Origin: Desulforamulus ferrireducens
GTDB taxonomy: Bacteria > Bacillota > Desulfotomaculia > Desulfotomaculales > Desulfotomaculaceae
Reading direction: 5' to 3'
DNA: 64,000 nucleotides
Assembly: GCF_002005145.1 (NCBI RefSeq)
Contig: NZ_CP019698.1
Location: forward strand, 1-64,000
Positions within the stretch are counted from its first letter, which is position 1. Each line of letters begins with the position of its first letter. Shown here in pieces: positions 1 through 64,000 of this stretch. The notes under the pieces are model-generated. The model was not told the DNA's origin, searched no databases, and worked only from the letters and a program-made list of their open reading frames with translations. A program made the translations under genes and the position numbers.

Positions 1-351
1 TGCTTCCGCCCTGGCCTCGGCCATAGGTTCCTCTCAGTTGTAGGGGAGCAGCACGTTATCCAGCACGGTGCGCCAGGGGAACAGCACATCACTCTGGGGC
101 ATATAAACTGACCTTACCCCGCTGTCCCACAATGGACTGGCCATCCAGCATTATCTCCCCGCTGTCCGGAGTGGCCAGTCCCGCCACCAAATCCAGCAGG
201 GTACTTTTTCACAACCGCTGGGCCCGATGAGGCTGACAAATTCGCCCGCCGAGACCGTGAGGGAGGTCTGCTCCAGGGCAAGTACAACTTGCCCCCTGTC
301 CTGGGAGTATATTTTGCTCACCTCACGGACAATTAGTTTCGAGCCGGGCAT
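1..351 (-). pseudogene. thiZ: Thiamine-precursor ABC transporter ATPase (ThiZ-like), frameshifted and cut by window edge
   Basis: This encodes the N-terminal part of a nitrate/taurine/thiamine-precursor type ABC ATPase. The first 45 or so residues read well and reach the Walker A region as GPSGCEK, where the family has GPSGCGKST. One missing G near position 211 throws the frame. Continuing in other frames restores STLLDLVAGL, then YMPQSDVLFPWRT, then LQLRG, so at least three or four indels fall within about 350 bases. It lies downstream of the thiY-like and thiX-like genes and should energise that importer. It is either a decayed gene or one read through low-quality sequence; the identity is firm, the broken state less so. 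Confidence 0.75.
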
Positions 352-369
352 GTTTTCACCTACTTTTTG

Positions 370-1369
370 TTATTCTGGCAAAAATTCATTGGTAAAGGCC
401 TTTTGCACATCAATATTTTTAGGAATCAGGTTGCGCTCAAACATCCAGTTGGCATAGCGGGACCACACTTCTTCCCGCTGCTCGCCCCAACGGGGGGCAT
501 CCTCTTGATACCTTTGGCTAACCCAGGCTTGGCTGGCCTTGGCCAGTTCGGCATCAATTTCCGGTGCATGCTTTATGAGAATGGCGGCGGCTTCCGCGGG
601 GTTATCAATGCTAAACCGGTAGCCCCGGGAGACGGCTGCCAGAAATTTTTTCACCAATTCCGGTTGTTCTTTAATATGCTGTTCATTGGTTACCAGTACG
701 GGGGTGTAGTAGTCTAAGGCGGGGTCCAAATCCTTGAGCATAATTAAGTTAAGCTCCAGCCCGGTCTCTCTGCTTCCACACCGTCCCAACCGTAGTAAAT
801 CCACTCAAAGTCGGCATCTCGCCCGATGGAAGTAAAGAAATCGGTGGCCCCCAGGGTAATGTTCTGTACTTTGGTGGGGTCTGCTCCCTTCCTTTTCCAT
901 CACTGCTTTAATAACTGCCTCTTCCACCGGAGAACCCCAGCCGCCGTAGCGTTTACCGACAAAGTCCCTGGGACTGGTAATGCCCGCTTCCTTTAAGGAA
1001 GCAAAGGCCGAGGTGTTATGTTGTATAATGGCCGCCACGGATACCAGGGGGATGTCTGCGGCACGGGCCTGGGTAACGTTTTCTTGGTAGCTAACGCCAA
1101 AATCGGCTTTACCCCGCTGCTACCAGTTGATCGGCGGTGCTGCCCTCACCGGGCTGCACAATTTCCACTGCCAAACCCTGTTCGGAGAAGTAGCCCTTGT
1201 CTATGGCCACGTAAAGACCGGTATGGTTGGTATTGGGGAACCAGTCCAGCATAACGGTAACCCTTTGGGGGGTGGCTGGGTTAGACTGTTCCGGTGTAGT
1301 TTTTTGCTCCTTGCTGCAGCCCATTAGTAGGAGTAAGGCTGCCAGGATCAGGATATATTTTTTCATCAT
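370..1369 (-). pseudogene. thiY: Thiamine-pyrimidine ABC substrate-binding lipoprotein (ThiY/NMT1 family), frameshifted
   Basis: This is a periplasmic-type binding protein for a thiamine pyrimidine precursor, here a lipoprotein with signal ending LLLMGC. The start (position 1369) has an AAAGGAGA ribosome site. The N-terminal frame gives [18 protein letters not shown], diagnostic of the NMT1/ThiY family. The frame breaks near position 1108 in a GGGG run, near 890 and near 780; the pieces join as VAAG, then [14 protein letters not shown], then LDPALDYYTPVLVTNEQHI, down to the C-terminus. Each break is repaired by a small indel. It follows thiX and precedes thiZ under a TPP riboswitch, which agrees with thiamine salvage. 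Confidence 0.8.
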
Positions 1370-1491
1370 GGCAAATCTCCTTTACAATATAAAATTAAGA
1401 GAAATATTAAAAACCTTGGGACAACTGATGGCAGAGCCCCCTTTAGCAGGCTATATCTCAAACCGCTTTTGCTGGTAATGCCAGGGCATCA

Positions 1492-2241
1492 TTAGCTGGC
1501 CAATCCTTCCACCAGCAGGAAGATGGTTAAGCTCAACAGAGTTATCACAATGATGGCGGCAAAAACTCGCTCGGTGAGGAAGGACTGGGAAGAGCGGGTC
1601 ATGAAAATACCCAAGCCCCGGCTGGCACCTAACCACTCACCGATCACTGCCCCCATGACGCTATAGGTACCGGCAATGCGCAAGCCTGAGAAAAAGAAGG
1701 GTAGCGCCGCCGGCAGTTTAACCAGGTAAAAAATTTGCCCCTTACTGGCGCCCATGGCCGACATCAGACGCAGCATATCCGGTTCCACCAGTCGGTAACC
1801 ATCGGTTAGGTTAACGGTGATGGGGAAAAAGCAGACCAGGGCCACCACCAGTACCTTAGGCAATAAGCCGTAGCCAAACCAAATAATTAACAATGGCGCC
1901 ACAGCAATAATTGGTATGGTTTGGGAGGCAATAATCAGCGGATACACCGCCTTCTTCAGGCCTTCACACCAGTCAATGGCTGTAGCAAGGGCCACTCCCA
2001 CCACCACCGCCAGAGCTAAACCCAGTAAGGTTTCTTGCATGGTTTGTACACTGTGCTGCCAAATAAGTTCTTTGGCCGACCAGAGGGCCTGTAGAATAAC
2101 GCTGGGAGCGGGCAGCAGCCACTTTTCTATTGCCGCCACCCTTACCACTGTTTCCCAGGTAATTAGGATGGCCAGCAAGGTGAAGCCCGGAAGTAAAAAG
2201 GTAGACCAGTTACCCCTAGCGATACTTCGCCAGTTTTTCAT
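1492..2241 (-). CDS. thiX: ABC transporter permease, thiamine-precursor type (ThiX-like)
   Basis: The 249-residue inner-membrane permease is of the SsuC/TauC/ThiX type, with about six hydrophobic segments. The cytoplasmic coupling loop EPDMLRLMSAMGASKGQIF matches the EAA motif of ABC permeases. Unlike its neighbours it is intact. Its ATG overlaps the stop of the upstream thiamine-binding gene (ATGA), so translation is probably coupled. With the riboswitch upstream and the NMT1-type binding protein downstream, the likely cargo is formylaminopyrimidine or HMP; the cargo is inferred from context. Confidence 0.85.
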   Translation of the reverse strand: MKNWRSIARGNWSTFLLPGFTLLAILITWETVVRVAAIEKWLLPAPSVILQALWSAKELIWQHSVQTMQETLLGLALAVVVGVALATAIDWCEGLKKAVYPLIIASQTIPIIAVAPLLIIWFGYGLLPKVLVVALVCFFPITVNLTDGYRLVEPDMLRLMSAMGASKGQIFYLVKLPAALPFFFSGLRIAGTYSVMGAVIGEWLGASRGLGIFMTRSSQSFLTERVFAAIIVITLLSLTIFLLVEGLAS

Positions 2242-2504
2242 CCATGGACACCCCTTCGGGCCGATATTGGATCTTTATGTAGGTCAATACCTCCGTAGCG
2301 CCCCGCAGTTATACAAGCTTCCTGAGCCTGCTTAGCGATTTCTATAAGGTGGTCCAGTTCTCCCTCCATAACTGTTTCCATGGCTCCCACTTCGTATTTG
2401 ACGCCGGATTTTTGAATCACTTCTATGGCTTTGTCCACCACGGCATAGGAGTTACCGTCTTTAACTTTAGGGACAACTTGTAAGGCTAGGTTTACTATGG
2501 GCAT
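2238..2504 (-). CDS. MTH1187/YkoF-type thiamine-binding protein (DUF77)
   Basis: An 88-residue cytosolic protein of the MTH1187 family, which binds thiamine or its pyrimidine part. It shows the family start MPIVNLALQVVPKV, the segment KSGVKYEVGAMETVMEGEL, and the expected length of about 95 residues. It is the first gene after the TPP riboswitch and overlaps thiX by four bases. Related genes are often found with ThiXYZ importers. The exact ligand is not visible in the sequence. Confidence 0.85.
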   Translation of the reverse strand: MPIVNLALQVVPKVKDGNSYAVVDKAIEVIQKSGVKYEVGAMETVMEGELDHLIEIAKQAQEACITAGRYGGIDLHKDPISARRGVHG

Positions 2505-2562
2505 TGGCAGTCCTCCTTCGTCAGTTTATCATTCAACAGGCCTTATTATTATTTCTAAAATA

Positions 2563-2602
2563 CCGTCAAAAAAAGTGAAAAGCTACCCCGTAGGGCAGCT
2601 TG
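2563..2602 (-). terminator. Intrinsic terminator of the TPP riboswitch (thiamine uptake operon)
   Basis: On the minus strand the stem AAGCTGCCC / GGGTAGCTT with a four-base loop is followed by TTCACTTTTTTT. It lies between the riboswitch and the first gene, the position of a transcription attenuator: TPP binding should favour this hairpin and stop transcription. Confidence 0.8.
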
Positions 2603-2630
2603 AACATGGTCAATGGCCATCTTAAATCAC

Positions 2631-2716
2631 TCTCCCTCCGCTGGCATTACCCAGATCAGGTTCTTGGGTCGGCACCCTGTGGCACCCTCTCAGCCAGGTC
2701 ATCCCCGGCTCCCCAG
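2631..2716 (-). promoter_or_regulatory. TPP riboswitch (thi box)
   Basis: Minus-strand sequence contains the conserved TPP-sensing blocks CTGAGAGGGTGCC and ACCTGATCTGGGTAATGCC, closed by a GGGGAGC helix and ending AGCGGAGGGA. It precedes a terminator hairpin and a thiamine-transport operon. This is a confident identification from the conserved blocks alone. Confidence 0.95.
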
Positions 2717-2736
2717 ATGTATTTGGTTCTAGTAAT

Positions 2737-2765
2737 ACTATAGCAGTACTGCTACAATTTGTAAA
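2737..2765 (-). promoter_or_regulatory. Sigma-A type promoter of the thiamine uptake operon
   Basis: Minus strand TTTACA, 17 bases, TATAGT. The -10 box lies about 20 bases upstream of the riboswitch, so the transcript would start just before the aptamer. Confidence 0.65.
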
Positions 2766-2805
2766 TTAAAAAGAAAAGGTGGACAATTAGGTGATGATGC
2801 GTATT

Positions 2806-3137
2806 GGCCGTCGGCTTTCGGCCATCAGCCGTCGGCCTTCGGCTTTTTGGTCTTAAGCTATAGGCTTTTGGCCTTTAGCCTTTGGCCATTGGCCTTTTAA
2901 GAGCCTACCTAGCGTGTAGGTGGTGGCGTAACCGCCAGAGGGAGTAGGCATAAACCCCTGCATAACTCCCCAAGCGCCACGCATCCTCGACTCAACCCCT
3001 AGCGAGGAGTCTATTATAAATCCTATCTCCAGGGGAATGTCTACAAGTACCGGGTTTACTCCAAAAAAGCCGACGGCCGAGGGCTGAAGGCCGATGGCCA
3101 AAAAAGAAGTGCCGCAAAACCGTAGTTAAGCGACACT
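2806..3137 (+). repeat. Interspersed repeat, copy A
   Basis: The left end has alternating GGCCGTCGGC/GGCCATCAGCC motifs. The centre is a GGTGGCG-N-CGCC-AGAGGGAG block followed by ACTCCCC and GCGCCACGC. The right end has GCCGACGGCC motifs and a terminator hairpin. Related copies occur at 21245, 26331 and 36109, all in the same orientation. No coding function is apparent. The copy fills the gap between the thiamine and betaine transport operons. Confidence 0.85.
3101..3137 (-). terminator. Intrinsic terminator after the opuA operon
   Basis: Minus strand AGTGTCGC...GCGGCACT stem followed by TCTTTTTT, ten bases beyond the opuAC stop. It is one of a family of terminators in this window sharing the GTGTCGC arm, and forms the right end of repeat copy A. 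Confidence 0.8.
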
Positions 3138-3146
3138 CTCTGCAAC

Positions 3147-4012
3147 CTACTTATTTAAATCCTCAATGGAGTTAATGTCCATGTAAGTTGGTACCACCAA
3201 ACCAATTCTGGTGCCTTCCAGGTTAGCCCCCAGATCCTCAAACTTGCCTTGGAATTCCTTGTAGTAGTCAGCATGGGTGGTGGGCAGCCAACCGGCCACC
3301 ATGGCATCGGCATCGCCGGCAGCAATACCTGCCCACATGGGGCCGGCTTCAACTTGGCTGAGTTCCACCTGATAGCCTAGTTTTTTCCAGTGCCACTGCT
3401 ACCACATTGGTACTGGCAATTTCCGAATCCCAGGCAACATAGGCTAAGGTGATTTTTTTGCCGCTAACCGGCTGCAAATCTGCTAACCAGGCCTCTACCT
3501 TAGTTTCGTTTTCTTTTACCCATTCCTCGGCCGCCACCCTAGGATCCTTACCTTCTTGAATGGCTACCATAACAGACTCCATATCGGCAGGTTCCCAGTG
3601 GAAGTTGTCCAATACCGCATAGGCAGTGGGATGGTCATCTTTCAGGCCGAGCCGGACAATGGTGTGGATGCTTTCTGATTCACCATAGATTTTTTTGGGG
3701 TCTTCCAGATACTTCAAATCATATTTTGCAAATTTCCAATGGGGTGTCCAACCGGTAATAATAATTGGTTCTTTGTTCTCATAGGCTTTGGTCAGGGCTG
3801 CCGTCATGGCTGCCCCAGAGCCTTCCACCAGTTCCCAATCCTTTAATTGATACTCTGCCATGGCCTTTTCGGTGGCCTTCATAATGCCGGCACCGGGATC
3901 AATACCTATGATCTGCTTTTTTTTCTGTGTTAGCTTGCTGTCCGCCACATCCTGCCAGTACCAAAGAAAGCACCAGTACCCCCAATAACAAATACAGTCT
4001 TCTTCTCTTCAA
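3147..4012 (-). pseudogene. opuAC: Glycine betaine ABC substrate-binding lipoprotein (OpuAC/ProX), frameshifted
   Basis: A TTG start at 4012 follows AAGGAGGAGAG and opens a lipoprotein signal ending LVLAGCGG. The frame shifts in an eight-A run (about 3920) into TQKKKQIIGI, and again in a six-A run (about 3384) into LGYQVELSQVEAGPMW. Removing one A from each run restores a continuous OpuAC domain. That domain includes the Trp residues of GWTPHWKF and FHWEPADME, which fit the aromatic cage for the quaternary ammonium group. It is the third gene of opuAA-opuAB-opuAC. Either two homopolymer sequencing errors or a true loss of the binding protein; errors seem likelier because the rest is well conserved. 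Confidence 0.85.
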
Positions 4013-4031
4013 AACCTCTCCTCCTTATACT

Positions 4032-4871
4032 CTATACTCTTTTCTGTTTACCTATATGCTGGGTCACTCTGTCCAGCATAATGGCTAGAATGACAATGGC
4101 CAAACCAGCCTCAAAACCTTGTCCAATCTTAATCTGGGTCACCGCCCGGTAAACATCCGCGCCTAAGCCCTTAGCGCCAATCATCGAAGCAATCACCACC
4201 ATGGAAAGTGACAGCATAATGCATTGGTTAATGCCAGCCATGATGGTAGGTTTAGCCAAAGGCAATTGTACTTTCAGCAGCTTCTGTTGGGCCGTGGAAC
4301 CAAAGGAGTCCGCTGCCTCCACCAGTTCTGCCGGAACCTGTCGGATTCCTAAATTTGTCAGGCGAATGGTGGGTGGCATGGCAAAGATTACCGAAGCGAT
4401 TACCCCGGGTACTTCCCCAATACCAAAGAAAAAGATGGCGGGTATTAAATAGACAAAAGCGGGCATGGTCTGCATAAAATCCAGCACCGGCATAACCATA
4501 TCCCGCACCGAATCCTTTCTGGCACACATAATCCCTGTGGGAATGCCTATCATGATGGAGATGAGCGCCGCGGTCAACACCAGGGCCAGAGTTTGCATAG
4601 TATTGTCCCAGTAGCCTAAGTTGCTGACCAGGGATAAGCCCATAAGGGTAAATATTGCCACTGAACCTTTACTCAGCAACCAAGCCAGTAGGGTAAAGAG
4701 CAAAATCATCACCCAGTCTGGCGGGCTCATAAAGAGAAAGGCCAATAGATCTACCCAACTGGAAATGACCCACTTTATAAAATCAAAGCCACCTCCGGCA
4801 TGTTCCCATAGATAGCGAACCAGTTTCTCTACCCACTGATCCAGAGGAAGTTTAGGAAAAAATTTATCCAA
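4032..4871 (-). CDS. opuAB: Glycine betaine/proline ABC permease OpuAB (ProW)
   Basis: A 279-residue membrane permease of the OpuAB/ProW type with about six membrane spans after a short amphipathic N-terminus. The EAA loop reads LVEAADSFGSTAQQKLLKVQ, close to the family consensus. The TTG start overlaps the end of opuAA by eight bases, with AAAGGGTGG as ribosome site, so the genes are coupled. It forms the channel of an osmoprotectant importer with OpuAA and OpuAC. Confidence 0.93.
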   Translation of the reverse strand: MDKFFPKLPLDQWVEKLVRYLWEHAGGGFDFIKWVISSWVDLLAFLFMSPPDWVMILLFTLLAWLLSKGSVAIFTLMGLSLVSNLGYWDNTMQTLALVLTAALISIMIGIPTGIMCARKDSVRDMVMPVLDFMQTMPAFVYLIPAIFFFGIGEVPGVIASVIFAMPPTIRLTNLGIRQVPAELVEAADSFGSTAQQKLLKVQLPLAKPTIMAGINQCIMLSLSMVVIASMIGAKGLGADVYRAVTQIKIGQGFEAGLAIVILAIMLDRVTQHIGKQKRV

Positions 4872-6096
4872 CCAAATCCACCCTTTCTACGGTTTGTTCT
4901 GTTGCCGGTACTGGTGCTAAATTTACTTTTCCTGCCAAACCACCCAGCACAGCTCCCCGTACCACTACACCCAGCAAGCGGTTTTCCTTGTTAACCACGG
5001 CCAAGGGTACCGGCGAAAAGGCAATTAGGTCAAACAAATCATGGAGCAAGGTATCCGGCTGCACCGTAGGTACCCTGGTTTCCATTACTTCCTCCAGGGA
5101 TAAGTCCTCGTTTTTGGCCTGGGACACTGCATCCGCAGTGACCACCCCCAACAGTACTTTCCGTTTATCCACCACATAAAGGCTGGAAACACCGCTGTCC
5201 CGCATAAGTTGTAAGGCCACCCGGGGTCCTTTGTCCAGAGTGATGGTTTCCGGGCGTTTCATTATATGTTCCGCATGCAGCACCTTGGACATATCTACGT
5301 CTTCAACAAACTTTTCAACATATTCGTCAGCTGGGTTGGTTAGGATTTCCTCCGGTGTACCGATTTGCACAATTTTGCCATCCTTCATTAAGGCAATGCG
5401 ATCCCCTAGCTTTAAGGCTTCATCCAAATCATGGGTAATAAAGACAATGGTCTTATGCATAGAGGATTGGAGTTCCAGCAGTTCGTCTTGCATATCTTTA
5501 CGAATTAGGGGATCCAGGGCACTAAAGGCCTCGTCCATTAACAGGACATCGGGATCATTGGCCAGAGCCCGGGCTAAACCTACCCTTTGCTGCATACCGC
5601 CACTTAGTTGATCCGGCATACTGTTTTCCCAACCGGCTAAACCCACCAATTCCAATGCTTGTTTGGCCTTGGTCAGTCTTTCTTCCTTGGGCAAACCTTG
5701 AATTTCCAAGCCATAAGCCACATTTTCCAAAACCGTTCGGTGTGGAAATAAAGCAAAACGTTGAAAAACCATGCTAAGTTTTTTTCTTCTTACTTCCCGT
5801 AACTGTTCCTTGGACATGGTCACCACGTTTTCTCCGTCAATTTCAATGGAACCACAGGTGGGCTCAATAAGCCGATTCAGCAGTCGTACCAGAGTGGATT
5901 TACCACTGCCCGAAAGACCCATAATAACGAAAATTTCTCCGCTATTAACCTCAAAACTGGCCTGGTTGACACCAACCGTAAGTCCTGTATCACGTAATAT
6001 CTGCTGCTTTGAACAGCCTTCCTGTAATAATTTAAGTGCTTTATCTGGTTTAGAGCCAAAAATTTTCGTTAGGTTATTTACTCTAATTTTTGCCAC
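4864..6096 (-). CDS. opuAA: Glycine betaine ABC ATPase OpuAA (ProV) with CBS domains
   Basis: An ATPase of about 410 residues. It has Walker A GLSGSGKST, signature LSGGMQQRVGLARAL and Walker B VLLMDEAFSALDP, and the family N-terminus with LLQEG and the NQASFEV strand. Residues of about 280-390 form two CBS repeats, used in OpuA for ionic-strength sensing. A GTG at 6096 is preferred over 6102 because GAGGT lies seven bases upstream. It is the first gene of the opuA operon, divergent from gbsR, and probably repressed by GbsR when choline is absent. Confidence 0.93.
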   Translation of the reverse strand: MAKIRVNNLTKIFGSKPDKALKLLQEGCSKQQILRDTGLTVGVNQASFEVNSGEIFVIMGLSGSGKSTLVRLLNRLIEPTCGSIEIDGENVVTMSKEQLREVRRKKLSMVFQRFALFPHRTVLENVAYGLEIQGLPKEERLTKAKQALELVGLAGWENSMPDQLSGGMQQRVGLARALANDPDVLLMDEAFSALDPLIRKDMQDELLELQSSMHKTIVFITHDLDEALKLGDRIALMKDGKIVQIGTPEEILTNPADEYVEKFVEDVDMSKVLHAEHIMKRPETITLDKGPRVALQLMRDSGVSSLYVVDKRKVLLGVVTADAVSQAKNEDLSLEEVMETRVPTVQPDTLLHDLFDLIAFSPVPLAVVNKENRLLGVVVRGAVLGGLAGKVNLAPVPATEQTVERVDLVG

Positions 6097-6200
6097 TTGC
6101 ACACCTCAATTCTTAAACGCAAGAAATTCTAATAGTATTTTATAACTTTTTTGCATTATTCCACAAAGCTGCTGAAGGCCATTCTCCGCTTGTATTGTAC

Positions 6201-6218
6201 GTAAAGTTTTTACTTTAC
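6201..6218. promoter_or_regulatory. Candidate GbsR operator (inverted repeat)
   Basis: GTAAAGT, four T, ACTTTAC forms a perfect 7-bp inverted repeat midway between the divergent opuAA and gbsR genes. It is the only strong palindrome in the 240-bp intergenic region. The assignment to GbsR is inference from position. Confidence 0.5.
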
Positions 6219-6338
6219 AAACATTAAGTACTATATTCTAAGTTTTTCGTTTATATACTGTATGATGTGTCTCTTTACTTTTTGCCTTACTCTCAGTAAA
6301 ATGTTATTCAGTAATTATGCAGGAGGATCAATCCCCTA

Positions 6339-6887
6339 ATGGAAAAAAACTATGAACAGATCATAAAAAAAGCCCGGGAGCGGGTCATTGATTCCATAGC
6401 ACGCAATATTGATTTGTATGGCATTACCATGTCCATTGGTCATTTATACGGCACACTTTTATTTCAGGATAAACCCATGAGCCTTGATGAAATGGGCGAG
6501 GCTTTGGGCATGAGTAAAACCAGCATGAGTACCGGTGTACGCACGCTGTTAGATTTAAATATGGTGAACAAGGTTTGGATGAAGGGCACTCGCAAGGATT
6601 ATTACGAAGTTGAGCAGGATTGGTATCAGAATTTTATTGATTACTTCTCCATTAAGTGGCGCAAAGGGGTCGACGATAATGTACAGGCCTTGCGTAAATC
6701 CGTGCGTGAGTTGGAAGAGCTAGCCGCTCAGGAAGATTTGCCTGAGGAGATACGTTTGAATGTGGAGCGGGATATTGAGAAGATAAATAATGCCCTGTTG
6801 TATTATAATTGGTTAGGACGGTTGATTGATACCTTTGAATCGCATAAAATTTTTGAATTCGTGCCAAAAGAACCAGGAGCCCACTAG
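6339..6887 (+). CDS. gbsR: GbsR/MarR-family transcriptional repressor
   Basis: A 182-residue winged-helix regulator. The helix-turn-helix around residues 50-85 reads LDEMGEALGMSKTSMST, typical of GbsR, which controls glycine betaine uptake and synthesis in response to choline in Bacillus. An AGGAGGA ribosome site precedes the ATG. It is divergent from the opuA operon, so it most likely controls that operon and itself. Confidence 0.88.
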   Translation: MEKNYEQIIKKARERVIDSIARNIDLYGITMSIGHLYGTLLFQDKPMSLDEMGEALGMSKTSMSTGVRTLLDLNMVNKVWMKGTRKDYYEVEQDWYQNFIDYFSIKWRKGVDDNVQALRKSVRELEELAAQEDLPEEIRLNVERDIEKINNALLYYNWLGRLIDTFESHKIFEFVPKEPGAH

Positions 6888-6909
6888 AGATGGGACCTGG
6901 TTCTTTTTT
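6868..6909 (+). terminator. Bidirectional terminator after gbsR
   Basis: Stem AGAACCAGG...CCTGGTTCT, overlapping the last codons of gbsR, then TTTTTTG on the plus strand. The minus strand also carries a short T tract and may serve the convergent patatin gene. Confidence 0.8.
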
Positions 6910-6931
6910 GTGCTAGACAACCCTGACCCCC

Positions 6932-7831
6932 TTACCAGTGCTGCTGCAACCAGGCCAGTGTGGGTTTTAAATTGTAGGTTTTGGCCAGGGTAATTAGGTA
7001 GGGGATTTTTTTATAATCATCCAGAGCAACGGGTTGATTCAGCGGGGGATTAAGGCGGTGGTATTGGTTCTTTAGCAGTTGTTTACTATAATAGACATCC
7101 GCTTCGGAACCTCCGTCCATAAGTACACTCAACAAAGGAAAGGGTGGCGTTGGGTGTAAGGCCCATTCAAAGGCCCCCCACTGGGTGGTATCGGCAGTAA
7201 TTTGTAAGGGGCTAAAGCCGGTACCCAGGGATAGCAGGCAAATATTGGCGATCATTTGGTTGGCAAATCTGACATCCATGGTATGGGCAATGGCAGCGGT
7301 ACTGGGGTTGTTGGCAATCACTCCGCCATCAATATGATTGTGATAAGAGGGAAAATACACCGGCGCTGCGCTGCTGGCCAAGGCCACATCAATAACTTTT
7401 TCCTTCAGGAAGGGAGAATCCGGAAAGTTATGATAAAACACCGGCTGCCATTTGCCATCTTTATCACCGGTTATTTGGAAGGACGGTACCAGCACCCGAC
7501 GCTGCAAATCCCCCAATTGTAAGTCGTCGGGAAACACTGCGCTTAATGTCCCCCTTAGTCGGTCGTTGTCGTATTTTGGTCTAAACACTTCCACATGTTT
7601 ATCTTTAAAAATAAATTTGGCATTTTGCTCGGAATAAAGTTGCACCAAATCATCAGGACTTAGTCCATAGGCCAAACCCAGAGCTATAAAAGCCCCGGTG
7701 GAGGTGCCGGCAAAAAAAGCTGTGCTTTTAACCAGGCCGGGATATAAATCATTTAAGCGCTTTAATAGATTGGCACTTAGGGCACCGCGAATACCACCGC
7801 CATCAAAGGTAATAATGCGGTATTTGCTCAT
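6932..7831 (-). CDS. Patatin-like phospholipase
   Basis: A 299-residue patatin-family acyl hydrolase. The oxyanion loop FDGGGIRG is at residues 9-16, the nucleophile elbow GTSTG at about 43-47 (Ser catalytic) and the dyad Asp in DGGVIANNP at about 168. No signal peptide is visible, so it is probably cytosolic. Some patatins are effectors of antiphage CBASS, but no cyclase or accessory gene is adjacent, so general lipid hydrolysis is the safer call. It is monocistronic, with a GCAGGAG ribosome site. Confidence 0.85.
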   Translation of the reverse strand: MSKYRIITFDGGGIRGALSANLLKRLNDLYPGLVKSTAFFAGTSTGAFIALGLAYGLSPDDLVQLYSEQNAKFIFKDKHVEVFRPKYDNDRLRGTLSAVFPDDLQLGDLQRRVLVPSFQITGDKDGKWQPVFYHNFPDSPFLKEKVIDVALASSAAPVYFPSYHNHIDGGVIANNPSTAAIAHTMDVRFANQMIANICLLSLGTGFSPLQITADTTQWGAFEWALHPTPPFPLLSVLMDGGSEADVYYSKQLLKNQYHRLNPPLNQPVALDDYKKIPYLITLAKTYNLKPTLAWLQQHW

Positions 7832-7991
7832 TCACTTTCACTCCTGCCAACAGAGCAAATTACTCTTTTACCCAGCTTATGCAAAAACCAACATGCCTGT
7901 GCCGCATGAGCACAACGCCATTTCATGCCGAGAATAGGCTACTGATTAGTAGGAGTTGTTAAAAAAACAAGCCACTGGCTAAAGGCTGATG

Positions 7992-8036
7992 ATAAAAAAA
8001 TAAATGCCGCAAAACCGTAGTCTTGCGACATTTATT
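7992..8036 (-). terminator. Terminator after the TRAP transporter operon
   Basis: Minus strand AAATGTCGCAAGAC ... GTTTTGCGGCATTT followed by ATTTTTTTA. It belongs to the GTGTCGC-arm family and is preceded on the plus strand by a short vestige of the interspersed repeat (GGCTAAAGGCTGATG). Confidence 0.8.
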
Positions 8037-8038
8037 TG

Positions 8039-9985
8039 TTAGGCTTGCACAGCAAGTTTACGGGCCCTCAGCCATTGTATGGTAACAGCAACCGCCAATA
8101 GGCTAACCCCTACTAAGTCAGTGATTAGGTTGGGGTCAATCATCATCAAACCGCCCACAAAGAGGAGAATTCTATCCACCCATTTGGTATTGGTCATTAG
8201 GTAACCAGAAACAGCACCTGCCACGGCGGTCATCCCAATAAGGGAGGTGGTCATCATTAAAAGCACCTTGGGCAGGGTGGTATCAATGAGTAACAGGGAC
8301 GGTGACAAAATAAAGATATAGGGTATCAAAAAGGCAGCGATGGCCAGCTTAGATGCCTGTATCCCGGTTCTCATGGGGTCAGCACCGGCAATACCCGCGC
8401 CGGCAAAGGCCGCCAGAGCCACCGGTGGTGTAACATCGGCAATAATACCAAAGTAAAAGACAAACATGTGAGCTGCCAGTACGGGAACACCCATTTTCAC
8501 CAAAATAGGTGCCGCAATGGTGGAGGTAATGACATAGTTGGCGGTGGTAGGCACACCCATACCCAGGATAATGGAAGTTATCATGGTAAAGAACAGGGTG
8601 GGCAACAGCAGACCACCTGCCAGGTCAATTAGGGTGGAGCCCAGGCTCAGGCCTAAACCGGTTTTGGTCACAACACCAATAATAATACCGGCAGTGGCAC
8701 AGGCAATAATGACACCCAGGGCTGAGCGAGCACCCTCCTCCAAACCCTTTAAAATATCAGCAAAGGATATTCTGGTGGATTTACGCAGTATGGACGCTAA
8801 AATGGCTAAAGCAATGGCCCACAGGGCAGCCTGCATGGGGGAACGACCGGACACCAGCAGGTAAATAATACCAATTAGAGGCAGAGCCAGGTGACCCCGT
8901 TCGGCTAAGATGGTCTTTACCCTGGGCAGTTCCTCCCTGGGTATCCCTTTCAGGCCGGTTCTCTTAGCTTCTAAGTGCACACCAATCCAAATCCCGGTAA
9001 AATAGAGCAGCGCAGGTACGGCTGCCGCCTTAACAATATTAATATAGGGAGTGCCCACAAATTCTGCCATTAGGAAGGCAGCGGCACCCATAATGGGGGG
9101 CATTAACTGGCCCCCGGTTGAGGCGGCAGCTTCTACGGCACCGGCAAATTCCGGGCGATAGCCTAGTTTTTTCATCATGGGAATGGTCAAGCTGCCGGTA
9201 CCGGCTACGTTACCCACAGAACTACCGGAAACAGTTCCCATCAGTCCACTGGAAAGTACCGCTACCTTAGCCGGACCACCACTGGCCCAACCGGCAATAG
9301 AATTGGCCAAATCAATAAAGAATTTACCTAAACCGGTTTTCTCCAGGTAAGCCCCAAACAGGATAAAGAGAAATATAAAAGTAGAGGAAACACCCAGGGG
9401 AATACCAAAAATCCCTTCGGTGGTATAAAACAAATGTCCCACTAAGGATTCCACACTTACCCCCTGGTGGGCAAAGGCCCCGGGCAGGTAAGGACCGGCA
9501 AAGGCATAGGTAATAAAGAGCATCGCTACGGTGATAATAGGCCAGCCCACTACCCTGCGGGCAGCCTCAATGACAAAGATAATACCAAGGGCTCCCACCA
9601 CTATATCGGTACTGTTATTCATACCAGCCCGCAGTACCAGCTCTTTGTAGTTGATGACAATGTAGAGCGGCGCAATCACCGCCAGCACGGCCAGCAAAAG
9701 ATCAAACCAGTGTAGTCGACTACGGGACCAACTTTTTCTGGTGGGGTAAAGTAAATAAACCAGTGCCAAGCCAAAGGAAAGATGGACTGCCCTCTGAAGC
9801 TGAGCATCTAACACACCAAAAAGAGCGGTATAGAGCTGGAACAGGGAAAAGGCCGTAGCCAATACCGCTACCGCAATTCCACTGGTTCCCCTAAGACGCC
9901 TGTAGTCAGACTCCCGATCGTATTTGGCCAAAAATTCATCCATATTTATGTTGTTTTCCTGCATTTGATTATTACGATCCGTCAA
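8039..9985 (-). CDS. TRAP transporter fused 4TM/12TM permease (TAXI type)
   Basis: A 648-residue membrane protein joining the small (DctQ-like) and large (DctM-like) TRAP subunits, as in TAXI-TRAP systems. Motifs of the large domain include GLMGTVSGSSVGNV and GGQLMPPIMGAAAFLMAE, and GMGVPTTANYV near residue 460. The TTG start has AAGGAGA upstream. It forms an operon with a DUF1850 gene and a TAXI solute receptor. Transport is driven by an ion gradient; organic acids are the usual cargo, but the substrate cannot be read from the sequence. Confidence 0.92.
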   Translation of the reverse strand: MTDRNNQMQENNINMDEFLAKYDRESDYRRLRGTSGIAVAVLATAFSLFQLYTALFGVLDAQLQRAVHLSFGLALVYLLYPTRKSWSRSRLHWFDLLLAVLAVIAPLYIVINYKELVLRAGMNNSTDIVVGALGIIFVIEAARRVVGWPIITVAMLFITYAFAGPYLPGAFAHQGVSVESLVGHLFYTTEGIFGIPLGVSSTFIFLFILFGAYLEKTGLGKFFIDLANSIAGWASGGPAKVAVLSSGLMGTVSGSSVGNVAGTGSLTIPMMKKLGYRPEFAGAVEAAASTGGQLMPPIMGAAAFLMAEFVGTPYINIVKAAAVPALLYFTGIWIGVHLEAKRTGLKGIPREELPRVKTILAERGHLALPLIGIIYLLVSGRSPMQAALWAIALAILASILRKSTRISFADILKGLEEGARSALGVIIACATAGIIIGVVTKTGLGLSLGSTLIDLAGGLLLPTLFFTMITSIILGMGVPTTANYVITSTIAAPILVKMGVPVLAAHMFVFYFGIIADVTPPVALAAFAGAGIAGADPMRTGIQASKLAIAAFLIPYIFILSPSLLLIDTTLPKVLLMMTTSLIGMTAVAGAVSGYLMTNTKWVDRILLFVGGLMMIDPNLITDLVGVSLLAVAVTIQWLRARKLAVQA

Positions 9986-9988
9986 ATT

Positions 9989-10507
9989 CTATCTCCTTTC
10001 TTGGAAAGATTGCAGAGACAGCCAAATCAATTCGGCCGGCGTCATACTTTTAACTTGTAATTCTATCAACGAGCCCGATGTAAAAAAGTCCGCCAGTTCA
10101 TATCTGGAACCCCGGTATAAAATCGCTTGTTTAGTAAAATCTACCAGGCCCAGGTTAAGCTGGTGAAAGGTGCGATTTTGACCTTTTAAAACATACAGCC
10201 CATTGTGATTTTCCAATTCACCTTCCCCTGGTAAAAAGGGGGTTCCCACTCCTAGGGATTGATAAGTAGTTGATTCCAATAACAAATCATGCCCCGGTGC
10301 AAGAATAAATTTTTCTTGCACCGGGGTTTTGAGAACCGAATGAAGATATTCGTAAGTAAAAGATTGATCCAGCACCAGGGGAATTGCCAGCCTCGTGGCC
10401 CCCTGTTGCTCTCCCACCAGCAGGGTGGGCAGGGGCAAGAGAGCACCCACTAAAACACTTGCCAGCAACAGTCCCAGGAAAAACCTTTTGGTCCGTTGCC
10501 TATTCAT
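9989..10507 (-). CDS. DUF1850 protein of a TAXI-TRAP system
   Basis: A 172-residue protein with an N-terminal membrane anchor or signal (about residues 8-30). The body contains FTYEYLHSVLKTPVQEKF, the hallmark of DUF1850. Such genes regularly sit between the TAXI receptor and the fused permease, as here, with three bases to the permease. A role as accessory to transporter function is inferred from this constant association. Confidence 0.85.
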   Translation of the reverse strand: MNRQRTKRFFLGLLLASVLVGALLPLPTLLVGEQQGATRLAIPLVLDQSFTYEYLHSVLKTPVQEKFILAPGHDLLLESTTYQSLGVGTPFLPGEGELENHNGLYVLKGQNRTFHQLNLGLVDFTKQAILYRGSRYELADFFTSGSLIELQVKSMTPAELIWLSLQSFQERR

Positions 10508-10532
10508 GTTATCACCTGTTTAAACTAACCTA

Positions 10533-11513
10533 TTATTCGTTAAAGAATTTTTCAGCACCGGGATGCAGAGGAATGGATAATCCATCCTTAGCACTTTCTT
10601 TACTAATATACTGACCAACAGCATGGGCAGTTTTTAAATCTTCCACGTTGTCGAAGATAGCTTTGGTTATCTCATAGGCAGTTTGTTCATCCATCTGATC
10701 AGTTACTACCAGCATAGCCTTAACGCCAACGGTTTCAACATCTTGAGCTTGTTTGTAAGCATCGGCGGGGATGACTACCTTGGTGTAGAAGGGATACTTT
10801 TCAATCATTTTGTCAGCCATTTCAGAGGTAACAGGTATGACAACAACCTTATGCTGGGCAATGATATCCTGAATAGCGGCTGTGGGAACACCGGCGGTTA
10901 CGAAAGCGGCATCAATGTTACCGTCTTTCAAGCCATTGGCTGCTTCGGCAAAGGACAGATATTGTTCATCAATATCCTCAAAGCTCAGGCCAGCGGCTTC
11001 CAATACGTGCTGGGCGTTAGCAGTAACACTGCTACCGGCTGCGCCTACGGCAACTCTTTTACCCTTTAGGTCAGCCACACTCTTGATACCGCTTTTTTCC
11101 AGAGTGACCAATTGAACTATTTCGGGGTAAATGGTAGCCACGGCTCTCATGTTCTCAACTTTATTGTCCTTGAACATTTCAGTACCATTGGCTGCATAGT
11201 AAGCAATATCATTTTGGATAAAGGCAATTTGTACTTCACCTTTGGCCAGCATATTTACGTTGGCTACAGAAGCACCGGTGGATTGCACCTTAGCATTGGC
11301 ACCTTCCACATTTTTATTCAGGATTTCTGCAATGGCACCGCCCAGAGGGTAGTATACACCAGCGGTACCACCGGTGGCAATGTTAAAAAATTTCTTTTCA
11401 GCAGCAGGCTTTTCCTGGTCTCCGCCGCCAGAGCCGCCGCAACCGGTAACTATAAAGGCAAGCATGGCTAAAATAGCTACTAGGGCAATAGTACGTTTCT
11501 TCATTTTAAACAA
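10533..11513 (-). CDS. TAXI-family TRAP solute-binding lipoprotein
   Basis: A 326-residue extracellular receptor. The lipoprotein signal ends FIVTGCGG, and mature residues begin with NIATGGTAGVYYPLGG, the TAXI family signature. The TTG at 11513 is favoured because GGAGAGG lies seven to eight bases upstream, with an ATG three codons later. It is the first gene of the three-gene TRAP operon and is preceded by a clear promoter with a palindrome. The ligand is unknown; TAXI receptors often bind dicarboxylates or amino acids. Confidence 0.92.
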   Translation of the reverse strand: MFKMKKRTIALVAILAMLAFIVTGCGGSGGGDQEKPAAEKKFFNIATGGTAGVYYPLGGAIAEILNKNVEGANAKVQSTGASVANVNMLAKGEVQIAFIQNDIAYYAANGTEMFKDNKVENMRAVATIYPEIVQLVTLEKSGIKSVADLKGKRVAVGAAGSSVTANAQHVLEAAGLSFEDIDEQYLSFAEAANGLKDGNIDAAFVTAGVPTAAIQDIIAQHKVVVIPVTSEMADKMIEKYPFYTKVVIPADAYKQAQDVETVGVKAMLVVTDQMDEQTAYEITKAIFDNVEDLKTAHAVGQYISKESAKDGLSIPLHPGAEKFFNE

Positions 11514-11604
11514 AGTCTTCCTCTCCTTTTATTTATTTTTGTTGCAAAGTAGTTTTCTAAATCCCTCCTTTGTTAACATTTTCAGTAAAGTGAAAAAATT
11601 AGAT

Positions 11605-11651
11605 AATTAGACTGTCTAATTGATTATACACTAATATATATTTTCTGTGAA
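11605..11651 (-). promoter_or_regulatory. Promoter and palindromic operator of the TAXI-TRAP operon
   Basis: Minus strand TTCACA, 17 bases, TATAAT is a good sigma-A promoter (+ coordinates 11623-11628 and 11646-11651). Directly downstream lies AATTAGAC-A-GTCTAATT (11605-11621), a perfect 8-bp inverted repeat placed where a repressor would block initiation. Confidence 0.65.
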
Positions 11652-11745
11652 AGGTAAAAAATCCTGCCAGGTAAACAGGTATACAAGATGCATTTATTGG
11701 TATTTGTTGCAGGTATGGAGAACCTGCCTGACAGTTTTTACCCTT

Positions 11746-12861
11746 CTATTTTAAGTTCTCCGGGTTTAAGCCTGCCAGCTCCGGCAACACAAAGAGACCA
11801 TCCTTTCTAATGAGAACATCATCAAAGTAGATCTCGCCACCGCCAAATTCGGGGGTTTGAATATAGACTAAGTCCCAATGAATGGCGGATTTATTGCCGT
11901 TGTTACATTTTTCATAGGCACTGCCCGGAGTAAAGTGCAGGGAACCGGCAATTTTTTCATCAAAAAGGGTGTCTTTCATGGGTTTGGTAATATAAGGGTT
12001 AACCCCCAGGGCAAACTCTCCCACATAGCGGGCACCCTCATCCGTGTCCAAGACTTTGTTAATTCTCTCGGTGTCATTTGCGGTGGCCTTAATGATGCGT
12101 CCCTGGGCAAATTCCAGCCTGATATTTTCAAAGGTAAAACCTTGGTAGACAGCGGGGGTATTGTAGGTGATATAACCATTTACTGAATCCCGCACCGGGG
12201 CGGTATATACTTCTCCATCGGGAATGTTCCTTTTGCCGGCGCATTTAATTCCGGGCATATTTTTGATGGAAAAGCTTAAATCTGTATCCCGACCCACAAT
12301 TCTTACCCGGTCGGTTTTTTGTATCAGTTCCACCAGGGGATCCATGGCCTGGGACATTTTGGCGTAATCCAGATTACATACATTAAAGTAGTAGTCTTCA
12401 AAGGCCTCGGTACTGGTATTGGCCAGTTGGGCCATGGAAGGAGATGGATAACGCAGCACCACCCATTTGGTTCGGTTTACCCTAATCTCACCGTGTACTT
12501 TATTCCAGTAGTGTTTGTAGTACAATTCCATTTTTTCTGCCGGTACATCAGCTAATTCCGAGGCATTATCCCCTGAACGAATACCAATATAGGCATCCAT
12601 TTGGCTCATGGCCGCCGCTTCATAGTCAGCCCTGATTTTCATTTGTTCTTCGCTGGCTCCCAATAGCAGCGCTCTTTCCACGGAGTTATTTTTGATGACA
12701 GTAAAGGGTTGTCCACCTGCTTGGTATACTTTTTTAACCAATTCCCTGAGCAGAGGTAATTCCAGGCCGATGTTTTCAATGAGCACTTTTTCCCCAGGTT
12801 TTACCTCACAGGAATAGTTCACTAAATTGTGGGCCAGGGTGATAATTCTCGGGTCTACCAC
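11746..12861 (-). CDS. M29-family metallo-aminopeptidase (AmpS/PepS type)
   Basis: A 371-residue protein of the thermophilic metalloprotease family M29. Recognisable segments are GEKVLIENIGLELPLL near the N-terminus, DGEVYTAPVRDSVNG (metal-ligand Glu), FTPGSAYEKC and SAIHWDLVY near the C-terminus (metal His and Asp). The length is slightly below the usual 400-410. The GTG start has AGGGGGA upstream. It is cytosolic and likely trims peptides during turnover. It stands alone between the TRAP operon and the Cys-rich gene. Confidence 0.88.
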   Translation of the reverse strand: MVDPRIITLAHNLVNYSCEVKPGEKVLIENIGLELPLLRELVKKVYQAGGQPFTVIKNNSVERALLLGASEEQMKIRADYEAAAMSQMDAYIGIRSGDNASELADVPAEKMELYYKHYWNKVHGEIRVNRTKWVVLRYPSPSMAQLANTSTEAFEDYYFNVCNLDYAKMSQAMDPLVELIQKTDRVRIVGRDTDLSFSIKNMPGIKCAGKRNIPDGEVYTAPVRDSVNGYITYNTPAVYQGFTFENIRLEFAQGRIIKATANDTERINKVLDTDEGARYVGEFALGVNPYITKPMKDTLFDEKIAGSLHFTPGSAYEKCNNGNKSAIHWDLVYIQTPEFGGGEIYFDDVLIRKDGLFVLPELAGLNPENLK

Positions 12862-12938
12862 AACTTTTCCCCCTATCTTTTTTCCTTCTATTTTACCCCT
12901 CTATTTTAATAGAAAAACTTGGCCTTTGCCAAGTTAAC

Positions 12939-13493
12939 CTAATCATCATAGCACGATTCCATATAGTGAGGACAGCATTTGCTGTAATTGGATTTGCAAC
13001 AAGTGTGATCATAAAACTTTTTGCACTGGCTACCCACCCTTATCTTCCGCTGCTTACACCAATCACCATCTTTGTGGGGACAGCAGTCACCGCTCTTTTT
13101 CGGTGGCTTACATTTTATCTTGGCAATTTTACCAATATAGTAGGGGCACTTTTTGGCATAGTCCGTAGTTTTGCAGGTGAAGCTGTAAAGGATGCGGTTT
13201 TTTTCCGATACTCTGACCTTTCTCAGCTCACAGGTATTACCCACTAAATAGGGACAATGGTAGGAGGCTTTGAAATATCTGTTGGGTTTAATGACACTGA
13301 CTTCTTTCACAAAATGGTTACATTTATCAAAGTAACGGGATGTGCTGCAGATTTTTTTATGGTATTTCTCGTCTGAGTCACAGACATTATATTTCCGCAG
13401 GTCACAATGACGATCGGATAAGTAGGGACAACAACGTGCCGGTTCAATAAAGCGATAGGTTTTCTGCGCGTAGACCTTCCTGTAAATGTCCAT
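12939..13493 (-). CDS. Cysteine-rich triple-repeat protein, unknown function
   Basis: A 184-residue protein with 20 cysteines and many Lys, Arg and Tyr residues. Three units of about 40 residues (near 22-62, 81-120 and 138-178) follow the plan CCPYL...C-LRK-V...C...Y-KC-(H/P)(F/Y). There is no signal peptide or membrane span, so disulfide or metal binding inside the cell is possible; zinc or iron-sulfur binding would fit. The ATG at 13493 sits behind GGGGGAG. I do not recognise the family and give no function. Confidence 0.75.
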   Translation of the reverse strand: MDIYRKVYAQKTYRFIEPARCCPYLSDRHCDLRKYNVCDSDEKYHKKICSTSRYFDKCNHFVKEVSVIKPNRYFKASYHCPYLVGNTCELRKVRVSEKNRILYSFTCKTTDYAKKCPYYIGKIAKIKCKPPKKSGDCCPHKDGDWCKQRKIRVGSQCKKFYDHTCCKSNYSKCCPHYMESCYDD

Positions 13494-13624
13494 CAATCTC
13501 CCCCCCGCAAATTATCTTATAGCAGTATATTCCTGGGGAAAGAAAGGTTTACATCATTTAATTGGAAGGAATGTATTACCATTTACGCAACCCAAGGAAG
13601 GCGCAAACCAAATTGGGTGGACAT

Positions 13625-13656
13625 TTGAAAGGAGTGCCGTAACAGCACGACACTCC
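13625..13656 (-). terminator. Terminator after the LolA-like lipoprotein gene
   Basis: Minus strand GGAGTGTCGT...ACGGCACTCC stem then TTTC. It belongs to the GTGTCGC-arm family but has a short loop and a weak T tract. Confidence 0.6.
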
Positions 13657-13673
13657 TTTATCTACTAGGTAAC

Positions 13674-14381
13674 TTATTGGGGCAGGTTTAGGGGTAAATT
13701 TTTCATCATATCCTGCATGTCAATGACCTGGACGCCTGCCGGCAAAGCAAATTCACTGTCTGGCAGTTCATCCAACTTAATATCAGTGAAATCAATGGTG
13801 GCAGGTTTACCTTCGGAAACAGACTCTATTCGCACCGGAATACCATATTCCTTACTTACCCACATCTTAACTAAGCCCTCTGAAGATGTTACTTCCACTG
13901 CCTTACAGTCGTAGCCGTTAACCTTCTCCTCCCCTACAATTTTATACTGTTCTTCCCGGTATTGATCATTATAGTCCAGGGGAGACTTTTGCATTTGGCT
14001 TACAGCCTGGGAAAAATCTATTCTGGTGGCCATTTGCTCCGAGGGTAGATAGTTGTAAGCTACCTTTTCTTCTGTGTCTACAAACATAATGGCAGACATG
14101 CCTTCGGCGCTAAATTCCATTTTGGTTTTATTACCTTTTAGATACATCTTGCCATTTAACATTTGTTTTCCCTCGGAACTCATAGTTATAGAATAGGAAA
14201 GGCATTTAATGTCTTCTGCTTTGGCAAACAGACTGGCCAGGTTGTCCCCGCTTTGGCTGGCAGTTTCTGTTTTCGCCTTTTCTTCCGCTGGTTTATCCGC
14301 GGCGGTTTGGTCTCCCCCGCAGCCAACGAAAAATAGCGCTAGCGCTCCCAACAGCAATACCATTTGTAGTAGTTTTCTCAT
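13674..14381 (-). CDS. LolA/DUF4412-like lipoprotein
   Basis: A 235-residue lipoprotein (signal ending LALFFVGCGG) with a Lys/Glu/Ala-rich linker. The C-terminal beta-rich body resembles LolA- or DUF4412-type domains: it carries INGKMYLKG-like strands, an EEQYKIVGEEKVNGYDCK hairpin and a VKMWVSKEYGIPVRIE strand. Such proteins are found on the outer face of Gram-positive membranes and may bind lipids. GGCGGGAGAG precedes the ATG. The precise role is unknown. Confidence 0.7.
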   Translation of the reverse strand: MRKLLQMVLLLGALALFFVGCGGDQTAADKPAEEKAKTETASQSGDNLASLFAKAEDIKCLSYSITMSSEGKQMLNGKMYLKGNKTKMEFSAEGMSAIMFVDTEEKVAYNYLPSEQMATRIDFSQAVSQMQKSPLDYNDQYREEQYKIVGEEKVNGYDCKAVEVTSSEGLVKMWVSKEYGIPVRIESVSEGKPATIDFTDIKLDELPDSEFALPAGVQVIDMQDMMKNLPLNLPQ

Positions 14382-14454
14382 TTTAATCTCTCCCGCCTTT
14401 TTAATCTATCTCTTTTTACTTACACAATATATGTTTTATCACCACCCCCTAATT

Positions 14455-14507
14455 ACAGAAAAGATAAAAAGGCTGGGCTAACTCTCAAGTCTGCCCAGCC
14501 TGTTGTT
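14455..14507 (-). terminator. Terminator after the PPC/DUF296 gene
   Basis: Minus strand AGGCTGGGC...GCCCAGCCT stem followed by TTTTTATCTTTT. Confidence 0.85.
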
Positions 14508-14510
14508 ATA

Positions 14511-14930
14511 TTAAAATTTTATTAGATTTAAGCCAATTTCCTGGCTAAACTCTCTATCCACATTTCCTTCGATGGCATCCACAATAATTTCACCGGTGGC
14601 ACTGATGACGGCTAAGTTGAGGTGACCGCCAAAGGCGTTGTGGGTGTGGTCGGACAAGGTTACGTGCAGGTGCAGGTAGACCTCTCCGTTCATTTCAGAA
14701 ATATTGCCGGTGAGACAGGTAATTTCCATGTCTTTGTTGAGCTCCACCGAGTGGTATTCTTTAGTGGCGGTTTCAAACAGGCCAATCTTCACCTGGTTAA
14801 CGGCACCAATGCCGGAGACCGTTCCTAAGCGTATCTTGTTTTCCTGGCAGATTTTTTTTAAGGATTCCAGTACCTCTTCGCCTTTGTCCAGTCTAATGAC
14901 ATATTTACTGCCGAATTTTCTGTATTCCAA
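14511..14930 (-). CDS. PPC/DUF296 domain protein
   Basis: A 139-residue single-domain protein of the PCC/PPC (DUF296, plants-and-prokaryotes conserved) family, which forms trimers. It shows GTVSGIGAVNQVKIG near residues 36-50 and the metal-site segment HLHVTLSDHTHNAFGGHL near 87-104, whose histidines may bind zinc. The TTG start is set by AAGGAGGT nine bases upstream. Bacterial members are poorly characterised. Monocistronic. Confidence 0.85.
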   Translation of the reverse strand: MEYRKFGSKYVIRLDKGEEVLESLKKICQENKIRLGTVSGIGAVNQVKIGLFETATKEYHSVELNKDMEITCLTGNISEMNGEVYLHLHVTLSDHTHNAFGGHLNLAVISATGEIIVDAIEGNVDREFSQEIGLNLIKF

Positions 14931-15068
14931 TTGTGTTACCTCCTTGTAGTTTCTTGCAGTTTATAGCATAGGATATATTCGCTGCGGATATTATTATACC
15001 CTGCGTAGTTCCTGGCTTTTGTGTAAAAAACTGGTACAATTTCGGGTAAATTTTCTCATACTGACCTT

Positions 15069-17258
15069 TTACTGCTGCAGCTTTAGCTTGGCCAAAGCTT
15101 CCGCCAGGGCGGGGTTTGAAAATTCTTCGCTGGCGTTGTTTTGTTTCAGATACTTGGCTACCTCTTTCTTAGAAATGCTGCTTTTGTCCTTTTGCCGCCT
15201 GTCTTGGAAGGTAGATAGTTTTTCACGATAGCCGCAGGGGCAGACAAAAATCTGTCCCTCCCCCTCACCATACAGTTCCAGTTTTTTATGGCAGTTGGGA
15301 CAACGGGCGTTGGTGATGCGGCTGATACCCTTGCGGTAGCCACATTCTCTGTCCTGGCAGACCAACAGCTTACCCTTTTTACCATTTACCTCCAGCATCC
15401 GTTTGCCGCATACCGGGCATTTTTCGCCGGTAAGATTGTCGTGACGAAATTTCTTGGCGCTATTTTTAATTTCGTTCACCACCGACCGGGCGTAGTGACG
15501 CATTTCTTCAATAAAAGTCTCTTTTCGCAGGGAGCCTTTGGCGATGGCCTCTAACTTTTGTTCCCAGACCGCTGTGAGGGCCGGGGATTTTAGCTCCTCC
15601 GGTACCAGTTCCAGTAGTTGTTTGCCCTTGGAGGTAAGAAAGATATGTTTGCCCCTTTTCTCAATTAAGAAGCTGTTAAAAAGTTTTTCGATAATGTCTG
15701 CCCTGGTGGCCACTGTTCCCAAGCCGCCGGTTTTTCCCAGGGTTTTGATAAGGTCGCTGTTTTCCTTAGGCATGTATTGCACGGGGTTTTCCATGGCAGA
15801 TAGCAGGCTGCCCTCATTAAAGGGTTCCGGTGGCTTAGTTTCCCCGCTGGTTTTGGTCAAGGTGAGGACGGGCAGCTTGTCTCCCTTTTGCAGGGCAGGC
15901 AATACTTGTTCTTTAACCCCTTCGTTAGTTTCCTCTGCCAACAGGTCTGCCTCGTAAACCTCTTTCCAACCCTGGGCCAGAATTCTTTTCCCCTTGGCCA
16001 CAAAGAGTTCCGGGCCAATCTTGGCTTTAACGGTTGTTTGCTCATATTCAAAGGGCGGGTACAACACCGCTAAAAAGCGTTTTACTACTAAATCGTATAT
16101 TTTTCTTTCCTTATCGTTTAAGGCACTTAAATTAACCGGTTGTTCTGTGGGGATAATGGCGTGATGATCGCTGACTTTACTGTCATCCACAAAGTTCCTG
16201 TTGGCTTTGATGGTACCCTTTAATATTTTCCAAGCCACTTTGGTATATGGATTAACACTGCAAGCATCCACCCGATCCCTCAGGGTTTCCACCATATCCG
16301 AGGAGAGATAGCGGGAATCGGTGCGTGGATAGGTCAGCAGCTTATGTTGCTCATATAACCTCTGCATGATAGAGAGGGTTTCCTTGGCGGAATAGCCAAA
16401 AATGCGGTTGGCATCCCTTTGCAGTTCCGTTAAGTCATAAAGGGGTGGTGCGTAGGTTTTCTTGTAGGTTTTTTCCAGTTCCACCACCTGTGCCTGCTGC
16501 CCGGCCAGGGCCTGCAGGATGGCATCGCACCTTTGCTCATCAAAGGTTTTAATATCCTTGGTCTTGCTATCCTGCCAGGTGAGCTTTAGTTTGTCCGCCT
16601 GGGCGGTAATACCATAATAGGTCCTGGGCTTGAAGTTTTTAATCTCCTCTTCCCTCTTGGCAATAATGGCTAAGGTGGGGGTTTGTACCCGCCCACAGGA
16701 TAGCTGGGCATTGTGTTTACAGGTTAGTGCCCTGCTGGCGTTTATGCCCACCAGCCAATCTGCTTCTGCCCGCGCCACCGCCGAGGCATAAAGATTAAGG
16801 TAGGCGTCGCCGTTTTTTAAGTTGCGAAAGCCCTGTTCAATGGCCTTATCGGTAACCGAGGAAATCCACAGGCGTTTGAGTGGTTTTCTTACCTTGGCCT
16901 TCTCCAGAATCCATCTGGCCACCAGTTCCCCTTCCCGACCGGCATCGGTGGCGATAACAATCTCCCGTACATCTGCTCGGTGCATTTGGGAGGTGACCAC
17001 ACCATATTGTTTGCCGCTTTGTTTAATGACCACAAGTTTTAGTGGTGACGGCAGCAAAGGTAGATCTTCCAGTCGCCAGGTACTGTATTTAGCATCGTAA
17101 TGCTCTGGGTCCGCCAGGGTTACTAGATGCCCCAGGGCCCAGGTGACAATATATTTATCCCCTTCCAGATAGCCATTACCTTGCTTGTGACACTTTAAAA
17201 CCCTGGCTAAATCCCTGCCTACTGAAGGTTTTTCAGCTAGTACCAATGTTTTGCTCAT
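15069..17258 (-). CDS. topB: DNA topoisomerase III
   Basis: A 729-residue type IA topoisomerase that relaxes and decatenates DNA. The Toprim domain at the start contains LAEKPSVGRDLARVL and ATDAGREGELVARWI. The active-site Tyr lies in LLTYPRTDSRYLSS at about residue 310. Two C-terminal zinc ribbons are visible (CPVCGKRM...CQDRECGYRK and CPNCHKKL...CPCGYREK), a longer tail than the E. coli enzyme has. AAAGGA precedes the ATG. Flanking genes are unrelated. Confidence 0.95.
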   Translation of the reverse strand: MSKTLVLAEKPSVGRDLARVLKCHKQGNGYLEGDKYIVTWALGHLVTLADPEHYDAKYSTWRLEDLPLLPSPLKLVVIKQSGKQYGVVTSQMHRADVREIVIATDAGREGELVARWILEKAKVRKPLKRLWISSVTDKAIEQGFRNLKNGDAYLNLYASAVARAEADWLVGINASRALTCKHNAQLSCGRVQTPTLAIIAKREEEIKNFKPRTYYGITAQADKLKLTWQDSKTKDIKTFDEQRCDAILQALAGQQAQVVELEKTYKKTYAPPLYDLTELQRDANRIFGYSAKETLSIMQRLYEQHKLLTYPRTDSRYLSSDMVETLRDRVDACSVNPYTKVAWKILKGTIKANRNFVDDSKVSDHHAIIPTEQPVNLSALNDKERKIYDLVVKRFLAVLYPPFEYEQTTVKAKIGPELFVAKGKRILAQGWKEVYEADLLAEETNEGVKEQVLPALQKGDKLPVLTLTKTSGETKPPEPFNEGSLLSAMENPVQYMPKENSDLIKTLGKTGGLGTVATRADIIEKLFNSFLIEKRGKHIFLTSKGKQLLELVPEELKSPALTAVWEQKLEAIAKGSLRKETFIEEMRHYARSVVNEIKNSAKKFRHDNLTGEKCPVCGKRMLEVNGKKGKLLVCQDRECGYRKGISRITNARCPNCHKKLELYGEGEGQIFVCPCGYREKLSTFQDRRQKDKSSISKKEVAKYLKQNNASEEFSNPALAEALAKLKLQQ

Positions 17259-17395
17259 CTAAAAATCCTTTCGCGCTTTAATAGCTTTCCTTGGCCTTTG
17301 GCTTCATAGTAATAGGTCCGGCTAAAATTGTCAATTTGGCAGCCGCGCCACTTCCTTCACGGAATAGCCGGTCTACCTGCTTACTTTTTCCCGGG

Positions 17396-17434
17396 CAATA
17401 AAAATGGGGTATCGCTGTTTTAAGCAACACCCCA
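17396..17434 (-). terminator. Terminator directly after the truncated permease
   Basis: Minus strand TGGGGTGTTGC...CAGCGATACCCCA then TTTTTATT. It abuts the TAA of the shortened permease gene, so the short transcript ends cleanly. Confidence 0.8.
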
Positions 17435-17824
17435 TTACATCAGACTATTGGCAATATTTAATCCCGCGCTGGCTCCCACTGTATATTCCAGAACCAGGCC
17501 ACAGCCAACTACCCAGGCAAAAAACTCCCCAATGGATGTATAGGTGTAGGTATAAGCACTACCGGCAATTGGCACCATGGAAGCCAATTCTGAATAAGCC
17601 AGGGACACAAAGGCGACGGTTAAACCAGCAATAACAAAGGATAACATTAGACCGGGGCCGGCATACTCAGCGGCTGCTACACCGGTCAAAACAAAAATAC
17701 CTGTGCCAATAATAACCCCAATACCAATTAACAGGATGTCTAAAGCACCGAGGGACTTTACTAGGGTACTTTTCTTGGTCTCTTGCAGCATCATATCGAC
17801 GCTCTTAGTGCGAAAAATGTTCAT
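17435..17824 (-). pseudogene. Amino-acid permease (APC superfamily), N-terminal remnant
   Basis: Only 129 residues of a protein family that normally has about 460-500. The segment LGALDILLIGIGVIIGTGIFVLTG and the following GPGLMLSF and ELASMVPIAGSAYTY motifs are the first three to four membrane spans of an APC/YfnA-type amino-acid permease. The frame then ends in TAA next to a terminator. It has its own AAAGGAG site. It sits downstream of tyrosine phenol-lyase, suggesting a former tyrosine transporter. No matching C-terminal part is nearby. Confidence 0.75.
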
Positions 17825-17889
17825 AGACCTACTCCTTTTTGCCAGATTTTATTGTCATGCCTGTGCTTTCATATTTAGTTAAGTACTTG

Positions 17890-17930
17890 GGGAAAAAGAG
17901 GGCCGAAAGATATTCTCCCGGCCCTCTTAA
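17890..17930 (-). terminator. Terminator after tyrosine phenol-lyase
   Basis: Minus strand AAGAGGGCC...GGCCCTCTT followed by TTTCCCC, 38 bases past the tpl stop. Confidence 0.8.
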
Positions 17931-17967
17931 CTTTACCTTATTACTCTTGCTTTTAAAGAATCATTAA

Positions 17968-19356
<1,389 letters not shown>

Positions 19357-19401
19357 CTATTTCTGTAATTTTTAGAATGGCCACTTCTGGACTCCATATA
19401 A

Positions 19402-19417
19402 AGCAAGATGCGTGCCA
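19402..19417 (-). promoter_or_regulatory. Sigma-54 promoter of tpl
   Basis: Minus strand TGGCACGCATCTTGCT matches the -24/-12 consensus TGGCAC-N5-TTGCW exactly. It is 58 bases upstream of the tpl ATG, next to a sigma-54 activator gene. Confidence 0.92.
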
Positions 19418-19473
19418 AACAGAAATAGAGGAAATTTTGGCGTTGGAGGAGAAAAATTGGAACGTTATGTTTC

Positions 19474-19506
19474 CGGTTTTGTTTACATTGTTACGGTTTG
19501 TTTACA
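19474..19506 (-). promoter_or_regulatory. Candidate upstream activating sites for the TyrR-like protein
   Basis: Minus strand carries two direct repeats, TGTAAACAAACCG and TGTAAACAAAACCG, with starts about 19 bases apart. They lie about 60-100 bases upstream of the sigma-54 promoter. TGTAAA is a half-site of the enterobacterial TyrR box. The link to the neighbouring regulator is inference. Confidence 0.6.
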
Positions 19507-19511
19507 GTGAT

Positions 19512-19552
19512 GGCCAAAAAGGGAAGTGTCGCCTTACCACAGCGACACTTCC
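19512..19552 (-). terminator. Terminator after the TyrR-like gene
   Basis: Minus strand GGAAGTGTCGC...GCGACACTTCC then CTTTTTGG. A GTGTCGC-arm family member with a repeat-like GATGGCCAAAAAGG flank. It separates the regulator from the tpl control region. Confidence 0.85.
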
Positions 19553-19564
19553 TAAAATATTTTC

Positions 19565-21118
19565 CTATTCTCCTTCGCTAACTAATCCATATTTACGCAA
19601 TTTCCTCAGGGCGGCGGTGTGGGAGATACCCAGGGCTGCGCCTATTTTACGGGTAGTGCGAAAGCGTTTGTAGGTTTCTTCCACAATCTTTTTTTCCACC
19701 TCTGCCAAGCGTTCCTCCAGGGTCTGGTAGGTGGCAAAGTCCACCGCCGGCAGGTCCGGGGAAGCCGGCTTTTTATTCAGGTGGAAGTGCGCCGGCTCTA
19801 CAAAGGGGCCGTCCACCAGGTTGACCGCTCGCTCAATGACGTTTTCCAGTTCCCGCACGTTGCCGGGCCAGTGGTAGGCCTTCAGTTGCTCAATGGCCGC
19901 CGGAGAGAAGGCCGGTAGCGGGCTGCGCAGTTTTTCAGAAAAACGCCGCAGAAATAATTCTGCCAGCAGGATAATATCCTCCGGTCGCTCCCTGAGGGGC
20001 GGTAAATGCAAGGGAATGACATTTAGCCGGTAGTAAAGGTCTTCCCGGAAAAGTTTTTGGGCTACCATTTCCTCCAGGTTCCTATTGGTGGCGGTTATTA
20101 TGCGTACATTAATGGGAATTTCGTGGGCACTGCCTAAGCGCCTGACCCGACGGTCTTGCAGTACCCGGAGAAGTTTAGCCTGAAGATGCACCGAGATTTC
20201 CCCTATTTCATCCAGAAAAAGGGTGCCGTTATTGGCCAGTTCGAAAAAGCCCGGTTTGCCTCCCTTGACTGCCCCGGTAAAGGCACCCTCCTCATAACCA
20301 AAAAGTTCACTTTCCAAGAGGGTTTCCGGTATAGCCGCACAGTTGACCGCCACAAAGTTATTTTCCGCCCGGGGTGAGGTGCTATGGAGAGCCCGGGCAA
20401 AGAGCTCTTTACCGGTACCGGTTTCGCCGCGGATTAACACAGTGGAGTCGCTGGCGGCGTAGCGCTGGGCTTGACGAACCACCTGGCCCATGGACTCACT
20501 TTTAAAAGGAATTTCAGCAAAGGTCACCGGACGTGAGGCAGTCATTTTTTGCACTAATTCCCGCATATTCCTATTATCCATCAACTTAACCACCACGCCC
20601 CCAATGGTACGGTCATCCAACCGCAGGGGAATAGTGCTGACAATACAGTAGGCACCAACGGAACCGATATACACTTCACAGTTGCGCTGGGATCCTCCCG
20701 TGGCAAAGGTTTTATTTACCAGCAGCTCCTCCGCCAGTTGCTCAGGGAGTGGGTTGTCTATTAGATCATGGACCCGCATTCTTAAAGTACGCCCGGCTGC
20801 CGGATTGCATTGGGTAACTATGCCCTCTTTGTTAACGGCTAAAATACCATCCTGCACGGTGGTCAGGACAGCATTTAATTGTTCCGCCTTTTCCTTAGAA
20901 GGCATGGTGGTAACAGGTTGTACATCGTAAATCCCCTGTACCCCCTTGAGGGAAGCAAATAATTGAGCTAATTGTTCCTGGGCAACAGTCTGACATTCCA
21001 AGAAAATGAACCCTTTATCTATTTCAATGGAAAATATATTTATTTTCATATCTCTTAAAACAACGGAGATATCGTGAATTAGGCCCAGCCTATCACCGCA
21101 AGGCATTCGTAAACGCAT
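19565..21118 (-). CDS. TyrR-like sigma-54-dependent transcriptional activator
   Basis: A 517-residue regulator in the TyrR layout. An ACT domain (about 1-70) starts MRLRMPCGDRLGLIHDI. A PAS domain (about 80-190) contains LTTVQDGILAVNKEGIVTQCNPA. An AAA+ domain (about 205-440) has Walker A GETGTGKELFA, the sigma-54 contact loop GAFTGAVKGG and arginine finger region. A C-terminal HTH reads RFRTTRKIGAALGISHTAALRKL. Unlike E. coli TyrR it keeps the GAFTGA loop, so it should activate sigma-54 polymerase. It probably senses an aromatic amino acid and drives tpl just downstream. Confidence 0.92.
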   Translation of the reverse strand: MRLRMPCGDRLGLIHDISVVLRDMKINIFSIEIDKGFIFLECQTVAQEQLAQLFASLKGVQGIYDVQPVTTMPSKEKAEQLNAVLTTVQDGILAVNKEGIVTQCNPAAGRTLRMRVHDLIDNPLPEQLAEELLVNKTFATGGSQRNCEVYIGSVGAYCIVSTIPLRLDDRTIGGVVVKLMDNRNMRELVQKMTASRPVTFAEIPFKSESMGQVVRQAQRYAASDSTVLIRGETGTGKELFARALHSTSPRAENNFVAVNCAAIPETLLESELFGYEEGAFTGAVKGGKPGFFELANNGTLFLDEIGEISVHLQAKLLRVLQDRRVRRLGSAHEIPINVRIITATNRNLEEMVAQKLFREDLYYRLNVIPLHLPPLRERPEDIILLAELFLRRFSEKLRSPLPAFSPAAIEQLKAYHWPGNVRELENVIERAVNLVDGPFVEPAHFHLNKKPASPDLPAVDFATYQTLEERLAEVEKKIVEETYKRFRTTRKIGAALGISHTAALRKLRKYGLVSEGE

Positions 21119-21244
21119 ACCATACCACCCTTTACTTTACAAAACAGGCCAAAACCCTTGGCCTTTAACCTAAGCCAGTTAGTGGACATACTTGGTATTA
21201 TAGCATATTGGCTCAATCTTAAGCATGGGCTGTGGCACAATTTT

Positions 21245-21577
21245 GGCTGGCCATCAGCCGTCAGCCTTCGGCCATCGGCTTTAAGGGATTGGCCTAAGGC
21301 CTTAAGCCATAGGCTCTTGGCTTTTAACCATTGGCCTTTAAAGAGCCTCTCTGTCGGGTAAATGGTGGCATAACCGCCGGAGGGAGTTGGTCATAAAAGC
21401 ATATCTCCCCCAGTCGCCTCACCACACGCGGCCCCCGCCCCCTCGGCGAGGAGACTTTAAATAAAGTACCCTCACCTGGGGAATGTGCTACGAGTACCAG
21501 GTTTAAGCCAACTAAGCCGACGGCCGATGGCTGATGGCCCAAAAAAGCAGTGTCGCAAAACCGTAGTTTTACAACAC
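21245..21577 (+). repeat. Interspersed repeat, copy B
   Basis: It has the same order of parts as copy A: GGCCATCAGCCGTCAGCC at the left, GGCATAACCGCCGGAGGGAG in the centre, CCCCCAGTCGC, CTCGGCGAGGAG, then GCCGACGGCCGATGGC and the terminator hairpin. It fills the gap between the TyrR-like gene and the DHHW gene; nothing else is seen there. Confidence 0.85.
21541..21577 (-). terminator. Terminator after the DHHW/SGNH gene
   Basis: Minus strand AGTGTTGTAAAAC...GTTTTGCGACACT then GCTTTTTT, starting one base after the stop codon; it forms the right end of repeat copy B. Confidence 0.85.
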
Positions 21578-23329
21578 TCACTTCCCTCCCCCAAAATAGT
21601 TAACTAAATAACTAAGCCACAGGTTGTAAAAGGGTGCCTTAAAATGTACTCCATCCGCTTCATATAAATCTTGGTTTTGCTCATTAATTAAGGCCGCCAG
21701 GTTGATATAATTTACCTGTTCCTCTGCTGCCATTTTACTCAGTGACACATTGCACTGCTGAATATGCCGATTATTGGTATGGGGTTTTTTCCGTTCCAAG
21801 CTGGCAGACACAGGCAGCACAGACTGAATATAGATCCTTGCCTGGGGGTATTTTTGCTTTAATCCCTGTATCAATCCACGGTATTCCTCCACAAACCATT
21901 GGCTGGGGGTACGATCATCCATATCGTTAACACCATAGAGTAAGTAGATATGCCGGGGATTGTTAAGCTGTATTTGCCCAATTTGGGCCTTTGCTTCATT
22001 AATGTTAACGCCGATGGTGGCACAAACATTTCTTGGTTCCAACAGCCCCAAATAGGAGATGGCTTCAGTGATGGAATCTCCCATAAAAACATCCTGCTGA
22101 AAGAACTCTTGAAAATTAATGGGCTGGTCGGTGGCAGTGAGCAGTTCCCGTGGATCTGCCGGTTCCTGCTCTATATCCATAAAATCTAAAATACTTTCCA
22201 CGTTGGGATCCTCAAAAAAAGTATGCACATTATACAGCAGAAGAACATCGCTGATACCGTTTTCTCTGATTAAATCACTCAGTATATCCCCATAGTAACG
22301 GAGATCCACCACAAAAATCTGGTTATAGTGTTCAGTTAAAAAGGGTATGAAACAATTGGCGTAGGAATCCTTTAGCACCAGCAACTTTTTCCCCGGGGCT
22401 GCCTGGGAAGTGATTTTGATTAAGGGATAATTGCCTCCCAGAAAAACAGCATACTTATCCTTTTTTTGCAGTTGGCTCCGTTGGTACAGGGAGGTAACCA
22501 CCTGGCTTGATCCCTCTGCCTCATAATATTCCACTTGTACGGCAGTCTGTTTTTTCGGCCTAAAGATTTGAATGGTGTCCGAGGTTAATGCTCTAAGGCC
22601 GCTTTTAGAAGAAAGGGAGCCATAAAAATCCCCCCTTGCTTGTTCAACAGCATAATCGTCCAAGGTCCGGGGAGTATCACCGGTAGCTTCAATAAATTTT
22701 TGGTAGGCATAAAAGGCCGCCAGGGTAGTCCAATGGTGATCCGTTTTATAATACAGGTACTCCTCTCTTCGAGCCTGGAGGATCTGGTACACATCCACAA
22801 ACTTGATATCCTGACGGAGGGAGCTTTTTATCTGGGCCAGCCATTTGGCCTGACTCTCGGTCTCCAGATAGGGCGGCAGTTTATCCCGATGGAATTCTAT
22901 GGCATTGGGGACGACCATCAGATACTTGTTGAGCTGCGGTGTGGCTGCCCCAAAGCTATTAATGGCTTCCATTTTGTTTTGCAGGTCCTCCGGGCGGGGT
23001 TTGGCAAAGGCTTGCAGCAAATAATCCTCCTTACCCAGATAAACACCATTAAATTCTCTTTTGCCCACTAATCTCTCCAAGCCGGTTTTTAAGCCAACCC
23101 AGCTGTCCTTAAGGGTAAATTGGTCGGCTAAATACTTTTCAAAATCCGCCGTGAAGCTGCCGTCCAAAAGATTAGCCCAGGAAAACTGGGGTGCTTGCTC
23201 CAGTCTTCTGTTTTCCCATTCAGAAAAGGCCCGGGTGGGAGTTAGGCTGTTGAGAACAGCAAACGCTGCCAGATACAACACCAGAATGGCGCCGCTGACC
23301 TGCTTAGGTGTTAGTTTGTATTTCCCCAA
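21578..23329 (-). CDS. DHHW-family (AlgX/AlgJ-like) protein fused to a second SGNH/GDSL hydrolase domain
   Basis: About 583 residues. A membrane anchor (residues 14-32) is followed by an AlgX/AlgJ-like domain (about 35-395). That domain has the DHHW motif (YYKTDHHWTT) and LKDSYAN, with Ser as presumed nucleophile. A second SGNH domain (about 410-580) has its own FMGDSITEA, GVNDMDD and DGVHF motifs. The TTG at 23329 is chosen because GGAGG is eight bases upstream; GTG 23338 overlaps that site. It is the last gene of a DUF4358-MBOAT-DHHW operon, a set linked to acylation of secreted polysaccharides. The tandem hydrolase arrangement is unusual. Confidence 0.85.
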   Translation of the reverse strand: MGKYKLTPKQVSGAILVLYLAAFAVLNSLTPTRAFSEWENRRLEQAPQFSWANLLDGSFTADFEKYLADQFTLKDSWVGLKTGLERLVGKREFNGVYLGKEDYLLQAFAKPRPEDLQNKMEAINSFGAATPQLNKYLMVVPNAIEFHRDKLPPYLETESQAKWLAQIKSSLRQDIKFVDVYQILQARREEYLYYKTDHHWTTLAAFYAYQKFIEATGDTPRTLDDYAVEQARGDFYGSLSSKSGLRALTSDTIQIFRPKKQTAVQVEYYEAEGSSQVVTSLYQRSQLQKKDKYAVFLGGNYPLIKITSQAAPGKKLLVLKDSYANCFIPFLTEHYNQIFVVDLRYYGDILSDLIRENGISDVLLLYNVHTFFEDPNVESILDFMDIEQEPADPRELLTATDQPINFQEFFQQDVFMGDSITEAISYLGLLEPRNVCATIGVNINEAKAQIGQIQLNNPRHIYLLYGVNDMDDRTPSQWFVEEYRGLIQGLKQKYPQARIYIQSVLPVSASLERKKPHTNNRHIQQCNVSLSKMAAEEQVNYINLAALINEQNQDLYEADGVHFKAPFYNLWLSYLVNYFGGGK

Positions 23330-23346
23330 GTCCCCCACCTCCAGGG

Positions 23347-24750
23347 TTAAAACCTAAAATATAAAAAGGGATTGTAACCCACATTTACCAAATAGGCAGT
23401 ACATAAGACCAGCAGCACCGGAACAAAAACGGGAATAGCCAATGCGCCGGCTTTGCTTTTTGGCAAAAGGTTTTGCCAGACATGCTTTGGCCAGGGAGTG
23501 GCACCGAGGGCTAGTATGCACAGGAGGAAGCCATTGGTGGAGAGGTGATAAAGGGCTCTGTCATCCCAAAGGACATGGGCACCAAAGCCAAACATGGTAC
23601 CTATATACTGTAGCCCCTGCCCAAAGCCCGCAAACTCAAAAAAGACCCAACCAACTATTACCGCCACCAGAGTGTAGACATGACCAACAACGGCCGGTCC
23701 CCTGGCCAACCACTTTAAGACCCATATTTTTTCCAGGGTTACCAGCAGTCCAAAGTACAGTCCCCAAACCACGAAATTCCAACTGGCGCCGTGCCAAAAA
23801 CCGGTCAAAAACCAAACAATAAAAAGATTGCGTAATTGCTTGGGCAGGCCCAGGCGGTTGCCCCCCAGGGGAATATAGAGATACTCTCTAAACCAGGAAC
23901 CCAAAGAAATATGCCAGCGCCGCCAAAATTCCGTAACACTGCGGGAAATGTAGGGATAGTTGAAATTCTTCATAATTTCAAAACCAAACATTTTCCCCAG
24001 GCCCCTGGCCATATCAGAGTAACCACTGAAATCAAAATATATCTGAAAGGTGAAGGCAACTATACCCAGCCAGGCTGACAGGATAGATACTTCCTCCATG
24101 GGAGTGTCCTTAATACTCTGCCATAGCAGGCCGATGTTGTTGGCCAGCAAGACCTTTTTGGCCAGTCCAACGACAAAGAGCAGCGCCCCTTCGCCAAACT
24201 TCTCCCAACTCTCCCGGCGCTTTTCTATTTGATGGCAAATATCCAGGTAGCGGATAATGGGGCCGGCAATTAATTGGGGAAACAGGGTGATGAAGGTGGC
24301 GTAGGAAATAAAATTTTTTTGGGCTGTTACCTTCCCTCGATAAACATCTACAATGTAGGAAATAGATTGAAAGGTGTAAAAGGAAATGCCGATGGGCAAG
24401 GGCAACTCCTTAACTGCCAGTCCCAGACCAAACAAAGCATTGAGATTGTCGATGAAAAAACCATAGTATTTAAAAAAGCCCAGCACACTCAGGTTAATAA
24501 CCAGTGAACAGGTTAATACCAATCGGCAAACAGCCTTGCGTTGGGCATATTTATCCAACAGCAGTCCGTTGATGTAATCAAAAACGGAAATAAAAATCAT
24601 CAGCAATACATAAATCGGTTCTCCCCAGGCATAAAATACCAGACTACCCAGGACTAAGATGAGGTTTTTTATGTTCCTGGGAGCAACATAATAGGCACAA
24701 AGCATGGCAGGCAGGAAAATATAAACAAATAAAAGGCTACTAAATACCAT
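23347..24750 (-). CDS. MBOAT-family O-acyltransferase (AlgI/DltB type)
   Basis: A 467-residue membrane protein with ten or more spans. It has the MBOAT signatures PIGISFYTFQSISYIVDVYRG, FWRRWHISLGSWFREYLYIP and GFWHGASWNF, the last holding the catalytic His. The family moves acyl groups across the membrane to an extracellular acceptor. It is paired with the DHHW protein downstream (18 bases or so) and a DUF4358 lipoprotein upstream. The substrate polymer is unknown; no polymer-synthesis genes are adjacent. Confidence 0.92.
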   Translation of the reverse strand: MVFSSLLFVYIFLPAMLCAYYVAPRNIKNLILVLGSLVFYAWGEPIYVLLMIFISVFDYINGLLLDKYAQRKAVCRLVLTCSLVINLSVLGFFKYYGFFIDNLNALFGLGLAVKELPLPIGISFYTFQSISYIVDVYRGKVTAQKNFISYATFITLFPQLIAGPIIRYLDICHQIEKRRESWEKFGEGALLFVVGLAKKVLLANNIGLLWQSIKDTPMEEVSILSAWLGIVAFTFQIYFDFSGYSDMARGLGKMFGFEIMKNFNYPYISRSVTEFWRRWHISLGSWFREYLYIPLGGNRLGLPKQLRNLFIVWFLTGFWHGASWNFVVWGLYFGLLVTLEKIWVLKWLARGPAVVGHVYTLVAVIVGWVFFEFAGFGQGLQYIGTMFGFGAHVLWDDRALYHLSTNGFLLCILALGATPWPKHVWQNLLPKSKAGALAIPVFVPVLLVLCTAYLVNVGYNPFLYFRF

Positions 24751-24775
24751 CCTCCATCATCTCCAGCGGCTAGAT

Positions 24776-25246
24776 TTAAAAACACTCTGCAAAGGCTCGG
24801 GCTATTTGTGCTGCATCCTTGGAGATTGCCAGGAGAATATAGTTGCCTTGCACCTTGATTACCCTTTTTTCAATTAGATAATATTCCTCCGGCAGATAAT
24901 CCTTGAAGCTGGCAGCTTGCTTGGCCACCCTTTGCTCTATTTGTTGCTGTACTTTATCAAGGGCCTCAGGCTTAACCTTGATAAGGAGTATTTCATCTGC
25001 TTTAATGTTGGAAGGGGCTCTGTAGAGGACAAAATCCTCTATATCCCCGCGGGCAATACCGTAGTATCTTTTTAATTTGGCATAATTACCTTCCTTGAAG
25101 GTGGCTAGATCCACCGCTTTGGTTAGCTTGTCTTTTACTTCGTGAAAGGGTGGATTTTTAGCCTGTGCTTTACTGATTGTGCAGCCCACCAACAAACCCA
25201 GCGCCAAGACAAGGATTAATAAACCGGCCATTCTCTTTACTGGCAT
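24776..25246 (-). CDS. DUF4358 lipoprotein
   Basis: A 156-residue lipoprotein with signal ending GLLVGCTI. The mature part contains YYGIARGDIEDFVLYRAPSNIKADEILLIK-type strands of DUF4358, written here only in part. It commonly accompanies MBOAT and DHHW genes in Clostridia, suggesting a shared envelope function. The ATG at 25246 is preferred to the TTG one codon earlier, with GGAGGG nine bases upstream. That Shine-Dalgarno lies in a possible hairpin. A weak promoter-like TTGACA is at 25340-25345. Confidence 0.75.
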   Translation of the reverse strand: MPVKRMAGLLILVLALGLLVGCTISKAQAKNPPFHEVKDKLTKAVDLATFKEGNYAKLKRYYGIARGDIEDFVLYRAPSNIKADEILLIKVKPEALDKVQQQIEQRVAKQAASFKDYLPEEYYLIEKRVIKVQGNYILLAISKDAAQIARAFAECF

Positions 25247-25254
25247 CAAAAATC

Positions 25255-25292
25255 ACCCTCCGAAAGGAGATTTCTCCCGGCAACCCGGTTGC
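25255..25292 (-). promoter_or_regulatory. Leader with alternative hairpins around the Shine-Dalgarno
   Basis: The minus-strand leader of the DUF4358 gene contains GCAAC-CGG-GTTGC. It then has GGAG-AAAT-CTCC-TTTC-GGAG, where the middle CTCC can pair either with the upstream GGAG or with the downstream GGAG that is the ribosome site. This could modulate translation; there is no match to a riboswitch class I know. Confidence 0.35.
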
Positions 25293-25398
25293 TAATTTTA
25301 GATATATGTTTAATTATGGTAATTAGACTGAAAAGATGGTGTCAAAAAAGGCTACAATAAAGCCAGGAAGATAATATTCTAAAAAACACAAGGGAACG

Positions 25399-26304
25399 AT
25401 GATCATCATGAAAGCATTTACTAGCTATCGGGTAGCGGCGGAACACGCCGGTTTAACGGTGGAAGACTATTTAAAAACCATCCACCACTACTCTGGCCGC
25501 AGGCTACAAAAACTGACCCGCCGCAAAGGCATTTTATTAAAGGGCAAAAGCGTTTTCCTACAAAAAAAACTGCATAGCGGCGACCTCCTGCAAGTGCTGA
25601 TCCTGGAGGAGGACACCTCTAAGCTGCAGCCGGAAAAAGGACCTGTTGAAATACTTTACGAGGACGCCTTTCTCCTGGTGTTGAATAAACCGGCCTTTAT
25701 GTTGGTCCACCCGACGGGTCGGACAACCAACGGTACTTTGGCCAATTATCTGGCCTACCACCTTCAGGAACGGGGCCAGGGAGGTACCATTCGGCCGGTA
25801 CACCGCTTGGATCGGGAAACTTCCGGCTGCGTCATCTTTGCCAAGGATGCCCGCAGTCAGTTTCTGCTGGAACAGCAATTAAAGGAGAAAACCCTTAGAC
25901 GTACCTATTGGGCCTTGGTAAAGGGAGTGGTCACCCCCCCTGCCGGAACCATTGAGGCACCCATTGGCCCGCACCCTACCCAGGCTAATCGGGGAGCTGT
26001 GCAGGCCCAAGGGCAGCCGGCAATTACCCATTACCGAACCATCCGTAACCTGGGGGAGAACTCCCTGCTGGAACTAACCCTGGCCACCGGCAGAACACAC
26101 CAAATCCGGGTGCATCTAGCCCACCTGGGCTATCCAATTTTAGGTGATGGCATGTATGGTGTCCGAGTCCCCTGGCTATCCCGCCAGGCTTTGCATGCCT
26201 CCAGAGTTAGCTTTCACCACCTCCAGGACAACCGTGAGATTTCTGTTGACGCTCCTTTACCCGCAGACTTGACGCGGGCTTTGGAGTTGTGCGAAAGGCA
26301 GTAA
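25399..26304 (+). CDS. RluA-family pseudouridine synthase
   Basis: A 301-residue protein with an N-terminal S4-like segment (RRLQKLTRRKGILLKGK) and a catalytic domain carrying HRLDRETSG, whose Asp is the nucleophile. GRTHQIRVHLAHLGYPILGD follows, the RluA-family signature. It modifies uridines in rRNA or tRNA; the exact target cannot be told. AAGGGA precedes the first ATG. It is one of the few plus-strand genes and monocistronic. Confidence 0.92.
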   Translation: MIIMKAFTSYRVAAEHAGLTVEDYLKTIHHYSGRRLQKLTRRKGILLKGKSVFLQKKLHSGDLLQVLILEEDTSKLQPEKGPVEILYEDAFLLVLNKPAFMLVHPTGRTTNGTLANYLAYHLQERGQGGTIRPVHRLDRETSGCVIFAKDARSQFLLEQQLKEKTLRRTYWALVKGVVTPPAGTIEAPIGPHPTQANRGAVQAQGQPAITHYRTIRNLGENSLLELTLATGRTHQIRVHLAHLGYPILGDGMYGVRVPWLSRQALHASRVSFHHLQDNREISVDAPLPADLTRALELCERQ

Positions 26305-26531
26305 CGGAGCGGCACCTGGCAAGGTATATTGGCCGTCGGCCATCAGCCATCGGCCTTCGGCTTTTGGGCCTTGGGCCTTTCAAGAACCTCCCTCGGCGAG
26401 GGAGGTGGCGGCTCTGCCGCCGGAGGGAGTTGGGCCTAAAATAAACTCCCCGACTCCCCCAGTCGCTTCGCGCCACGCAGTTCCCGACCCCCCGAGAGCA
26501 CAGCAAATAGTACTTTTATAAAATGAAATTA

Positions 26532-26560
26532 AGCACCACTACAACTTCTAGTGGTGCCTT
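26532..26560 (+). terminator. Hairpin terminator inside repeat copy C
   Basis: GCACCACTA-CAACTTC-TAGTGGTGC followed by CTTTAT on the plus strand. It lies 228 bases after the pseudouridine synthase stop and may be its terminator. Confidence 0.55.
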
Positions 26561-26720
26561 TATCAGACCTGGCATAAATGTCTTAATATAAAATGTAGGT
26601 GTTTTGCAGTGCTCTCTTTCAGCAAAGGGCTCTTTTAAATTCCCTCTTATGGGAAACCTTTACTACAAAATACCAGGTTTAATCCAACTAAGCCGACGGC
26701 CGATGGCCGAGGGCTGACGG

Positions 26721-26763
26721 CCATAAAAATAAGTGTCGCATTACCGTAGTTTCGCGACACTCC
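26721..26763 (-). terminator. Terminator after ddh
   Basis: Minus strand GAGTGTCGCGAAACTACGG...GCGACACTT then ATTTTTATGG; a GTGTCGC-arm family member at the right end of repeat copy C. Confidence 0.8.
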
Positions 26764-26793
26764 TTGCTAATGTAAACCGGTTCCCAGTAAACC

Positions 26794-27786
26794 CTAGAGC
26801 AGCTCTTGACGCAATTCCGCTGCTGACTTGGGAGAAAGATAGCCAAAGGGAATATCAAAGACTGTTTTAGCACCATATTGCCCTTCCTTATTCAGGCGGT
26901 AAACTGCCCTGGCATAGGCCACCAGAACACTGGCGGTGAATTCGGGGTTGCTGGCCAGCTTGAGGGAAAATTCAATGATATGGCTGTTTTCTTTGTTAGC
27001 TCCCGTTTTGCCGCTGCGCAGCACAAAGCCACCGTGGGGCAAACGGGAATGTTGTTCCCTTAATTCTTGTTCCGTAATAAAGGTTACCTTGGTCTCATAG
27101 TCAGCAAAATAGTTGGGCATAGTTTTAATACTCTGGGCAATTTGCTCCTTATCGGCACCTTCCTCCGCCACCACGTAGCAATCCCGCAGGTGCTTTTCTC
27201 TGGTGGTAAGCTCAGGGGTCTCGCCCTGCCGAATTCTCTGAATAACCTCCGACACAGGCAGGGTGTACTGTACCCCACCCTTAACCCCTGGGATTCTGCG
27301 AATGGCGTCGGAATGACCCTGGCTGACCCCCGGACCCCAGAAGGTATAATCCTTTCCTTCAGGCAGAACGGCCTGGGCCAGCATTCTAGTTAAAGAAAAC
27401 AAGCCCGGATCCCAGCCAATGGAAATGGCACTGGTTTTGTTGTGTTCACTGGCAGCCTTATGCACTGCTGCATAATACTCGGGAATTTTAGCGTGTGTAT
27501 CAAAGCTATCCACAGTGTTAAAGAGGGCGGCAAAATGCGGCCCTTGCTGAGGCAAATCCGTAGCCGAACCACCGCAAAGGATCATCACATCAATTTCCTT
27601 AACATAATCCTTGGCCTGGTCAACGTGTAAAACCTTGACCTGTTCATCCTCAATATTAATGCTGTTCGCCGCCCGCCTGGTAAATACGGCAACCAGTTCC
27701 AAATCGGGATTTTGTTTAATCGCCAGTCTTACTCCCTTACCCAAATTACCATAGCCCACAATACCTACTTTTATTTTCTCCTGCAA
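26794..27786 (-). CDS. ddh: meso-Diaminopimelate dehydrogenase
   Basis: A 330-residue NADPH enzyme converting tetrahydrodipicolinate to meso-diaminopimelate in one step, giving lysine and the peptidoglycan cross-link residue. The Rossmann start is VGIVGYGNLGKGV. CGGSATDLPQQGP and SIGWDPGLFSLTRML near the active site match Ddh, as do DAIRRIPGVKGGVQYT and the C-terminal domain. The TTG start has GGGGG eight bases upstream. It stands alone; lysA is 6 kb away on the same strand. Confidence 0.93.
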   Translation of the reverse strand: MQEKIKVGIVGYGNLGKGVRLAIKQNPDLELVAVFTRRAANSINIEDEQVKVLHVDQAKDYVKEIDVMILCGGSATDLPQQGPHFAALFNTVDSFDTHAKIPEYYAAVHKAASEHNKTSAISIGWDPGLFSLTRMLAQAVLPEGKDYTFWGPGVSQGHSDAIRRIPGVKGGVQYTLPVSEVIQRIRQGETPELTTREKHLRDCYVVAEEGADKEQIAQSIKTMPNYFADYETKVTFITEQELREQHSRLPHGGFVLRSGKTGANKENSHIIEFSLKLASNPEFTASVLVAYARAVYRLNKEGQYGAKTVFDIPFGYLSPKSAAELRQELL

Positions 27787-27872
27787 CTGTCGTTCCCCCT
27801 AGTTTAGTATGTGTTTTATGTTCTAGCTGCCTTTTTCGTTTTCCTAGTGGCAGACTATAATTTCCCTTTCAT

Positions 27873-28214
27873 TTAATCTTCCCAGGACTGCCAAGTTTCC
27901 GGCGCATAGCCTACGGTGGCTGATTTCCCGTTTCGCACAATGGGCGTCTTGTAAAGCACAGGGTTGTTTAGTAATATTTCTTCCCGGACACTGCTGCTTA
28001 CAATACGATCCATATTTAGCTTCTTATATTCCTTGGCCTGAGTATTAATGAGATTTTCTAACCCAACCGCATTCCTGACACTTTTTAATTCTCCCTTACT
28101 CAGGCCTTTGACAGCTAAATCTATAAATTGATATTTAATTCTTCTCTCCTTAAAATATCTTTCAGCCTTTTTTGTATCAAAGCATTTCTTGATACCAAAA
28201 ATTTGTATATTCAT
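27873..28214 (-). CDS. ArsC/Spx-family protein
   Basis: A 113-residue thioredoxin-fold protein of the ArsC/YffB family. A single N-terminal Cys sits in FGIKKCFDTKKAERYF, and KTPIVRNGKSATVGYAPE is the cis-Pro and C-terminal segment. There is no CXXC, so it is not Spx of the canonical type. A role as arsenate reductase-like or glutathione-type reductase is possible; the substrate is not known. AAAGAGGTGA precedes the ATG. Confidence 0.8.
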   Translation of the reverse strand: MNIQIFGIKKCFDTKKAERYFKERRIKYQFIDLAVKGLSKGELKSVRNAVGLENLINTQAKEYKKLNMDRIVSSSVREEILLNNPVLYKTPIVRNGKSATVGYAPETWQSWED

Positions 28215-28258
28215 TTACTCACCTCTTTATCATTATCTTTGAAATTTGTCTTTAATCA

Positions 28259-28298
28259 TACAAAAGAACACTGCCCAGAACAAGGGTCAGTGTTCTTT
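28259..28298. terminator. Bidirectional hairpin terminator
   Basis: AAAAGAACACTG...CAGTGTTCTTTTGATTAT; the stem carries A and T flanks on both strands. On the minus strand it ends the soluble MCP-like gene at 28317. Confidence 0.75.
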
Positions 28299-28316
28299 TG
28301 ATTATATTATGCTGTT

Positions 28317-29321
28317 CTATAAAGTCTCAATAATAATGGCGGACCAGTTTTTTCCGCGATATGCGTTGTAACCCCGGGTATGGGCGTAGCCATAGATTTT
28401 AAGACTGCCATGATAATCCTTTTCCAATACATAGCCATAGGTTTCGCCACTCATGGCCCGCTGTGCCGCCTCCAGATGCCCCAGCCGATCTCTGAGAATT
28501 CCCTTACGGCTACGGCAAGCAATAACATAGCCGTCTTTATTGATAATGAATACGTCCCCGTTTTGGCCAATGCGGGCGGTATCTATGATGTCATAGATAT
28601 AGTTCCAATTAAAGCGGGTGGAAAAATAGCCAAGAAGTTGTCCTTCGTCCCCCCGTATGGGACAGGTATAAGCCACTGTGTGCAGGTTTTCCACGGTGGA
28701 ATAATAAAGGTCACTAACAGAAATGGAGTTTGCCCTTTTAGCCTCGATAAACCAATCCTTGTCCCCCATGTCTTGTCCAATCAGTTCCTGACGGACACCC
28801 GCAGCAACTATGGTGCCGGCAGTATCAAGTACATAGAGATCGTGGTAAACCTCATAAATATCCACCAGCTTTTTTAAAAGTGCATTGGCTATGGCAAAGC
28901 GCTTAGGGTCCGTGGATAAAAAGCAGTTTTTGACCTTGTCAAAGCCCGCCCAAGCCTGGGCATCGCAGTTACGCTCAAACAAGTTGCGGTCTATTTTATC
29001 GATGGTATCATAGGCCACATCGGCTGTTCTGACAGCCATAACTTCATTGGCCTTGCTTTGTATATTTTCGATAATTTTGGTACTCTCCTTGGTGGAAGTT
29101 AAACTGCTGGTTGCCAGCTTTTTAATTTCATCTGCCACTACACTAAAGCCCCGGCCGGCCTCCCCGGCCCGGGCTGCTTCAATTGCTGAATTTAAGGATA
29201 GTAAATTGGTACGCACAGCAATCTCGCGAATGGCATCATTGATCCGTCCCATTTCGTGACTGGCCTTCTTAAGTTCACTAATTAGGATAGATGCATCAAT
29301 ATTTAATTCCTGCTTGGCCAT
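28317..29321 (-). CDS. Soluble MCP-like protein with short signalling tip followed by a Cache sensor domain
   Basis: About 334 residues from the ATG at 29321 (GGGGTGA upstream). Residues of about 20-75 hold the conserved tip of methyl-accepting proteins ([31 protein letters not shown]). They are followed by a Cache-like domain (about 95-330) with [28 protein letters not shown] and [14 protein letters not shown]. There is no membrane segment. The order, output before sensor, and the very short coiled coil are unlike a standard receptor. It may signal to CheA from the cytosol, but neither CheA nor CheW is nearby. Confidence 0.8.
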
Positions 29322-29329
29322 ATAATCAC

Positions 29330-29369
29330 CCCATAAATAAAAATGGCCCACCTGAAAAACAGGTAGGCC
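29330..29369 (-). terminator. Terminator between trmO and the MCP-like gene
   Basis: Minus strand GGCCTACCTG-TTTTT-CAGGTGGGCC then ATTTTTATTT, ending directly at the ribosome site of the downstream gene. It can end trmO transcripts or act as an attenuator for the MCP-like gene. Confidence 0.75.
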
Positions 29370-29434
29370 TCGTTGCCAAAATATGTTGGATAATATTATA
29401 TCTTAGCGTTACCAGAAAAACAAGCTAATTAGGA

Positions 29435-29911
29435 TCAGAAATTAAAGACGGTACTCCAGTCAAAATCTCCCGCTTCTTCTACGCTTTTCGGCCAATGCTG
29501 ACACCATGCCGGTACCGCTGGCTGCGCAACCCTATCCAGGCTCGGGGTATAGGGTTTTATATCCAAAATGGGAGTGTCGTTCTCAGCATCGATATAGGCT
29601 AAACCAATAATGCCCTTTTGCGCCTCGATATAGGTGACATGGCAACAGGTTAGCCCAATAGGGTTGGGACGCTCAGGTGAACGTGTGGCAAAGGTCCCCA
29701 GCACCTCCGGAGAGTTTTTGTAAGGGCTTTTTTCCATAAGTTTGGCGCGAGCATCCGGACCATCACATTGATTAAACCACCAGAGTACATTAATATGACT
29801 AAAACCCTCAAGATTGGTCAGAGCAGGAATATACTCCGGAGCCAACACCAGTCGTATTCCCTGATCATCTACCTGAACCCGGCCAATGGCTTTTACATTA
29901 AATTGTTCCAT
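29435..29911 (-). CDS. trmO: TrmO-family tRNA methyltransferase (TsaA/YaeB)
   Basis: A 158-residue protein of the TsaA-like (UPF0066) family, which methylates N6 of t6A37 in some tRNAs. Family motifs seen are AIGRVQVDDQGIRL, GFSHINVLWWF, GTFATRSPERPNPIGLT and YIDAENDTPILDIKPY. The small form without a C-terminal extension is common in Firmicutes and archaea. AAGGAG precedes the ATG. Confidence 0.85.
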   Translation of the reverse strand: MEQFNVKAIGRVQVDDQGIRLVLAPEYIPALTNLEGFSHINVLWWFNQCDGPDARAKLMEKSPYKNSPEVLGTFATRSPERPNPIGLTCCHVTYIEAQKGIIGLAYIDAENDTPILDIKPYTPSLDRVAQPAVPAWCQHWPKSVEEAGDFDWSTVFNF

Positions 29912-30062
29912 AAATAAAACTCCTTCTTAAATTTTATTTACGGCGCCGTTAGATTCAGTATAGCAATGTGTTTTTATACTTCAAGCCTTATTAGGGTAAT
30001 TTTGTCGGTCCTAAGGGGTCTGACCCCTGAGGAATATATGGGAAATTAGATCTCTAACTAAG

Positions 30063-30725
30063 TTATCCTTCAGGTTGGCTATGCACTGCCTGGTATAGTT
30101 TGCGGGTGCTTTGTACCGGGGAATCAGCCAGGCTGATGGCTGTGATGACAGATACCCCATCGGCTCCGGCAGCCATAACCACCCGGGCATTGTCCGGCGT
30201 GATGCCGCCAATACCCACAATGGGGACAGTCAAACCGTCCTCCCTGAGGGCTTTTATCAGCGTTGTCCCCGCCGCTTCCTTGGCATCCTCCTTGGTGGTG
30301 GTGGCAAAGATGGGCCCTATGCCCAGGTAGTCGGCTCCTTGCCGGATGGCCTCATAGGCCTGCTCCCTGGTATGCACAGAAACTCCCAGTATTTTATCCC
30401 CGATTTTCTCCCTCACCACTGCGGCCGGTGCATCCTCTTGGCCGATATGTACACCGTCTGCATTGAGGGCGAGGGCTAGTTCTATATCATCATTGACAAT
30501 AAAGGGTATCCGGTGCTGTTGGCAAAGCTCCTGTATGGCTCGGGCCAGTTTAACTTTCTCTTCTCCCACCAAAGCACCGCTGCCCTTTTCCCGATACTGG
30601 AATAAAGTAATGCCTCCCTCAATGGCTTCAGCAATTACCTCCAGAGGATTTTTGCGGCAGTTGTTACTGCCCAGAATAAAATAAACCTTTAATAGCTCCC
30701 GCATCCTTGCGGCTGTAACGCGCAT
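30063..30725 (-). CDS. thiE: Thiamine-phosphate synthase
   Basis: About 220 residues. It joins HMP-pyrophosphate and thiazole phosphate to give thiamine phosphate. Motifs: FQYREKGSGA, FIVNDDIELALALNADGVHIGQ, GVSVHTREQA, YLGIGPIFATTTKEDA and VGIGGITPDN. The ATG at 30725 overlaps the thiD stop (TAATG) and has AGGGGG upstream, so it is preferred over an in-frame start at 30752. It is the last gene of thiM-thiD-thiE; only a weak hairpin (30014-30028) follows. Confidence 0.93.
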   Translation of the reverse strand: MRVTAARMRELLKVYFILGSNNCRKNPLEVIAEAIEGGITLFQYREKGSGALVGEEKVKLARAIQELCQQHRIPFIVNDDIELALALNADGVHIGQEDAPAAVVREKIGDKILGVSVHTREQAYEAIRQGADYLGIGPIFATTTKEDAKEAAGTTLIKALREDGLTVPIVGIGGITPDNARVVMAAGADGVSVITAISLADSPVQSTRKLYQAVHSQPEG

Positions 30726-31531
30726 TATCCCAACCCCCTTTGGTAGGCCCAATGATTGGTTGGCCCGTGTCCCTGACCAATCTCAATTTGGTTTTCAATG
30801 GCCGCTTGGATAAAGGCTTTGGCCACTTGTACCGCTTCCTTGACCCCTCTACCCTTGGCCAATTCCGCGGTGACAGCGGCGGCAAAGGTACATCCTGTGC
30901 CGTGGGTATTGGGGGTATTGATGCGTCGACTCTTATACTCAGTAAATTCCCGGCCATCATAGAGCAAGTCCACAACCTCAGCATCCTCTGCACCATGGCC
31001 CCCTTTGATCACCACATGGGCCGCCCCCAGATTCCACAAATACCTGGCAGCTTCTTTTCTATCTTCGGGGGTTTTAATGGTTAAACCGGTCAACACCTCT
31101 GCTTCCGGAATATTGGGCGTAATGACAGTGGCCAGGGGCAGCAAGTATTTTTTCAAGGCCGCCACCGCCTGCTCCTGTAATAAGGGAGCTCCTCCCTTGG
31201 CAATCATGACCGGGTCAATGACCACATTCTGCCACTTAAAGTGCTCTATTTGCTCAGCCACCACTTGAATTATCTCACTGCTAAAGAGCATACCGGTTTT
31301 CAGCGCGTCCGTTCCCATATCTTGGCCGATGGATTGTATTTGCTGCCTGACAGCCTCCACCGGGAGAGGGTAGACGCCCTGCACCCCCAGGGTGTTTTGG
31401 GCCGTAATAGCTGTAATGGCCGACATACCAAAAACACCCAGTTCTTGAAAGGTCTTGATATCTGCTTGAATACCGGCTCCACCACCGCTGTCTGAACCGG
31501 CAATGGTTAGGGCTTTCACTGTTTTGTCCAT
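30725..31531 (-). CDS. thiD: Hydroxymethylpyrimidine/phosphomethylpyrimidine kinase
   Basis: A 268-residue ribokinase-fold kinase adding two phosphates to HMP. The N-terminus ALTIAGSDSGGGAGIQADIK, the segment DPVMIAKGGAPLL and the C-terminal NTPNTHGTGCTFAAAVTAEL with the catalytic Asp region are classic ThiD. GAGGATG precedes the ATG. It is the middle gene of the salvage operon and overlaps thiE. Confidence 0.95.
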   Translation of the reverse strand: MDKTVKALTIAGSDSGGGAGIQADIKTFQELGVFGMSAITAITAQNTLGVQGVYPLPVEAVRQQIQSIGQDMGTDALKTGMLFSSEIIQVVAEQIEHFKWQNVVIDPVMIAKGGAPLLQEQAVAALKKYLLPLATVITPNIPEAEVLTGLTIKTPEDRKEAARYLWNLGAAHVVIKGGHGAEDAEVVDLLYDGREFTEYKSRRINTPNTHGTGCTFAAAVTAELAKGRGVKEAVQVAKAFIQAAIENQIEIGQGHGPTNHWAYQRGLG

Positions 31532-31551
31532 ATTTTACATCCTCTTTTTTC

Positions 31552-32361
31552 TTAATTAATTTCTCTCACCGAACCGTATTTAATGATCTCCTCAGAGGAG
31601 ACTTTGGATAATTGATTGAGAAATTCTATTTGGAAACTGCCGGGGCCTGCCTGCCCTTGGTTGGCAGCGGCAATCTCCGCCGCTACGCCATAGCTGACCA
31701 GTGCCGAGGTAGCAGCTAAGAGCATATCTCGCTCCACCGCCGCAAAGGCGCCAATGACCGAGGAAAGCAAGCAACCGGTGCCGGTAACCTTGGTTAACAA
31801 GGGATGGCCATTGGCCACCACATAGGTCCTCTGACCATCGGTAACCACATCCTCCGGTCCTGTGACCACCACCACTGTACCTAACTTCCTGGCCGCAGTC
31901 TGGGCCAAAGCCACCACATCACCCTTGTTGGCACCGGCATCCACCCCGCGGACAGTCCAGTTTTCACCAACCACATTGGCAATCTCCCCGGCATTTCCTC
32001 TGACAATGGACACCTTCACTTCTTGCACAATTTTGCGGGCTGTTGTAGTGCGGTAGGCGGTTGCCCCGGCACCAACGGGGTCAAAGATCACCGGCACACC
32101 CTGCCGGTTGGCCCCTTGGCCCGCCAGCAGCATGGCAGCAATTTCCTGTTCGTTCAAGGTACCGATGTTAAGCACCAATGCCCCGGCCAGGCTGGCCATA
32201 TCGGCCACCTCCTCGGGGGCGTAGGCCATTACCGGCGAGGCCCCAAGGGCCAGAAGACCGTTGGCGGTAAAATTAGTCACCACCACATTGGTAATGTTAT
32301 GCACCAGAGGGTTTTGTTGTCTTACCTTTGTCAAGGTGCTGGCTATGTTTGGTAGTTTCAT
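31552..32361 (-). CDS. thiM: Hydroxyethylthiazole kinase
   Basis: About 269 residues; it phosphorylates the thiazole alcohol for thiamine salvage. Motifs: [42 protein letters not shown] and [19 protein letters not shown] longer in-frame extension to 32451 would run through the riboswitch terminator, so the ATG at 32361 with AAGGGA ten bases upstream is chosen. It is the first gene under the second TPP riboswitch. Confidence 0.94.
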
Positions 32362-32399
32362 CTCAACCATTCCCTTCTCAATTAATTTATGGGAAGGAC

Positions 32400-32434
32400 A
32401 GGAAATAAAAAAGCACTCTGCGTAAGCAAAGTGC
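32400..32434 (-). terminator. Intrinsic terminator of the thiMDE riboswitch
   Basis: Minus strand GCACTTTGCTTACGCAGAGTGC followed by TTTTTTATTTCC, between the riboswitch and thiM. Confidence 0.9.
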
Positions 32435-32450
32435 AATACTCCTATTTCCA

Positions 32451-32535
32451 CTCCCTACGCTGGCATTACCCAACAGGTTCAACCGGTCTACGACGGATTA
32501 GTCGTACTCTCAGCTCGCTTCCACAAGCTCCCGCA
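32451..32535 (-). promoter_or_regulatory. TPP riboswitch of thiM-thiD-thiE
   Basis: Minus strand contains GGGAGCTTG, GCTGAGAGTACGAC and GAACCTGTTGGGTAATGCC, then AGCGTAGGGA, the conserved TPP aptamer parts. The P3 arm (TACGACTAATCCGTCGTA) is longer than in the copy at 2631. Confidence 0.96.
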
Positions 32536-32552
32536 TAAAATATTTTTTTAAA

Positions 32553-32581
32553 AGTATACCAATCAATTTAATCCCTGGCAA
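32553..32581 (-). promoter_or_regulatory. Sigma-A promoter of the thiMDE operon
   Basis: Minus strand TTGCCA, 17 bases, TATACT; the start site would be about 10-15 bases before the aptamer. Confidence 0.65.
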
Positions 32582-32637
32582 TAGGGCTTCCTGCTAAACT
32601 GCCGGTTGACAAATTTTCGGGGTTTGCTCGGTTTCAG

Positions 32638-33096
32638 CTAGTCCTGGGCGACGTCAACCCACTGGCCCCCGGTAAGCTGCTGCAATTCATCTACCCTTAG
32701 CTTTACTGCAGCGTTGGTTGCCCCCGCTGCCGGAAAAACATATTCGTAGGCCTTTAGTGATTGATCCAAATAAATGGGCAGGGGTTGTTTTAAGCCAAAG
32801 GGACATACTCCCCCCACCGGATGTCCTGTCACCGCTAATACTTCCTCCACCTCAGGCATTTTGGCCTTGGCATGAAAGGTATCTTTAAACTTCCGATTAT
32901 CCAAGCGTTTGTCCCCGGCCATCAGCACCATAATAAATTCATCCTTGGTTTTAAAAAGCAACGACTTGGCAATTTCACCCGGGGTTACTCCCAGGGATGC
33001 TGCCGCCTTGGCCACGGTGCTGGTATCCTCAAAGGTTAGTATCTCTACATCTCTTTTTTTCTCCTGAAAAAACTCCCTTACATCTTGTACAGACAT
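32638..33096 (-). CDS. ybaK: YbaK/EbsC-family Cys-tRNA(Pro) deacylase
   Basis: A 152-residue editing-domain protein that removes Cys or other misacylated residues from tRNA. Family motifs: GVTPGEIAKSLLFKTKDEFIMV (here in part), GDKRLD, and GHPVGGVCPFGLKQPLPIYLD. AAAGGGT precedes the ATG. It is divergent from the rsgA-like remnant. The exact tRNA specificity of this subfamily is uncertain. Confidence 0.85.
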   Translation of the reverse strand: MSVQDVREFFQEKKRDVEILTFEDTSTVAKAAASLGVTPGEIAKSLLFKTKDEFIMVLMAGDKRLDNRKFKDTFHAKAKMPEVEEVLAVTGHPVGGVCPFGLKQPLPIYLDQSLKAYEYVFPAAGATNAAVKLRVDELQQLTGGQWVDVAQD

Positions 33097-33195
33097 AAAC
33101 CCTTTCCCCCATCAAATATAATCGCTAACTTCAGTACATCTTTAAATACTATACTAGCCCCATAGCAACGCGTCAATGATGTCGCTTGCTGCTGG

Positions 33196-33978
33196 GCAGC
33201 AGGTACCGCCCAGGAACCTCAGATTGTGGCGGCCAATATTGATACGGTTTTTATCTGCATGTCCCTGAATAACAACTTTAATTTAAGGCGGTTGGAAAGA
33301 TACCTGTCCGTCGCCTGGGACAGTGGGGCCACACCTGTGGTGGTACTGACTAAAGCCGACCTTTGCCCTGACCTGGAGGCTAAGCTGGCCGAAGTTTACC
33401 CGGTGGCCCTGGGTGTGGATGTACTGGTAACCACCAGTATGAAGGATGATGGCTACACAGCGGTAAATAAATACATTGGCCAGGGTAAAACCGTCGCCTT
33501 TATCGGTTCCTCCGGAGTGGGCAAATCCACCTTGATTAACCGCCTGCTAGGCGAGGATGTCCTAGCTACCCGAGAAATTGACGGGGCTGATAAAGGTCGG
33601 CATACCACCACTCGCCGACAATTAATTATGCTGCCCAGTGGCGGTGTTGTCATAGATACCCCTGGCATGCGTGAGTTGCAAATAGAAAGTGCCGCTCTGA
33701 CTAAATCCTTTGCCGATATAGAGGAATTGGCCCAACAATGCCGTTTTAACGATTGTACTCACCAAAATGAACCTGGCTGCGCCGTAAGGGAGGCCATTGA
33801 CAAAGGACTGCTTTCTGCCGCCCGGCTGGCCAGCTGGCGCAAACTGCAAACCGAGCTGGGCTATCAAGGGCTTAATTCTCGTCAAATTGAGCAGGAGAAA
33901 ATCAACAGGATGTTTGCCTCTGTGGGCGGGCTGAAACAGGCCAGGGACTTGATCAAGAGTAAAAATAAGCGGAAGTAA
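33196..33978 (+). pseudogene. RsgA-like ribosome-assembly GTPase lacking its N-terminal domain
   Basis: Reading from about 33196, AAGTAQEPQIVAANIDTVF matches the end of the RsgA OB domain. The GTPase domain follows (VLTKADLC, GSSGVGKSTLINRL, RHTTTRR, DTPGMREL), then the zinc domain (CRFNDCTHQNEPGC). An in-frame TAG lies at 33163-33165 and no OB-fold code precedes it. The family is about 290-350 residues long. The only start is a GTG at 33226 without a ribosome site. Probably a 5'-deleted paralogue; a functional rsgA presumably lies elsewhere. Confidence 0.75.
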
Positions 33979-33984
33979 AGAGTA

Positions 33985-34011
33985 AGGAGTGTCGCAAATG
34001 CGGCACTCCTT
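33985..34011. terminator. Shared terminator between rsgA-like remnant and lysA
   Basis: AAGGAGTGTCGC-AAAT-GCGGCACTCCTT; it lies between convergent genes, five bases from the lysA stop. GTGTCGC-arm family. Confidence 0.7.
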
Positions 34012-34015
34012 CAGC

Positions 34016-35281
34016 TTAAAACAAGCATTTTTTAAAGTAGTCGGTATGATTTAAGGTGGCAAAGTAATCGGCAGGGGTTTCCGCCCGACGGATCAGTTCG
34101 AAGCTGCCGTCCTCTTTGAGTAAAATCTCCGCCGAACGTAGCTTGCCGTTATAGTTATATCCCATGGCAAAACCGTGGGCACCGGTGTCGTGGATAACCA
34201 GCAAATCCCCGATATCAATTTTCGGCAGCATACGGTCGATGGCAAATTTATCATTGTTTTCGCACAAACCACCGGTAACGTCATATTTATGGTCGCAGGG
34301 CAGATCTTCCTTGCCCATCACGGTGATGTGGTGATAGGCGCCATACATGGCTGGACGCATAAGGTTAGCCGCACAGGCATCCAGGCCAATATAATCCTTA
34401 TGGATGTGTTTCTCATGCAGAACGGTGGCCACCAGACAACCGTAGGGGCCTAACATATACCTGCCCAGTTCGGTATAAATAGCCACATCACCCATGCCCG
34501 CCGGTGTCAGTATTTCTTCATAGGCCCGTCTCACTCCCTCACCAATGGCAAAGATGTCCACCGGTTGCTCTTCGGGATGATAGGGTATCCCCACCCCGCC
34601 GGAGAGATTGATAAAGGCAAAATGGGCACCGGTTTCCCTCTGCAGTTCCACAGCGGTGGTAAACAAAATCTTGGCCAGTTCCGGGTAATAATCATTGGTT
34701 TTGGTATTGCTGGCCAAAAAGGCATGCAGGCCAAAGTGCTTGACTCCCATACCTTGCAGCTTTTTAATCCCTTCGGTTAACTGGGCACGGGTAAGGCCGT
34801 ATTTAGCCTCACCGGGGTTATCCATAATGGCATTACTAATTTTAAATTGGCCGCCGGGATTGTAGCGTAAACTGACGGTTTCCGGCATGGGAGCAATCTG
34901 GCTAAAGAAATCGATATGGGTGATATCATCGAAATTAATAATGGCATTAAGCTTGTGGGCGTAGGCAAAATCCTCCCGGGGCGTTACATTGGAAGAAAAC
35001 ATAATTTCATCCCCCGTAAAACCTACGGCCTGGGCTAACATTAGCTCGGTGAAGGAGGAACAGTCGGCACCGCAACCCTCCTGCCTTAATATATCCAGAA
35101 TGGCGGGATTGGGCGTGGCCTTGACAGCAAAGTACTCCTTAAAACCTTTATTCCAGCTAAAGGCTTGCTGTAGTCTGCGGGCATTTTCTCTAATACCCTT
35201 TTCATCATACAAATGAAAGGGCGTGGGATATTGTTTGATAATTTCCTGTAGCTTCTCTAAAGTAACAAAGGGTTTTTTCAT
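34016..35281 (-). CDS. lysA: Diaminopimelate decarboxylase
   Basis: A 421-residue PLP enzyme of alanine-racemase fold that makes lysine from meso-diaminopimelate. The PLP Lys is in YFAVKATPNP; GCGADCSSFTEL, LSGGVGIPYHPEEQP and GGLCENNDKFA (Cys and Glu of the active site) follow. The domain order and length fit LysA, although this lineage is divergent. AAGGAAAGAG precedes the ATG, which overlaps the stop of the TrmB-like regulator. It ends at a shared terminator. Confidence 0.88.
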   Translation of the reverse strand: MKKPFVTLEKLQEIIKQYPTPFHLYDEKGIRENARRLQQAFSWNKGFKEYFAVKATPNPAILDILRQEGCGADCSSFTELMLAQAVGFTGDEIMFSSNVTPREDFAYAHKLNAIINFDDITHIDFFSQIAPMPETVSLRYNPGGQFKISNAIMDNPGEAKYGLTRAQLTEGIKKLQGMGVKHFGLHAFLASNTKTNDYYPELAKILFTTAVELQRETGAHFAFINLSGGVGIPYHPEEQPVDIFAIGEGVRRAYEEILTPAGMGDVAIYTELGRYMLGPYGCLVATVLHEKHIHKDYIGLDACAANLMRPAMYGAYHHITVMGKEDLPCDHKYDVTGGLCENNDKFAIDRMLPKIDIGDLLVIHDTGAHGFAMGYNYNGKLRSAEILLKEDGSFELIRRAETPADYFATLNHTDYFKKCLF

Positions 35282-35991
35282 GGTCTCTTTCCTTTCATTA
35301 AATCTATTAGGGTTAACTCGTTTTTCATGGACTCCTTAATTAGCTCCACCAGGTTTTTCTTTTTGGAATACAAGCAGGTGGAAAATTCACCGTCTGCTAT
35401 GTCACCGGTTAAAACGTTGGTTGAGTCGACAATGAGCCTGATTTGGTAGGGAGGCTTTTCGGTGTGGTAAATGATGGCCCCCTCTAATTCAAAGGGCTCG
35501 TCGGTAATGATAACCACCTTTAAACCCCGGCTGATGGCAGCCTTTAATTCCGGCAGGATAAAGCTCAGGGTTGGCTTGGCTACGGAAAGATAAAGCCTCT
35601 CTTTAGCCTCCGCCACCATGTTTCTCATCTTTTCTAAGATATGTTTCTCGCCTTTGATGGTAATATACCCCTCGGTTGCTTCCCTTTGCGCAGGCATGCC
35701 TTTAATTAAGTCCCGTTTTATTTGCTGCAGCTGACGAATTTTATTATTGCAAAATTCCTCAATGGGGACGGGAGTGTAGCGGGTGGCTGTGCCCTCAATA
35801 ACATAGGCCGCCCCCTTGTCCACTAAGCCAGCCAGGGAGGTATAGGTGTTGGAACGGGAGATTCCCGTCAGCTTGGCCACTTCATAGCCGGTAAGTGGTC
35901 CCTCTGTATAGAGAGTAGTATAGATGGTGGCTTCTTGTCTGGTAAGATTAAAATGCATCAGTAGTTCGTTAAGATCCACGTTAGTCACCAC
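35278..35991 (-). CDS. TrmB-family transcriptional regulator
   Basis: A 237-residue protein. The N-terminal winged helix (LNLTRQEATIY-like start, GYEVAKLTGISRSNTYTSLAGL) is of the TrmB type. The C-terminal half has a phospholipase-D-like fold (RLYLSVAKPTL, GLKVVIITDEPFE). It overlaps lysA by four bases, so it may control lysine or diaminopimelate metabolism. The start is uncertain: GTG 35991 lacks a ribosome site, GTG 35979 has a weak GGTGA. Confidence 0.8.
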   Translation of the reverse strand: MVTNVDLNELLMHFNLTRQEATIYTTLYTEGPLTGYEVAKLTGISRSNTYTSLAGLVDKGAAYVIEGTATRYTPVPIEEFCNNKIRQLQQIKRDLIKGMPAQREATEGYITIKGEKHILEKMRNMVAEAKERLYLSVAKPTLSFILPELKAAISRGLKVVIITDEPFELEGAIIYHTEKPPYQIRLIVDSTNVLTGDIADGEFSTCLYSKKKNLVELIKESMKNELTLIDLMKGKRP

Positions 35992-36108
35992 TCAATTTTG
36001 AAAAATAGTGTTCCTGATTACGAATACTATAATGCGTCTATGGCCTCTTGTCAACTAAAAACACTGTATACATAAAAAGCAGTTGCCATTAGGGGATGAT
36101 GTGCAACT

Positions 36109-36412
36109 GGCCATCGGCCATCAGCCATCGGCCTTAAGACAGAGGCTTTTGGCCTTTAGCCTTTGGCCTTTTTGAGAACCTCTCTGGGGGGTGGCGGCAG
36201 AGGAGGGAGTTGGATATAAAACTCTGTGTAACTCCCCCAGGCGCTACGCACCAGCCACCTCAGCGAGAGGGCTTAAATATGGCCACCTATCCATGGGAAT
36301 ATGTTACAAGTACTAGATTTATTCCAACCAAGCCAATGGCTAACAGCCAAAGGCCTTTGGCTGTTGGCCAAAAAAGGGAAGCATCGCTAAACAGTAGTTA
36401 TGCGACACTTCC
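36109..36412 (+). repeat. Interspersed repeat, copy D
   Basis: GGCCATCGGCCATCAGCC at the left, GGTGGCGGCAGAGGAGGGAG in the centre, ACTCCCCCAGGCGC, then GCCAATGGC motifs and the terminator hairpin. It is the most diverged of the four copies. It accounts for the gap between the TrmB-like gene and the ferredoxin-nitroreductase gene. Confidence 0.8.
36371..36412 (-). terminator. Terminator after the ferredoxin-nitroreductase gene
   Basis: Minus strand GGGAAGTGTCGC...GCGATGCTTCCC then TTTTTTGG; GTGTCGC-arm family, right end of repeat copy D. Confidence 0.85.
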
Positions 36413-36434
36413 CTTTCATTTACTCCCCTTTGCT

Positions 36435-37238
36435 TTACTTCCAAGTTACCTGTAGGGGATTTCGATTAACTAACCGCGAATAATGGTACTTGGGGTAACC
36501 AACCATGATGGCGCCCACAATACCGATCCCTTCTTCAATTTCCAGCTGCCGATAAACCTCGGGATAACCGGTGGCAGCACACATTTCAAAGAAACCGGCC
36601 CAACAGGAGCCCAGGCCCAGGGTGGGAGCATATAACTCCACATAGGCTAGAGAAAACCGTGCGTTATCGTGTCCCAGGGGGAAGTTTTTGGGTGCCGTGG
36701 CTATTACCACTGCCGGAGCACCTCGGAAAATTAAATCCCGCCCGGTCTTGCGATACTCCTGTACAATCCCAGTGTAGGCCTTGGCCCAGGGTGACCCGCT
36801 ACTGATTTGTTCCTCCATCCACTGTACAGTTAAGGCCGTAAGCTGCCGCAGTAAATCTTTGTTTTGCACAACGATATAGGATAAGCCTTGGGAGTTACCC
36901 CCGGAGGGAGCAAACCGAGCAATATCCAGGAGCTGCAGCATTTTTTCCCGCGGTACAGCTTCCTCTTTGTAAGTCCTAATGGAGCGGCGGGAACGCAAAA
37001 AATGGGCTGCGGTTTGTGGGTCCAGCACAGGATAATTATCCCGGGGTACTTGCTCACGCAAAGGCACCAGTTCATGGTCTAAGGCACCCAGGGGACAAAC
37101 AGCTACGCAGTGACCACATTTAATACAAGCCGTTGGGTAAAGTAATTGGGGACCATTCTCTCCCATGTCTATAATACGTACCGGGCAGCACTCAGCACAG
37201 ATACCGCATTTGCTGCAATCTTCATGAACCATTAACAA
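36435..37238 (-). CDS. Ferredoxin-domain nitroreductase
   Basis: A 267-residue fusion. Two 4Fe-4S motifs, CSKCGICAECCP and CIKCGHCVAVCP, lie in residues 8-55. An FMN nitroreductase domain (about 75-265) begins RSRRSIRTYKEE and contains ARFAPSGGNSQ. Such proteins are common in anaerobes and reduce flavin-dependent substrates using ferredoxin-type clusters; the physiological substrate is unknown. The TTG start has GGAGGG upstream. Monocistronic. Confidence 0.88.
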   Translation of the reverse strand: MLMVHEDCSKCGICAECCPVRIIDMGENGPQLLYPTACIKCGHCVAVCPLGALDHELVPLREQVPRDNYPVLDPQTAAHFLRSRRSIRTYKEEAVPREKMLQLLDIARFAPSGGNSQGLSYIVVQNKDLLRQLTALTVQWMEEQISSGSPWAKAYTGIVQEYRKTGRDLIFRGAPAVVIATAPKNFPLGHDNARFSLAYVELYAPTLGLGSCWAGFFEMCAATGYPEVYRQLEIEEGIGIVGAIMVGYPKYHYSRLVNRNPLQVTWK

Positions 37239-37262
37239 CTGGCAAAACCCTCCATCCTATTA

Positions 37263-37529
37263 TTATTGTTTCTGTTTATCAAGGGAGTACACAAATAGCA
37301 ATACTTCAGCAATCATACTATATAGTTCAGGTGGTATTTCATCCCCTAAGGAGACATGGGAAAGCATTTCTGCTAAGACAGCATCCTCATAGACCGGTAC
37401 GGCATTTTCTTCTGCCAACTGCAATATATGTTCAGCCAAAGGCCCCTGTCCCGCTGCTACAACCTTGGGAGCATGGTCTGCTTCTTGGTTGTAACGCAAG
37501 GCAACTGCCTTTTTCCCTTCCCTTACCAT
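37263..37529 (-). CDS. FlhB C-terminal-domain-like protein (EscU/YscU/HrcU family)
   Basis: An 88-residue protein equal to the cytoplasmic tail of the flagellar export switch FlhB: KKAVALRYNQEADHAPKVVAAG and an ALAEHI-like helix, then AVPVYEDAVLAEML. The autocleavage NPTH motif and membrane part are absent. Stand-alone FlhB-tail proteins occur in many Firmicutes and can substitute for the FlhB C-terminal fragment. It is paired with a FliK-like gene immediately upstream. Confidence 0.88.
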   Translation of the reverse strand: MVREGKKAVALRYNQEADHAPKVVAAGQGPLAEHILQLAEENAVPVYEDAVLAEMLSHVSLGDEIPPELYSMIAEVLLFVYSLDKQKQ

Positions 37530-37544
37530 GTGCTCCGCCCTTTC

Positions 37545-39212
37545 CTAAATTTTAACATCTACCATTTGCAAATTACCATCCGAATTTTCTTTTTTTAATC
37601 CCCTGGGCGCCAGATTGGTTGTCAGGGGGCCCACTTGCCAGGCACAGCTATGCAAATGATAACCCCTGTGGGCCAAGGAATCCTGCAATTTAGGCCAGGA
37701 CTGTTGCAATAAATTGGCCACCCATTCCTCGGTAACCTTGCCACCTGCAATAATCTCCTTATTTCTTACCTTAAACTCTAAGAATAACGGACCCATACGG
37801 CGGGTATTAAGCAGCAGCGCCATAGTAAAATGCTTCGGGTCAATGTCTTTACGGGAGGCATTGTCCTTAATTATTCTTAACTGCCCCCAGCTTTGCTGCT
37901 CATCTTGTTTAATAAAGGGTAGATTAAAATACAAAAACTCCTGTGGCCCCTCTGCCTTGTTTAGTGTTTGCCAAACTTGCTGGCCCAGCAGTTCAGTTTT
38001 AATGGCAGTTCCCTCTTGCGCCAGCTTTTTTATCTGGGGTAATTCACTAAATTCTTGAGCCTTATTGATACTTTTAATAAGTCTGCTTAATAACTGTACC
38101 AAGTTAAGGGTATCAGCATCCCTGGGACTAAATTTCCCCTCCCCTAGCAACTGCTTTAACTCCTGCGTAACAGGTGCACTTTGCTCAGTATCAGATGGTA
38201 AATGGGCTAACTTTATGCCTTGCTGGATGTTTTCTGCCGTCCTTGTATCTTGACCTATCTCGCTGGTTAGCAATAATCCTTGAGCCTGGTTGATACTTTT
38301 CATAAATCTACTAAATAACTTTACCAGGTTAAGGGCATCTGCATCCCTGGGACTGAATTTTATCTCCCCGAGCAGCTGCTTAAGCTCCGGTGCAATCCTT
38401 TGCTCAGTATCAGAGGGTATAAGAGGTGGCTTTATGCCTTGTTTGGTACTTTCCCTATCCCAAGGTTGTCCAAGCTCATCGGTTGGTAGCTTATCCGGGA
38501 CAGTCAGGGGATTTTCCATCTTATTCCCGAGTTTCTGTACGTCTTTATCTACCAAGCCAATCAATTGAGAATTGAGCAGAACCCTTAACTGCTCTGTAAT
38601 TTTTGCCCTGCCCTGTTGAGGTGTAAGGGCTATGCTTCGCAAATACTCCTGGATTTTCTGCAAGGGTTCGTGAATTTCCCTGGCTGGCAAGGTGAGCGGT
38701 GGCCTGTCTCCCCCAACATGGCCGGCGGTTTGGTCGGGTAGTTCTGCTTGCACCCGTGCCAGGGCTTTTGCCAACTGATTAATAAATGCTTGTATTTTGG
38801 CATAGGTACCCTGGGGAAAATTATGGCTATCCTTGAGAAAGGCATGTACTGAGTTAAGCAGCACCGGCTCGGGCGGTATGCCCAGTTTAATCCCCAGCAC
38901 AGCTTTTTCAATATTTTCCGGGGTATCATCACCTAATTTGCGTAATATAATTTCCGCCATTTGAAAGGAGGAGGCCTTGATGGGAATCTCCTGCTGCACA
39001 AATTCCTTCAGCAACTTCCTCTGCAAAGGGGTGTCCTTAATTTGCAATTGTTCAGGAAGCCTTTGCATTAATTCTTCCTGGTCCACGGGTTGAGGCACTT
39101 CTTCCTTGGGCCAACTCAAACCCTGTACCTCTACCTTCGCCAGTTGTTGATTTTGTTGACTATTTAGAACCATACCCTTAATCACAGGTAATTCCAAAGG
39201 CTTCATTTCCAT
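37545..39212 (-). CDS. FliK-like hook-length control protein with an internal duplication
   Basis: About 555 residues, Gln- and Leu-rich, low in aromatic residues until the C-terminus. The last 140 residues (EFLYFNLPFI, WGQLRIIKD, GPLFLEFKVRNKEIIAGG) resemble the FliK C-terminal domain. A segment of about 55 residues containing PSDTEQ, ELKQLLGE, KFSPRDAD and SINQAQ occurs twice with a 73-residue period (about 258-311 and 331-386). The ATG at 39212 is preferred to the TTG at 39233. It was probably a length-control or ruler protein acting with the FlhB-tail protein. Confidence 0.65.
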   Translation of the reverse strand: MEMKPLELPVIKGMVLNSQQNQQLAKVEVQGLSWPKEEVPQPVDQEELMQRLPEQLQIKDTPLQRKLLKEFVQQEIPIKASSFQMAEIILRKLGDDTPENIEKAVLGIKLGIPPEPVLLNSVHAFLKDSHNFPQGTYAKIQAFINQLAKALARVQAELPDQTAGHVGGDRPPLTLPAREIHEPLQKIQEYLRSIALTPQQGRAKITEQLRVLLNSQLIGLVDKDVQKLGNKMENPLTVPDKLPTDELGQPWDRESTKQGIKPPLIPSDTEQRIAPELKQLLGEIKFSPRDADALNLVKLFSRFMKSINQAQGLLLTSEIGQDTRTAENIQQGIKLAHLPSDTEQSAPVTQELKQLLGEGKFSPRDADTLNLVQLLSRLIKSINKAQEFSELPQIKKLAQEGTAIKTELLGQQVWQTLNKAEGPQEFLYFNLPFIKQDEQQSWGQLRIIKDNASRKDIDPKHFTMALLLNTRRMGPLFLEFKVRNKEIIAGGKVTEEWVANLLQQSWPKLQDSLAHRGYHLHSCAWQVGPLTTNLAPRGLKKENSDGNLQMVDVKI

Positions 39213-39386
39213 AATACCCGCCCCATTTGCCAATTAGTTTACTATAGTATCGGTCGAAAACAAGCACGGGTTAATGCCCAGGGATTTATAATATGTATTT
39301 ACAAATAAGAAATAGGCGATTTACAATTATTAGAAATAACGGCTGGAAGTGACTACATGCTTTAAAATTAAGTAGGGGGAACCAAA

Positions 39387-39599
39387 ATGAGTTTGATAAA
39401 ATTTTTAAATGAAATAGCCGTTTATCTGAGTTATTCCGGTATAGGTGTTTTGTTAATAGGCCTTAGTGATTTATTTGCAGAAAAGGATAAAAGAATTGGT
39501 ATTTTAAGTAAAGTTATTGGTAGCATGCTGTTGATATTAGGGTTATTTTTGTTTGTAATGAAAATTGTAGATAAAATATATATATTTATTTTTCATTAA
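39387..39599 (+). CDS. Small two-span membrane protein, unknown
   Basis: A 70-residue protein with an excellent AGGGGGA ribosome site. Hydrophobic helices at about 14-33 and 42-61 flank a charged loop (AEKDKRIG). It is AT-rich compared with its neighbours, alone on the plus strand, with no visible partner. I do not recognise it. Confidence 0.6.
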   Translation: MSLIKFLNEIAVYLSYSGIGVLLIGLSDLFAEKDKRIGILSKVIGSMLLILGLFLFVMKIVDKIYIFIFH

Positions 39600-39640
39600 T
39601 AATTTAGACTATCAAGCCCATACATATCGAAGGACCCTCT

Positions 39641-40474
39641 CTAATATGCCAGGACTAACCCTACCCCCACCTCTTTAACCTCTGCCGCCCGGGCCAGGCG
39701 TATTTTAGAAGCCAAATCGGTACAATGACCGGCGTAAATACTGTGAACCTGGCATTGCTTAAGGAAATCTGCTGTTTTCCTTAATACTTCTTCCTCCGGA
39801 TTAAGTAGATGAAAGCCGCCAATAATATCGTACACCCTTGGCTCCTGGCAGACCCTTTGGGCATAAGCCACAATATTACAAATGCCCGAGTGGGAGCAGC
39901 CTGTCACAATGATTAACCCCCGATCTGACTTGTAAGCCAGGGCAGAATCATCAAGTAAATAATCCTCCTCCCAGGTGCCGTCCCGCCAGGTTTTACCCAG
40001 AGGATGACGGGCCTCAAAGTTATTATTTCTTGCTATTTTCCCTAAAAAAACCAGCCTGTCAGTAAGCCATAGCGGTCCTTCACTGGGTCGGACAGAAAAG
40101 GTTTTTTGCAGTTGCTCCACCGACAGCATTATCCCTACCTCAACCCCATCAACTTGCTTGGCTAAAAAAGCATCCGGGTGGGCTATTAGCACAGGTTGCG
40201 TACATTTTTGCCCCTCACACCTGGCCTCGGTATATAACCTAACCAACTGGTTCAAGCCCCAGGTATGATCATTATGACCGTGGGATAGTACAATGCCGGT
40301 TAAGTCCTGCAAACTTAGGCCCATTTTGCCGGCATTTTTTAGTAAAACACCGGAGTAGCCGGTATCAAATAAATATTTCTTCCCAGCACACTCAATGAGA
40401 TAGGCTACCCCTGGTTCCCCGTAAAAGTAACGATCAATAAAGGTATTGTTATCCACTAAAACGGTTAGTTTCAT
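39641..40474 (-). CDS. MBL-fold metallohydrolase (DHPS-like subgroup)
   Basis: About 277 residues. The metal motif SHGHNDHTWG, then TGCSHSGICNIV and FHLLNPEEE with a C-terminal GHCTD, match archaeal and clostridial metallo-beta-lactamase-fold proteins annotated as dihydropterin-type synthases. AGGAGG four bases before the ATG at 40474 sets the start; the in-frame extension upstream is not needed. The substrate is unknown. Confidence 0.85.
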   Translation of the reverse strand: MKLTVLVDNNTFIDRYFYGEPGVAYLIECAGKKYLFDTGYSGVLLKNAGKMGLSLQDLTGIVLSHGHNDHTWGLNQLVRLYTEARCEGQKCTQPVLIAHPDAFLAKQVDGVEVGIMLSVEQLQKTFSVRPSEGPLWLTDRLVFLGKIARNNNFEARHPLGKTWRDGTWEEDYLLDDSALAYKSDRGLIIVTGCSHSGICNIVAYAQRVCQEPRVYDIIGGFHLLNPEEEVLRKTADFLKQCQVHSIYAGHCTDLASKIRLARAAEVKEVGVGLVLAY

Positions 40475-40530
40475 ACAACCTCCTATTACAGTCAATAATC
40501 GATAAAAGATCTTTCATGCTCTTAACAATA

Positions 40531-40570
40531 ATACCTAAATAGCCACCGGTTAGGCTATTTAGGTATTTTT
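40531..40570 (-). terminator. Terminator after the lipase-like gene
   Basis: AATACCTAAATAGCC...GGCTATTTAGGTATT, a 15-bp stem. The plus strand has TTTTTT and the minus strand ATTATTGTT, so it may work in both directions. Confidence 0.75.
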
Positions 40571-41229
40571 TAACTAAAGCTGCCCCTTTGTAAAAAGCGA
40601 TCAATAAACCGGGCAGTTTGGGGTTCCTTATGAATTACCAGGTGATCCAAGGGTAAGACTAGAAAGTCCTTCAGCCCGGCCAGGCGGACAGATGCCACTG
40701 TCACTCTGCCATCATTTTCTCCCTTTAATAAATGACCCAGCAGAAGATTGTTCTTACTACCTGCTATAGCACCTATTTCCACCGGCAGATGGCTTACAGC
40801 CGGCAATTTCCTCACCTGCTTACTTTGTAAAGAAGCCAGGGTTTTAAAAATAGCCGGGAGAAGCGGGCAATATCTGCCTGCTAAGTCAGCCAGTTCACTA
40901 CCCTGGTTTGGTGTGGCCACTAAAACACAGCGGCCTATATTACGACCATACCTTGTCTGGGCCAGCCAACTACGGATAACCAGGCCACCGGTACTATGTC
41001 CCACCAGGTGGATTTTTTCCTCACTGGCTAAATGGGAAAACTTGGCCGCAAATAATCCCTCCAGCATGGCCACACTCTTGGTCAGGGGCTGAAAGGTCAG
41101 GGATAAACTAACCAATATCCCTTCATAGCCTAATTTAGCCAGGTGTCCTTGTAACGCCTGCATATCCCGGGCATCTCGCATAAAACCATGGATTAGAATT
41201 ACCCGCTTGTTCCCAGACAACCGGCTCAT
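40570..41229 (-). CDS. Alpha/beta-hydrolase (lipase/esterase-like)
   Basis: A 219-residue hydrolase. It shows VILIHGFMRD near the start (oxyanion region), LVGHSTGGLVIRSWL with catalytic Ser at about 78, ATPNQGSELADL and DHLVIHKEP with the catalytic His. It resembles triacylglycerol-lipase-like proteins. No signal peptide. The ATG at 41229 lies immediately after AAAGGGG; a TTG three codons on has better spacing. The nitroreductase gene is just upstream. Confidence 0.85.
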   Translation of the reverse strand: MSRLSGNKRVILIHGFMRDARDMQALQGHLAKLGYEGILVSLSLTFQPLTKSVAMLEGLFAAKFSHLASEEKIHLVGHSTGGLVIRSWLAQTRYGRNIGRCVLVATPNQGSELADLAGRYCPLLPAIFKTLASLQSKQVRKLPAVSHLPVEIGAIAGSKNNLLLGHLLKGENDGRVTVASVRLAGLKDFLVLPLDHLVIHKEPQTARFIDRFLQRGSFS

Positions 41230-41241
41230 CCCCTTTGAGAG

Positions 41242-41784
41242 CTATTTCTGAAAGTCGTAGGGCTTTGGGTAGCCGTTAATAAAGACTTTATGATACTTTA
41301 GCTCTTCCTCCCGCCGAGGAGCCTTGGTCTCTGCGGGATAACCAATGCTCACGATGGCTTCCACCTTCATTTCCTCCGGTATGTTTAAAACCCGCCGGAC
41401 ATATTCCTCTGAGCTCATGTCCTCACTATGTTTTCTTTCCCGAATTTGTATCCAGCAGGAACCCAAGCCCAGGGACTCGGCCACCAATTGAATTAGGATG
41501 GTGGCAATGGAGGTATCCTCAATCCACACATCACATACCTGTGGGTTAGCCAGCACCACAATGGCCAGGGGTGCCTGCTTTAAAAAGGATGAACCTGCCT
41601 GTTTAGCCCTGGCCAGCTGCTGGAGGAGTTGTTTATCGGTGACAACAATAAATTCCCAGGGGTCCAGGCTTCTTGAGGAAGGTGCCAGCAGGGCCCCCTG
41701 TAATAGTTGATTAATCTTTTCAGTTTCAACTTCCTGATTCTTGTATTTTCTAATACTTCTCCGCTTTTTAAGTAATGTCAACAT
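41242..41784 (-). CDS. Nitroreductase-family protein
   Basis: About 180 residues, FMN-binding nitroreductase type: LLKKRRSIRKYKNQEVE, LLAPSSRSLDPWEFIVV and ESLGLGSCWIQIRERKHSE. The ATG at 41784 with AAAGGTGGG nine bases upstream is chosen over the GTG at 41796. It is unlike the ferredoxin-fused homologue at 36435 and has no cluster motifs. It may form a two-gene unit with the downstream hydrolase. Confidence 0.85.
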   Translation of the reverse strand: MLTLLKKRRSIRKYKNQEVETEKINQLLQGALLAPSSRSLDPWEFIVVTDKQLLQQLARAKQAGSSFLKQAPLAIVVLANPQVCDVWIEDTSIATILIQLVAESLGLGSCWIQIRERKHSEDMSSEEYVRRVLNIPEEMKVEAIVSIGYPAETKAPRREEELKYHKVFINGYPKPYDFQK

Positions 41785-41887
41785 CAGGCATCCCACCTTT
41801 TCCTTACTTTTTTCAACTTACCAAAGGAGCGTACCCCAGTTGTCTTCCATCTATGCCCAAGTATAGCTTAAAATTTATCCGGCTGCC

Positions 41888-41940
41888 AGTACTCAAAAAG
41901 GCAACAATGCGTTGGACGTCCGCCAACGCATTGTTGCCTT
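41888..41940 (-). terminator. Terminator after the methyl-accepting chemotaxis gene
   Basis: An uninterrupted 18-bp stem AAGGCAACAATGCGTTGG / CCAACGCATTGTTGCCTT with a 7-base loop, then TTTGAGT on the minus strand. Confidence 0.85.
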
Positions 41941-41944
41941 TAAT

Positions 41945-43867
41945 TTATACCTTGAATTTTTCTACCAAACTACTTAACTCTTTAGCCAATTTCTCCAAAG
42001 ACTCGGAGGTTGCTGATACTTCCTCCATAGAAGCTGTTTGTTCTTCAGCCGCTGCCGCAACATTCTGCACGCCCGAATTTAATTCCTCGGTTGCCGCCAC
42101 CACCTGAGCTATTTGCTGGGCTAAGCCCTCTACATCCTCTGCGATGCGGGAGAACTTATGGCCTAACTCCTGGACCAGCAGAGAACCGTTTTGCACAGTG
42201 GTAACATTCTCATTAATTTGGGTTTCTGCCCTTTGGGCTTCTGTCTGCACAGAGGCAATTAGCCCATTAATTTGTTTGGTAGCGCCCGCCGTCTGTTCTG
42301 CCAGCCTGCGCACCTCATCGGCCACCACCGCAAACCCACGACCCTGCTCACCGGCCCGGGCTGCCTCAATGGCAGCATTTAAAGCCAGCAGGTTGGTTTG
42401 GTCGGCAATGCCGGTGATTAGCTCGACAATTTGATTGATTTCCTGGGACCTCTGGCTCAGACCCTGTATGACACCGGCAACACTTCTGGTAGAGTCAGTT
42501 ATTTCTTGCATTTGTTCGTTAACCTTGGCTATCTCCCTGCCGCCCTCCTGGGCCAGTGCCGCGGAGGTTTTAGACACGTTGGAGACATCATCCATGTTAG
42601 CCGCCACATTCTCCACCGTTGCGGAAATTTCATTCATGGTTGAGGCAGTTTCGATAGCCCCGGCCGAGGTTTGCGTCGCACTGGCATTCATTTGTTGGGC
42701 CGCTGTGGCCACTTGCCGCGATTTTTCAACTATTTCCTTAACCAGGACATTCATCTGGACAACCATATCTCTGAAGGCTTGCGCCAACAGGCCTATTTCA
42801 TCCTTAGTCTTAATGGGGTTATCCTGATTGATTTGTAAGTCTCCATCGGCAAAGCGCTGGGTTTCCTTTACCAGCATCTGGAGAGGATTGGTTATTTTCT
42901 TTGTTATAAGCCAATACAACACCAGGATTAATAAGATAATGGATACTACCGAGGAAAAGATGATGGTTTTCATATAATTGTTGATGACACTGGATATTTC
43001 ATGGCTGGGCATGGCCAAAACAATTTTTAATCCAGTTTCACCAACGGGAGCATAGGCCACATAATACTCCTGCCCTGTCATACTGACTTCGGCCAGCTCG
43101 TTTTTGTTACTGGCGAGGATTTTTTGTCCCAGGGCTTTAATACTCTCGTCCTGATCCTCAGTTATTTTCTCATTCAGGTTTTTGTCATTGTCCCGGTGAG
43201 CAAGGTAATAACCTTGTCCCGTCACAATAAAGGCGTAACCCTCTTCCCCCACTTTGATATTTCTTACGTAATTCTGCAATTCATCTATGTTGATATCACA
43301 GGTGGTAACACCTAAAATCCGGTCATCCTTAGTAATCAGGCTGGAGGTTGTGAGCATGAGCATACCGCTGACGGTATCCAAGTATGGCTCAGAATAAACC
43401 ACCCTTTGCTTACTTTTCAGGGTATCTTGATACCAATCATATTTAAAGTAATCATATTCCTCATTGCTGTAGTCCCAAGTTATCTGAATTTCGCCATTTT
43501 CTTTATAAACATAGGGTCCGTAATATTTTTGGTCGGGGTTAAAAGCATAGGGTTCAAACCAGAAACCCGCCCCAATGGCCATCTCTTCCGCAGTGATATA
43601 GGGTTTAATCATCTCTAACATATAGTCCGTGTTATAGGTGGACATGGCTTTAATGTTAGCTGCTAAGGAATAGCTGACCTTGCCTACATCCGCAATACGA
43701 TTGTTTAGATAGGCTGCTTCCTTTTCCACCTGATACTCTAAAATGGTATCAATATCCTGGGAGATAATCTTATTAAATTGGTACAAACCCAAACCTGTTT
43801 GGGCTGCAAAAACAATAATTACCACCGTAATGGCAGTGCCGATAAATAATCCTTTAATACTTTTCAT
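41945..43867 (-). CDS. Methyl-accepting chemotaxis protein with dCache sensor
   Basis: A 640-residue transmembrane receptor. Span 1 is at about 9-31 and an extracellular dCache domain at about 35-280 ([35 protein letters not shown]). Span 2 is at about 283-305, HAMP at 305-360, and a long signalling domain contains [20 protein letters not shown]. Such dCache domains often bind amino acids, amines or carboxylates. Its place beside the choline locus makes a quaternary amine ligand possible but unproven. AGGTGACAA precedes the ATG. Confidence 0.93.
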
Positions 43868-43890
43868 TTGTCACCTCAAAGAAGTTATTC

Positions 43891-44256
43891 CTAGTCATGC
43901 TGACTTCCCACGATGACGCCACTACTTTTTGCTGCTTCATTATGGCTAGGTCCATAAAAATTCAAGATGATAACCCCTATAATAATCAAGGCAATCCCCG
44001 TAACACTGGCAAGATTTACCTTTTCTTTCCAAATTAAGATGGAGATAATCACTGTGGCCACTGTTCCCAGGCCAGACCAAATGGCATAGGCTATATTTAG
44101 GGGAATGGTTTTCAGTGAAAGGGACAAAAAGAAAAAAGCCAGGGTAAAACATGCCAGCAAACCCACGGTTGGCAATAATTTGGAAAACCCATCCGAGGCT
44201 TTCAGTAGGGATGTCCCAATAAGCTCACTGACAATTGCCAAAAGGAGATAAGCCAT
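43891..44256 (-). CDS. SMR-family small multidrug/quaternary-amine transporter
   Basis: About 121 residues with four membrane helices. The conserved Glu is in IVSELIGTSLLKASDG (EmrE Glu14 equivalent), and NIAYAIWSGLGTVATVIIS is the SMR signature. The C-terminal tail is slightly extended. The ATG at 44256 is spaced eight bases from GGAGAG. SMR proteins move cationic amines by proton exchange. Placed next to the regulators of the choline lyase operon, it might handle choline or trimethylamine; that is inference. Confidence 0.85.
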   Translation of the reverse strand: MAYLLLAIVSELIGTSLLKASDGFSKLLPTVGLLACFTLAFFFLSLSLKTIPLNIAYAIWSGLGTVATVIISILIWKEKVNLASVTGIALIIIGVIILNFYGPSHNEAAKSSGVIVGSQHD

Positions 44257-44314
44257 ATATTCCACTCTCCGTATCCGATTGTTAATGATCTATAACTATA
44301 ACTGGAACCGGAAC

Positions 44315-45088
44315 TCAGTCACTGTTTGTCTGGTTGCCTAAATGTTTTCTTCTGTAAGCCTTGGGGGTCATTTTCATATGCTGAACAAATACACGATTAA
44401 AATAGGAGGGATCGGTAAAACCACACTCACTGGAAATTCGATAGGCTGGATAGTTGGTGGTTTCCAGTAGTTTACAAGCATGCTCAATCTTTAGTTTGTT
44501 GACATAATCGATAAAGGTTACTCCAACTTCTTTTTTAAATATCCTGCTAAAATACTGGGGATTCAAATATACATAGGACGAAACCTCTTGCAAGGGTAGC
44601 TTTTGCTTAAAATTATCGTGAATGTATTGCTTGGCCTTTTCAATCAGATCCTTTTGGTCTGTCTTTAGTTCGTCAGTTTCCTCATCAGGTGTCGCCTCGG
44701 TTTGGCTGGGGGAAGTAGCTAAGGTAGTTAACAATCTCTGAAATACCTGCCTAAAAACAGCGGGCTTAACCGGTTTAAGCAAGTATTCCTCAACGCGCAG
44801 ACGAATGGCCTCCTGGGCATAATTAAAATCCGAATAGGCGGATATGATTAACACCCGCGCCTGAGGAAGGAATTTCCTAATCTCCTGCAAGGTCTTGAGA
44901 CCGTCCATTTCAAGAATGTGAATATCCATGACAATAATGTCCGGTCGATACTGCTTGGCTAATTTAACAGCCTGCAGCCCACTTTGACAGGTAAATACCT
45001 TATCCTGGGGAGAAAGTTCTTCCACCACAACGGATTTAAGAAACTCCAATTCCAGTAATTCGTCTTCCACAATTAAAACTACACTCAT
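44315..45088 (-). CDS. AraC-type response regulator
   Basis: About 257 residues. A receiver domain at 1-120 has VEDELLELEFLK and phospho-acceptor Asp in IIVMDIHILEMDG. An AraC HTH pair at the C-terminus reads YVYLNPQYFSRIFKKEVGV and SECGFTDPSYFNRVF. The ATG overlaps the TGA of the sensor-kinase gene (ATGA). It is the YesN-type partner of the kinase upstream and the probable activator of the microcompartment operon. Confidence 0.92.
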   Translation of the reverse strand: MSVVLIVEDELLELEFLKSVVVEELSPQDKVFTCQSGLQAVKLAKQYRPDIIVMDIHILEMDGLKTLQEIRKFLPQARVLIISAYSDFNYAQEAIRLRVEEYLLKPVKPAVFRQVFQRLLTTLATSPSQTEATPDEETDELKTDQKDLIEKAKQYIHDNFKQKLPLQEVSSYVYLNPQYFSRIFKKEVGVTFIDYVNKLKIEHACKLLETTNYPAYRISSECGFTDPSYFNRVFVQHMKMTPKAYRRKHLGNQTNSD

Positions 45089-46284
45089 CACGTTCTCCTC
45101 GCATTGGGTTTCATGGGTAGGGAGATGGTGACAGTACTGCCGCTGTAGTCTGATTTAACAATGTTCAAGCCATACTGCTCACCAAAGTATTTTTTCAATC
45201 GCTTGTCCGTACTGCGCAAACCAATACCCTTTGTTCCCTCGGAGTTTTGCAGATCTTGCAAAACTTCCTTAGGAAAACCATTGCCATTATCCACAACGAA
45301 AATAGTGATGTCATCCTGATATTTTTCCGCATAGATTTTTATTTCCCCAGCATCCCTTTTGGTGGAAATGCCATGTATCACGGCATTTTCCACGATGGGT
45401 TGGATAATCATATTGGGTACGCGCACGGATTTAATATCATCAGGAATGTCAATTTCATAGACCAAGCGATTTTTATACCTAACCTTTTGTATATAAAGGT
45501 ATTTCTCGATATTGTCCAACTCATTACCGAGGGTGTGCAACTTATCGTCCTGCTTGAGATTGTATCTCAGCAAATCGGACAGACAGTAAATCAATTCTTC
45601 CGTTTGGTAAGATTTTTCGAAATAAGCAATGCGGGCTATGGTGTTCAGGGTATTAAAGAGAAAGTGGGGGTTGACCACCAAAGACATATTTTTAGCTTCC
45701 AGGTCAAGAATCTTTTTTTCCAGCATCTCCTTCTCAATGGACAATCTGGCTATGGCTGTATCATTGTGATTGATGCTTTCGGAAAAATCATAGGAGATGT
45801 TTTTGGCAATGTGACGGCAAAGCTGCTCGTGAATCTGCACCTTGTTTTCTTCTGTGGTTTTGATGGCAGCAACGGCCTTGGCAATAAATTCCGGTTGCAT
45901 ATTCCGGTCCTTGGATAAGGCGGCAATATCTATGAGATATTTCTGGTATTCGTTACTTTGTGGATATGCCTGATCACCAAGCACATAACCAACGGTCTGG
46001 TTATTTATCTCCACCGGTAAGATAATGTTAGCCAATCCATAACGACAGATAAATCGTTCACACTGCCCCGGTTGCAGTCTGGAAATACAGTCTGGGCACC
46101 CTTTCCCCTCATCCTGCTGGCAAATAAGCTTGCAAAAATCCGGAGAAGGATTAAACTCCAGCAAAATATTACCCTTGGTATCAATCAATTGTAAGGGCAG
46201 ATCGGATAAGGACAATAAACCACTATAACGTGAATAAAGATTCGCATCCACCAGATCTTTTAAGGTTTTGTCAGTTTTGTTCAT
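45088..46284 (-). CDS. PocR-domain sensor histidine kinase (LytS/YesM type)
   Basis: A 398-residue cytosolic kinase without membrane spans. Residues of about 8-110 form a PocR-type sensory domain with cysteines C51, C55, C63, C66, C75 and C80. A coiled coil (about 180-200) leads to the HisKA_internal domain with phospho-His 207 in NPHFLFNTLN. The ATPase domain has NAVIHGIS, DNGNGFP and GIGLRSTDKRL. PocR controls propanediol and cobalamin genes in Salmonella. The link here to a choline microcompartment suggests sensing of choline or a product. Confidence 0.92.
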   Translation of the reverse strand: MNKTDKTLKDLVDANLYSRYSGLLSLSDLPLQLIDTKGNILLEFNPSPDFCKLICQQDEGKGCPDCISRLQPGQCERFICRYGLANIILPVEINNQTVGYVLGDQAYPQSNEYQKYLIDIAALSKDRNMQPEFIAKAVAAIKTTEENKVQIHEQLCRHIAKNISYDFSESINHNDTAIARLSIEKEMLEKKILDLEAKNMSLVVNPHFLFNTLNTIARIAYFEKSYQTEELIYCLSDLLRYNLKQDDKLHTLGNELDNIEKYLYIQKVRYKNRLVYEIDIPDDIKSVRVPNMIIQPIVENAVIHGISTKRDAGEIKIYAEKYQDDITIFVVDNGNGFPKEVLQDLQNSEGTKGIGLRSTDKRLKKYFGEQYGLNIVKSDYSGSTVTISLPMKPNARRT

Positions 46285-46373
46285 GTTTTTCGTCAGTTTC
46301 CCTTTCTAAAATATAGTTTGATTGGGAAAATATAGCGCTCCTTGCCGAAAAACCTCGAATCTAGAGATGTTGT

Positions 46374-46402
46374 TTGTATTTATGATACAACACCCGTACG
46401 GG
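46374..46402. promoter_or_regulatory. Palindromes upstream of the two-component genes
   Basis: TTGTAT-N5-ATACAA (46374-46390) and CCCGTACGGG (46393-46402) lie side by side in the gap between the microcompartment operon and the kinase gene. They could be operators; no clear -35/-10 pair is visible. Confidence 0.4.
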
Positions 46403-46418
46403 ATTGTAAACACAATGA

Positions 46419-46451
46419 GGGGCTGCCCCATTTTTGATGAGACAGCCCTCC
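46419..46451 (-). terminator. Possible terminator of the microcompartment operon
   Basis: Minus strand GGGCTGTCTC...GGGGCAGCCC stem after the last shell gene, followed by CTCATTGTGTTT; the T tract is poor, so some transcripts may continue into the regulators. Confidence 0.5.
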
Positions 46452-46471
46452 CGGTGATATTTCCTAGCTAA

Positions 46472-46762
46472 TTATAGTACTTCTTTTCTGCTTGGCAGGA
46501 TCATTTCTACATCAGTGTGTGGGCGGGGAATAACGTGAACGGAGATTAGTTCGCCAACTCGTTGAGCAGCGGCAGCACCGGCATCGGTGGCTGCTTTTAC
46601 AGCACCAACGTCGCCCCTTACCATTACGGTAACAAAGGCACCGCCTACTTTTTCATAGCCAATCAGATGTACGTTAGCGGCTTTTACCATAGCGTCGGCT
46701 GCTTCGATGGCACCTACTAAACCTTTGGTTTCGATTAATCCTAAAGCTTCAGATTTACTCAT
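46472..46762 (-). CDS. Microcompartment hexameric shell protein (BMC-H, PduA/EutM type)
   Basis: A 96-residue single BMC domain: [21 protein letters not shown] (part), [21 protein letters not shown] and [15 protein letters not shown]. The pore loop lies after the GYEKVG strand. AGGAGGA precedes the ATG. It is the last gene of the operon. BMC-H hexamers tile the shell facets and pass substrates through central pores. Confidence 0.95.
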
Positions 46763-46786
46763 TTTTGTTTCCTCCTAAGTGTTTTT

Positions 46787-47446
46787 TTATTTAACAATTT
46801 TAATTTTGGAGTCTGCTGTAAGATTGAAAGCATTAGCTTCTTCTGTATCAACGTGGAATTCCAGGGCAGAGTTGTTGTTAGCCCTGATGGCCACATGGGA
46901 GTAGGTTCCTCCCCTGGGGCCACCCACTTCAATGGTTACCTCTTCCCCATCGGTGACGCCAAAGCGTCTGGCATCTTCCAGGGTCATATGAATGTGCCGC
47001 TGAGCAATGATCACTCCTTGGGAGAGAATGACACTGCCCTTGGGTCCAATGAGGGTAATGCCAGGGGTTCCTGCTAAATCACCAGACATTCTCACCGGTG
47101 CAATGACACCCAGTTTAAAGCAATCTGCCTGGAGTATTTCCACCTGGGTTTCCGGCCTTACCGGTCCGAGGACACGCACCTTTTCAATGGCACCCTTGGG
47201 ACCACAAATGGTCAGGGTTTCCTTGCAGGCAAATTGACCGGGTTGGGACAAATCTTTGACTTTGGTCAATTGGTAGCCCGCACCAAACAAGGTTTCTAAA
47301 TCCCCCTGGGAAAGGTGAATATGACGGTTGGATATTCCCACGGGTATGGAGTCGGTATCAGCTTCCTTTGTTAAAATCCCCCCTTCTTGGATTGCTTCTA
47401 GCAGAAGGGCTGCTAAAGCGTCGTACCTTCCCACTCTAGTGTTCAC
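46787..47446 (-). CDS. pduL: Phosphotransacylase PduL/EutD2
   Basis: A 219-residue enzyme converting acetyl-CoA to acetyl phosphate inside the shell, recycling CoA. Metal-binding motifs SNRHIHLSQGDL and AQRHIHMTLEDA are the PduL hallmark. The N-terminal 20 residues (RYDALAALLLEAIQEGG) form an amphipathic helix like an encapsulation peptide. GTG 47446 overlaps the upstream ALDH stop; GTG 47434 has better spacing from AGAGG and may be the true start. Confidence 0.95.
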   Translation of the reverse strand: MNTRVGRYDALAALLLEAIQEGGILTKEADTDSIPVGISNRHIHLSQGDLETLFGAGYQLTKVKDLSQPGQFACKETLTICGPKGAIEKVRVLGPVRPETQVEILQADCFKLGVIAPVRMSGDLAGTPGITLIGPKGSVILSQGVIIAQRHIHMTLEDARRFGVTDGEEVTIEVGGPRGGTYSHVAIRANNNSALEFHVDTEEANAFNLTADSKIKIVK

Positions 47447-48920
47447 CTCTTTTTTTCAGCAGAGCAATAACCTCATTGACCACATTCATAATTTGCTCTT
47501 CGCTAACTGCACCGGTAGCGCATTTTTCTGCCACACAAGCTGCCACAGTGGAGGTTGTGTTTTCAGTGCAGTCTTTGATGCCATAGGCCACCCGTTTTTT
47601 ATTGATCAAGTGCAGTGGGGTAACATTATCGGAGGTGGCGCTGCCGCCCCAGGTACCACAGCCCAGGGTAAAGGCCGGTGCCAATCCGGTACTAATACCT
47701 ACACCACCGTGGGTGGAGGGAGTGTTAACCAAGATCCTGAAGACGGGTTTTTCAGAGAACTTCATAGCCATGGCAGGGTTTTCTGTATGAATGGCGAGGC
47801 TATGGCCCACTCCGCCGTTTTTCAAAAGTTTAATGCATAATTCACAGGCTTCTTCCCAGTCCTTCACGGTGTAGAAAGCCAAGACTGTGGTCAGCTTCTC
47901 GTAGGATAGGGGGTACTCAGGACCTACACCCTGTTGTTCGCCCAGCAGAACCTTTGTTCCAGCGGGAATGGTAATACCGGCGCTTTCGGCAATTACCGCC
48001 GCGGATCTACCAACAAATTTGGCATTCATGGCATGTCCACGAACAAACAGTTTTTGGGCAACCTTTTCGGTTTCAGCCGCTGACATGAAGTAACCACCCT
48101 GGCGTTTGAATTCTGCCACCACTTGATCGCGGATGCACTCTTCCACGATAACTGCTTGCTCTGAGGCGCAGATGGTACCATTGTCAAAGGTCTTACTGGT
48201 GATAATGTTTTGCACAGCCTTTTGGATATTGGCTGTTCTTTCAATATAGGCAGGCACGTTGCCGGGGCCTACGCCCAGGGCAGGTTTGCCGGCGCTATAG
48301 GCTGACTTAACCATGGCTGTACCGCCGGTGGCAATAATCATGTCCACTTCATCGCATTTCATCAGTTCATTGGTGGCAGCCATGGAGGGTTTGGAGATGC
48401 AACCAATGATATTGGGCGGTGCTCCCGCTGCCACGGCTGCTTCATTCATCAGTTTGGCAGCTTGCAGGGTGCATTTGAGAGCCGATGGATGCGGTGAGAA
48501 AACAATGCCGTTACGAGATTTAATGGCAATGATGGATTTGTAAATGGCGGTAGAAGTAGGGTTGGTGGAGGGAACAATGCCCAGTAACAGACCCACCGGT
48601 TCAGCTATTTCCACCACTTTATTCACGGGATCCTCACTGATGATACCAATGGTTTGCATCGGCTTAATAAATTTGTAAAGTTCGGTGGAAGCTAGTTTGT
48701 TCTTCATGGTTTTATCTTCCACTTTACCAAAACCGGTTTCTTCCACCGCCATCTTGGCCAAGGATACAGCATTTTCCTCTGCTACCTTAACCATATTCTG
48801 AATGATGCGGTCAATCTGCTCGCTGTTATATTTAGCCAGGGCAGCTTGTGCCTGTTTGGCTTGACGAGCAAGATTTCTGGCTTCTTGCAGTGATTGCAAA
48901 TCATAATCAAAGTTTTCCAA
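47436..48920 (-). CDS. cutF: CoA-acylating acetaldehyde dehydrogenase (CutF/PduP/EutE type)
   Basis: A 494-residue enzyme oxidising acetaldehyde to acetyl-CoA with NAD. Catalytic Cys251 sits in TFDNGTICASEQ. An N-terminal amphipathic helix (LQSLQEARNLARQAKQAQA) could direct encapsulation. The TTG start follows AGAGGG. It is one of two homologous ALDHs in the operon and the one with an intact active site. It works between CutC, which makes acetaldehyde, and PduL. Confidence 0.93.
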   Translation of the reverse strand: MENFDYDLQSLQEARNLARQAKQAQAALAKYNSEQIDRIIQNMVKVAEENAVSLAKMAVEETGFGKVEDKTMKNKLASTELYKFIKPMQTIGIISEDPVNKVVEIAEPVGLLLGIVPSTNPTSTAIYKSIIAIKSRNGIVFSPHPSALKCTLQAAKLMNEAAVAAGAPPNIIGCISKPSMAATNELMKCDEVDMIIATGGTAMVKSAYSAGKPALGVGPGNVPAYIERTANIQKAVQNIITSKTFDNGTICASEQAVIVEECIRDQVVAEFKRQGGYFMSAAETEKVAQKLFVRGHAMNAKFVGRSAAVIAESAGITIPAGTKVLLGEQQGVGPEYPLSYEKLTTVLAFYTVKDWEEACELCIKLLKNGGVGHSLAIHTENPAMAMKFSEKPVFRILVNTPSTHGGVGISTGLAPAFTLGCGTWGGSATSDNVTPLHLINKKRVAYGIKDCTENTTSTVAACVAEKCATGAVSEEQIMNVVNEVIALLKKRGEH

Positions 48921-48968
48921 TGTTCTCGTCCCTCTCTAAACTGACTTTACTTATTCTTACGGGTTTCA

Positions 48969-49553
48969 CTACCCCCGCTGGTAATACCCCATAAGTTTTT
49001 GGATTAGTAATTCCTTGTTGGCCTTGGAGATGGCTCGGCCTGCCAGGCCCAGATCCTTGTATTCTCTGGCCAGGTTCCGTAGTTTTACCACCGCCAGGGA
49101 GTTTAGGACCTCTTCAAGATTTTCTAAACCATATTCCTTAACAAAAGCATCCAGCCCCTCTTTATGCCATTGCTTCAACCCTATGGGCACATTCTGGGTG
49201 CTAGCCGGAACAACTTCCTTTGGCGGTTCCGTGGGTGCCGGCTCTTGGGGCGCCGACTCCTGTGGTGCTGGCCCTTGGGGTGCCGGTTGAAACATATCCG
49301 CTGTTTCCGAGTGGGGGCGAGGAATAACGTGATGAGAAACCAAGGATTGGGGAGCAAGCTGCTCAACGGCACTGACACCTGCTTCCACTGCTGCCTTAAC
49401 AGCCGCTACATCACCTGTCACGCTAATGGTTACCAAACCACTACCCACAAAGGTTCGTTCCACCAATTCCACCTGGGCGGTTTTGAGCATAACATCGGCG
49501 CAGGTGATAGCAAGAAGGAGTCCTTTGGTTTCAATAAGTCCTAGAGCTTGCAT
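48969..49553 (-). CDS. BMC-H shell protein with Pro-rich linker and SAP/Rho_N-like C-terminal domain
   Basis: 194 residues. A BMC domain at 1-90 ([34 protein letters not shown]) is followed by a Pro/Gln/Glu-rich linker of about 35 residues with repeated APQ motifs. A helical domain of about 70 residues follows; its LRNLAREYKDLGLAGRAI and KANKELLIQKL segments resemble SAP or Rho N-terminal folds, which bind nucleic acid. PduK- and EutK-like shell proteins also have C-terminal extensions. GGAGGGT precedes the ATG. The tail domain call is by eye. Confidence 0.88.
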   Translation of the reverse strand: MQALGLIETKGLLLAITCADVMLKTAQVELVERTFVGSGLVTISVTGDVAAVKAAVEAGVSAVEQLAPQSLVSHHVIPRPHSETADMFQPAPQGPAPQESAPQEPAPTEPPKEVVPASTQNVPIGLKQWHKEGLDAFVKEYGLENLEEVLNSLAVVKLRNLAREYKDLGLAGRAISKANKELLIQKLMGYYQRG

Positions 49554-49564
49554 GCTTTACCCTC

Positions 49565-50212
49565 CTATGGCTGCGCCAGTTGTTCGGCCCAGTTGGCCGG
49601 ATAGGTGACGTAGAAGAGCTTAACATATCCGGAGGAACTCCAGGTTACCTTGCTGCCTTTGGGTACAAAGAGGACATCACCCTGGCTGGCTTCATAGGTT
49701 TTACCATTGATGGTGACGGACAGGCTTCCTTCGAGAACAATATCAATCTCTTCATAACACAATTCCCAGTCAAAGCTGGACTTCTCAATGGTTAAAAAGC
49801 CTGCACTCATTTGGGAATTATCTTTGCTAATGACCTCACGGTAAGCTACCTTGGTGCCGGGAGTCCCTGTGTCAAAGGGTTCGTAAGTCACTGTTCTGCC
49901 ACGCACAATTTTCAGTCCACTGGCATCATCCCCTTCACTAAGGAAGGCCGGGCTGAGTGCCGGGACACCTGCCAGGAGGTTGTGGGTTAATACCGCTTTA
50001 ACAATTTGATAGATCACATCTCTATCAATGGTCTGTTGGCCTTGACAGATGTTTGGTGGGGCAGCGATCGTTTCGGTGGAAAAGGCCACACCCAGTTCTT
50101 TGGCCAAATCCCGGGCTGCCGGGGTTATAATGGTCTTGTCTGTCACTGCTAACACCCTTTGGCCCTTTTCTGCTGCTGCCTTTACTTCATCTGCGCAAAC
50201 CAATCTCTTCAA
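49565..50212 (-). CDS. eutQ: EutQ-like cupin (acetate kinase)
   Basis: A 215-residue protein. The N-terminus (MKRLVCADEVKAAAEKGQR, ITPAARDLAKELGVAF) is the microcompartment-type module also seen in EutT. The C-terminal cupin contains CYEEIDIVLEGSLSVTINGKT in part and GDVLFVPKGSKV. EutQ makes acetate and ATP from acetyl phosphate in Salmonella, which would complete the energy-yielding branch after PduL. The TTG start has AAAGGAGGT upstream. Confidence 0.9.
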   Translation of the reverse strand: MKRLVCADEVKAAAEKGQRVLAVTDKTIITPAARDLAKELGVAFSTETIAAPPNICQGQQTIDRDVIYQIVKAVLTHNLLAGVPALSPAFLSEGDDASGLKIVRGRTVTYEPFDTGTPGTKVAYREVISKDNSQMSAGFLTIEKSSFDWELCYEEIDIVLEGSLSVTINGKTYEASQGDVLFVPKGSKVTWSSSGYVKLFYVTYPANWAEQLAQP

Positions 50213-50256
50213 GGTACCACCTCCTTTCGCTTACTGCTGGAGAATTATGACCGGTA

Positions 50257-50805
50257 CTAGTAAAGGGTTTTCCATAATCTATCAGAAGGCGAAGCAATTA
50301 CCTCGGTGTCCACCAGCAAGCCCTTTTCCAAGGCCACCGCTGTCCCGGCCTCAATACCGGCCTGCACCGCGGCCACATCGCCGGTGAAGGTAAAGTAGGA
50401 TTTGCCACCTATGCCGCTGCCCAAGCGCAATTCCAACGCCTGGATATCGGCGGCTTTCAGTGCTGCGTCAGCAGCAATAATCATGGTAGCCAGGGAAAAG
50501 GATTCCATAATGCCCAAAGCTCCCATGCCCTCCGGCAGGGTGGTGGCAGTGATGGCCGGAAAAACGGCGGGATGAACATTGGGCAGGATAAAGCTATCTA
50601 CCAAATATTCCCCTGCTGTTGCCACGCCTACGTTGACAGAGCTGTCTACAGCAGCCACATCGCCATACACAATGGCAATATATTTACCCGGACAGACAGG
50701 GGTAGCACTAACTATCTCTACAGCGGCTGTTTTCAGCATGAGGTCGGTGGCATAAATCCCCCTGGCAATACTTGTAAGCTCAATCATACCTATGGCGTTA
50801 TACAT
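50257..50805 (-). CDS. pduT: Tandem-BMC trimeric shell protein, PduT type
   Basis: 182 residues with two BMC domains (about 1-90 and 93-180). Cys38 in TPVCPGKYIAI is at the exact place of the PduT Cys that ligates a 4Fe-4S cluster in the trimer pore. The second domain reads ALGIMESFSLATMIIAADAAL. It overlaps pduS by eight bases, the classic PduS-PduT pairing, suggesting electron transfer across the shell. Confidence 0.92.
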   Translation of the reverse strand: MYNAIGMIELTSIARGIYATDLMLKTAAVEIVSATPVCPGKYIAIVYGDVAAVDSSVNVGVATAGEYLVDSFILPNVHPAVFPAITATTLPEGMGALGIMESFSLATMIIAADAALKAADIQALELRLGSGIGGKSYFTFTGDVAAVQAGIEAGTAVALEKGLLVDTEVIASPSDRLWKTLY

Positions 50806-52135
50806 ACGAACCCACCTTTATCACAATAGATTGTTCCGTAACTTCCGTTACCGTACCAGCCAGGCTGGCGTGCACCGCTGCTCCCAGGGCGTTATCCGGA
50901 ATCCGACCAATCAGTTGACCAGCTTGAACCTCATCCCCCACGGCCACCACAGGAACGGCCGGCGCACCGATATGCTGTCTTAAGGGGATGGAAAGGGTTT
51001 CCGGTTTTAAGGTCAGCTCTGTCAGAGGTGCTGCTCCATCAAACTCTGTTAAACCAATTTTGGCAATGAGACGTTTGCTGGGAATCAGGCGATAGCCTCT
51101 GGCGGAGCGTGCTTCAAATGTCGTCTCTGTGGGCTGGTAGCGCAGTCCCTGTTCGGCCAGCTTACGTTTATAAATAATGTTGATCGATTTAGGATGCAGA
51201 TTAGCCGGACAAGAGAATAATTCACAGATATTACATTCACAACATAATTGGGCAAACTTTAACTGTTCTAAGTCTTGCAGGTTATAACTAAGGGCCCGCA
51301 TGGTTTTATGTGGCTGCAAACTATGTCCCAGCAGATAACGGGGACAAAGATCGGTACACATCCGGCACTGCTCACAGGCGGTTCTGCTAATTACCCTGGC
51401 CCGCTGCAGGTTCACTGTTTTTTTGCGAATGAGATGGTGATCCTTTTTCAGCAGCACGTAACCCTTGCTTTTCTTGGTAACATAACCTTCCAGGTTAGAC
51501 ATCACCGGTCCCATCATGGGGCCACCGTCAATGACGGCATAATCAGCTAAATTTGTTACTCCGCATTGCCGCAGGAGATCCTGCACAGCCATACCCACCG
51601 GAACTTTCACGGTGATGGGTTTGGGAATATCCCCGGCAATGGTGAGGTAGGTGTCGGTTACCGGTTGTCCGGCCATGGCCCGATAAATGTTGAGAGCAGT
51701 TTCCGAATTTATGACCACACAGCCCACCTTAAGTGGGATGGAGGCTTCGGGCACAATTCTGCCGGTCAGTTCATAGACCAGCACCTGCTCGTCCCCGGCG
51801 GGATAAACATCCGGCAGTTCCTTTACTGCCATGTACTGGCTCAGCCCCAGGGCGGCAATTCTTTCCCGCAGAATGCGAATAACTTCTTTATGTTTGCCCT
51901 TAATGCCAATGATGGCCTGACGGGCTTCAATATGTCTGCCGGCAGCTTCCAAGCCCTTGATGATTTCCTCTGGATACTTGGCCATGAGCTGCTGATCCAC
52001 CCGGAGCAGTGGTTCACACTCGGCTCCATTGAGCAAAATATATTCGGCTTGGGAGGTTAGTTTGGCGTGCGTTGGAAAACCTGCACCACCCGCCCCAATA
52101 ACTCCGGCTTCTTTAATTAGGTTCAGTAAATCCAA
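50798..52135 (-). CDS. pduS: PduS-like flavo-iron-sulfur oxidoreductase (RnfC family)
   Basis: 445 residues. An N-terminal flavin and NADH site of RnfC/Complex-I 51-kDa type (GAGGAGFPTHAKL, LLNGAECEP) is followed by two 4Fe-4S motifs, CEQCRMCTDLCP and CCECNICELFSCP. A C-terminal biotinyl-like region (VGDEVQAGQLIGRI) ends the protein. In Pdu systems PduS reduces cobalamin; here no B12 enzyme is present, so NADH recycling or cluster reduction through PduT is likelier. TTG start. Confidence 0.92.
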   Translation of the reverse strand: MDLLNLIKEAGVIGAGGAGFPTHAKLTSQAEYILLNGAECEPLLRVDQQLMAKYPEEIIKGLEAAGRHIEARQAIIGIKGKHKEVIRILRERIAALGLSQYMAVKELPDVYPAGDEQVLVYELTGRIVPEASIPLKVGCVVINSETALNIYRAMAGQPVTDTYLTIAGDIPKPITVKVPVGMAVQDLLRQCGVTNLADYAVIDGGPMMGPVMSNLEGYVTKKSKGYVLLKKDHHLIRKKTVNLQRARVISRTACEQCRMCTDLCPRYLLGHSLQPHKTMRALSYNLQDLEQLKFAQLCCECNICELFSCPANLHPKSINIIYKRKLAEQGLRYQPTETTFEARSARGYRLIPSKRLIAKIGLTEFDGAAPLTELTLKPETLSIPLRQHIGAPAVPVVAVGDEVQAGQLIGRIPDNALGAAVHASLAGTVTEVTEQSIVIKVGSYV

Positions 52136-52155
52136 GTTATTCCACCCCCAGATTG

Positions 52156-52416
52156 TTAAAACAGGCAGTCTTCGTCTATAATGCCGACAATGGCAGCATC
52201 TACGGGCACATCGTCCCGGCCCAGCATTCTACGGGCTGAACTGCCGGTACATACCAGCACCCGTTCGCCAAAGCCAGCACCGATGGTATCAACGGCTATG
52301 ATTAGGCGCCCCGCGTCAACACCGCCAAGGACTTCCACTAACATAAATTTTAGCCCGACCAGGGACTCAGCCTTCCTGGTTGCCCAGATATTATCAATTA
52401 CCTTGGCTGCAAGCAT
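52156..52416 (-). CDS. eutN: Pentameric shell vertex protein EutN/CcmL
   Basis: An 86-residue EutN/CcmL/PduN protein that closes the vertices of the shell: MLAAKVIDNIWATRK, GLKFMLVEVL, AVDTIGAGFGERVLVCTGSSAR and DAAIVGIID. AGGTGAT precedes the ATG. It is the only vertex gene in the operon. Confidence 0.95.
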   Translation of the reverse strand: MLAAKVIDNIWATRKAESLVGLKFMLVEVLGGVDAGRLIIAVDTIGAGFGERVLVCTGSSARRMLGRDDVPVDAAIVGIIDEDCLF

Positions 52417-52422
52417 ATGCGA

Positions 52423-52716
52423 TCACCTGTTTCCAACTTTATTTTGGATATCTCTAATAGCCGCTTCCACAGCTGCCGTGTCTCCGAAGATGGCAATTAA
52501 AATCATATTTTGCGGGCAATGACCCCTGATATCCTCCACCACTACCCCGGCTGCTTTTTCCGCGATATCGGTGGCAAAAATCATATCAATGAGCCTTCCT
52601 TGCACCAACCCCACTGCATCTACATTTTCAATGGTGGTTGTTCCAGGTGAGCCTTTGCGCCGCATTAGAATATCCAAGGTTCCCTTGGAAGGGGATTTAA
52701 TAATGCGGTATTCCAT
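52423..52716 (-). CDS. Divergent BMC shell protein, GrpU-like
   Basis: A 97-residue BMC-fold protein with a non-standard N-terminus (MEYRIIKSPSKGTLDILMRR). Core helices are DAVGLVQGRLIDMIFATD and DTAAVEAAIRDI. The loop EDIRGHCPQNMI contains Cys67. From memory, the glycyl-radical-associated shell protein GrpU has a comparable GHCP loop binding an iron-sulfur cluster at the pore. The match is by eye; other explanations are a permuted BMC protein without cofactor. Confidence 0.7.
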   Translation of the reverse strand: MEYRIIKSPSKGTLDILMRRKGSPGTTTIENVDAVGLVQGRLIDMIFATDIAEKAAGVVVEDIRGHCPQNMILIAIFGDTAAVEAAIRDIQNKVGNR

Positions 52717-52737
52717 GGGTTTTCTTCACTCCCAATC

Positions 52738-53580
52738 TCACAGGATTTCCTGGGTGCAATTCAGCGCAATGCCCAAAGGTGTAACAAACATGGGATTTTG
52801 CGGTTTAAAAGTGGGAAGACCGGTTTTTTTCGCAATGATGTCTTCAATTCCTTGCAGGCAGCAGGTTCCGCCCACCAAATAGACTTCCTTAACATCAAAA
52901 TCCCGGGTATGTTTGCTGATAATAGAAGACACCTTTTCAATGACCGGTTGCAGGACCGGCATCAATTCCCGATGGTTTTTAAAGTCACGTTTATATTGAT
53001 CTGCCTGGTCAAAGCTCATTCTGTAGGCACCGGCTATCACCAAGGAAAAGTGCGTGCCACCGGTGGGTTCATCGGCTACATAAATCACCTTACCATCCTT
53101 GAGAATGGCAATACCCGTAGTGCCACCACCTATATCCACAATGGCACCGTCTTTAATTTTTAACACAGCATTGGCTGCGGTAGGCTCATCCAACAAATTA
53201 GTAATTTCAAAGCCCGCCCCCTCGACCACGTGCTTAATTGCACCTGAGTCCAGGCTAAAGGTGCCCGGCGGCAGAGCCGCTGCGGCATAGATTAGTTCTG
53301 TGCCCAGCTTTTGTTCCAATTCGTGTTTTAGCTCTCTCACTATCCGGATGGCCCCAATATAGTCCACCACCATACCGTCCTTAACCACGCTGGCATAACG
53401 ATAGGCGCCGGCCACCGGCTGATAATTCTCGTCCAGCACAGCCAGAACAATATAGGCTGTACCCAAATCTACACCGGTATAATAAACGGAGGACTTATGC
53501 AGGAGGGGTTTGTTAATGACCCGCTCAAAATCACGTACCAGTTGATCACAATATTGAAAGGTCGTATTTACGGTTTCCAT
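52738..53580 (-). CDS. eutJ: EutJ-like Hsp70-family chaperone
   Basis: About 280 residues, with the actin/Hsp70 ATPase fold: YTGVDLGTAYIVLAVLD, VDIGGGTTGIAIL and YLVGGTCCLQGIE. There is no substrate-binding domain, as in EutJ. It probably assists enzyme assembly or reactivation in the compartment. The ATG at 53580 after GGGGGGA is preferred to the upstream GTG. It overlaps the EutT-like gene by 13 bases. Confidence 0.9.
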   Translation of the reverse strand: METVNTTFQYCDQLVRDFERVINKPLLHKSSVYYTGVDLGTAYIVLAVLDENYQPVAGAYRYASVVKDGMVVDYIGAIRIVRELKHELEQKLGTELIYAAAALPPGTFSLDSGAIKHVVEGAGFEITNLLDEPTAANAVLKIKDGAIVDIGGGTTGIAILKDGKVIYVADEPTGGTHFSLVIAGAYRMSFDQADQYKRDFKNHRELMPVLQPVIEKVSSIISKHTRDFDVKEVYLVGGTCCLQGIEDIIAKKTGLPTFKPQNPMFVTPLGIALNCTQEIL

Positions 53581-54227
53581 TTTCGTCCCCCCAGACATTT
53601 CCACATAATCATGCAGAGTATATTAATAATTAGGTAAATCTTATCGATGAGGTCTTGGCGCGAACAGTTTTGCTGCTCCTCCTGCCAGTAGCTTGCCAAA
53701 ATGGCAGGTTCCAACTCACATAGGGAAGCACGCAGGTAATTCAGTAAAGCAATCTCTTTGCCATTCTCCAACCTCACATGAAACTCACTGATGTCCAGGT
53801 GTTTTTCCAGGTTGGCCGAGCGTTGTTTGATTTCTTCCTCGGACCACTGCCAAAACTCTATGCTGGCCGGTGTCTGTTGCTCCCTGGCGGCCTGGCAGAC
53901 ATTTTGGAAGCACCGGGCTAAAGCCAGGATATCCTCTGCCAAATCAGTCTCTGAAGAATGTAACAGTTCCGCCGCGGTGAGGAAAAATAAAGCTTCGACC
54001 CTTTCCAGCTTTCTCAGTAATTTTAAGTCAGACCGGTTTGCCCCTGGCTCTTCCTGGTTGGCCGATATTTGCTGGTTAGTGGCAGGAGCGGTTACCAGCG
54101 TGACTCGTCTGTCAATCAAGAATTGGCGGGCTCCCGGTGTAATTTTTGTCTCTGGCTCCAGCACATATGAAGTGAAGGGCTCTCTTTTATATAGCTCCCG
54201 TAATTCCATTTCGGTGATAAATTTCAT
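53568..54227 (-). CDS. EutT-like protein lacking the Cys metal motif
   Basis: 219 residues. The N-terminus (FITEMELRELYKREP, ITPGARQFLIDRRVTLV) and the C-terminus (EIALLNYLRASLCELEP, IDKIYLIINILCMIMW) match EutT, the cobalamin adenosyltransferase of ethanolamine use. The His-Cys-Cys-Cys metal cluster of Salmonella EutT is not seen, and no cobalamin enzyme lies in this operon. It could be a repurposed EutT or the one serving B12 enzymes elsewhere. Confidence 0.75.
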   Translation of the reverse strand: MKFITEMELRELYKREPFTSYVLEPETKITPGARQFLIDRRVTLVTAPATNQQISANQEEPGANRSDLKLLRKLERVEALFFLTAAELLHSSETDLAEDILALARCFQNVCQAAREQQTPASIEFWQWSEEEIKQRSANLEKHLDISEFHVRLENGKEIALLNYLRASLCELEPAILASYWQEEQQNCSRQDLIDKIYLIINILCMIMWKCLGGRKWKP

Positions 54228-54314
54228 TGCCCACCTACCCCTTTTAAATCCCTTTGACCAGAGAAATACAATCTATATCAGGAAGTACTCCCGAGACCAG
54301 GGCAAAATCAGCCG

Positions 54315-54776
54315 CTACATGGTCTCCCTGCCTTTGAGCACTTTCTTATTTTCCAAGTAACTCAGTAACTCTGCTACGCCTGTACCATCCGTTAAGGAAA
54401 GGTAAAAGTAGGGTTCGGCAACCCCTATTCTCTTTAACTGTTGCCGGCATAGCTCCCTATTCTCCGGAGCCAAATCAGCCTTGGTAACCACGCCCACCAC
54501 CGGACAGGTAAAGGTTTTGGCAAAGCCCGGTGGGTATACTTCTCTGGGGTTGGCTTGATCCACCAATATTAGCAGCAGGGCTGCCCCCTGGGCTGTGGCA
54601 ATCAGATATTTATACATCCAAGCATTTTCCAAATAGGCTCCCGGTGTATCAATGGTATGGGGGCCGTAAATAACATCCTGTGTCTTTTTTAAGAGTCTTG
54701 CCGCATTATTTATAATATTACACAGGGTGGACTTGCCGGCTCCGCTTGGCCCCACCACCATAATGCGCTTTTTCAT
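54315..54776 (-). CDS. eutP: EutP/PduV-family GTPase-like protein
   Basis: 153 residues. Walker A GPSGAGKST lies at 9-17 and DTPGAYLEN is the G3-like motif. VVTKADL is the guanine-specificity region. EutP has acetate-kinase activity in some species and PduV links compartments to filaments in Salmonella. The ATG overlaps the stop of the shell gene upstream. Confidence 0.88.
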   Translation of the reverse strand: MKKRIMVVGPSGAGKSTLCNIINNAARLLKKTQDVIYGPHTIDTPGAYLENAWMYKYLIATAQGAALLLILVDQANPREVYPPGFAKTFTCPVVGVVTKADLAPENRELCRQQLKRIGVAEPYFYLSLTDGTGVAELLSYLENKKVLKGRETM

Positions 54777-55126
54777 GTGCGGGTAATCATGGCCGGGGTA
54801 AAACCCAGCAGCTTTTCCAAGGTGTCATTAATGGCTAGCATAGCATTCTCCACGCTGGCCACATCGCCGGCTATAACCAGGGAACCGGTAAAACGATCCA
54901 GAAATCCGATCTCCACGTCTGAGGTCTTAGTGGCTATATCTGCCGCGATAATGGCAGCTTCGCAGGGAGTCAGGGTGGCAATGCCAATGGCTCCCTTTTC
55001 TTCAATGCCCAGACGTTCGTAGAGTTCCGGTACGGGTGAGGCGATAATGTGAGCCAGCGTCATTTGTTTGCCTGGCACGGATTCTTGAATAATCCGTCTT
55101 TTGTCAAATTCATCAGCCACTCCCAT
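54773..55126 (-). CDS. eutS: Circularly permuted BMC shell protein, EutS/PduU type
   Basis: 117 residues: DKRRIIQESVPGKQMTLAHI opens the protein and forms the beta-barrel plug typical of EutS/PduU. GAIGIATLTPCEAAIIAADIA and EIGFLDRFTGSLVIAGDVASV follow. The order is permuted relative to PduA. It overlaps eutP by four bases. Confidence 0.93.
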   Translation of the reverse strand: MGVADEFDKRRIIQESVPGKQMTLAHIIASPVPELYERLGIEEKGAIGIATLTPCEAAIIAADIATKTSDVEIGFLDRFTGSLVIAGDVASVENAMLAINDTLEKLLGFTPAMITRT

Positions 55127-55145
55127 ACACTCCCTCCCTGCCAGC

Positions 55146-56099
55146 TTAGTGCCTAATTATTTGCACCTGTAAGTCATATTCCTTAATAATGGCCTCAATT
55201 CTATCCAGTTCCGCTGCCTGATAGCTTAGATCTTCGGTAATGGCATAGGTTAGATCCAACTGCTTATATTTGTTGATGCCCAGCTTGTGGTAGGGCAACA
55301 AGTCAATACCTTGAAAATTCTTGTAGATTTTAAAGCCTTGGAGAAACTCCATGGTGCCGCGGATGGTTTCTTCACTATCATTAAGCCCACGAACTAAAGG
55401 CATCCTTATTTTCACCTGATAACCCCGGCGGATTAGCTCGGTAAGATTCTCCAGGATACGCTCATTGCGCACCCCTGTTAGTTCATAATGCCTGTCAGAA
55501 TCTATATGCTTCAAATCATAGAGGAACAAATCTATAAACGGAGCCATCTTCAGCAGGGTTTCCAGTTTGGTATAGCCCGAGGTTTCTATGGCTGTGTGGA
55601 TACCCAGCCTTTTGCATTCCGTCAGCAGGTTGGTGGCAAACTCCGGCTGAGCCGTCACCTCCCCACCCCCCAGGGTCACTCCTCCACCTGAACTCAGGTA
55701 GAAGAGTGTGTCCTGTTGGATGATCGCCAAGACTTCGGAGATGGTTTTGTCTGAGCCTACAATGGATAGGGCCCGTTTGGGGCAAACAGATTCGCACTTA
55801 CGGCAGCCTACACAGTCAATGTTTCTCTTAACTTTATGCCGTGGTTCTGATTCACCCTGAAAATAATGGATTTGGACAGGACAGACAGGAATGCAGCTAC
55901 CACACTGGATACAGAGATCTTCCTGATACATCACCTGGTATTTTCTCTCCAGACCCTCGGGGTTAGAACACCATTTGCAGCGCAGTGGACAACCCTTGAA
56001 GAAAATCAAGGTCCTTACCCCCGGTCCGTCATAGATGGAATATTTCTGGACATTGAAGATTCTCGCTTTTCTTTCGATAATGCTACTGCCCGTACTCAT
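55146..56099 (-). CDS. cutD: Choline trimethylamine-lyase activating enzyme (radical SAM)
   Basis: About 317 residues. The radical-SAM motif CPLRCKWC is followed by two extra 4Fe-4S motifs, CIQCGSCIPVCP and CVGCRKCESVCP, as in glycyl-radical activases. GGGVTLGGGEVTAQPEF is the SAM-binding GGE region. It installs the glycyl radical on CutC. The ATG at 56099 (AAAGGGA upstream) is preferred; an in-frame extension to 56183 would overlap cutC. Confidence 0.94.
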   Translation of the reverse strand: MSTGSSIIERKARIFNVQKYSIYDGPGVRTLIFFKGCPLRCKWCSNPEGLERKYQVMYQEDLCIQCGSCIPVCPVQIHYFQGESEPRHKVKRNIDCVGCRKCESVCPKRALSIVGSDKTISEVLAIIQQDTLFYLSSGGGVTLGGGEVTAQPEFATNLLTECKRLGIHTAIETSGYTKLETLLKMAPFIDLFLYDLKHIDSDRHYELTGVRNERILENLTELIRRGYQVKIRMPLVRGLNDSEETIRGTMEFLQGFKIYKNFQGIDLLPYHKLGINKYKQLDLTYAITEDLSYQAAELDRIEAIIKEYDLQVQIIRH

Positions 56100-56128
56100 C
56101 CTGTCCACATCCCTTTCTATTACTATCC

Positions 56129-58678
56129 CTAGAAGTGATCCAGCACAGTTCTGCTGATAATTTCGTCCTGTACTTCTTTGCACAGTTCTACGAAGTACGC
56201 GCTATAGCCAGCTACACGAATGATCAGATCCCGATATTTTTCTGGTTCCTTCTGTGCTTTTTTCAATACCTCGTTATCAACATAGCTGAACTGCATCTGC
56301 CCGTTGCCGAGGATAGAGGCTGTTCTCAGCAGGGTGATTAAGCCATTTTCCCCTTCGGGAGTTTCCAGAATGCCGCGTAGCAGTTTAAAGTTATGCACCA
56401 TACCAATATTCATGGATTCACAGCTTAGCTTACTAACTGACTTGATAATGGCTGTGGGACCCAATTTATCTGCGCCCTGGGTGGGACTAATACCATCGGA
56501 CAGTGGCGTCCAATCCAGACGTCCATTGGCAGAGGCCCCGGTAATTTCCCCGAAGGGGGTGTTGTTGGAAATGGAAAGGGTACCGTGGCTAAAGTGCGAA
56601 TACAGCATTTTAAATTTACGGTGGGTTCTTTCCGTCCAGGTGATAATATCTGCGGCAATCTCATCCACATAGTCGATATCATTACCATACTTGGGTGCGT
56701 TCAGGCAATCGGTGCGCAGTTCTTCATAGCCCACAAAGTTGGCTGCCAGGGCATCACGCAATTGCTTAAGGGTATATTTCTTTTCATCAAAGACCAGTTT
56801 TTTAATGGCAGCCATGGAATCGGCATAGGTGCCTAAGCCAGAGAAGATTAGGCCGGGGCCGTAATTAATGACCGCGCCGCCATTGGTAACGTCGGTACCT
56901 TTTTCCATACATCCTTCCACCAGGATGGACATCAGCGGCTTGGGTGCCAGTTCTCTATGCACCCGTTGACTTACCAGGGTACCGATGGCAGACATGCGAA
57001 TAATATGCTCAATTTGCTTTTTAACCGCTGCATCAAATTCTTCATAGGTCTTAAAGTTATCCAAATCACCGGTGTCCAGACCTTGTTTGGTGCCATGCCA
57101 CTTCATCACGCCGCGGTTGAGTACGAATTCAATGGCAATGGGCCACTGGGTATAACCGGTGGAAGTCCATTGATAGATGCGCCCAGACTTTTGTGGTTCC
57201 ACACAACCCATCATGCAATAATCCCGAGCATCCTCAATGTCAAAGCCCTTGGCCAGCATCATTTTGATATGGGCATCATCAAAGTGGCAGGCGGGGAAGC
57301 CTAGTCCCGCTTTCACCACTTCCACAATTTTCTTTAAGTATTCCTGTGGTGATTTATTATGAATCCGGCAAGCCAGGGAGGGTTGATACATCCTGGTCAA
57401 ACGAACGGCATCCATAATTAGGTAGGTCAGCTCGTTGGTGGCATCCCCACCGGTTCTTTTTTGACCGCCCACGGTACAGTTGACAAAGGGCTGGTAACCG
57501 GCAAAGTATTTTGCCCCCGACTCACTGGACAGCCACATAACCTCGGAGCACTTAATAATAAAGCAGCTTAATAACTCAAAGGCTTCCAGTTTGTTCATAC
57601 GTCCGGCTTCCAGGTCAGCCTTAAACATGGGATAAATATATTGGTCCAGGCGTCCCAGGGAGATACCGGTTTGGTTTTCTTCCACCACAAACAAAGATTC
57701 CAGGGTCCAGATGGACTGGAGCGCTTCATGGAAGGTACGGGGTGGGTTAGCCGGTACATTGGTTAAGATATCGGAAATCTTGTACAGTTCTTTTTTGCGC
57801 ACGGCATCCGTCTCTTTGTCCGCCAGTTCCTTGGCATAATCGGATAGCCGTTTGGCATAGGTCAGGATACCGTCACAGGTTTCTATGCACGCTTTATAGA
57901 AGTAGATCTTGTCAATGTCCTCAGGGTTTTCCATGGACAGCTTGCTCAGTCTTTCCACGGCTTCCTGGCGGACGCCATTAATGCCCTTTTTAATCAGGAT
58001 GATGTCATAACCCGGGCAGGTGTCCCCGCCGCCATTAACCTGATGGTAAGATAGATCACTGACATAGGCTTCCCCGGAAAAGGACCAAACACCGGCTTCT
58101 TCATATTGCTGCTGGCAAATTTCGTCCAGGCTTCTGCCTTCCCAGAAGGGGAAAATCTCTTCCCTTAATATACGCTTGTCCTCTTCACTAATTTCAAAGG
58201 GGTCCTGAGGTCTGGTGGACATGGTATCCAGCTCATCCCTTACCCATCTCCAGGCAATATCCGGTGAAAAGGCGCCGGCCCTCGGCTTGCCGCAGGGATG
58301 TCCGACAATCAGTTCATCATCTTGAATCAACAGGGGAGCAGTTTCACAGGCCCTTCTAAAGCACTTGGCCCGTAGTAAAATCTTGGGTAAACCGGGATTT
58401 TCCTTGGTTACCTCGGTAAAGGCAATGGCCCGGTAAATACTCACACTGGGCTTAACCTTTAAGTAGTTGGCCCGCAACCTCTCCAAACGTGGTGTAAGAC
58501 CGGTAATTTCCCCCTCAAAGGCCGGGGATTTTGCTTCAGTTGCACAACTGGTTTGCGAATCGTTGGCAGCTAATTCCTTGGAAATTCCCTGGAACAGCTT
58601 TAAAATAGCAGCAGTTTCTTCCGGGGATAAATGTTTAGTGGCCTCCGCAAATCTGCTGGTGAATTCCTTTATATCCAA
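56129..58678 (-). CDS. cutC: Choline trimethylamine-lyase (glycyl radical enzyme)
   Basis: 849 residues; cleaves choline to trimethylamine and acetaldehyde. Key positions: Asp219 in [11 protein letters not shown], Cys492 and Glu494 in [12 protein letters not shown], Gly824 in [12 protein letters not shown]. Each is offset by three from Desulfovibrio alaskensis CutC (D216, C489, E491, G821). [16 protein letters not shown] lines the choline pocket. An amphipathic N-terminal helix ([17 protein letters not shown]) plus linker probably directs encapsulation. The TTG start follows GGAGGAAG. Glycerol dehydratase and pyruvate formate-lyase are excluded by these residues. Confidence 0.96.
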
Positions 58679-58710
58679 CCTTTTCTTCCTCCCTCCGATT
58701 AATTAATTGG

Positions 58711-59847
58711 TTAAAAGGATTTTTGGTAAATAGCTATCAGGTCTTCTTTAGAAGGCTTTCTAGGATTGGTCGGGGTACAACGATCCTGCAGGGCCAGCTC
58801 TGCCATGTTAGCCAGTTCTTGCTGGAATTTGCTTTGATCTATACCCAGCTCCCGCAGCCCGTTCTGAATGCCCAGGGATTTTTTCAGGTCCTTAACGGCT
58901 TGCAGGAAATTAACCGTGCCCTCCCGGTAAGTCCGGGCCGGTAATTGTAAAACGGCGGCCAATCTAGCGTATCTTTCAGCTACCCGTTTATCCTTGGGGT
59001 CATTTAAATTGGCGTTATATTCTAACACCGCGCTAAGTAGCAGGGCATTGGACCGTCCGTGGGAAAGGTGAAAGGTTGCTCCCAAAGCATGGGCCAAGCT
59101 ATGGTTAATCCCTAAATTAGCATTGGTAAAGGCCATACCCGCTAAGCAAGACGCCTTTTGAATACGTTCTCTGGCACAGGCATTACCGGTATCGTTGTAG
59201 AGGGTGACGAGATTCTCAAAAATTAATTGCACTGCCTTTTCTGCCAGGGCATCCGTGCAGTAGGTAGCTTCGGTGGAAACATAGGCTTCAATGGCATGTA
59301 CCAGCGCGTCCATACCGGTATCCGCCACCACCTGCTGAGGCACGTGTTGAATACAGGTGGAATCCAGAATAGCAATATCCGGAGCCATCCAATCATCCAC
59401 CAGGCAAATCTTTTGTCCATCGGCAGTAATGACCGAGAAGTTGGTCACCTCTGAGCCGGTACCGCTGGTGGAAGGAATGGCAATAAAGAGTGGTTTGCGG
59501 AATTCCTCCCCGGCTGCCTTGCTAAACTGCCAGAGGGAGTACAAGATGCCTTTAGCAGCATCAATGACCGAGCCTCCGCCTAAAGCAACAATGGTATCCG
59601 CCTGAGTTTTCAAGTAGCTTTGCATGCCGGCGGCAATAACCTTTACATCGGGGTCGGGACGCACTTCGGTAAAAACATCCACCTTTATTCCTGTTTCCTG
59701 TAAATAATCAATGGTTTTTTGCAGATAACCCAGTTTTTCCATGATGGCATCCGAAACAATAAAGGCACGGTTACCTTTAACTTCCTTAAGATATTCCATG
59801 GAGCCCTCACAGAAATAAATCTTGGGCTTAATCACAAACTGTTTCAT
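58711..59847 (-). CDS. cutO: Iron-dependent alcohol dehydrogenase (EutG/PduQ/CutO type)
   Basis: 378 residues of the group III alcohol dehydrogenases. GGGSVIDAAKGIL is the nucleotide loop; STSGTGSEVTNFSV and GMDALVHAIEAYVS follow, and the metal ligands include His in NHSLAHALGATFHLSHG. It reduces acetaldehyde to ethanol and regenerates NAD for the dehydrogenase inside the shell. It lies between cutC and the variant ALDH. Confidence 0.92.
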   Translation of the reverse strand: MKQFVIKPKIYFCEGSMEYLKEVKGNRAFIVSDAIMEKLGYLQKTIDYLQETGIKVDVFTEVRPDPDVKVIAAGMQSYLKTQADTIVALGGGSVIDAAKGILYSLWQFSKAAGEEFRKPLFIAIPSTSGTGSEVTNFSVITADGQKICLVDDWMAPDIAILDSTCIQHVPQQVVADTGMDALVHAIEAYVSTEATYCTDALAEKAVQLIFENLVTLYNDTGNACARERIQKASCLAGMAFTNANLGINHSLAHALGATFHLSHGRSNALLLSAVLEYNANLNDPKDKRVAERYARLAAVLQLPARTYREGTVNFLQAVKDLKKSLGIQNGLRELGIDQSKFQQELANMAELALQDRCTPTNPRKPSKEDLIAIYQKSF

Positions 59848-59870
59848 TGCCGCTCACCTCAATGCCAGCG

Positions 59871-61367
59871 TTACTTGAGTTGTTTAAGTAACTCTGTCAA
59901 CAATTGATTTAATTCTTCAATGCTGCCAATGGAGTATTCCCTAGCCGAACAGCGTGATCCAACGGCCGTTGCACATTGGCCAGCCTTTACACTACTACCC
60001 TTGATATCCTCCAGCTGTCGCACCCCGTAACCCACTTTACGGATGTTAATTAGATTCATGGGTGTGACATTGTCAGAGGTATAGCCGCCGCCCGCCGCGC
60101 CGCAGCCCAGGGTGAGGGCCGGGAAGAGGTTAGTGGTGGCGCCGATCCCCCCTAAACTGGAGGGGGTGTTGATCAATACACGGGAAACTGGTTTTTTAAG
60201 GGCAAATTCCCGAATGACCTGCTCATTGCGGGAGTGGATGACCAGGGTGTGTCCCATCCCTTCGTTGACCAGCAATTCAATACACTTTTCACAGGCATTG
60301 AGCCAGTCCTTTTCCACAAAAAAGGCCAGCACCGGGCAGAGTTTTTCTCTGGCATAGGGATTGGTGGCAGTCACATATTTTTGTTCTGAAATAAGTACGG
60401 TGGTATTTTCCGGCACCCGCAGGCCTGTGCGCTGTGCTATTTCTATGGCCGATTTCCCCACTAATTCGGGATTGATACTGCCATCCCGGCGGAAGAAATA
60501 TTGGCTGAGTTTTTCCGATTCCAGGGCAGACATAAAGTAAGCTCCGCATCGCTTTAACTCTTGCCTTACCTCATCAGCAATGCACTCCTCAGCCACGATG
60601 GATTGTTCTGAGGCCGAGACAATGCCGTTATCAAAGGTCCTGCTGGCAATAATATCTGCCACAGCCTTTTTGATGTCCGCCGAACGTTCAATAAAGGCTG
60701 GTCCGTTGCCCGGGCCACCATAGATAACAGGTTTGCCGGAGGAGTAGGCTGCCTTCACCAGCTTCGGCACACCGGTTATTAAAACCAGAGATGTGTCTTT
60801 GTGATTCATCAGGGCCACTGTGCCGTCCACCGCCTGGGTGTGTAAATAGCCAATGGCTCCGCTGGGTAAACCACTTTCCTCCGCAGCCTCAATGAGTATA
60901 TCCAGCACCTTGGCAATGGATTTTTTGGCCTTGGGGTGGGGTGCAATAACAATGGCATTGCCTGATTTAATGGCAATTAGTGTCTTATATATGGTGGTGG
61001 ATACGGGATTGGTGGCGGGAGGCAAGGCGACAATTACCCCTACCGGCACCCCAATGTCCATGGTCTTCTTTTCTTTGTCTTCAGCAATAATACCGACCAC
61101 TTTAAGATCCTTGATTCGCCGATAGAGAAAGTCACTGGCAAAAACATTCTTGATCAGCTTGTCCTGCCATTTGCCAAAGCCGGTTTCCTCCTGAGACATG
61201 ATGGCCAGTTCTTTGGCGTGCTTAAAGGCCGCGGCAGCCATCCGACCAACTATTTGATCCAGTTTTTCCTGAGGAAAGGTGGCTAATATCCTTTGCGCCT
61301 CCCGAGCATTTTCCACCAAAATCCGAGCCTCTTGGACGGAGAGCAAATCATTGTCTATTCTGTGCAT
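59871..61367 (-). CDS. cutB: Aldehyde dehydrogenase homologue with Ser in place of the catalytic Cys
   Basis: 498 residues, alignable without gaps over the N-terminal half with the second ALDH of the operon. The catalytic segment reads TFDNGIVSASEQ: residue 251 is Ser (codon TCG, positions 60615-60617) where the partner has Cys251. The rest of the fold, including YGGPGNGPAFIERS and TPSSLGGIGATTNL, is intact. An N-terminal amphipathic helix is kept. It is probably inactive as a CoA-acylating dehydrogenase and may have a structural or regulatory role. The gene symbol is given by position in the operon and is tentative. Confidence 0.88.
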   Translation of the reverse strand: MHRIDNDLLSVQEARILVENAREAQRILATFPQEKLDQIVGRMAAAAFKHAKELAIMSQEETGFGKWQDKLIKNVFASDFLYRRIKDLKVVGIIAEDKEKKTMDIGVPVGVIVALPPATNPVSTTIYKTLIAIKSGNAIVIAPHPKAKKSIAKVLDILIEAAEESGLPSGAIGYLHTQAVDGTVALMNHKDTSLVLITGVPKLVKAAYSSGKPVIYGGPGNGPAFIERSADIKKAVADIIASRTFDNGIVSASEQSIVAEECIADEVRQELKRCGAYFMSALESEKLSQYFFRRDGSINPELVGKSAIEIAQRTGLRVPENTTVLISEQKYVTATNPYAREKLCPVLAFFVEKDWLNACEKCIELLVNEGMGHTLVIHSRNEQVIREFALKKPVSRVLINTPSSLGGIGATTNLFPALTLGCGAAGGGYTSDNVTPMNLINIRKVGYGVRQLEDIKGSSVKAGQCATAVGSRCSAREYSIGSIEELNQLLTELLKQLK

Positions 61368-61409
61368 CTTTTAATCTCCCTCCTTTCCGTCGGCAAAGGT
61401 TAACCTGCT

Positions 61410-61700
61410 TTATAAATCCAAATCATATTTGGCGATAATCTTTTCAATTTCAATATGCGGCCGGGCAATGACCAGGGAGCAATAAACCTTGCCCACTTTG
61501 CTGGCTTCTTTAACGCCAGCTTCCACAGCCGCTTTCACCGCACCTACATCGCCACGTACCACGACGGAAACCAAACCGGAAGCCACGTTTTCGTAACCAA
61601 TCAATTCCACGTCCGCAGCTTTGCACATGGCATCCGCAGCTTCAATTACCGAAACCAGGCTGTAGGTTTCAATGAAGCCCAGGGCATCATTTTTGTTCAC
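61410..61700 (-). CDS. BMC-H shell protein
   Basis: A 96-residue BMC domain: NDALGFIETYSLVSVIEAAD, AADVELIGYENVASGLVSV and [15 protein letters not shown], ending in a short acidic tail. The GTG start is preceded by GGAAAGGGG. It is paralogous to the shell genes at 46472 and 61738, with a different pore-side sequence. Confidence 0.95.
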   Translation of the reverse strand: MNKNDALGFIETYSLVSVIEAADAMCKAADVELIGYENVASGLVSVVVRGDVGAVKAAVEAGVKEASKVGKVYCSLVIARPHIEIEKIIAKYDLDL

Positions 61701-61737
61701 GCGGATTCCCCTTTCCTAACTAATCAGCTGTTCCGCA

Positions 61738-62034
61738 TCAAGCATCAATATCGTGTTTGGAAACAATCTTGCCCACCGGTTTAATTGGTCGCGGCATAAC
61801 GTTGTAGGCAGTAAGTTCACCAATGGCAGCCGCAGCAGCTGCGCCTGCTTCCACCGCTGACCTCACTGCTGCCACATCGCCTTTGACCATCACGGTGACA
61901 AGCCCGGAACCCATATTCTCATAGGAAACAAGGGTAACGTCAGCAGCTTTCAGCATGACATCCGCCGCTTGAATGGCCGGCACCATACCTCTTGTTTCAA
62001 TCAGACCCAGCGCTTCCTCGCCAGAGTATTTCAT
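61738..62034 (-). CDS. BMC-H shell protein
   Basis: About 98 residues: [38 protein letters not shown] and KGDVAAVRSAVEAGAAA. The ATG at 62034 is preferred, since the in-frame upstream codons add an unrelated MREKGVVS. It is the first shell gene of the operon and likely a major facet component. Confidence 0.94.
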   Translation of the reverse strand: MKYSGEEALGLIETRGMVPAIQAADVMLKAADVTLVSYENMGSGLVTVMVKGDVAAVRSAVEAGAAAAAAIGELTAYNVMPRPIKPVGKIVSKHDIDA

Positions 62035-62133
62035 CGAGACAACCCCTTTTTCTCGCATTACTTCATCGTTCAGCCCGCTCAGGCCTATATAATCAGGATA
62101 GTAAGCTCATGTGTTAAATAATTTAGTTGATTA

Positions 62134-62170
62134 CAGGCAGGGATTGGCTCACCAATGCCGTCCCTGCCTG
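62134..62170 (-). terminator. Strong intra-operon hairpin (attenuator or RNA-processing site)
   Basis: CAGGCAGGGA...TCCCTGCCTG with an inner pairing (ATTGG/CCAAT); no T tract follows on the minus strand. It lies in the 128-base gap between the 88-residue gene and the first shell gene, so partial termination or transcript stabilisation is possible. Confidence 0.6.
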
Positions 62171-62186
62171 AAAAGCAATCCATGAT

Positions 62187-62453
62187 TTAGTCGGGGATGT
62201 ATTTGTTTATGGTTGCAGCCCCTTCTTCGTGGGCACGGTAATATACTCTCAATTCTCCCTTTTCATCAAGCTCAAATCTGGTTTCCTCCAGGAGTCCATT
62301 GGCCTCACCCGTCATGATGGCTTCGACAACAGCAGGTTTATTCAAGGCTTTGAAATGGCCATATTCTCCCTTTAACGCTTCAATCACGTCCTCAGCGCAG
62401 GCTTCCTTTACTGTTGTAAAATACTTCAAAATGGCGTAATTCAGTGGTTTCAT
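62187..62453 (-). CDS. Small winged-helix-like protein of the choline locus, unknown
   Basis: 88 residues: YAILKYFTTVKEACAEDVIEALKGE and NKPAVVEAIMTGEANGLLEETR look like a three-helix winged-helix unit, ending in a beta wing (LDEKGELRVYYRAHE). It has no membrane segment. It follows the DMT permease by four bases with AAGGAGG, so the two are tightly coupled. A role as regulator or transporter partner is possible; the function is unknown. Confidence 0.75.
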   Translation of the reverse strand: MKPLNYAILKYFTTVKEACAEDVIEALKGEYGHFKALNKPAVVEAIMTGEANGLLEETRFELDEKGELRVYYRAHEEGAATINKYIPD

Positions 62454-62457
62454 TGGC

Positions 62458-63582
62458 TTATGCCTCCTTCCTTCTGAATAGATCTAAGGGGTTCATGGCA
62501 ATAACCAATATACCGAAGGCCATCACAATAGCGGCTGCCCAGGCGATAGGCGGCAGAGACCAACCATCCATGCCAGCAAATACACCGAGTACCAACCAGC
62601 AGAAGAAGGGTCCCCAGAAGGAAAAGGCGCCGTTACAGGCCATACCAAGGGCAGCGCCACACATACTGTTGCCCTTATACCAGAGGCTGTAGGCAAATAC
62701 GGCAAAGAAACCGCTGACTAGAAACCAAACCATGGCAGGGCCGCTGGTAACGGCTTGTCCCACTAACGAAGGGGCTAAGCCAATATTTCCTGCCAGCATA
62801 CCCATAATGGGAAGCAGGATAATCAGGTTGGAGAGACCGGATGTGGTCTGACGGATGGTAATCCCGATCTCGTAGTCGATCATGGAAGTACCGTAACCCG
62901 CGATACAACCCTCCAGGCCCCAGCCAAAGGCACAGATAAAAGCAACACAGATTCCCAGTAGTAGGTTCGGTGGTGCATCGGCGCTCATGCTGGTGCTGCC
63001 AATCATCATGGCAGCGGTGAAGCAGATGGCAATGCCCAGGAGCATGCGTGGAGTAAGTTTTTGCTTAAATAGGATTCTGGCCATGATTGCTCCAATAGCA
63101 GGACATAGGGCAGTGATTGGAATTACAATGGAACCGGCCATTTGCAGTGCAACAACATAGGCAGTACTGGCAATGGGGCCCCCTAGCAGGGCAGCGAAAA
63201 TCATAACTCTACCTGGTTTTGTTCTCAGTGTCCGGAAGAAATCACCCAGTTTCCCTTTGTAAGCAGCAATTCCCATACACCAGAGGGCGCTGATGGTATC
63301 ATTCAGCGCGCTCCCCAGCGCCCCGAGCATGTAGGTAATAACGAAGGCTGACAGAGCGGCAGTATTTTCACCATACCAATCTCCCCAGACTCCATTGGAC
63401 ATGCCCAAGGTCAAAAATGCGGAATAAAGACCATAAAACATACCAGAAAGAACTGCGACAATAAGTCCTTTTTTGAAAAAACTAGCCGATAGCTTTTTTT
63501 TCGCAGCAATCGCGGCTGCATTGGCATAGGTTGCCGCATTCGCAGAAGTTACCGAAGTTGCAGAAGTTAAAGTTTGACTCAT
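62458..63582 (-). CDS. DMT-superfamily permease, probable choline/amine transporter
   Basis: 374 residues with about ten membrane helices arranged as two EamA-like halves (SGMFYGLYSAFLTLGMSNG; ITALCPAIGAIMARILFKQK; VWFLVSGFFAVFAYSLWYKG). The N-terminus is low complexity, rich in Thr, Ser, Ala and Asn. It is the first gene of the microcompartment operon, the usual place for the substrate importer. No BCCT or ABC choline transporter occurs in the operon, so choline uptake is a reasonable but unproven assignment. Confidence 0.8.
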   Translation of the reverse strand: MSQTLTSATSVTSANAATYANAAAIAAKKKLSASFFKKGLIVAVLSGMFYGLYSAFLTLGMSNGVWGDWYGENTAALSAFVITYMLGALGSALNDTISALWCMGIAAYKGKLGDFFRTLRTKPGRVMIFAALLGGPIASTAYVVALQMAGSIVIPITALCPAIGAIMARILFKQKLTPRMLLGIAICFTAAMMIGSTSMSADAPPNLLLGICVAFICAFGWGLEGCIAGYGTSMIDYEIGITIRQTTSGLSNLIILLPIMGMLAGNIGLAPSLVGQAVTSGPAMVWFLVSGFFAVFAYSLWYKGNSMCGAALGMACNGAFSFWGPFFCWLVLGVFAGMDGWSLPPIAWAAAIVMAFGILVIAMNPLDLFRRKEA

Positions 63583-63602
63583 AAAAAATTCCTTTCCTAG
63601 TT

Positions 63603-63661
63603 TTTTGTCCTAGTTTTGTCCGATACCACCCCATGTTTTGCCCTAGTTATGTTTTGTCCTA
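63603..63661. repeat. Four short direct repeats in the leader of the microcompartment operon
   Basis: TTTTGTCCTA (63603), TTTTGTCCGA (63614), TTTTGCCCTA (63636) and TTTTGTCCTA (63652), on the minus strand TAGGACAAAA and variants. Spacings of 11, 22 and 16 bases place them in the 5' untranslated region, about 20-80 bases before the first start codon. AraC-type regulators often bind such direct repeats, but a place downstream of the promoter would be unusual for an activator. Confidence 0.6.
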
Positions 63662-63760
63662 TGCCATCCTACTCACTCCATCCTGCCCACCTTGATCCGC
63701 ACCATTCTGCTTACATTAATTTGTAAGACAATTTGTTATCCTAATAATAGCGTATAGTCA

Positions 63761-63824
63761 GATTATTTTTTTGAATAATCAATAGCTATAGTTAGTACTT
63801 TTATATCCAGTAAATTTTGGATAT
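63761..63824. promoter_or_regulatory. Two inverted repeats near the operon promoter
   Basis: GATTATT-N6-AATAATC (63761-63780) and TATCCA-N8-TGGATA (63805-63824). The second starts three bases downstream of the -10 box, where a bound protein would affect initiation. Confidence 0.5.
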
Positions 63825-63826
63825 TG

Positions 63827-63855
63827 TATTATAATAACTTTCTTTAACTATCAAT
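63827..63855 (-). promoter_or_regulatory. Sigma-A type promoter of the choline microcompartment operon
   Basis: Minus strand TTGATA, 17 bases, TAATAC. It lies 245 bases upstream of the DMT permease, giving a long leader that holds the inverted and direct repeats. No sigma-54 site is seen. The rest of the sequence to 64000 is AT-rich without a recognisable gene. Confidence 0.6.
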
Positions 63856-64000
63856 ATAAAAGCGTTAATTTGACAAACTTATGTTTGATTTTTGTCCAGA
63901 ATAATATGTCATTTTATCGCATTGATTTTGTCAGTTTTTTTTGCTAAAGTATTTTACAATAACTCTAAGCCCACAGTTTACTTTGCCTGATGGAGAAATC

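Follow-up and report, generated by a model that had tools for sequence, protein, structure and literature searches.

A Cys-less aldehyde dehydrogenase beside cutC in GRM1 choline microcompartment loci, a candidate retired enzyme kept as a building part

The window, that is, the whole stretch of 64,000 nucleotides from Desulforamulus ferrireducens analyzed here, carries a GRM1-type choline-utilization microcompartment locus on its minus strand (Table 1). The locus combines a CutC recognized by TIGR04394, BMC genes and two aldehyde dehydrogenases (ALDHs), one of which, CutF, bears Cys251; the other, CutB, does not, and is the subject of this study.

Table 1. Features of CutB and of the surrounding locus (positions in the window)
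Feature	Position	Strand	Remarks
CutB-position ALDH, Cys-less putative pseudoenzyme, 498 aa	59871..61367	-	intact ORF, ATG start; TIGR02518 match
TCG codon for Ser251, catalytic Cys position	60615..60617	-	Cys in 0/83 orthologues
Val200, replaces second Gly of TGG cofactor-loop motif	60768..60770	-	all Cys-bearing ALDHs compared have Gly here; each of the 83 CutB proteins has Val, Ile or Arg
Asn120, oxyanion position, retained here	61008..61010	-	Ser in 52/83 CutB; role from PMC4762007, position by motif
Glu341, conserved catalytic-site Glu, retained	60345..60347	-	80/83 CutB
His373, conserved base, retained here	60249..60251	-	His in 77/83 CutB, Gln in 6/83
C359-x-x-C362	60282..60293	-	83/83 CutB
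C-terminal helix 481-497 after disordered linker, encapsulation-peptide-like	59877..59927	-	predicted (AF2 model); conserved amphipathic tails across CutB
CutF, Cys251 paralogue (codon 48168-48170), presumed active acetaldehyde dehydrogenase	47436..48920	-	TIGR02518, 726.8 bits, above cutoff
CutO, iron-containing alcohol dehydrogenase	58711..59847	-	best match is to AdhE residues 458-864, its alcohol dehydrogenase portion
CutC, choline trimethylamine-lyase	56129..58678	-	TIGR04394, 1588 bits
CutD, activating enzyme of the radical-SAM type with a ferredoxin domain insertion (start uncertain)	55146..56183	-	PF04055, PF13353, PF12838
Two shell proteins (BMC) encoded upstream of CutB (61410-61700, 61738-62058)	61410..62058	-	PF00936
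Remaining GRM1 locus: more BMC proteins, EutN pentamer, PduS/RnfC-like, PduT-like, EutJ/EutP/EutQ-like, CutF, PduL	46472..55126	-	PF00936, PF03319; PduL and RnfC models; EutJ/EutP/EutQ-like names given from reading the translations alone

Read on the minus strand, which the earlier note had not given, positions 60620-60609 are gtc tcg gcc tca and encode V250, S251, A252 and S253, so that the TCG codon at 60617-60615 indeed places Ser at the position of the catalytic Cys. The paralogue of the same operon aligns with CutB without a gap as far as residue 251 (46% identity overall) and has Cys251 within TFDNGTICASEQ in this pairwise alignment, as had been claimed for it. CutB scores 662.5 bits against TIGR02518 (EutH_ACDH; acetylating acetaldehyde dehydrogenase, EutE type), above the curated cutoff of 620.1, and departs from proteins of this type in two marks, namely, Ser251 in the FDxGxxCxSEQ motif and TGV in place of the TGG cofactor loop. 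A search of the genome, one contig of 3.24 Mb, with CutB at E <= 0.001 gave three matches: CutB itself, its paralogue and a third match that is partial and weak (28% identity, E 1e-4). Ser251 is neither a sequencing error nor a product of chance, since TCG lies two base changes away from TGC or TGT and the loss of Cys is clade-wide, being common to orthologues in dozens of genomes.

Orthologues were collected both from CutC-based loci on genome contigs and from CutB-based matches in whole genomes, which together gave 83 distinct proteins of the CutB position. Of these, 71 carry Ser at residue 251, 8 carry Pro, 3 Ala and 1 Val; none has Cys, which is present there in all 175 active-type ALDHs compared (66 close CutF relatives, 43 GRM2 or GRM2-like enzymes from single-ALDH choline loci, 46 of EutE type and 20 AdhE). 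Ser, whose fixation the earlier note had proposed to check, is therefore not fixed; the absence of Cys is. Further losses accompany it, as Gly200 of the cofactor loop is replaced by Val, Ile or Arg in all 83 CutB proteins and Asn120 by Ser in 52, the window copy retaining its Asn. When the same test was applied to each group, 16 of 64 family invariants, constant throughout the Cys-bearing ALDHs, were broken in CutB versus 1 of 68 in CutF, 4 of 69 in GRM2 enzymes and 10 of 83 in AdhE, and many of those broken in CutB (120, 122, 197, 200, 251, 253 and 370) lie near the active site as judged by sequence motif. A regional shift of conservation from the active site to the rest of the protein did not reach significance (101 of 449 circular shifts were as extreme).

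These substitutions suggest that CutB lacks enzyme activity. Related enzymes become inactive when their catalytic Cys is exchanged for Ser or Ala (PMC5311937, PMC4762007), and mutants of Cphy1178 without the His are inactive, this residue being needed for activity (PMC4762007). We infer inactivity from these mutants of relatives and from active-site residues that were placed by sequence motif rather than by superposed coordinates. No Cys that is both specific to CutB and near the site could be found to substitute for Cys251, as C344 and C359 are common to the Cys-bearing GRM2 enzymes and C362 to many EutE enzymes. The C-x-x-C pair at 359-362 is present in 83/83 CutB, 3/43 GRM2, 15/66 CutF, 32/46 EutE and 0/20 AdhE proteins.

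It might nevertheless be argued that CutB has become a sensor of a ligand (CoA, NAD(H) or an aldehyde), or that it performs a different chemistry with Ser251 as a weak nucleophile. Such a role would account for the retention of Glu341 (80/83), His373 (77/83) and Thr374 (83/83) and for Ser being the commonest residue at 251. We consider it improbable, however, because Pro, Ala or Val takes the place of Ser in several lineages, which excludes Ser as a fixed new nucleophile, because Gly200 is always replaced and Asn120 often so, because Cys-to-Ser or Cys-to-Ala changes inactivate relatives (PMC5311937), and because the Cys residues at 344 and 359, shared with GRM2 enzymes, offer CutB no stand-in of its own.

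Since the CutB label had initially been assigned by the absence of Cys, columns 119-123, 197-201 and 249-254 were excluded from the trees. CutB, including the window copy, nonetheless forms one clade (support 100/100) that is sister to GRM2 CutF (100/99), and the step from Cys to non-Cys requires a single change on the tree, with the residue at 251 changing 6 times. GRM1 CutF falls elsewhere in the tree, among EutE and AdhE-type enzymes. L019 and L020, two GRM2-like enzymes from Bacillota, group with EutE and not with the GRM2 sister clade.

The earlier description of the gene as having an intact frame and a conserved product is borne out by the intact ORF of 498 aa with its ATG start and by a dN/dS of about 0.15. 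Across 475 pairs from the 55 loci that carry both genes, the median dN/dS was 0.155 for CutB and 0.191 for CutF, and dN of CutB was about 1.2 times that of CutF; the pairs are not independent of one another. One could regard CutB as a decaying, functionless relic that is carried along in the operon, given that its active-site residues decay stepwise and that the gene is missing in Paenibacillaceae. The selection data argue strongly against this, with intact ORFs and a low dN/dS maintained over long divergence in many genomes of two phyla, and we regard such a relic as very improbable indeed. The single loss, its clade-wide extent and purifying selection rather support the maintained pseudoenzyme candidate that the earlier note had put forward. 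One in-frame stop codon each was seen in two ALDH relatives, L261 (G730; with Cys) and G675:C1:1265169-1266641.

The AlphaFold2 model of CutB (mean pLDDT 89) consists of a predicted ALDH fold whose closest solved structure is 3k9d (55% identity, TM-score 0.87-0.96), followed by a linker at residues 463-480 with pLDDT under 50 and a helix at 481-497. An amphipathic C-terminal helix is kept throughout the CutB clade, and the model predicts such a helix tethered through a flexible linker, the mark of BMC encapsulation peptides.

In a set found mostly without using CutC, cutC is immediately downstream of 50 of the 52 Cys-less copies, the other two being at contig ends, and for 58 of the 59 Cys-bearing ALDHs of the same set it is not. 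The active partner ALDH varies: it is CutF in the main Bacillota group, a member of a different EutE branch in the Desulfobacterota loci and, in genomes G427 and G718, a member of a third ALDH branch sited in a separate BMC locus. Thus, CutB remains linked to cutC irrespective of which active ALDH accompanies it, and the partners belong to at least three lineages.

This pattern bears on the idea that CutB is an obligate heteromer or regulatory subunit that forms mixed tetramers with Cys-bearing CutF and tunes activity, stability or encapsulation. Both proteins share a fold, 46% identity and an operon, related BMC ALDHs are tetramers (PMC5311937), and 55 loci carry both genes. The constancy of CutB and cutC despite a phylogenetically changing active ALDH argues against a dedicated CutB-CutF heteromer, however, as do locus L231, in which CutB is present and CutF was not seen in the stretches read, and the Paenibacillaceae, which have CutF without CutB; we therefore judge a heteromer unlikely, if less so than the sensor or chemistry proposal.

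The composition of GRM1 loci varies in further respects. In four Paenibacillaceae loci (L035, L038, L044 and L056), cutO, cutC and cutF are present and CutB is absent, indicating that CutB is not universally needed. Divergence of the CutC N terminus was not seen in these CutB-less loci, where it is conserved as elsewhere, so that a specific contact between this N terminus and CutB is unsupported. In one of them, CutF of Paenibacillus alvei DSM 29 (L038:18090-19587) is split over two overlapping frames by a frameshift or an assembly error, and CutB was not found in the locus. Most Clostridiaceae GRM1 loci (L199-L245, L081, L083) have no CutO between CutB and CutC, which suggests that loss of CutO occurs more easily than that of CutB. 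L231 and L304 (G687) mark a shortened GRM1 locus in which CutB and CutC are retained, CutF being absent from the stretches read; the other ALDHs of the G687 genome are of the EutE and AdhE types. G042 apparently has two GRM1 loci on separate contigs (L249, L250, L306, L307), each with CutB and CutF.

Our results lead us to favor, as on balance probable, the view that CutB is a former enzyme now serving a structural, non-catalytic purpose: as an oligomer in the core, it would cross-link CutC and other cargo or anchor them to the shell. CutB would be the former acetaldehyde dehydrogenase of the choline microcompartment, shares its lineage with the one active ALDH that GRM2 loci possess, and would have lost its catalytic Cys and its cofactor-loop Gly once, in the GRM1 ancestor. 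A phylogenetically different ALDH, here CutF, presumably oxidizes acetaldehyde in the sampled loci, while CutB would have been kept folded, with its encapsulation-type C-terminal helix, beside cutC, and would serve as a tetramer that cross-links the core or as a component for encapsulation. Recombinant CutF of the Klebsiella GRM2 system enlarges CutC complexes, and its authors propose that it is a tetrameric core cross-linker (PMC6971018); since this protein is of the group nearest to CutB, a physical role that outlasted the chemical one is the reading we prefer. Our data establish the residues, the single origin, the sister relation, purifying selection, the synteny and the change of active partner, from which we infer the lack of activity, oligomerization, encapsulation and cross-linking. 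Against a pure scaffold stand Glu341 and His373, which are mostly retained and which a scaffold would not need, as well as the CutB-less Paenibacillaceae loci, the unchanged CutC N terminus in these loci and the non-significant regional test of conservation.

Of the three roles that the earlier note had offered for the pseudoenzyme, a scaffold thus appears to fit best; partnership with CutF is weakened because the active ALDHs paired with CutB come from three or more lineages, and a different chemistry at Ser251 is disfavored by Pro, Ala and Val at this position and by the invariable replacement of Gly200. It is plausible, though somewhat short of probable, that CutB has more specifically become a protein dedicated to core assembly and derived from a pathway enzyme, the original ALDH having been functionally replaced by at least three lineages and its body kept beside cutC. 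If true, CutB would be the metabolosome counterpart of the enzyme-derived scaffold proteins of the carboxysome. To our knowledge, metabolosomes have no dedicated adaptors of the carboxysome kind; if CutB is a scaffold, it would illustrate how they can acquire an adaptor by retiring an enzyme and would offer a handle for cargo loading into choline microcompartments. With the pattern of partner replacement seen here, the scaffold and heteromer proposals can be tested apart from each other.

The basic finding is not new, as Axen, Erbilgin and Kerfeld described in 2014 that GRM1 loci carry a second AldDH whose catalytic Cys is replaced by Ser or Pro (PMC4207490), and Sutter et al. marked the second copy of GRM1A and GRM1B as 'putatively inactive' in 2021 (PMC8217296). 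In the literature searched, we found neither an experiment on this second ALDH nor a function for it. Relative to that literature, our analysis adds the single origin of the clade, its sister relation to GRM2 CutF, the loss of Gly200 and the swapping of partners.

Compared with the Cys-less second AldDH of GRM1 loci (PMC4207490, PMC8217296), CutB has the same locus type, the same position and the same replacement of Cys by Ser or Pro; it does not differ in kind from the copies of these two studies, to which we add Ala and Val at this position and, in quantitative terms, the clade and its additional lost invariants. GRM2 CutF of Klebsiella and E. coli 536 resembles CutB in belonging to its sister clade, in lying upstream of cutO-cutC, in its C-terminal amphipathic helix and in its sequence (57-60% identity) but, unlike CutB, retains Cys251 and Gly200 and is the sole ALDH of its locus. 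GRM1 CutF shares the TIGR02518 family and the operon with CutB, whereas it has Cys251 and belongs to a different branch near EutE- and AdhE-type ALDHs. The Listeria ALDH 3k9d, which provides the closest solved structure, differs from CutB in that its catalytic Cys is present.
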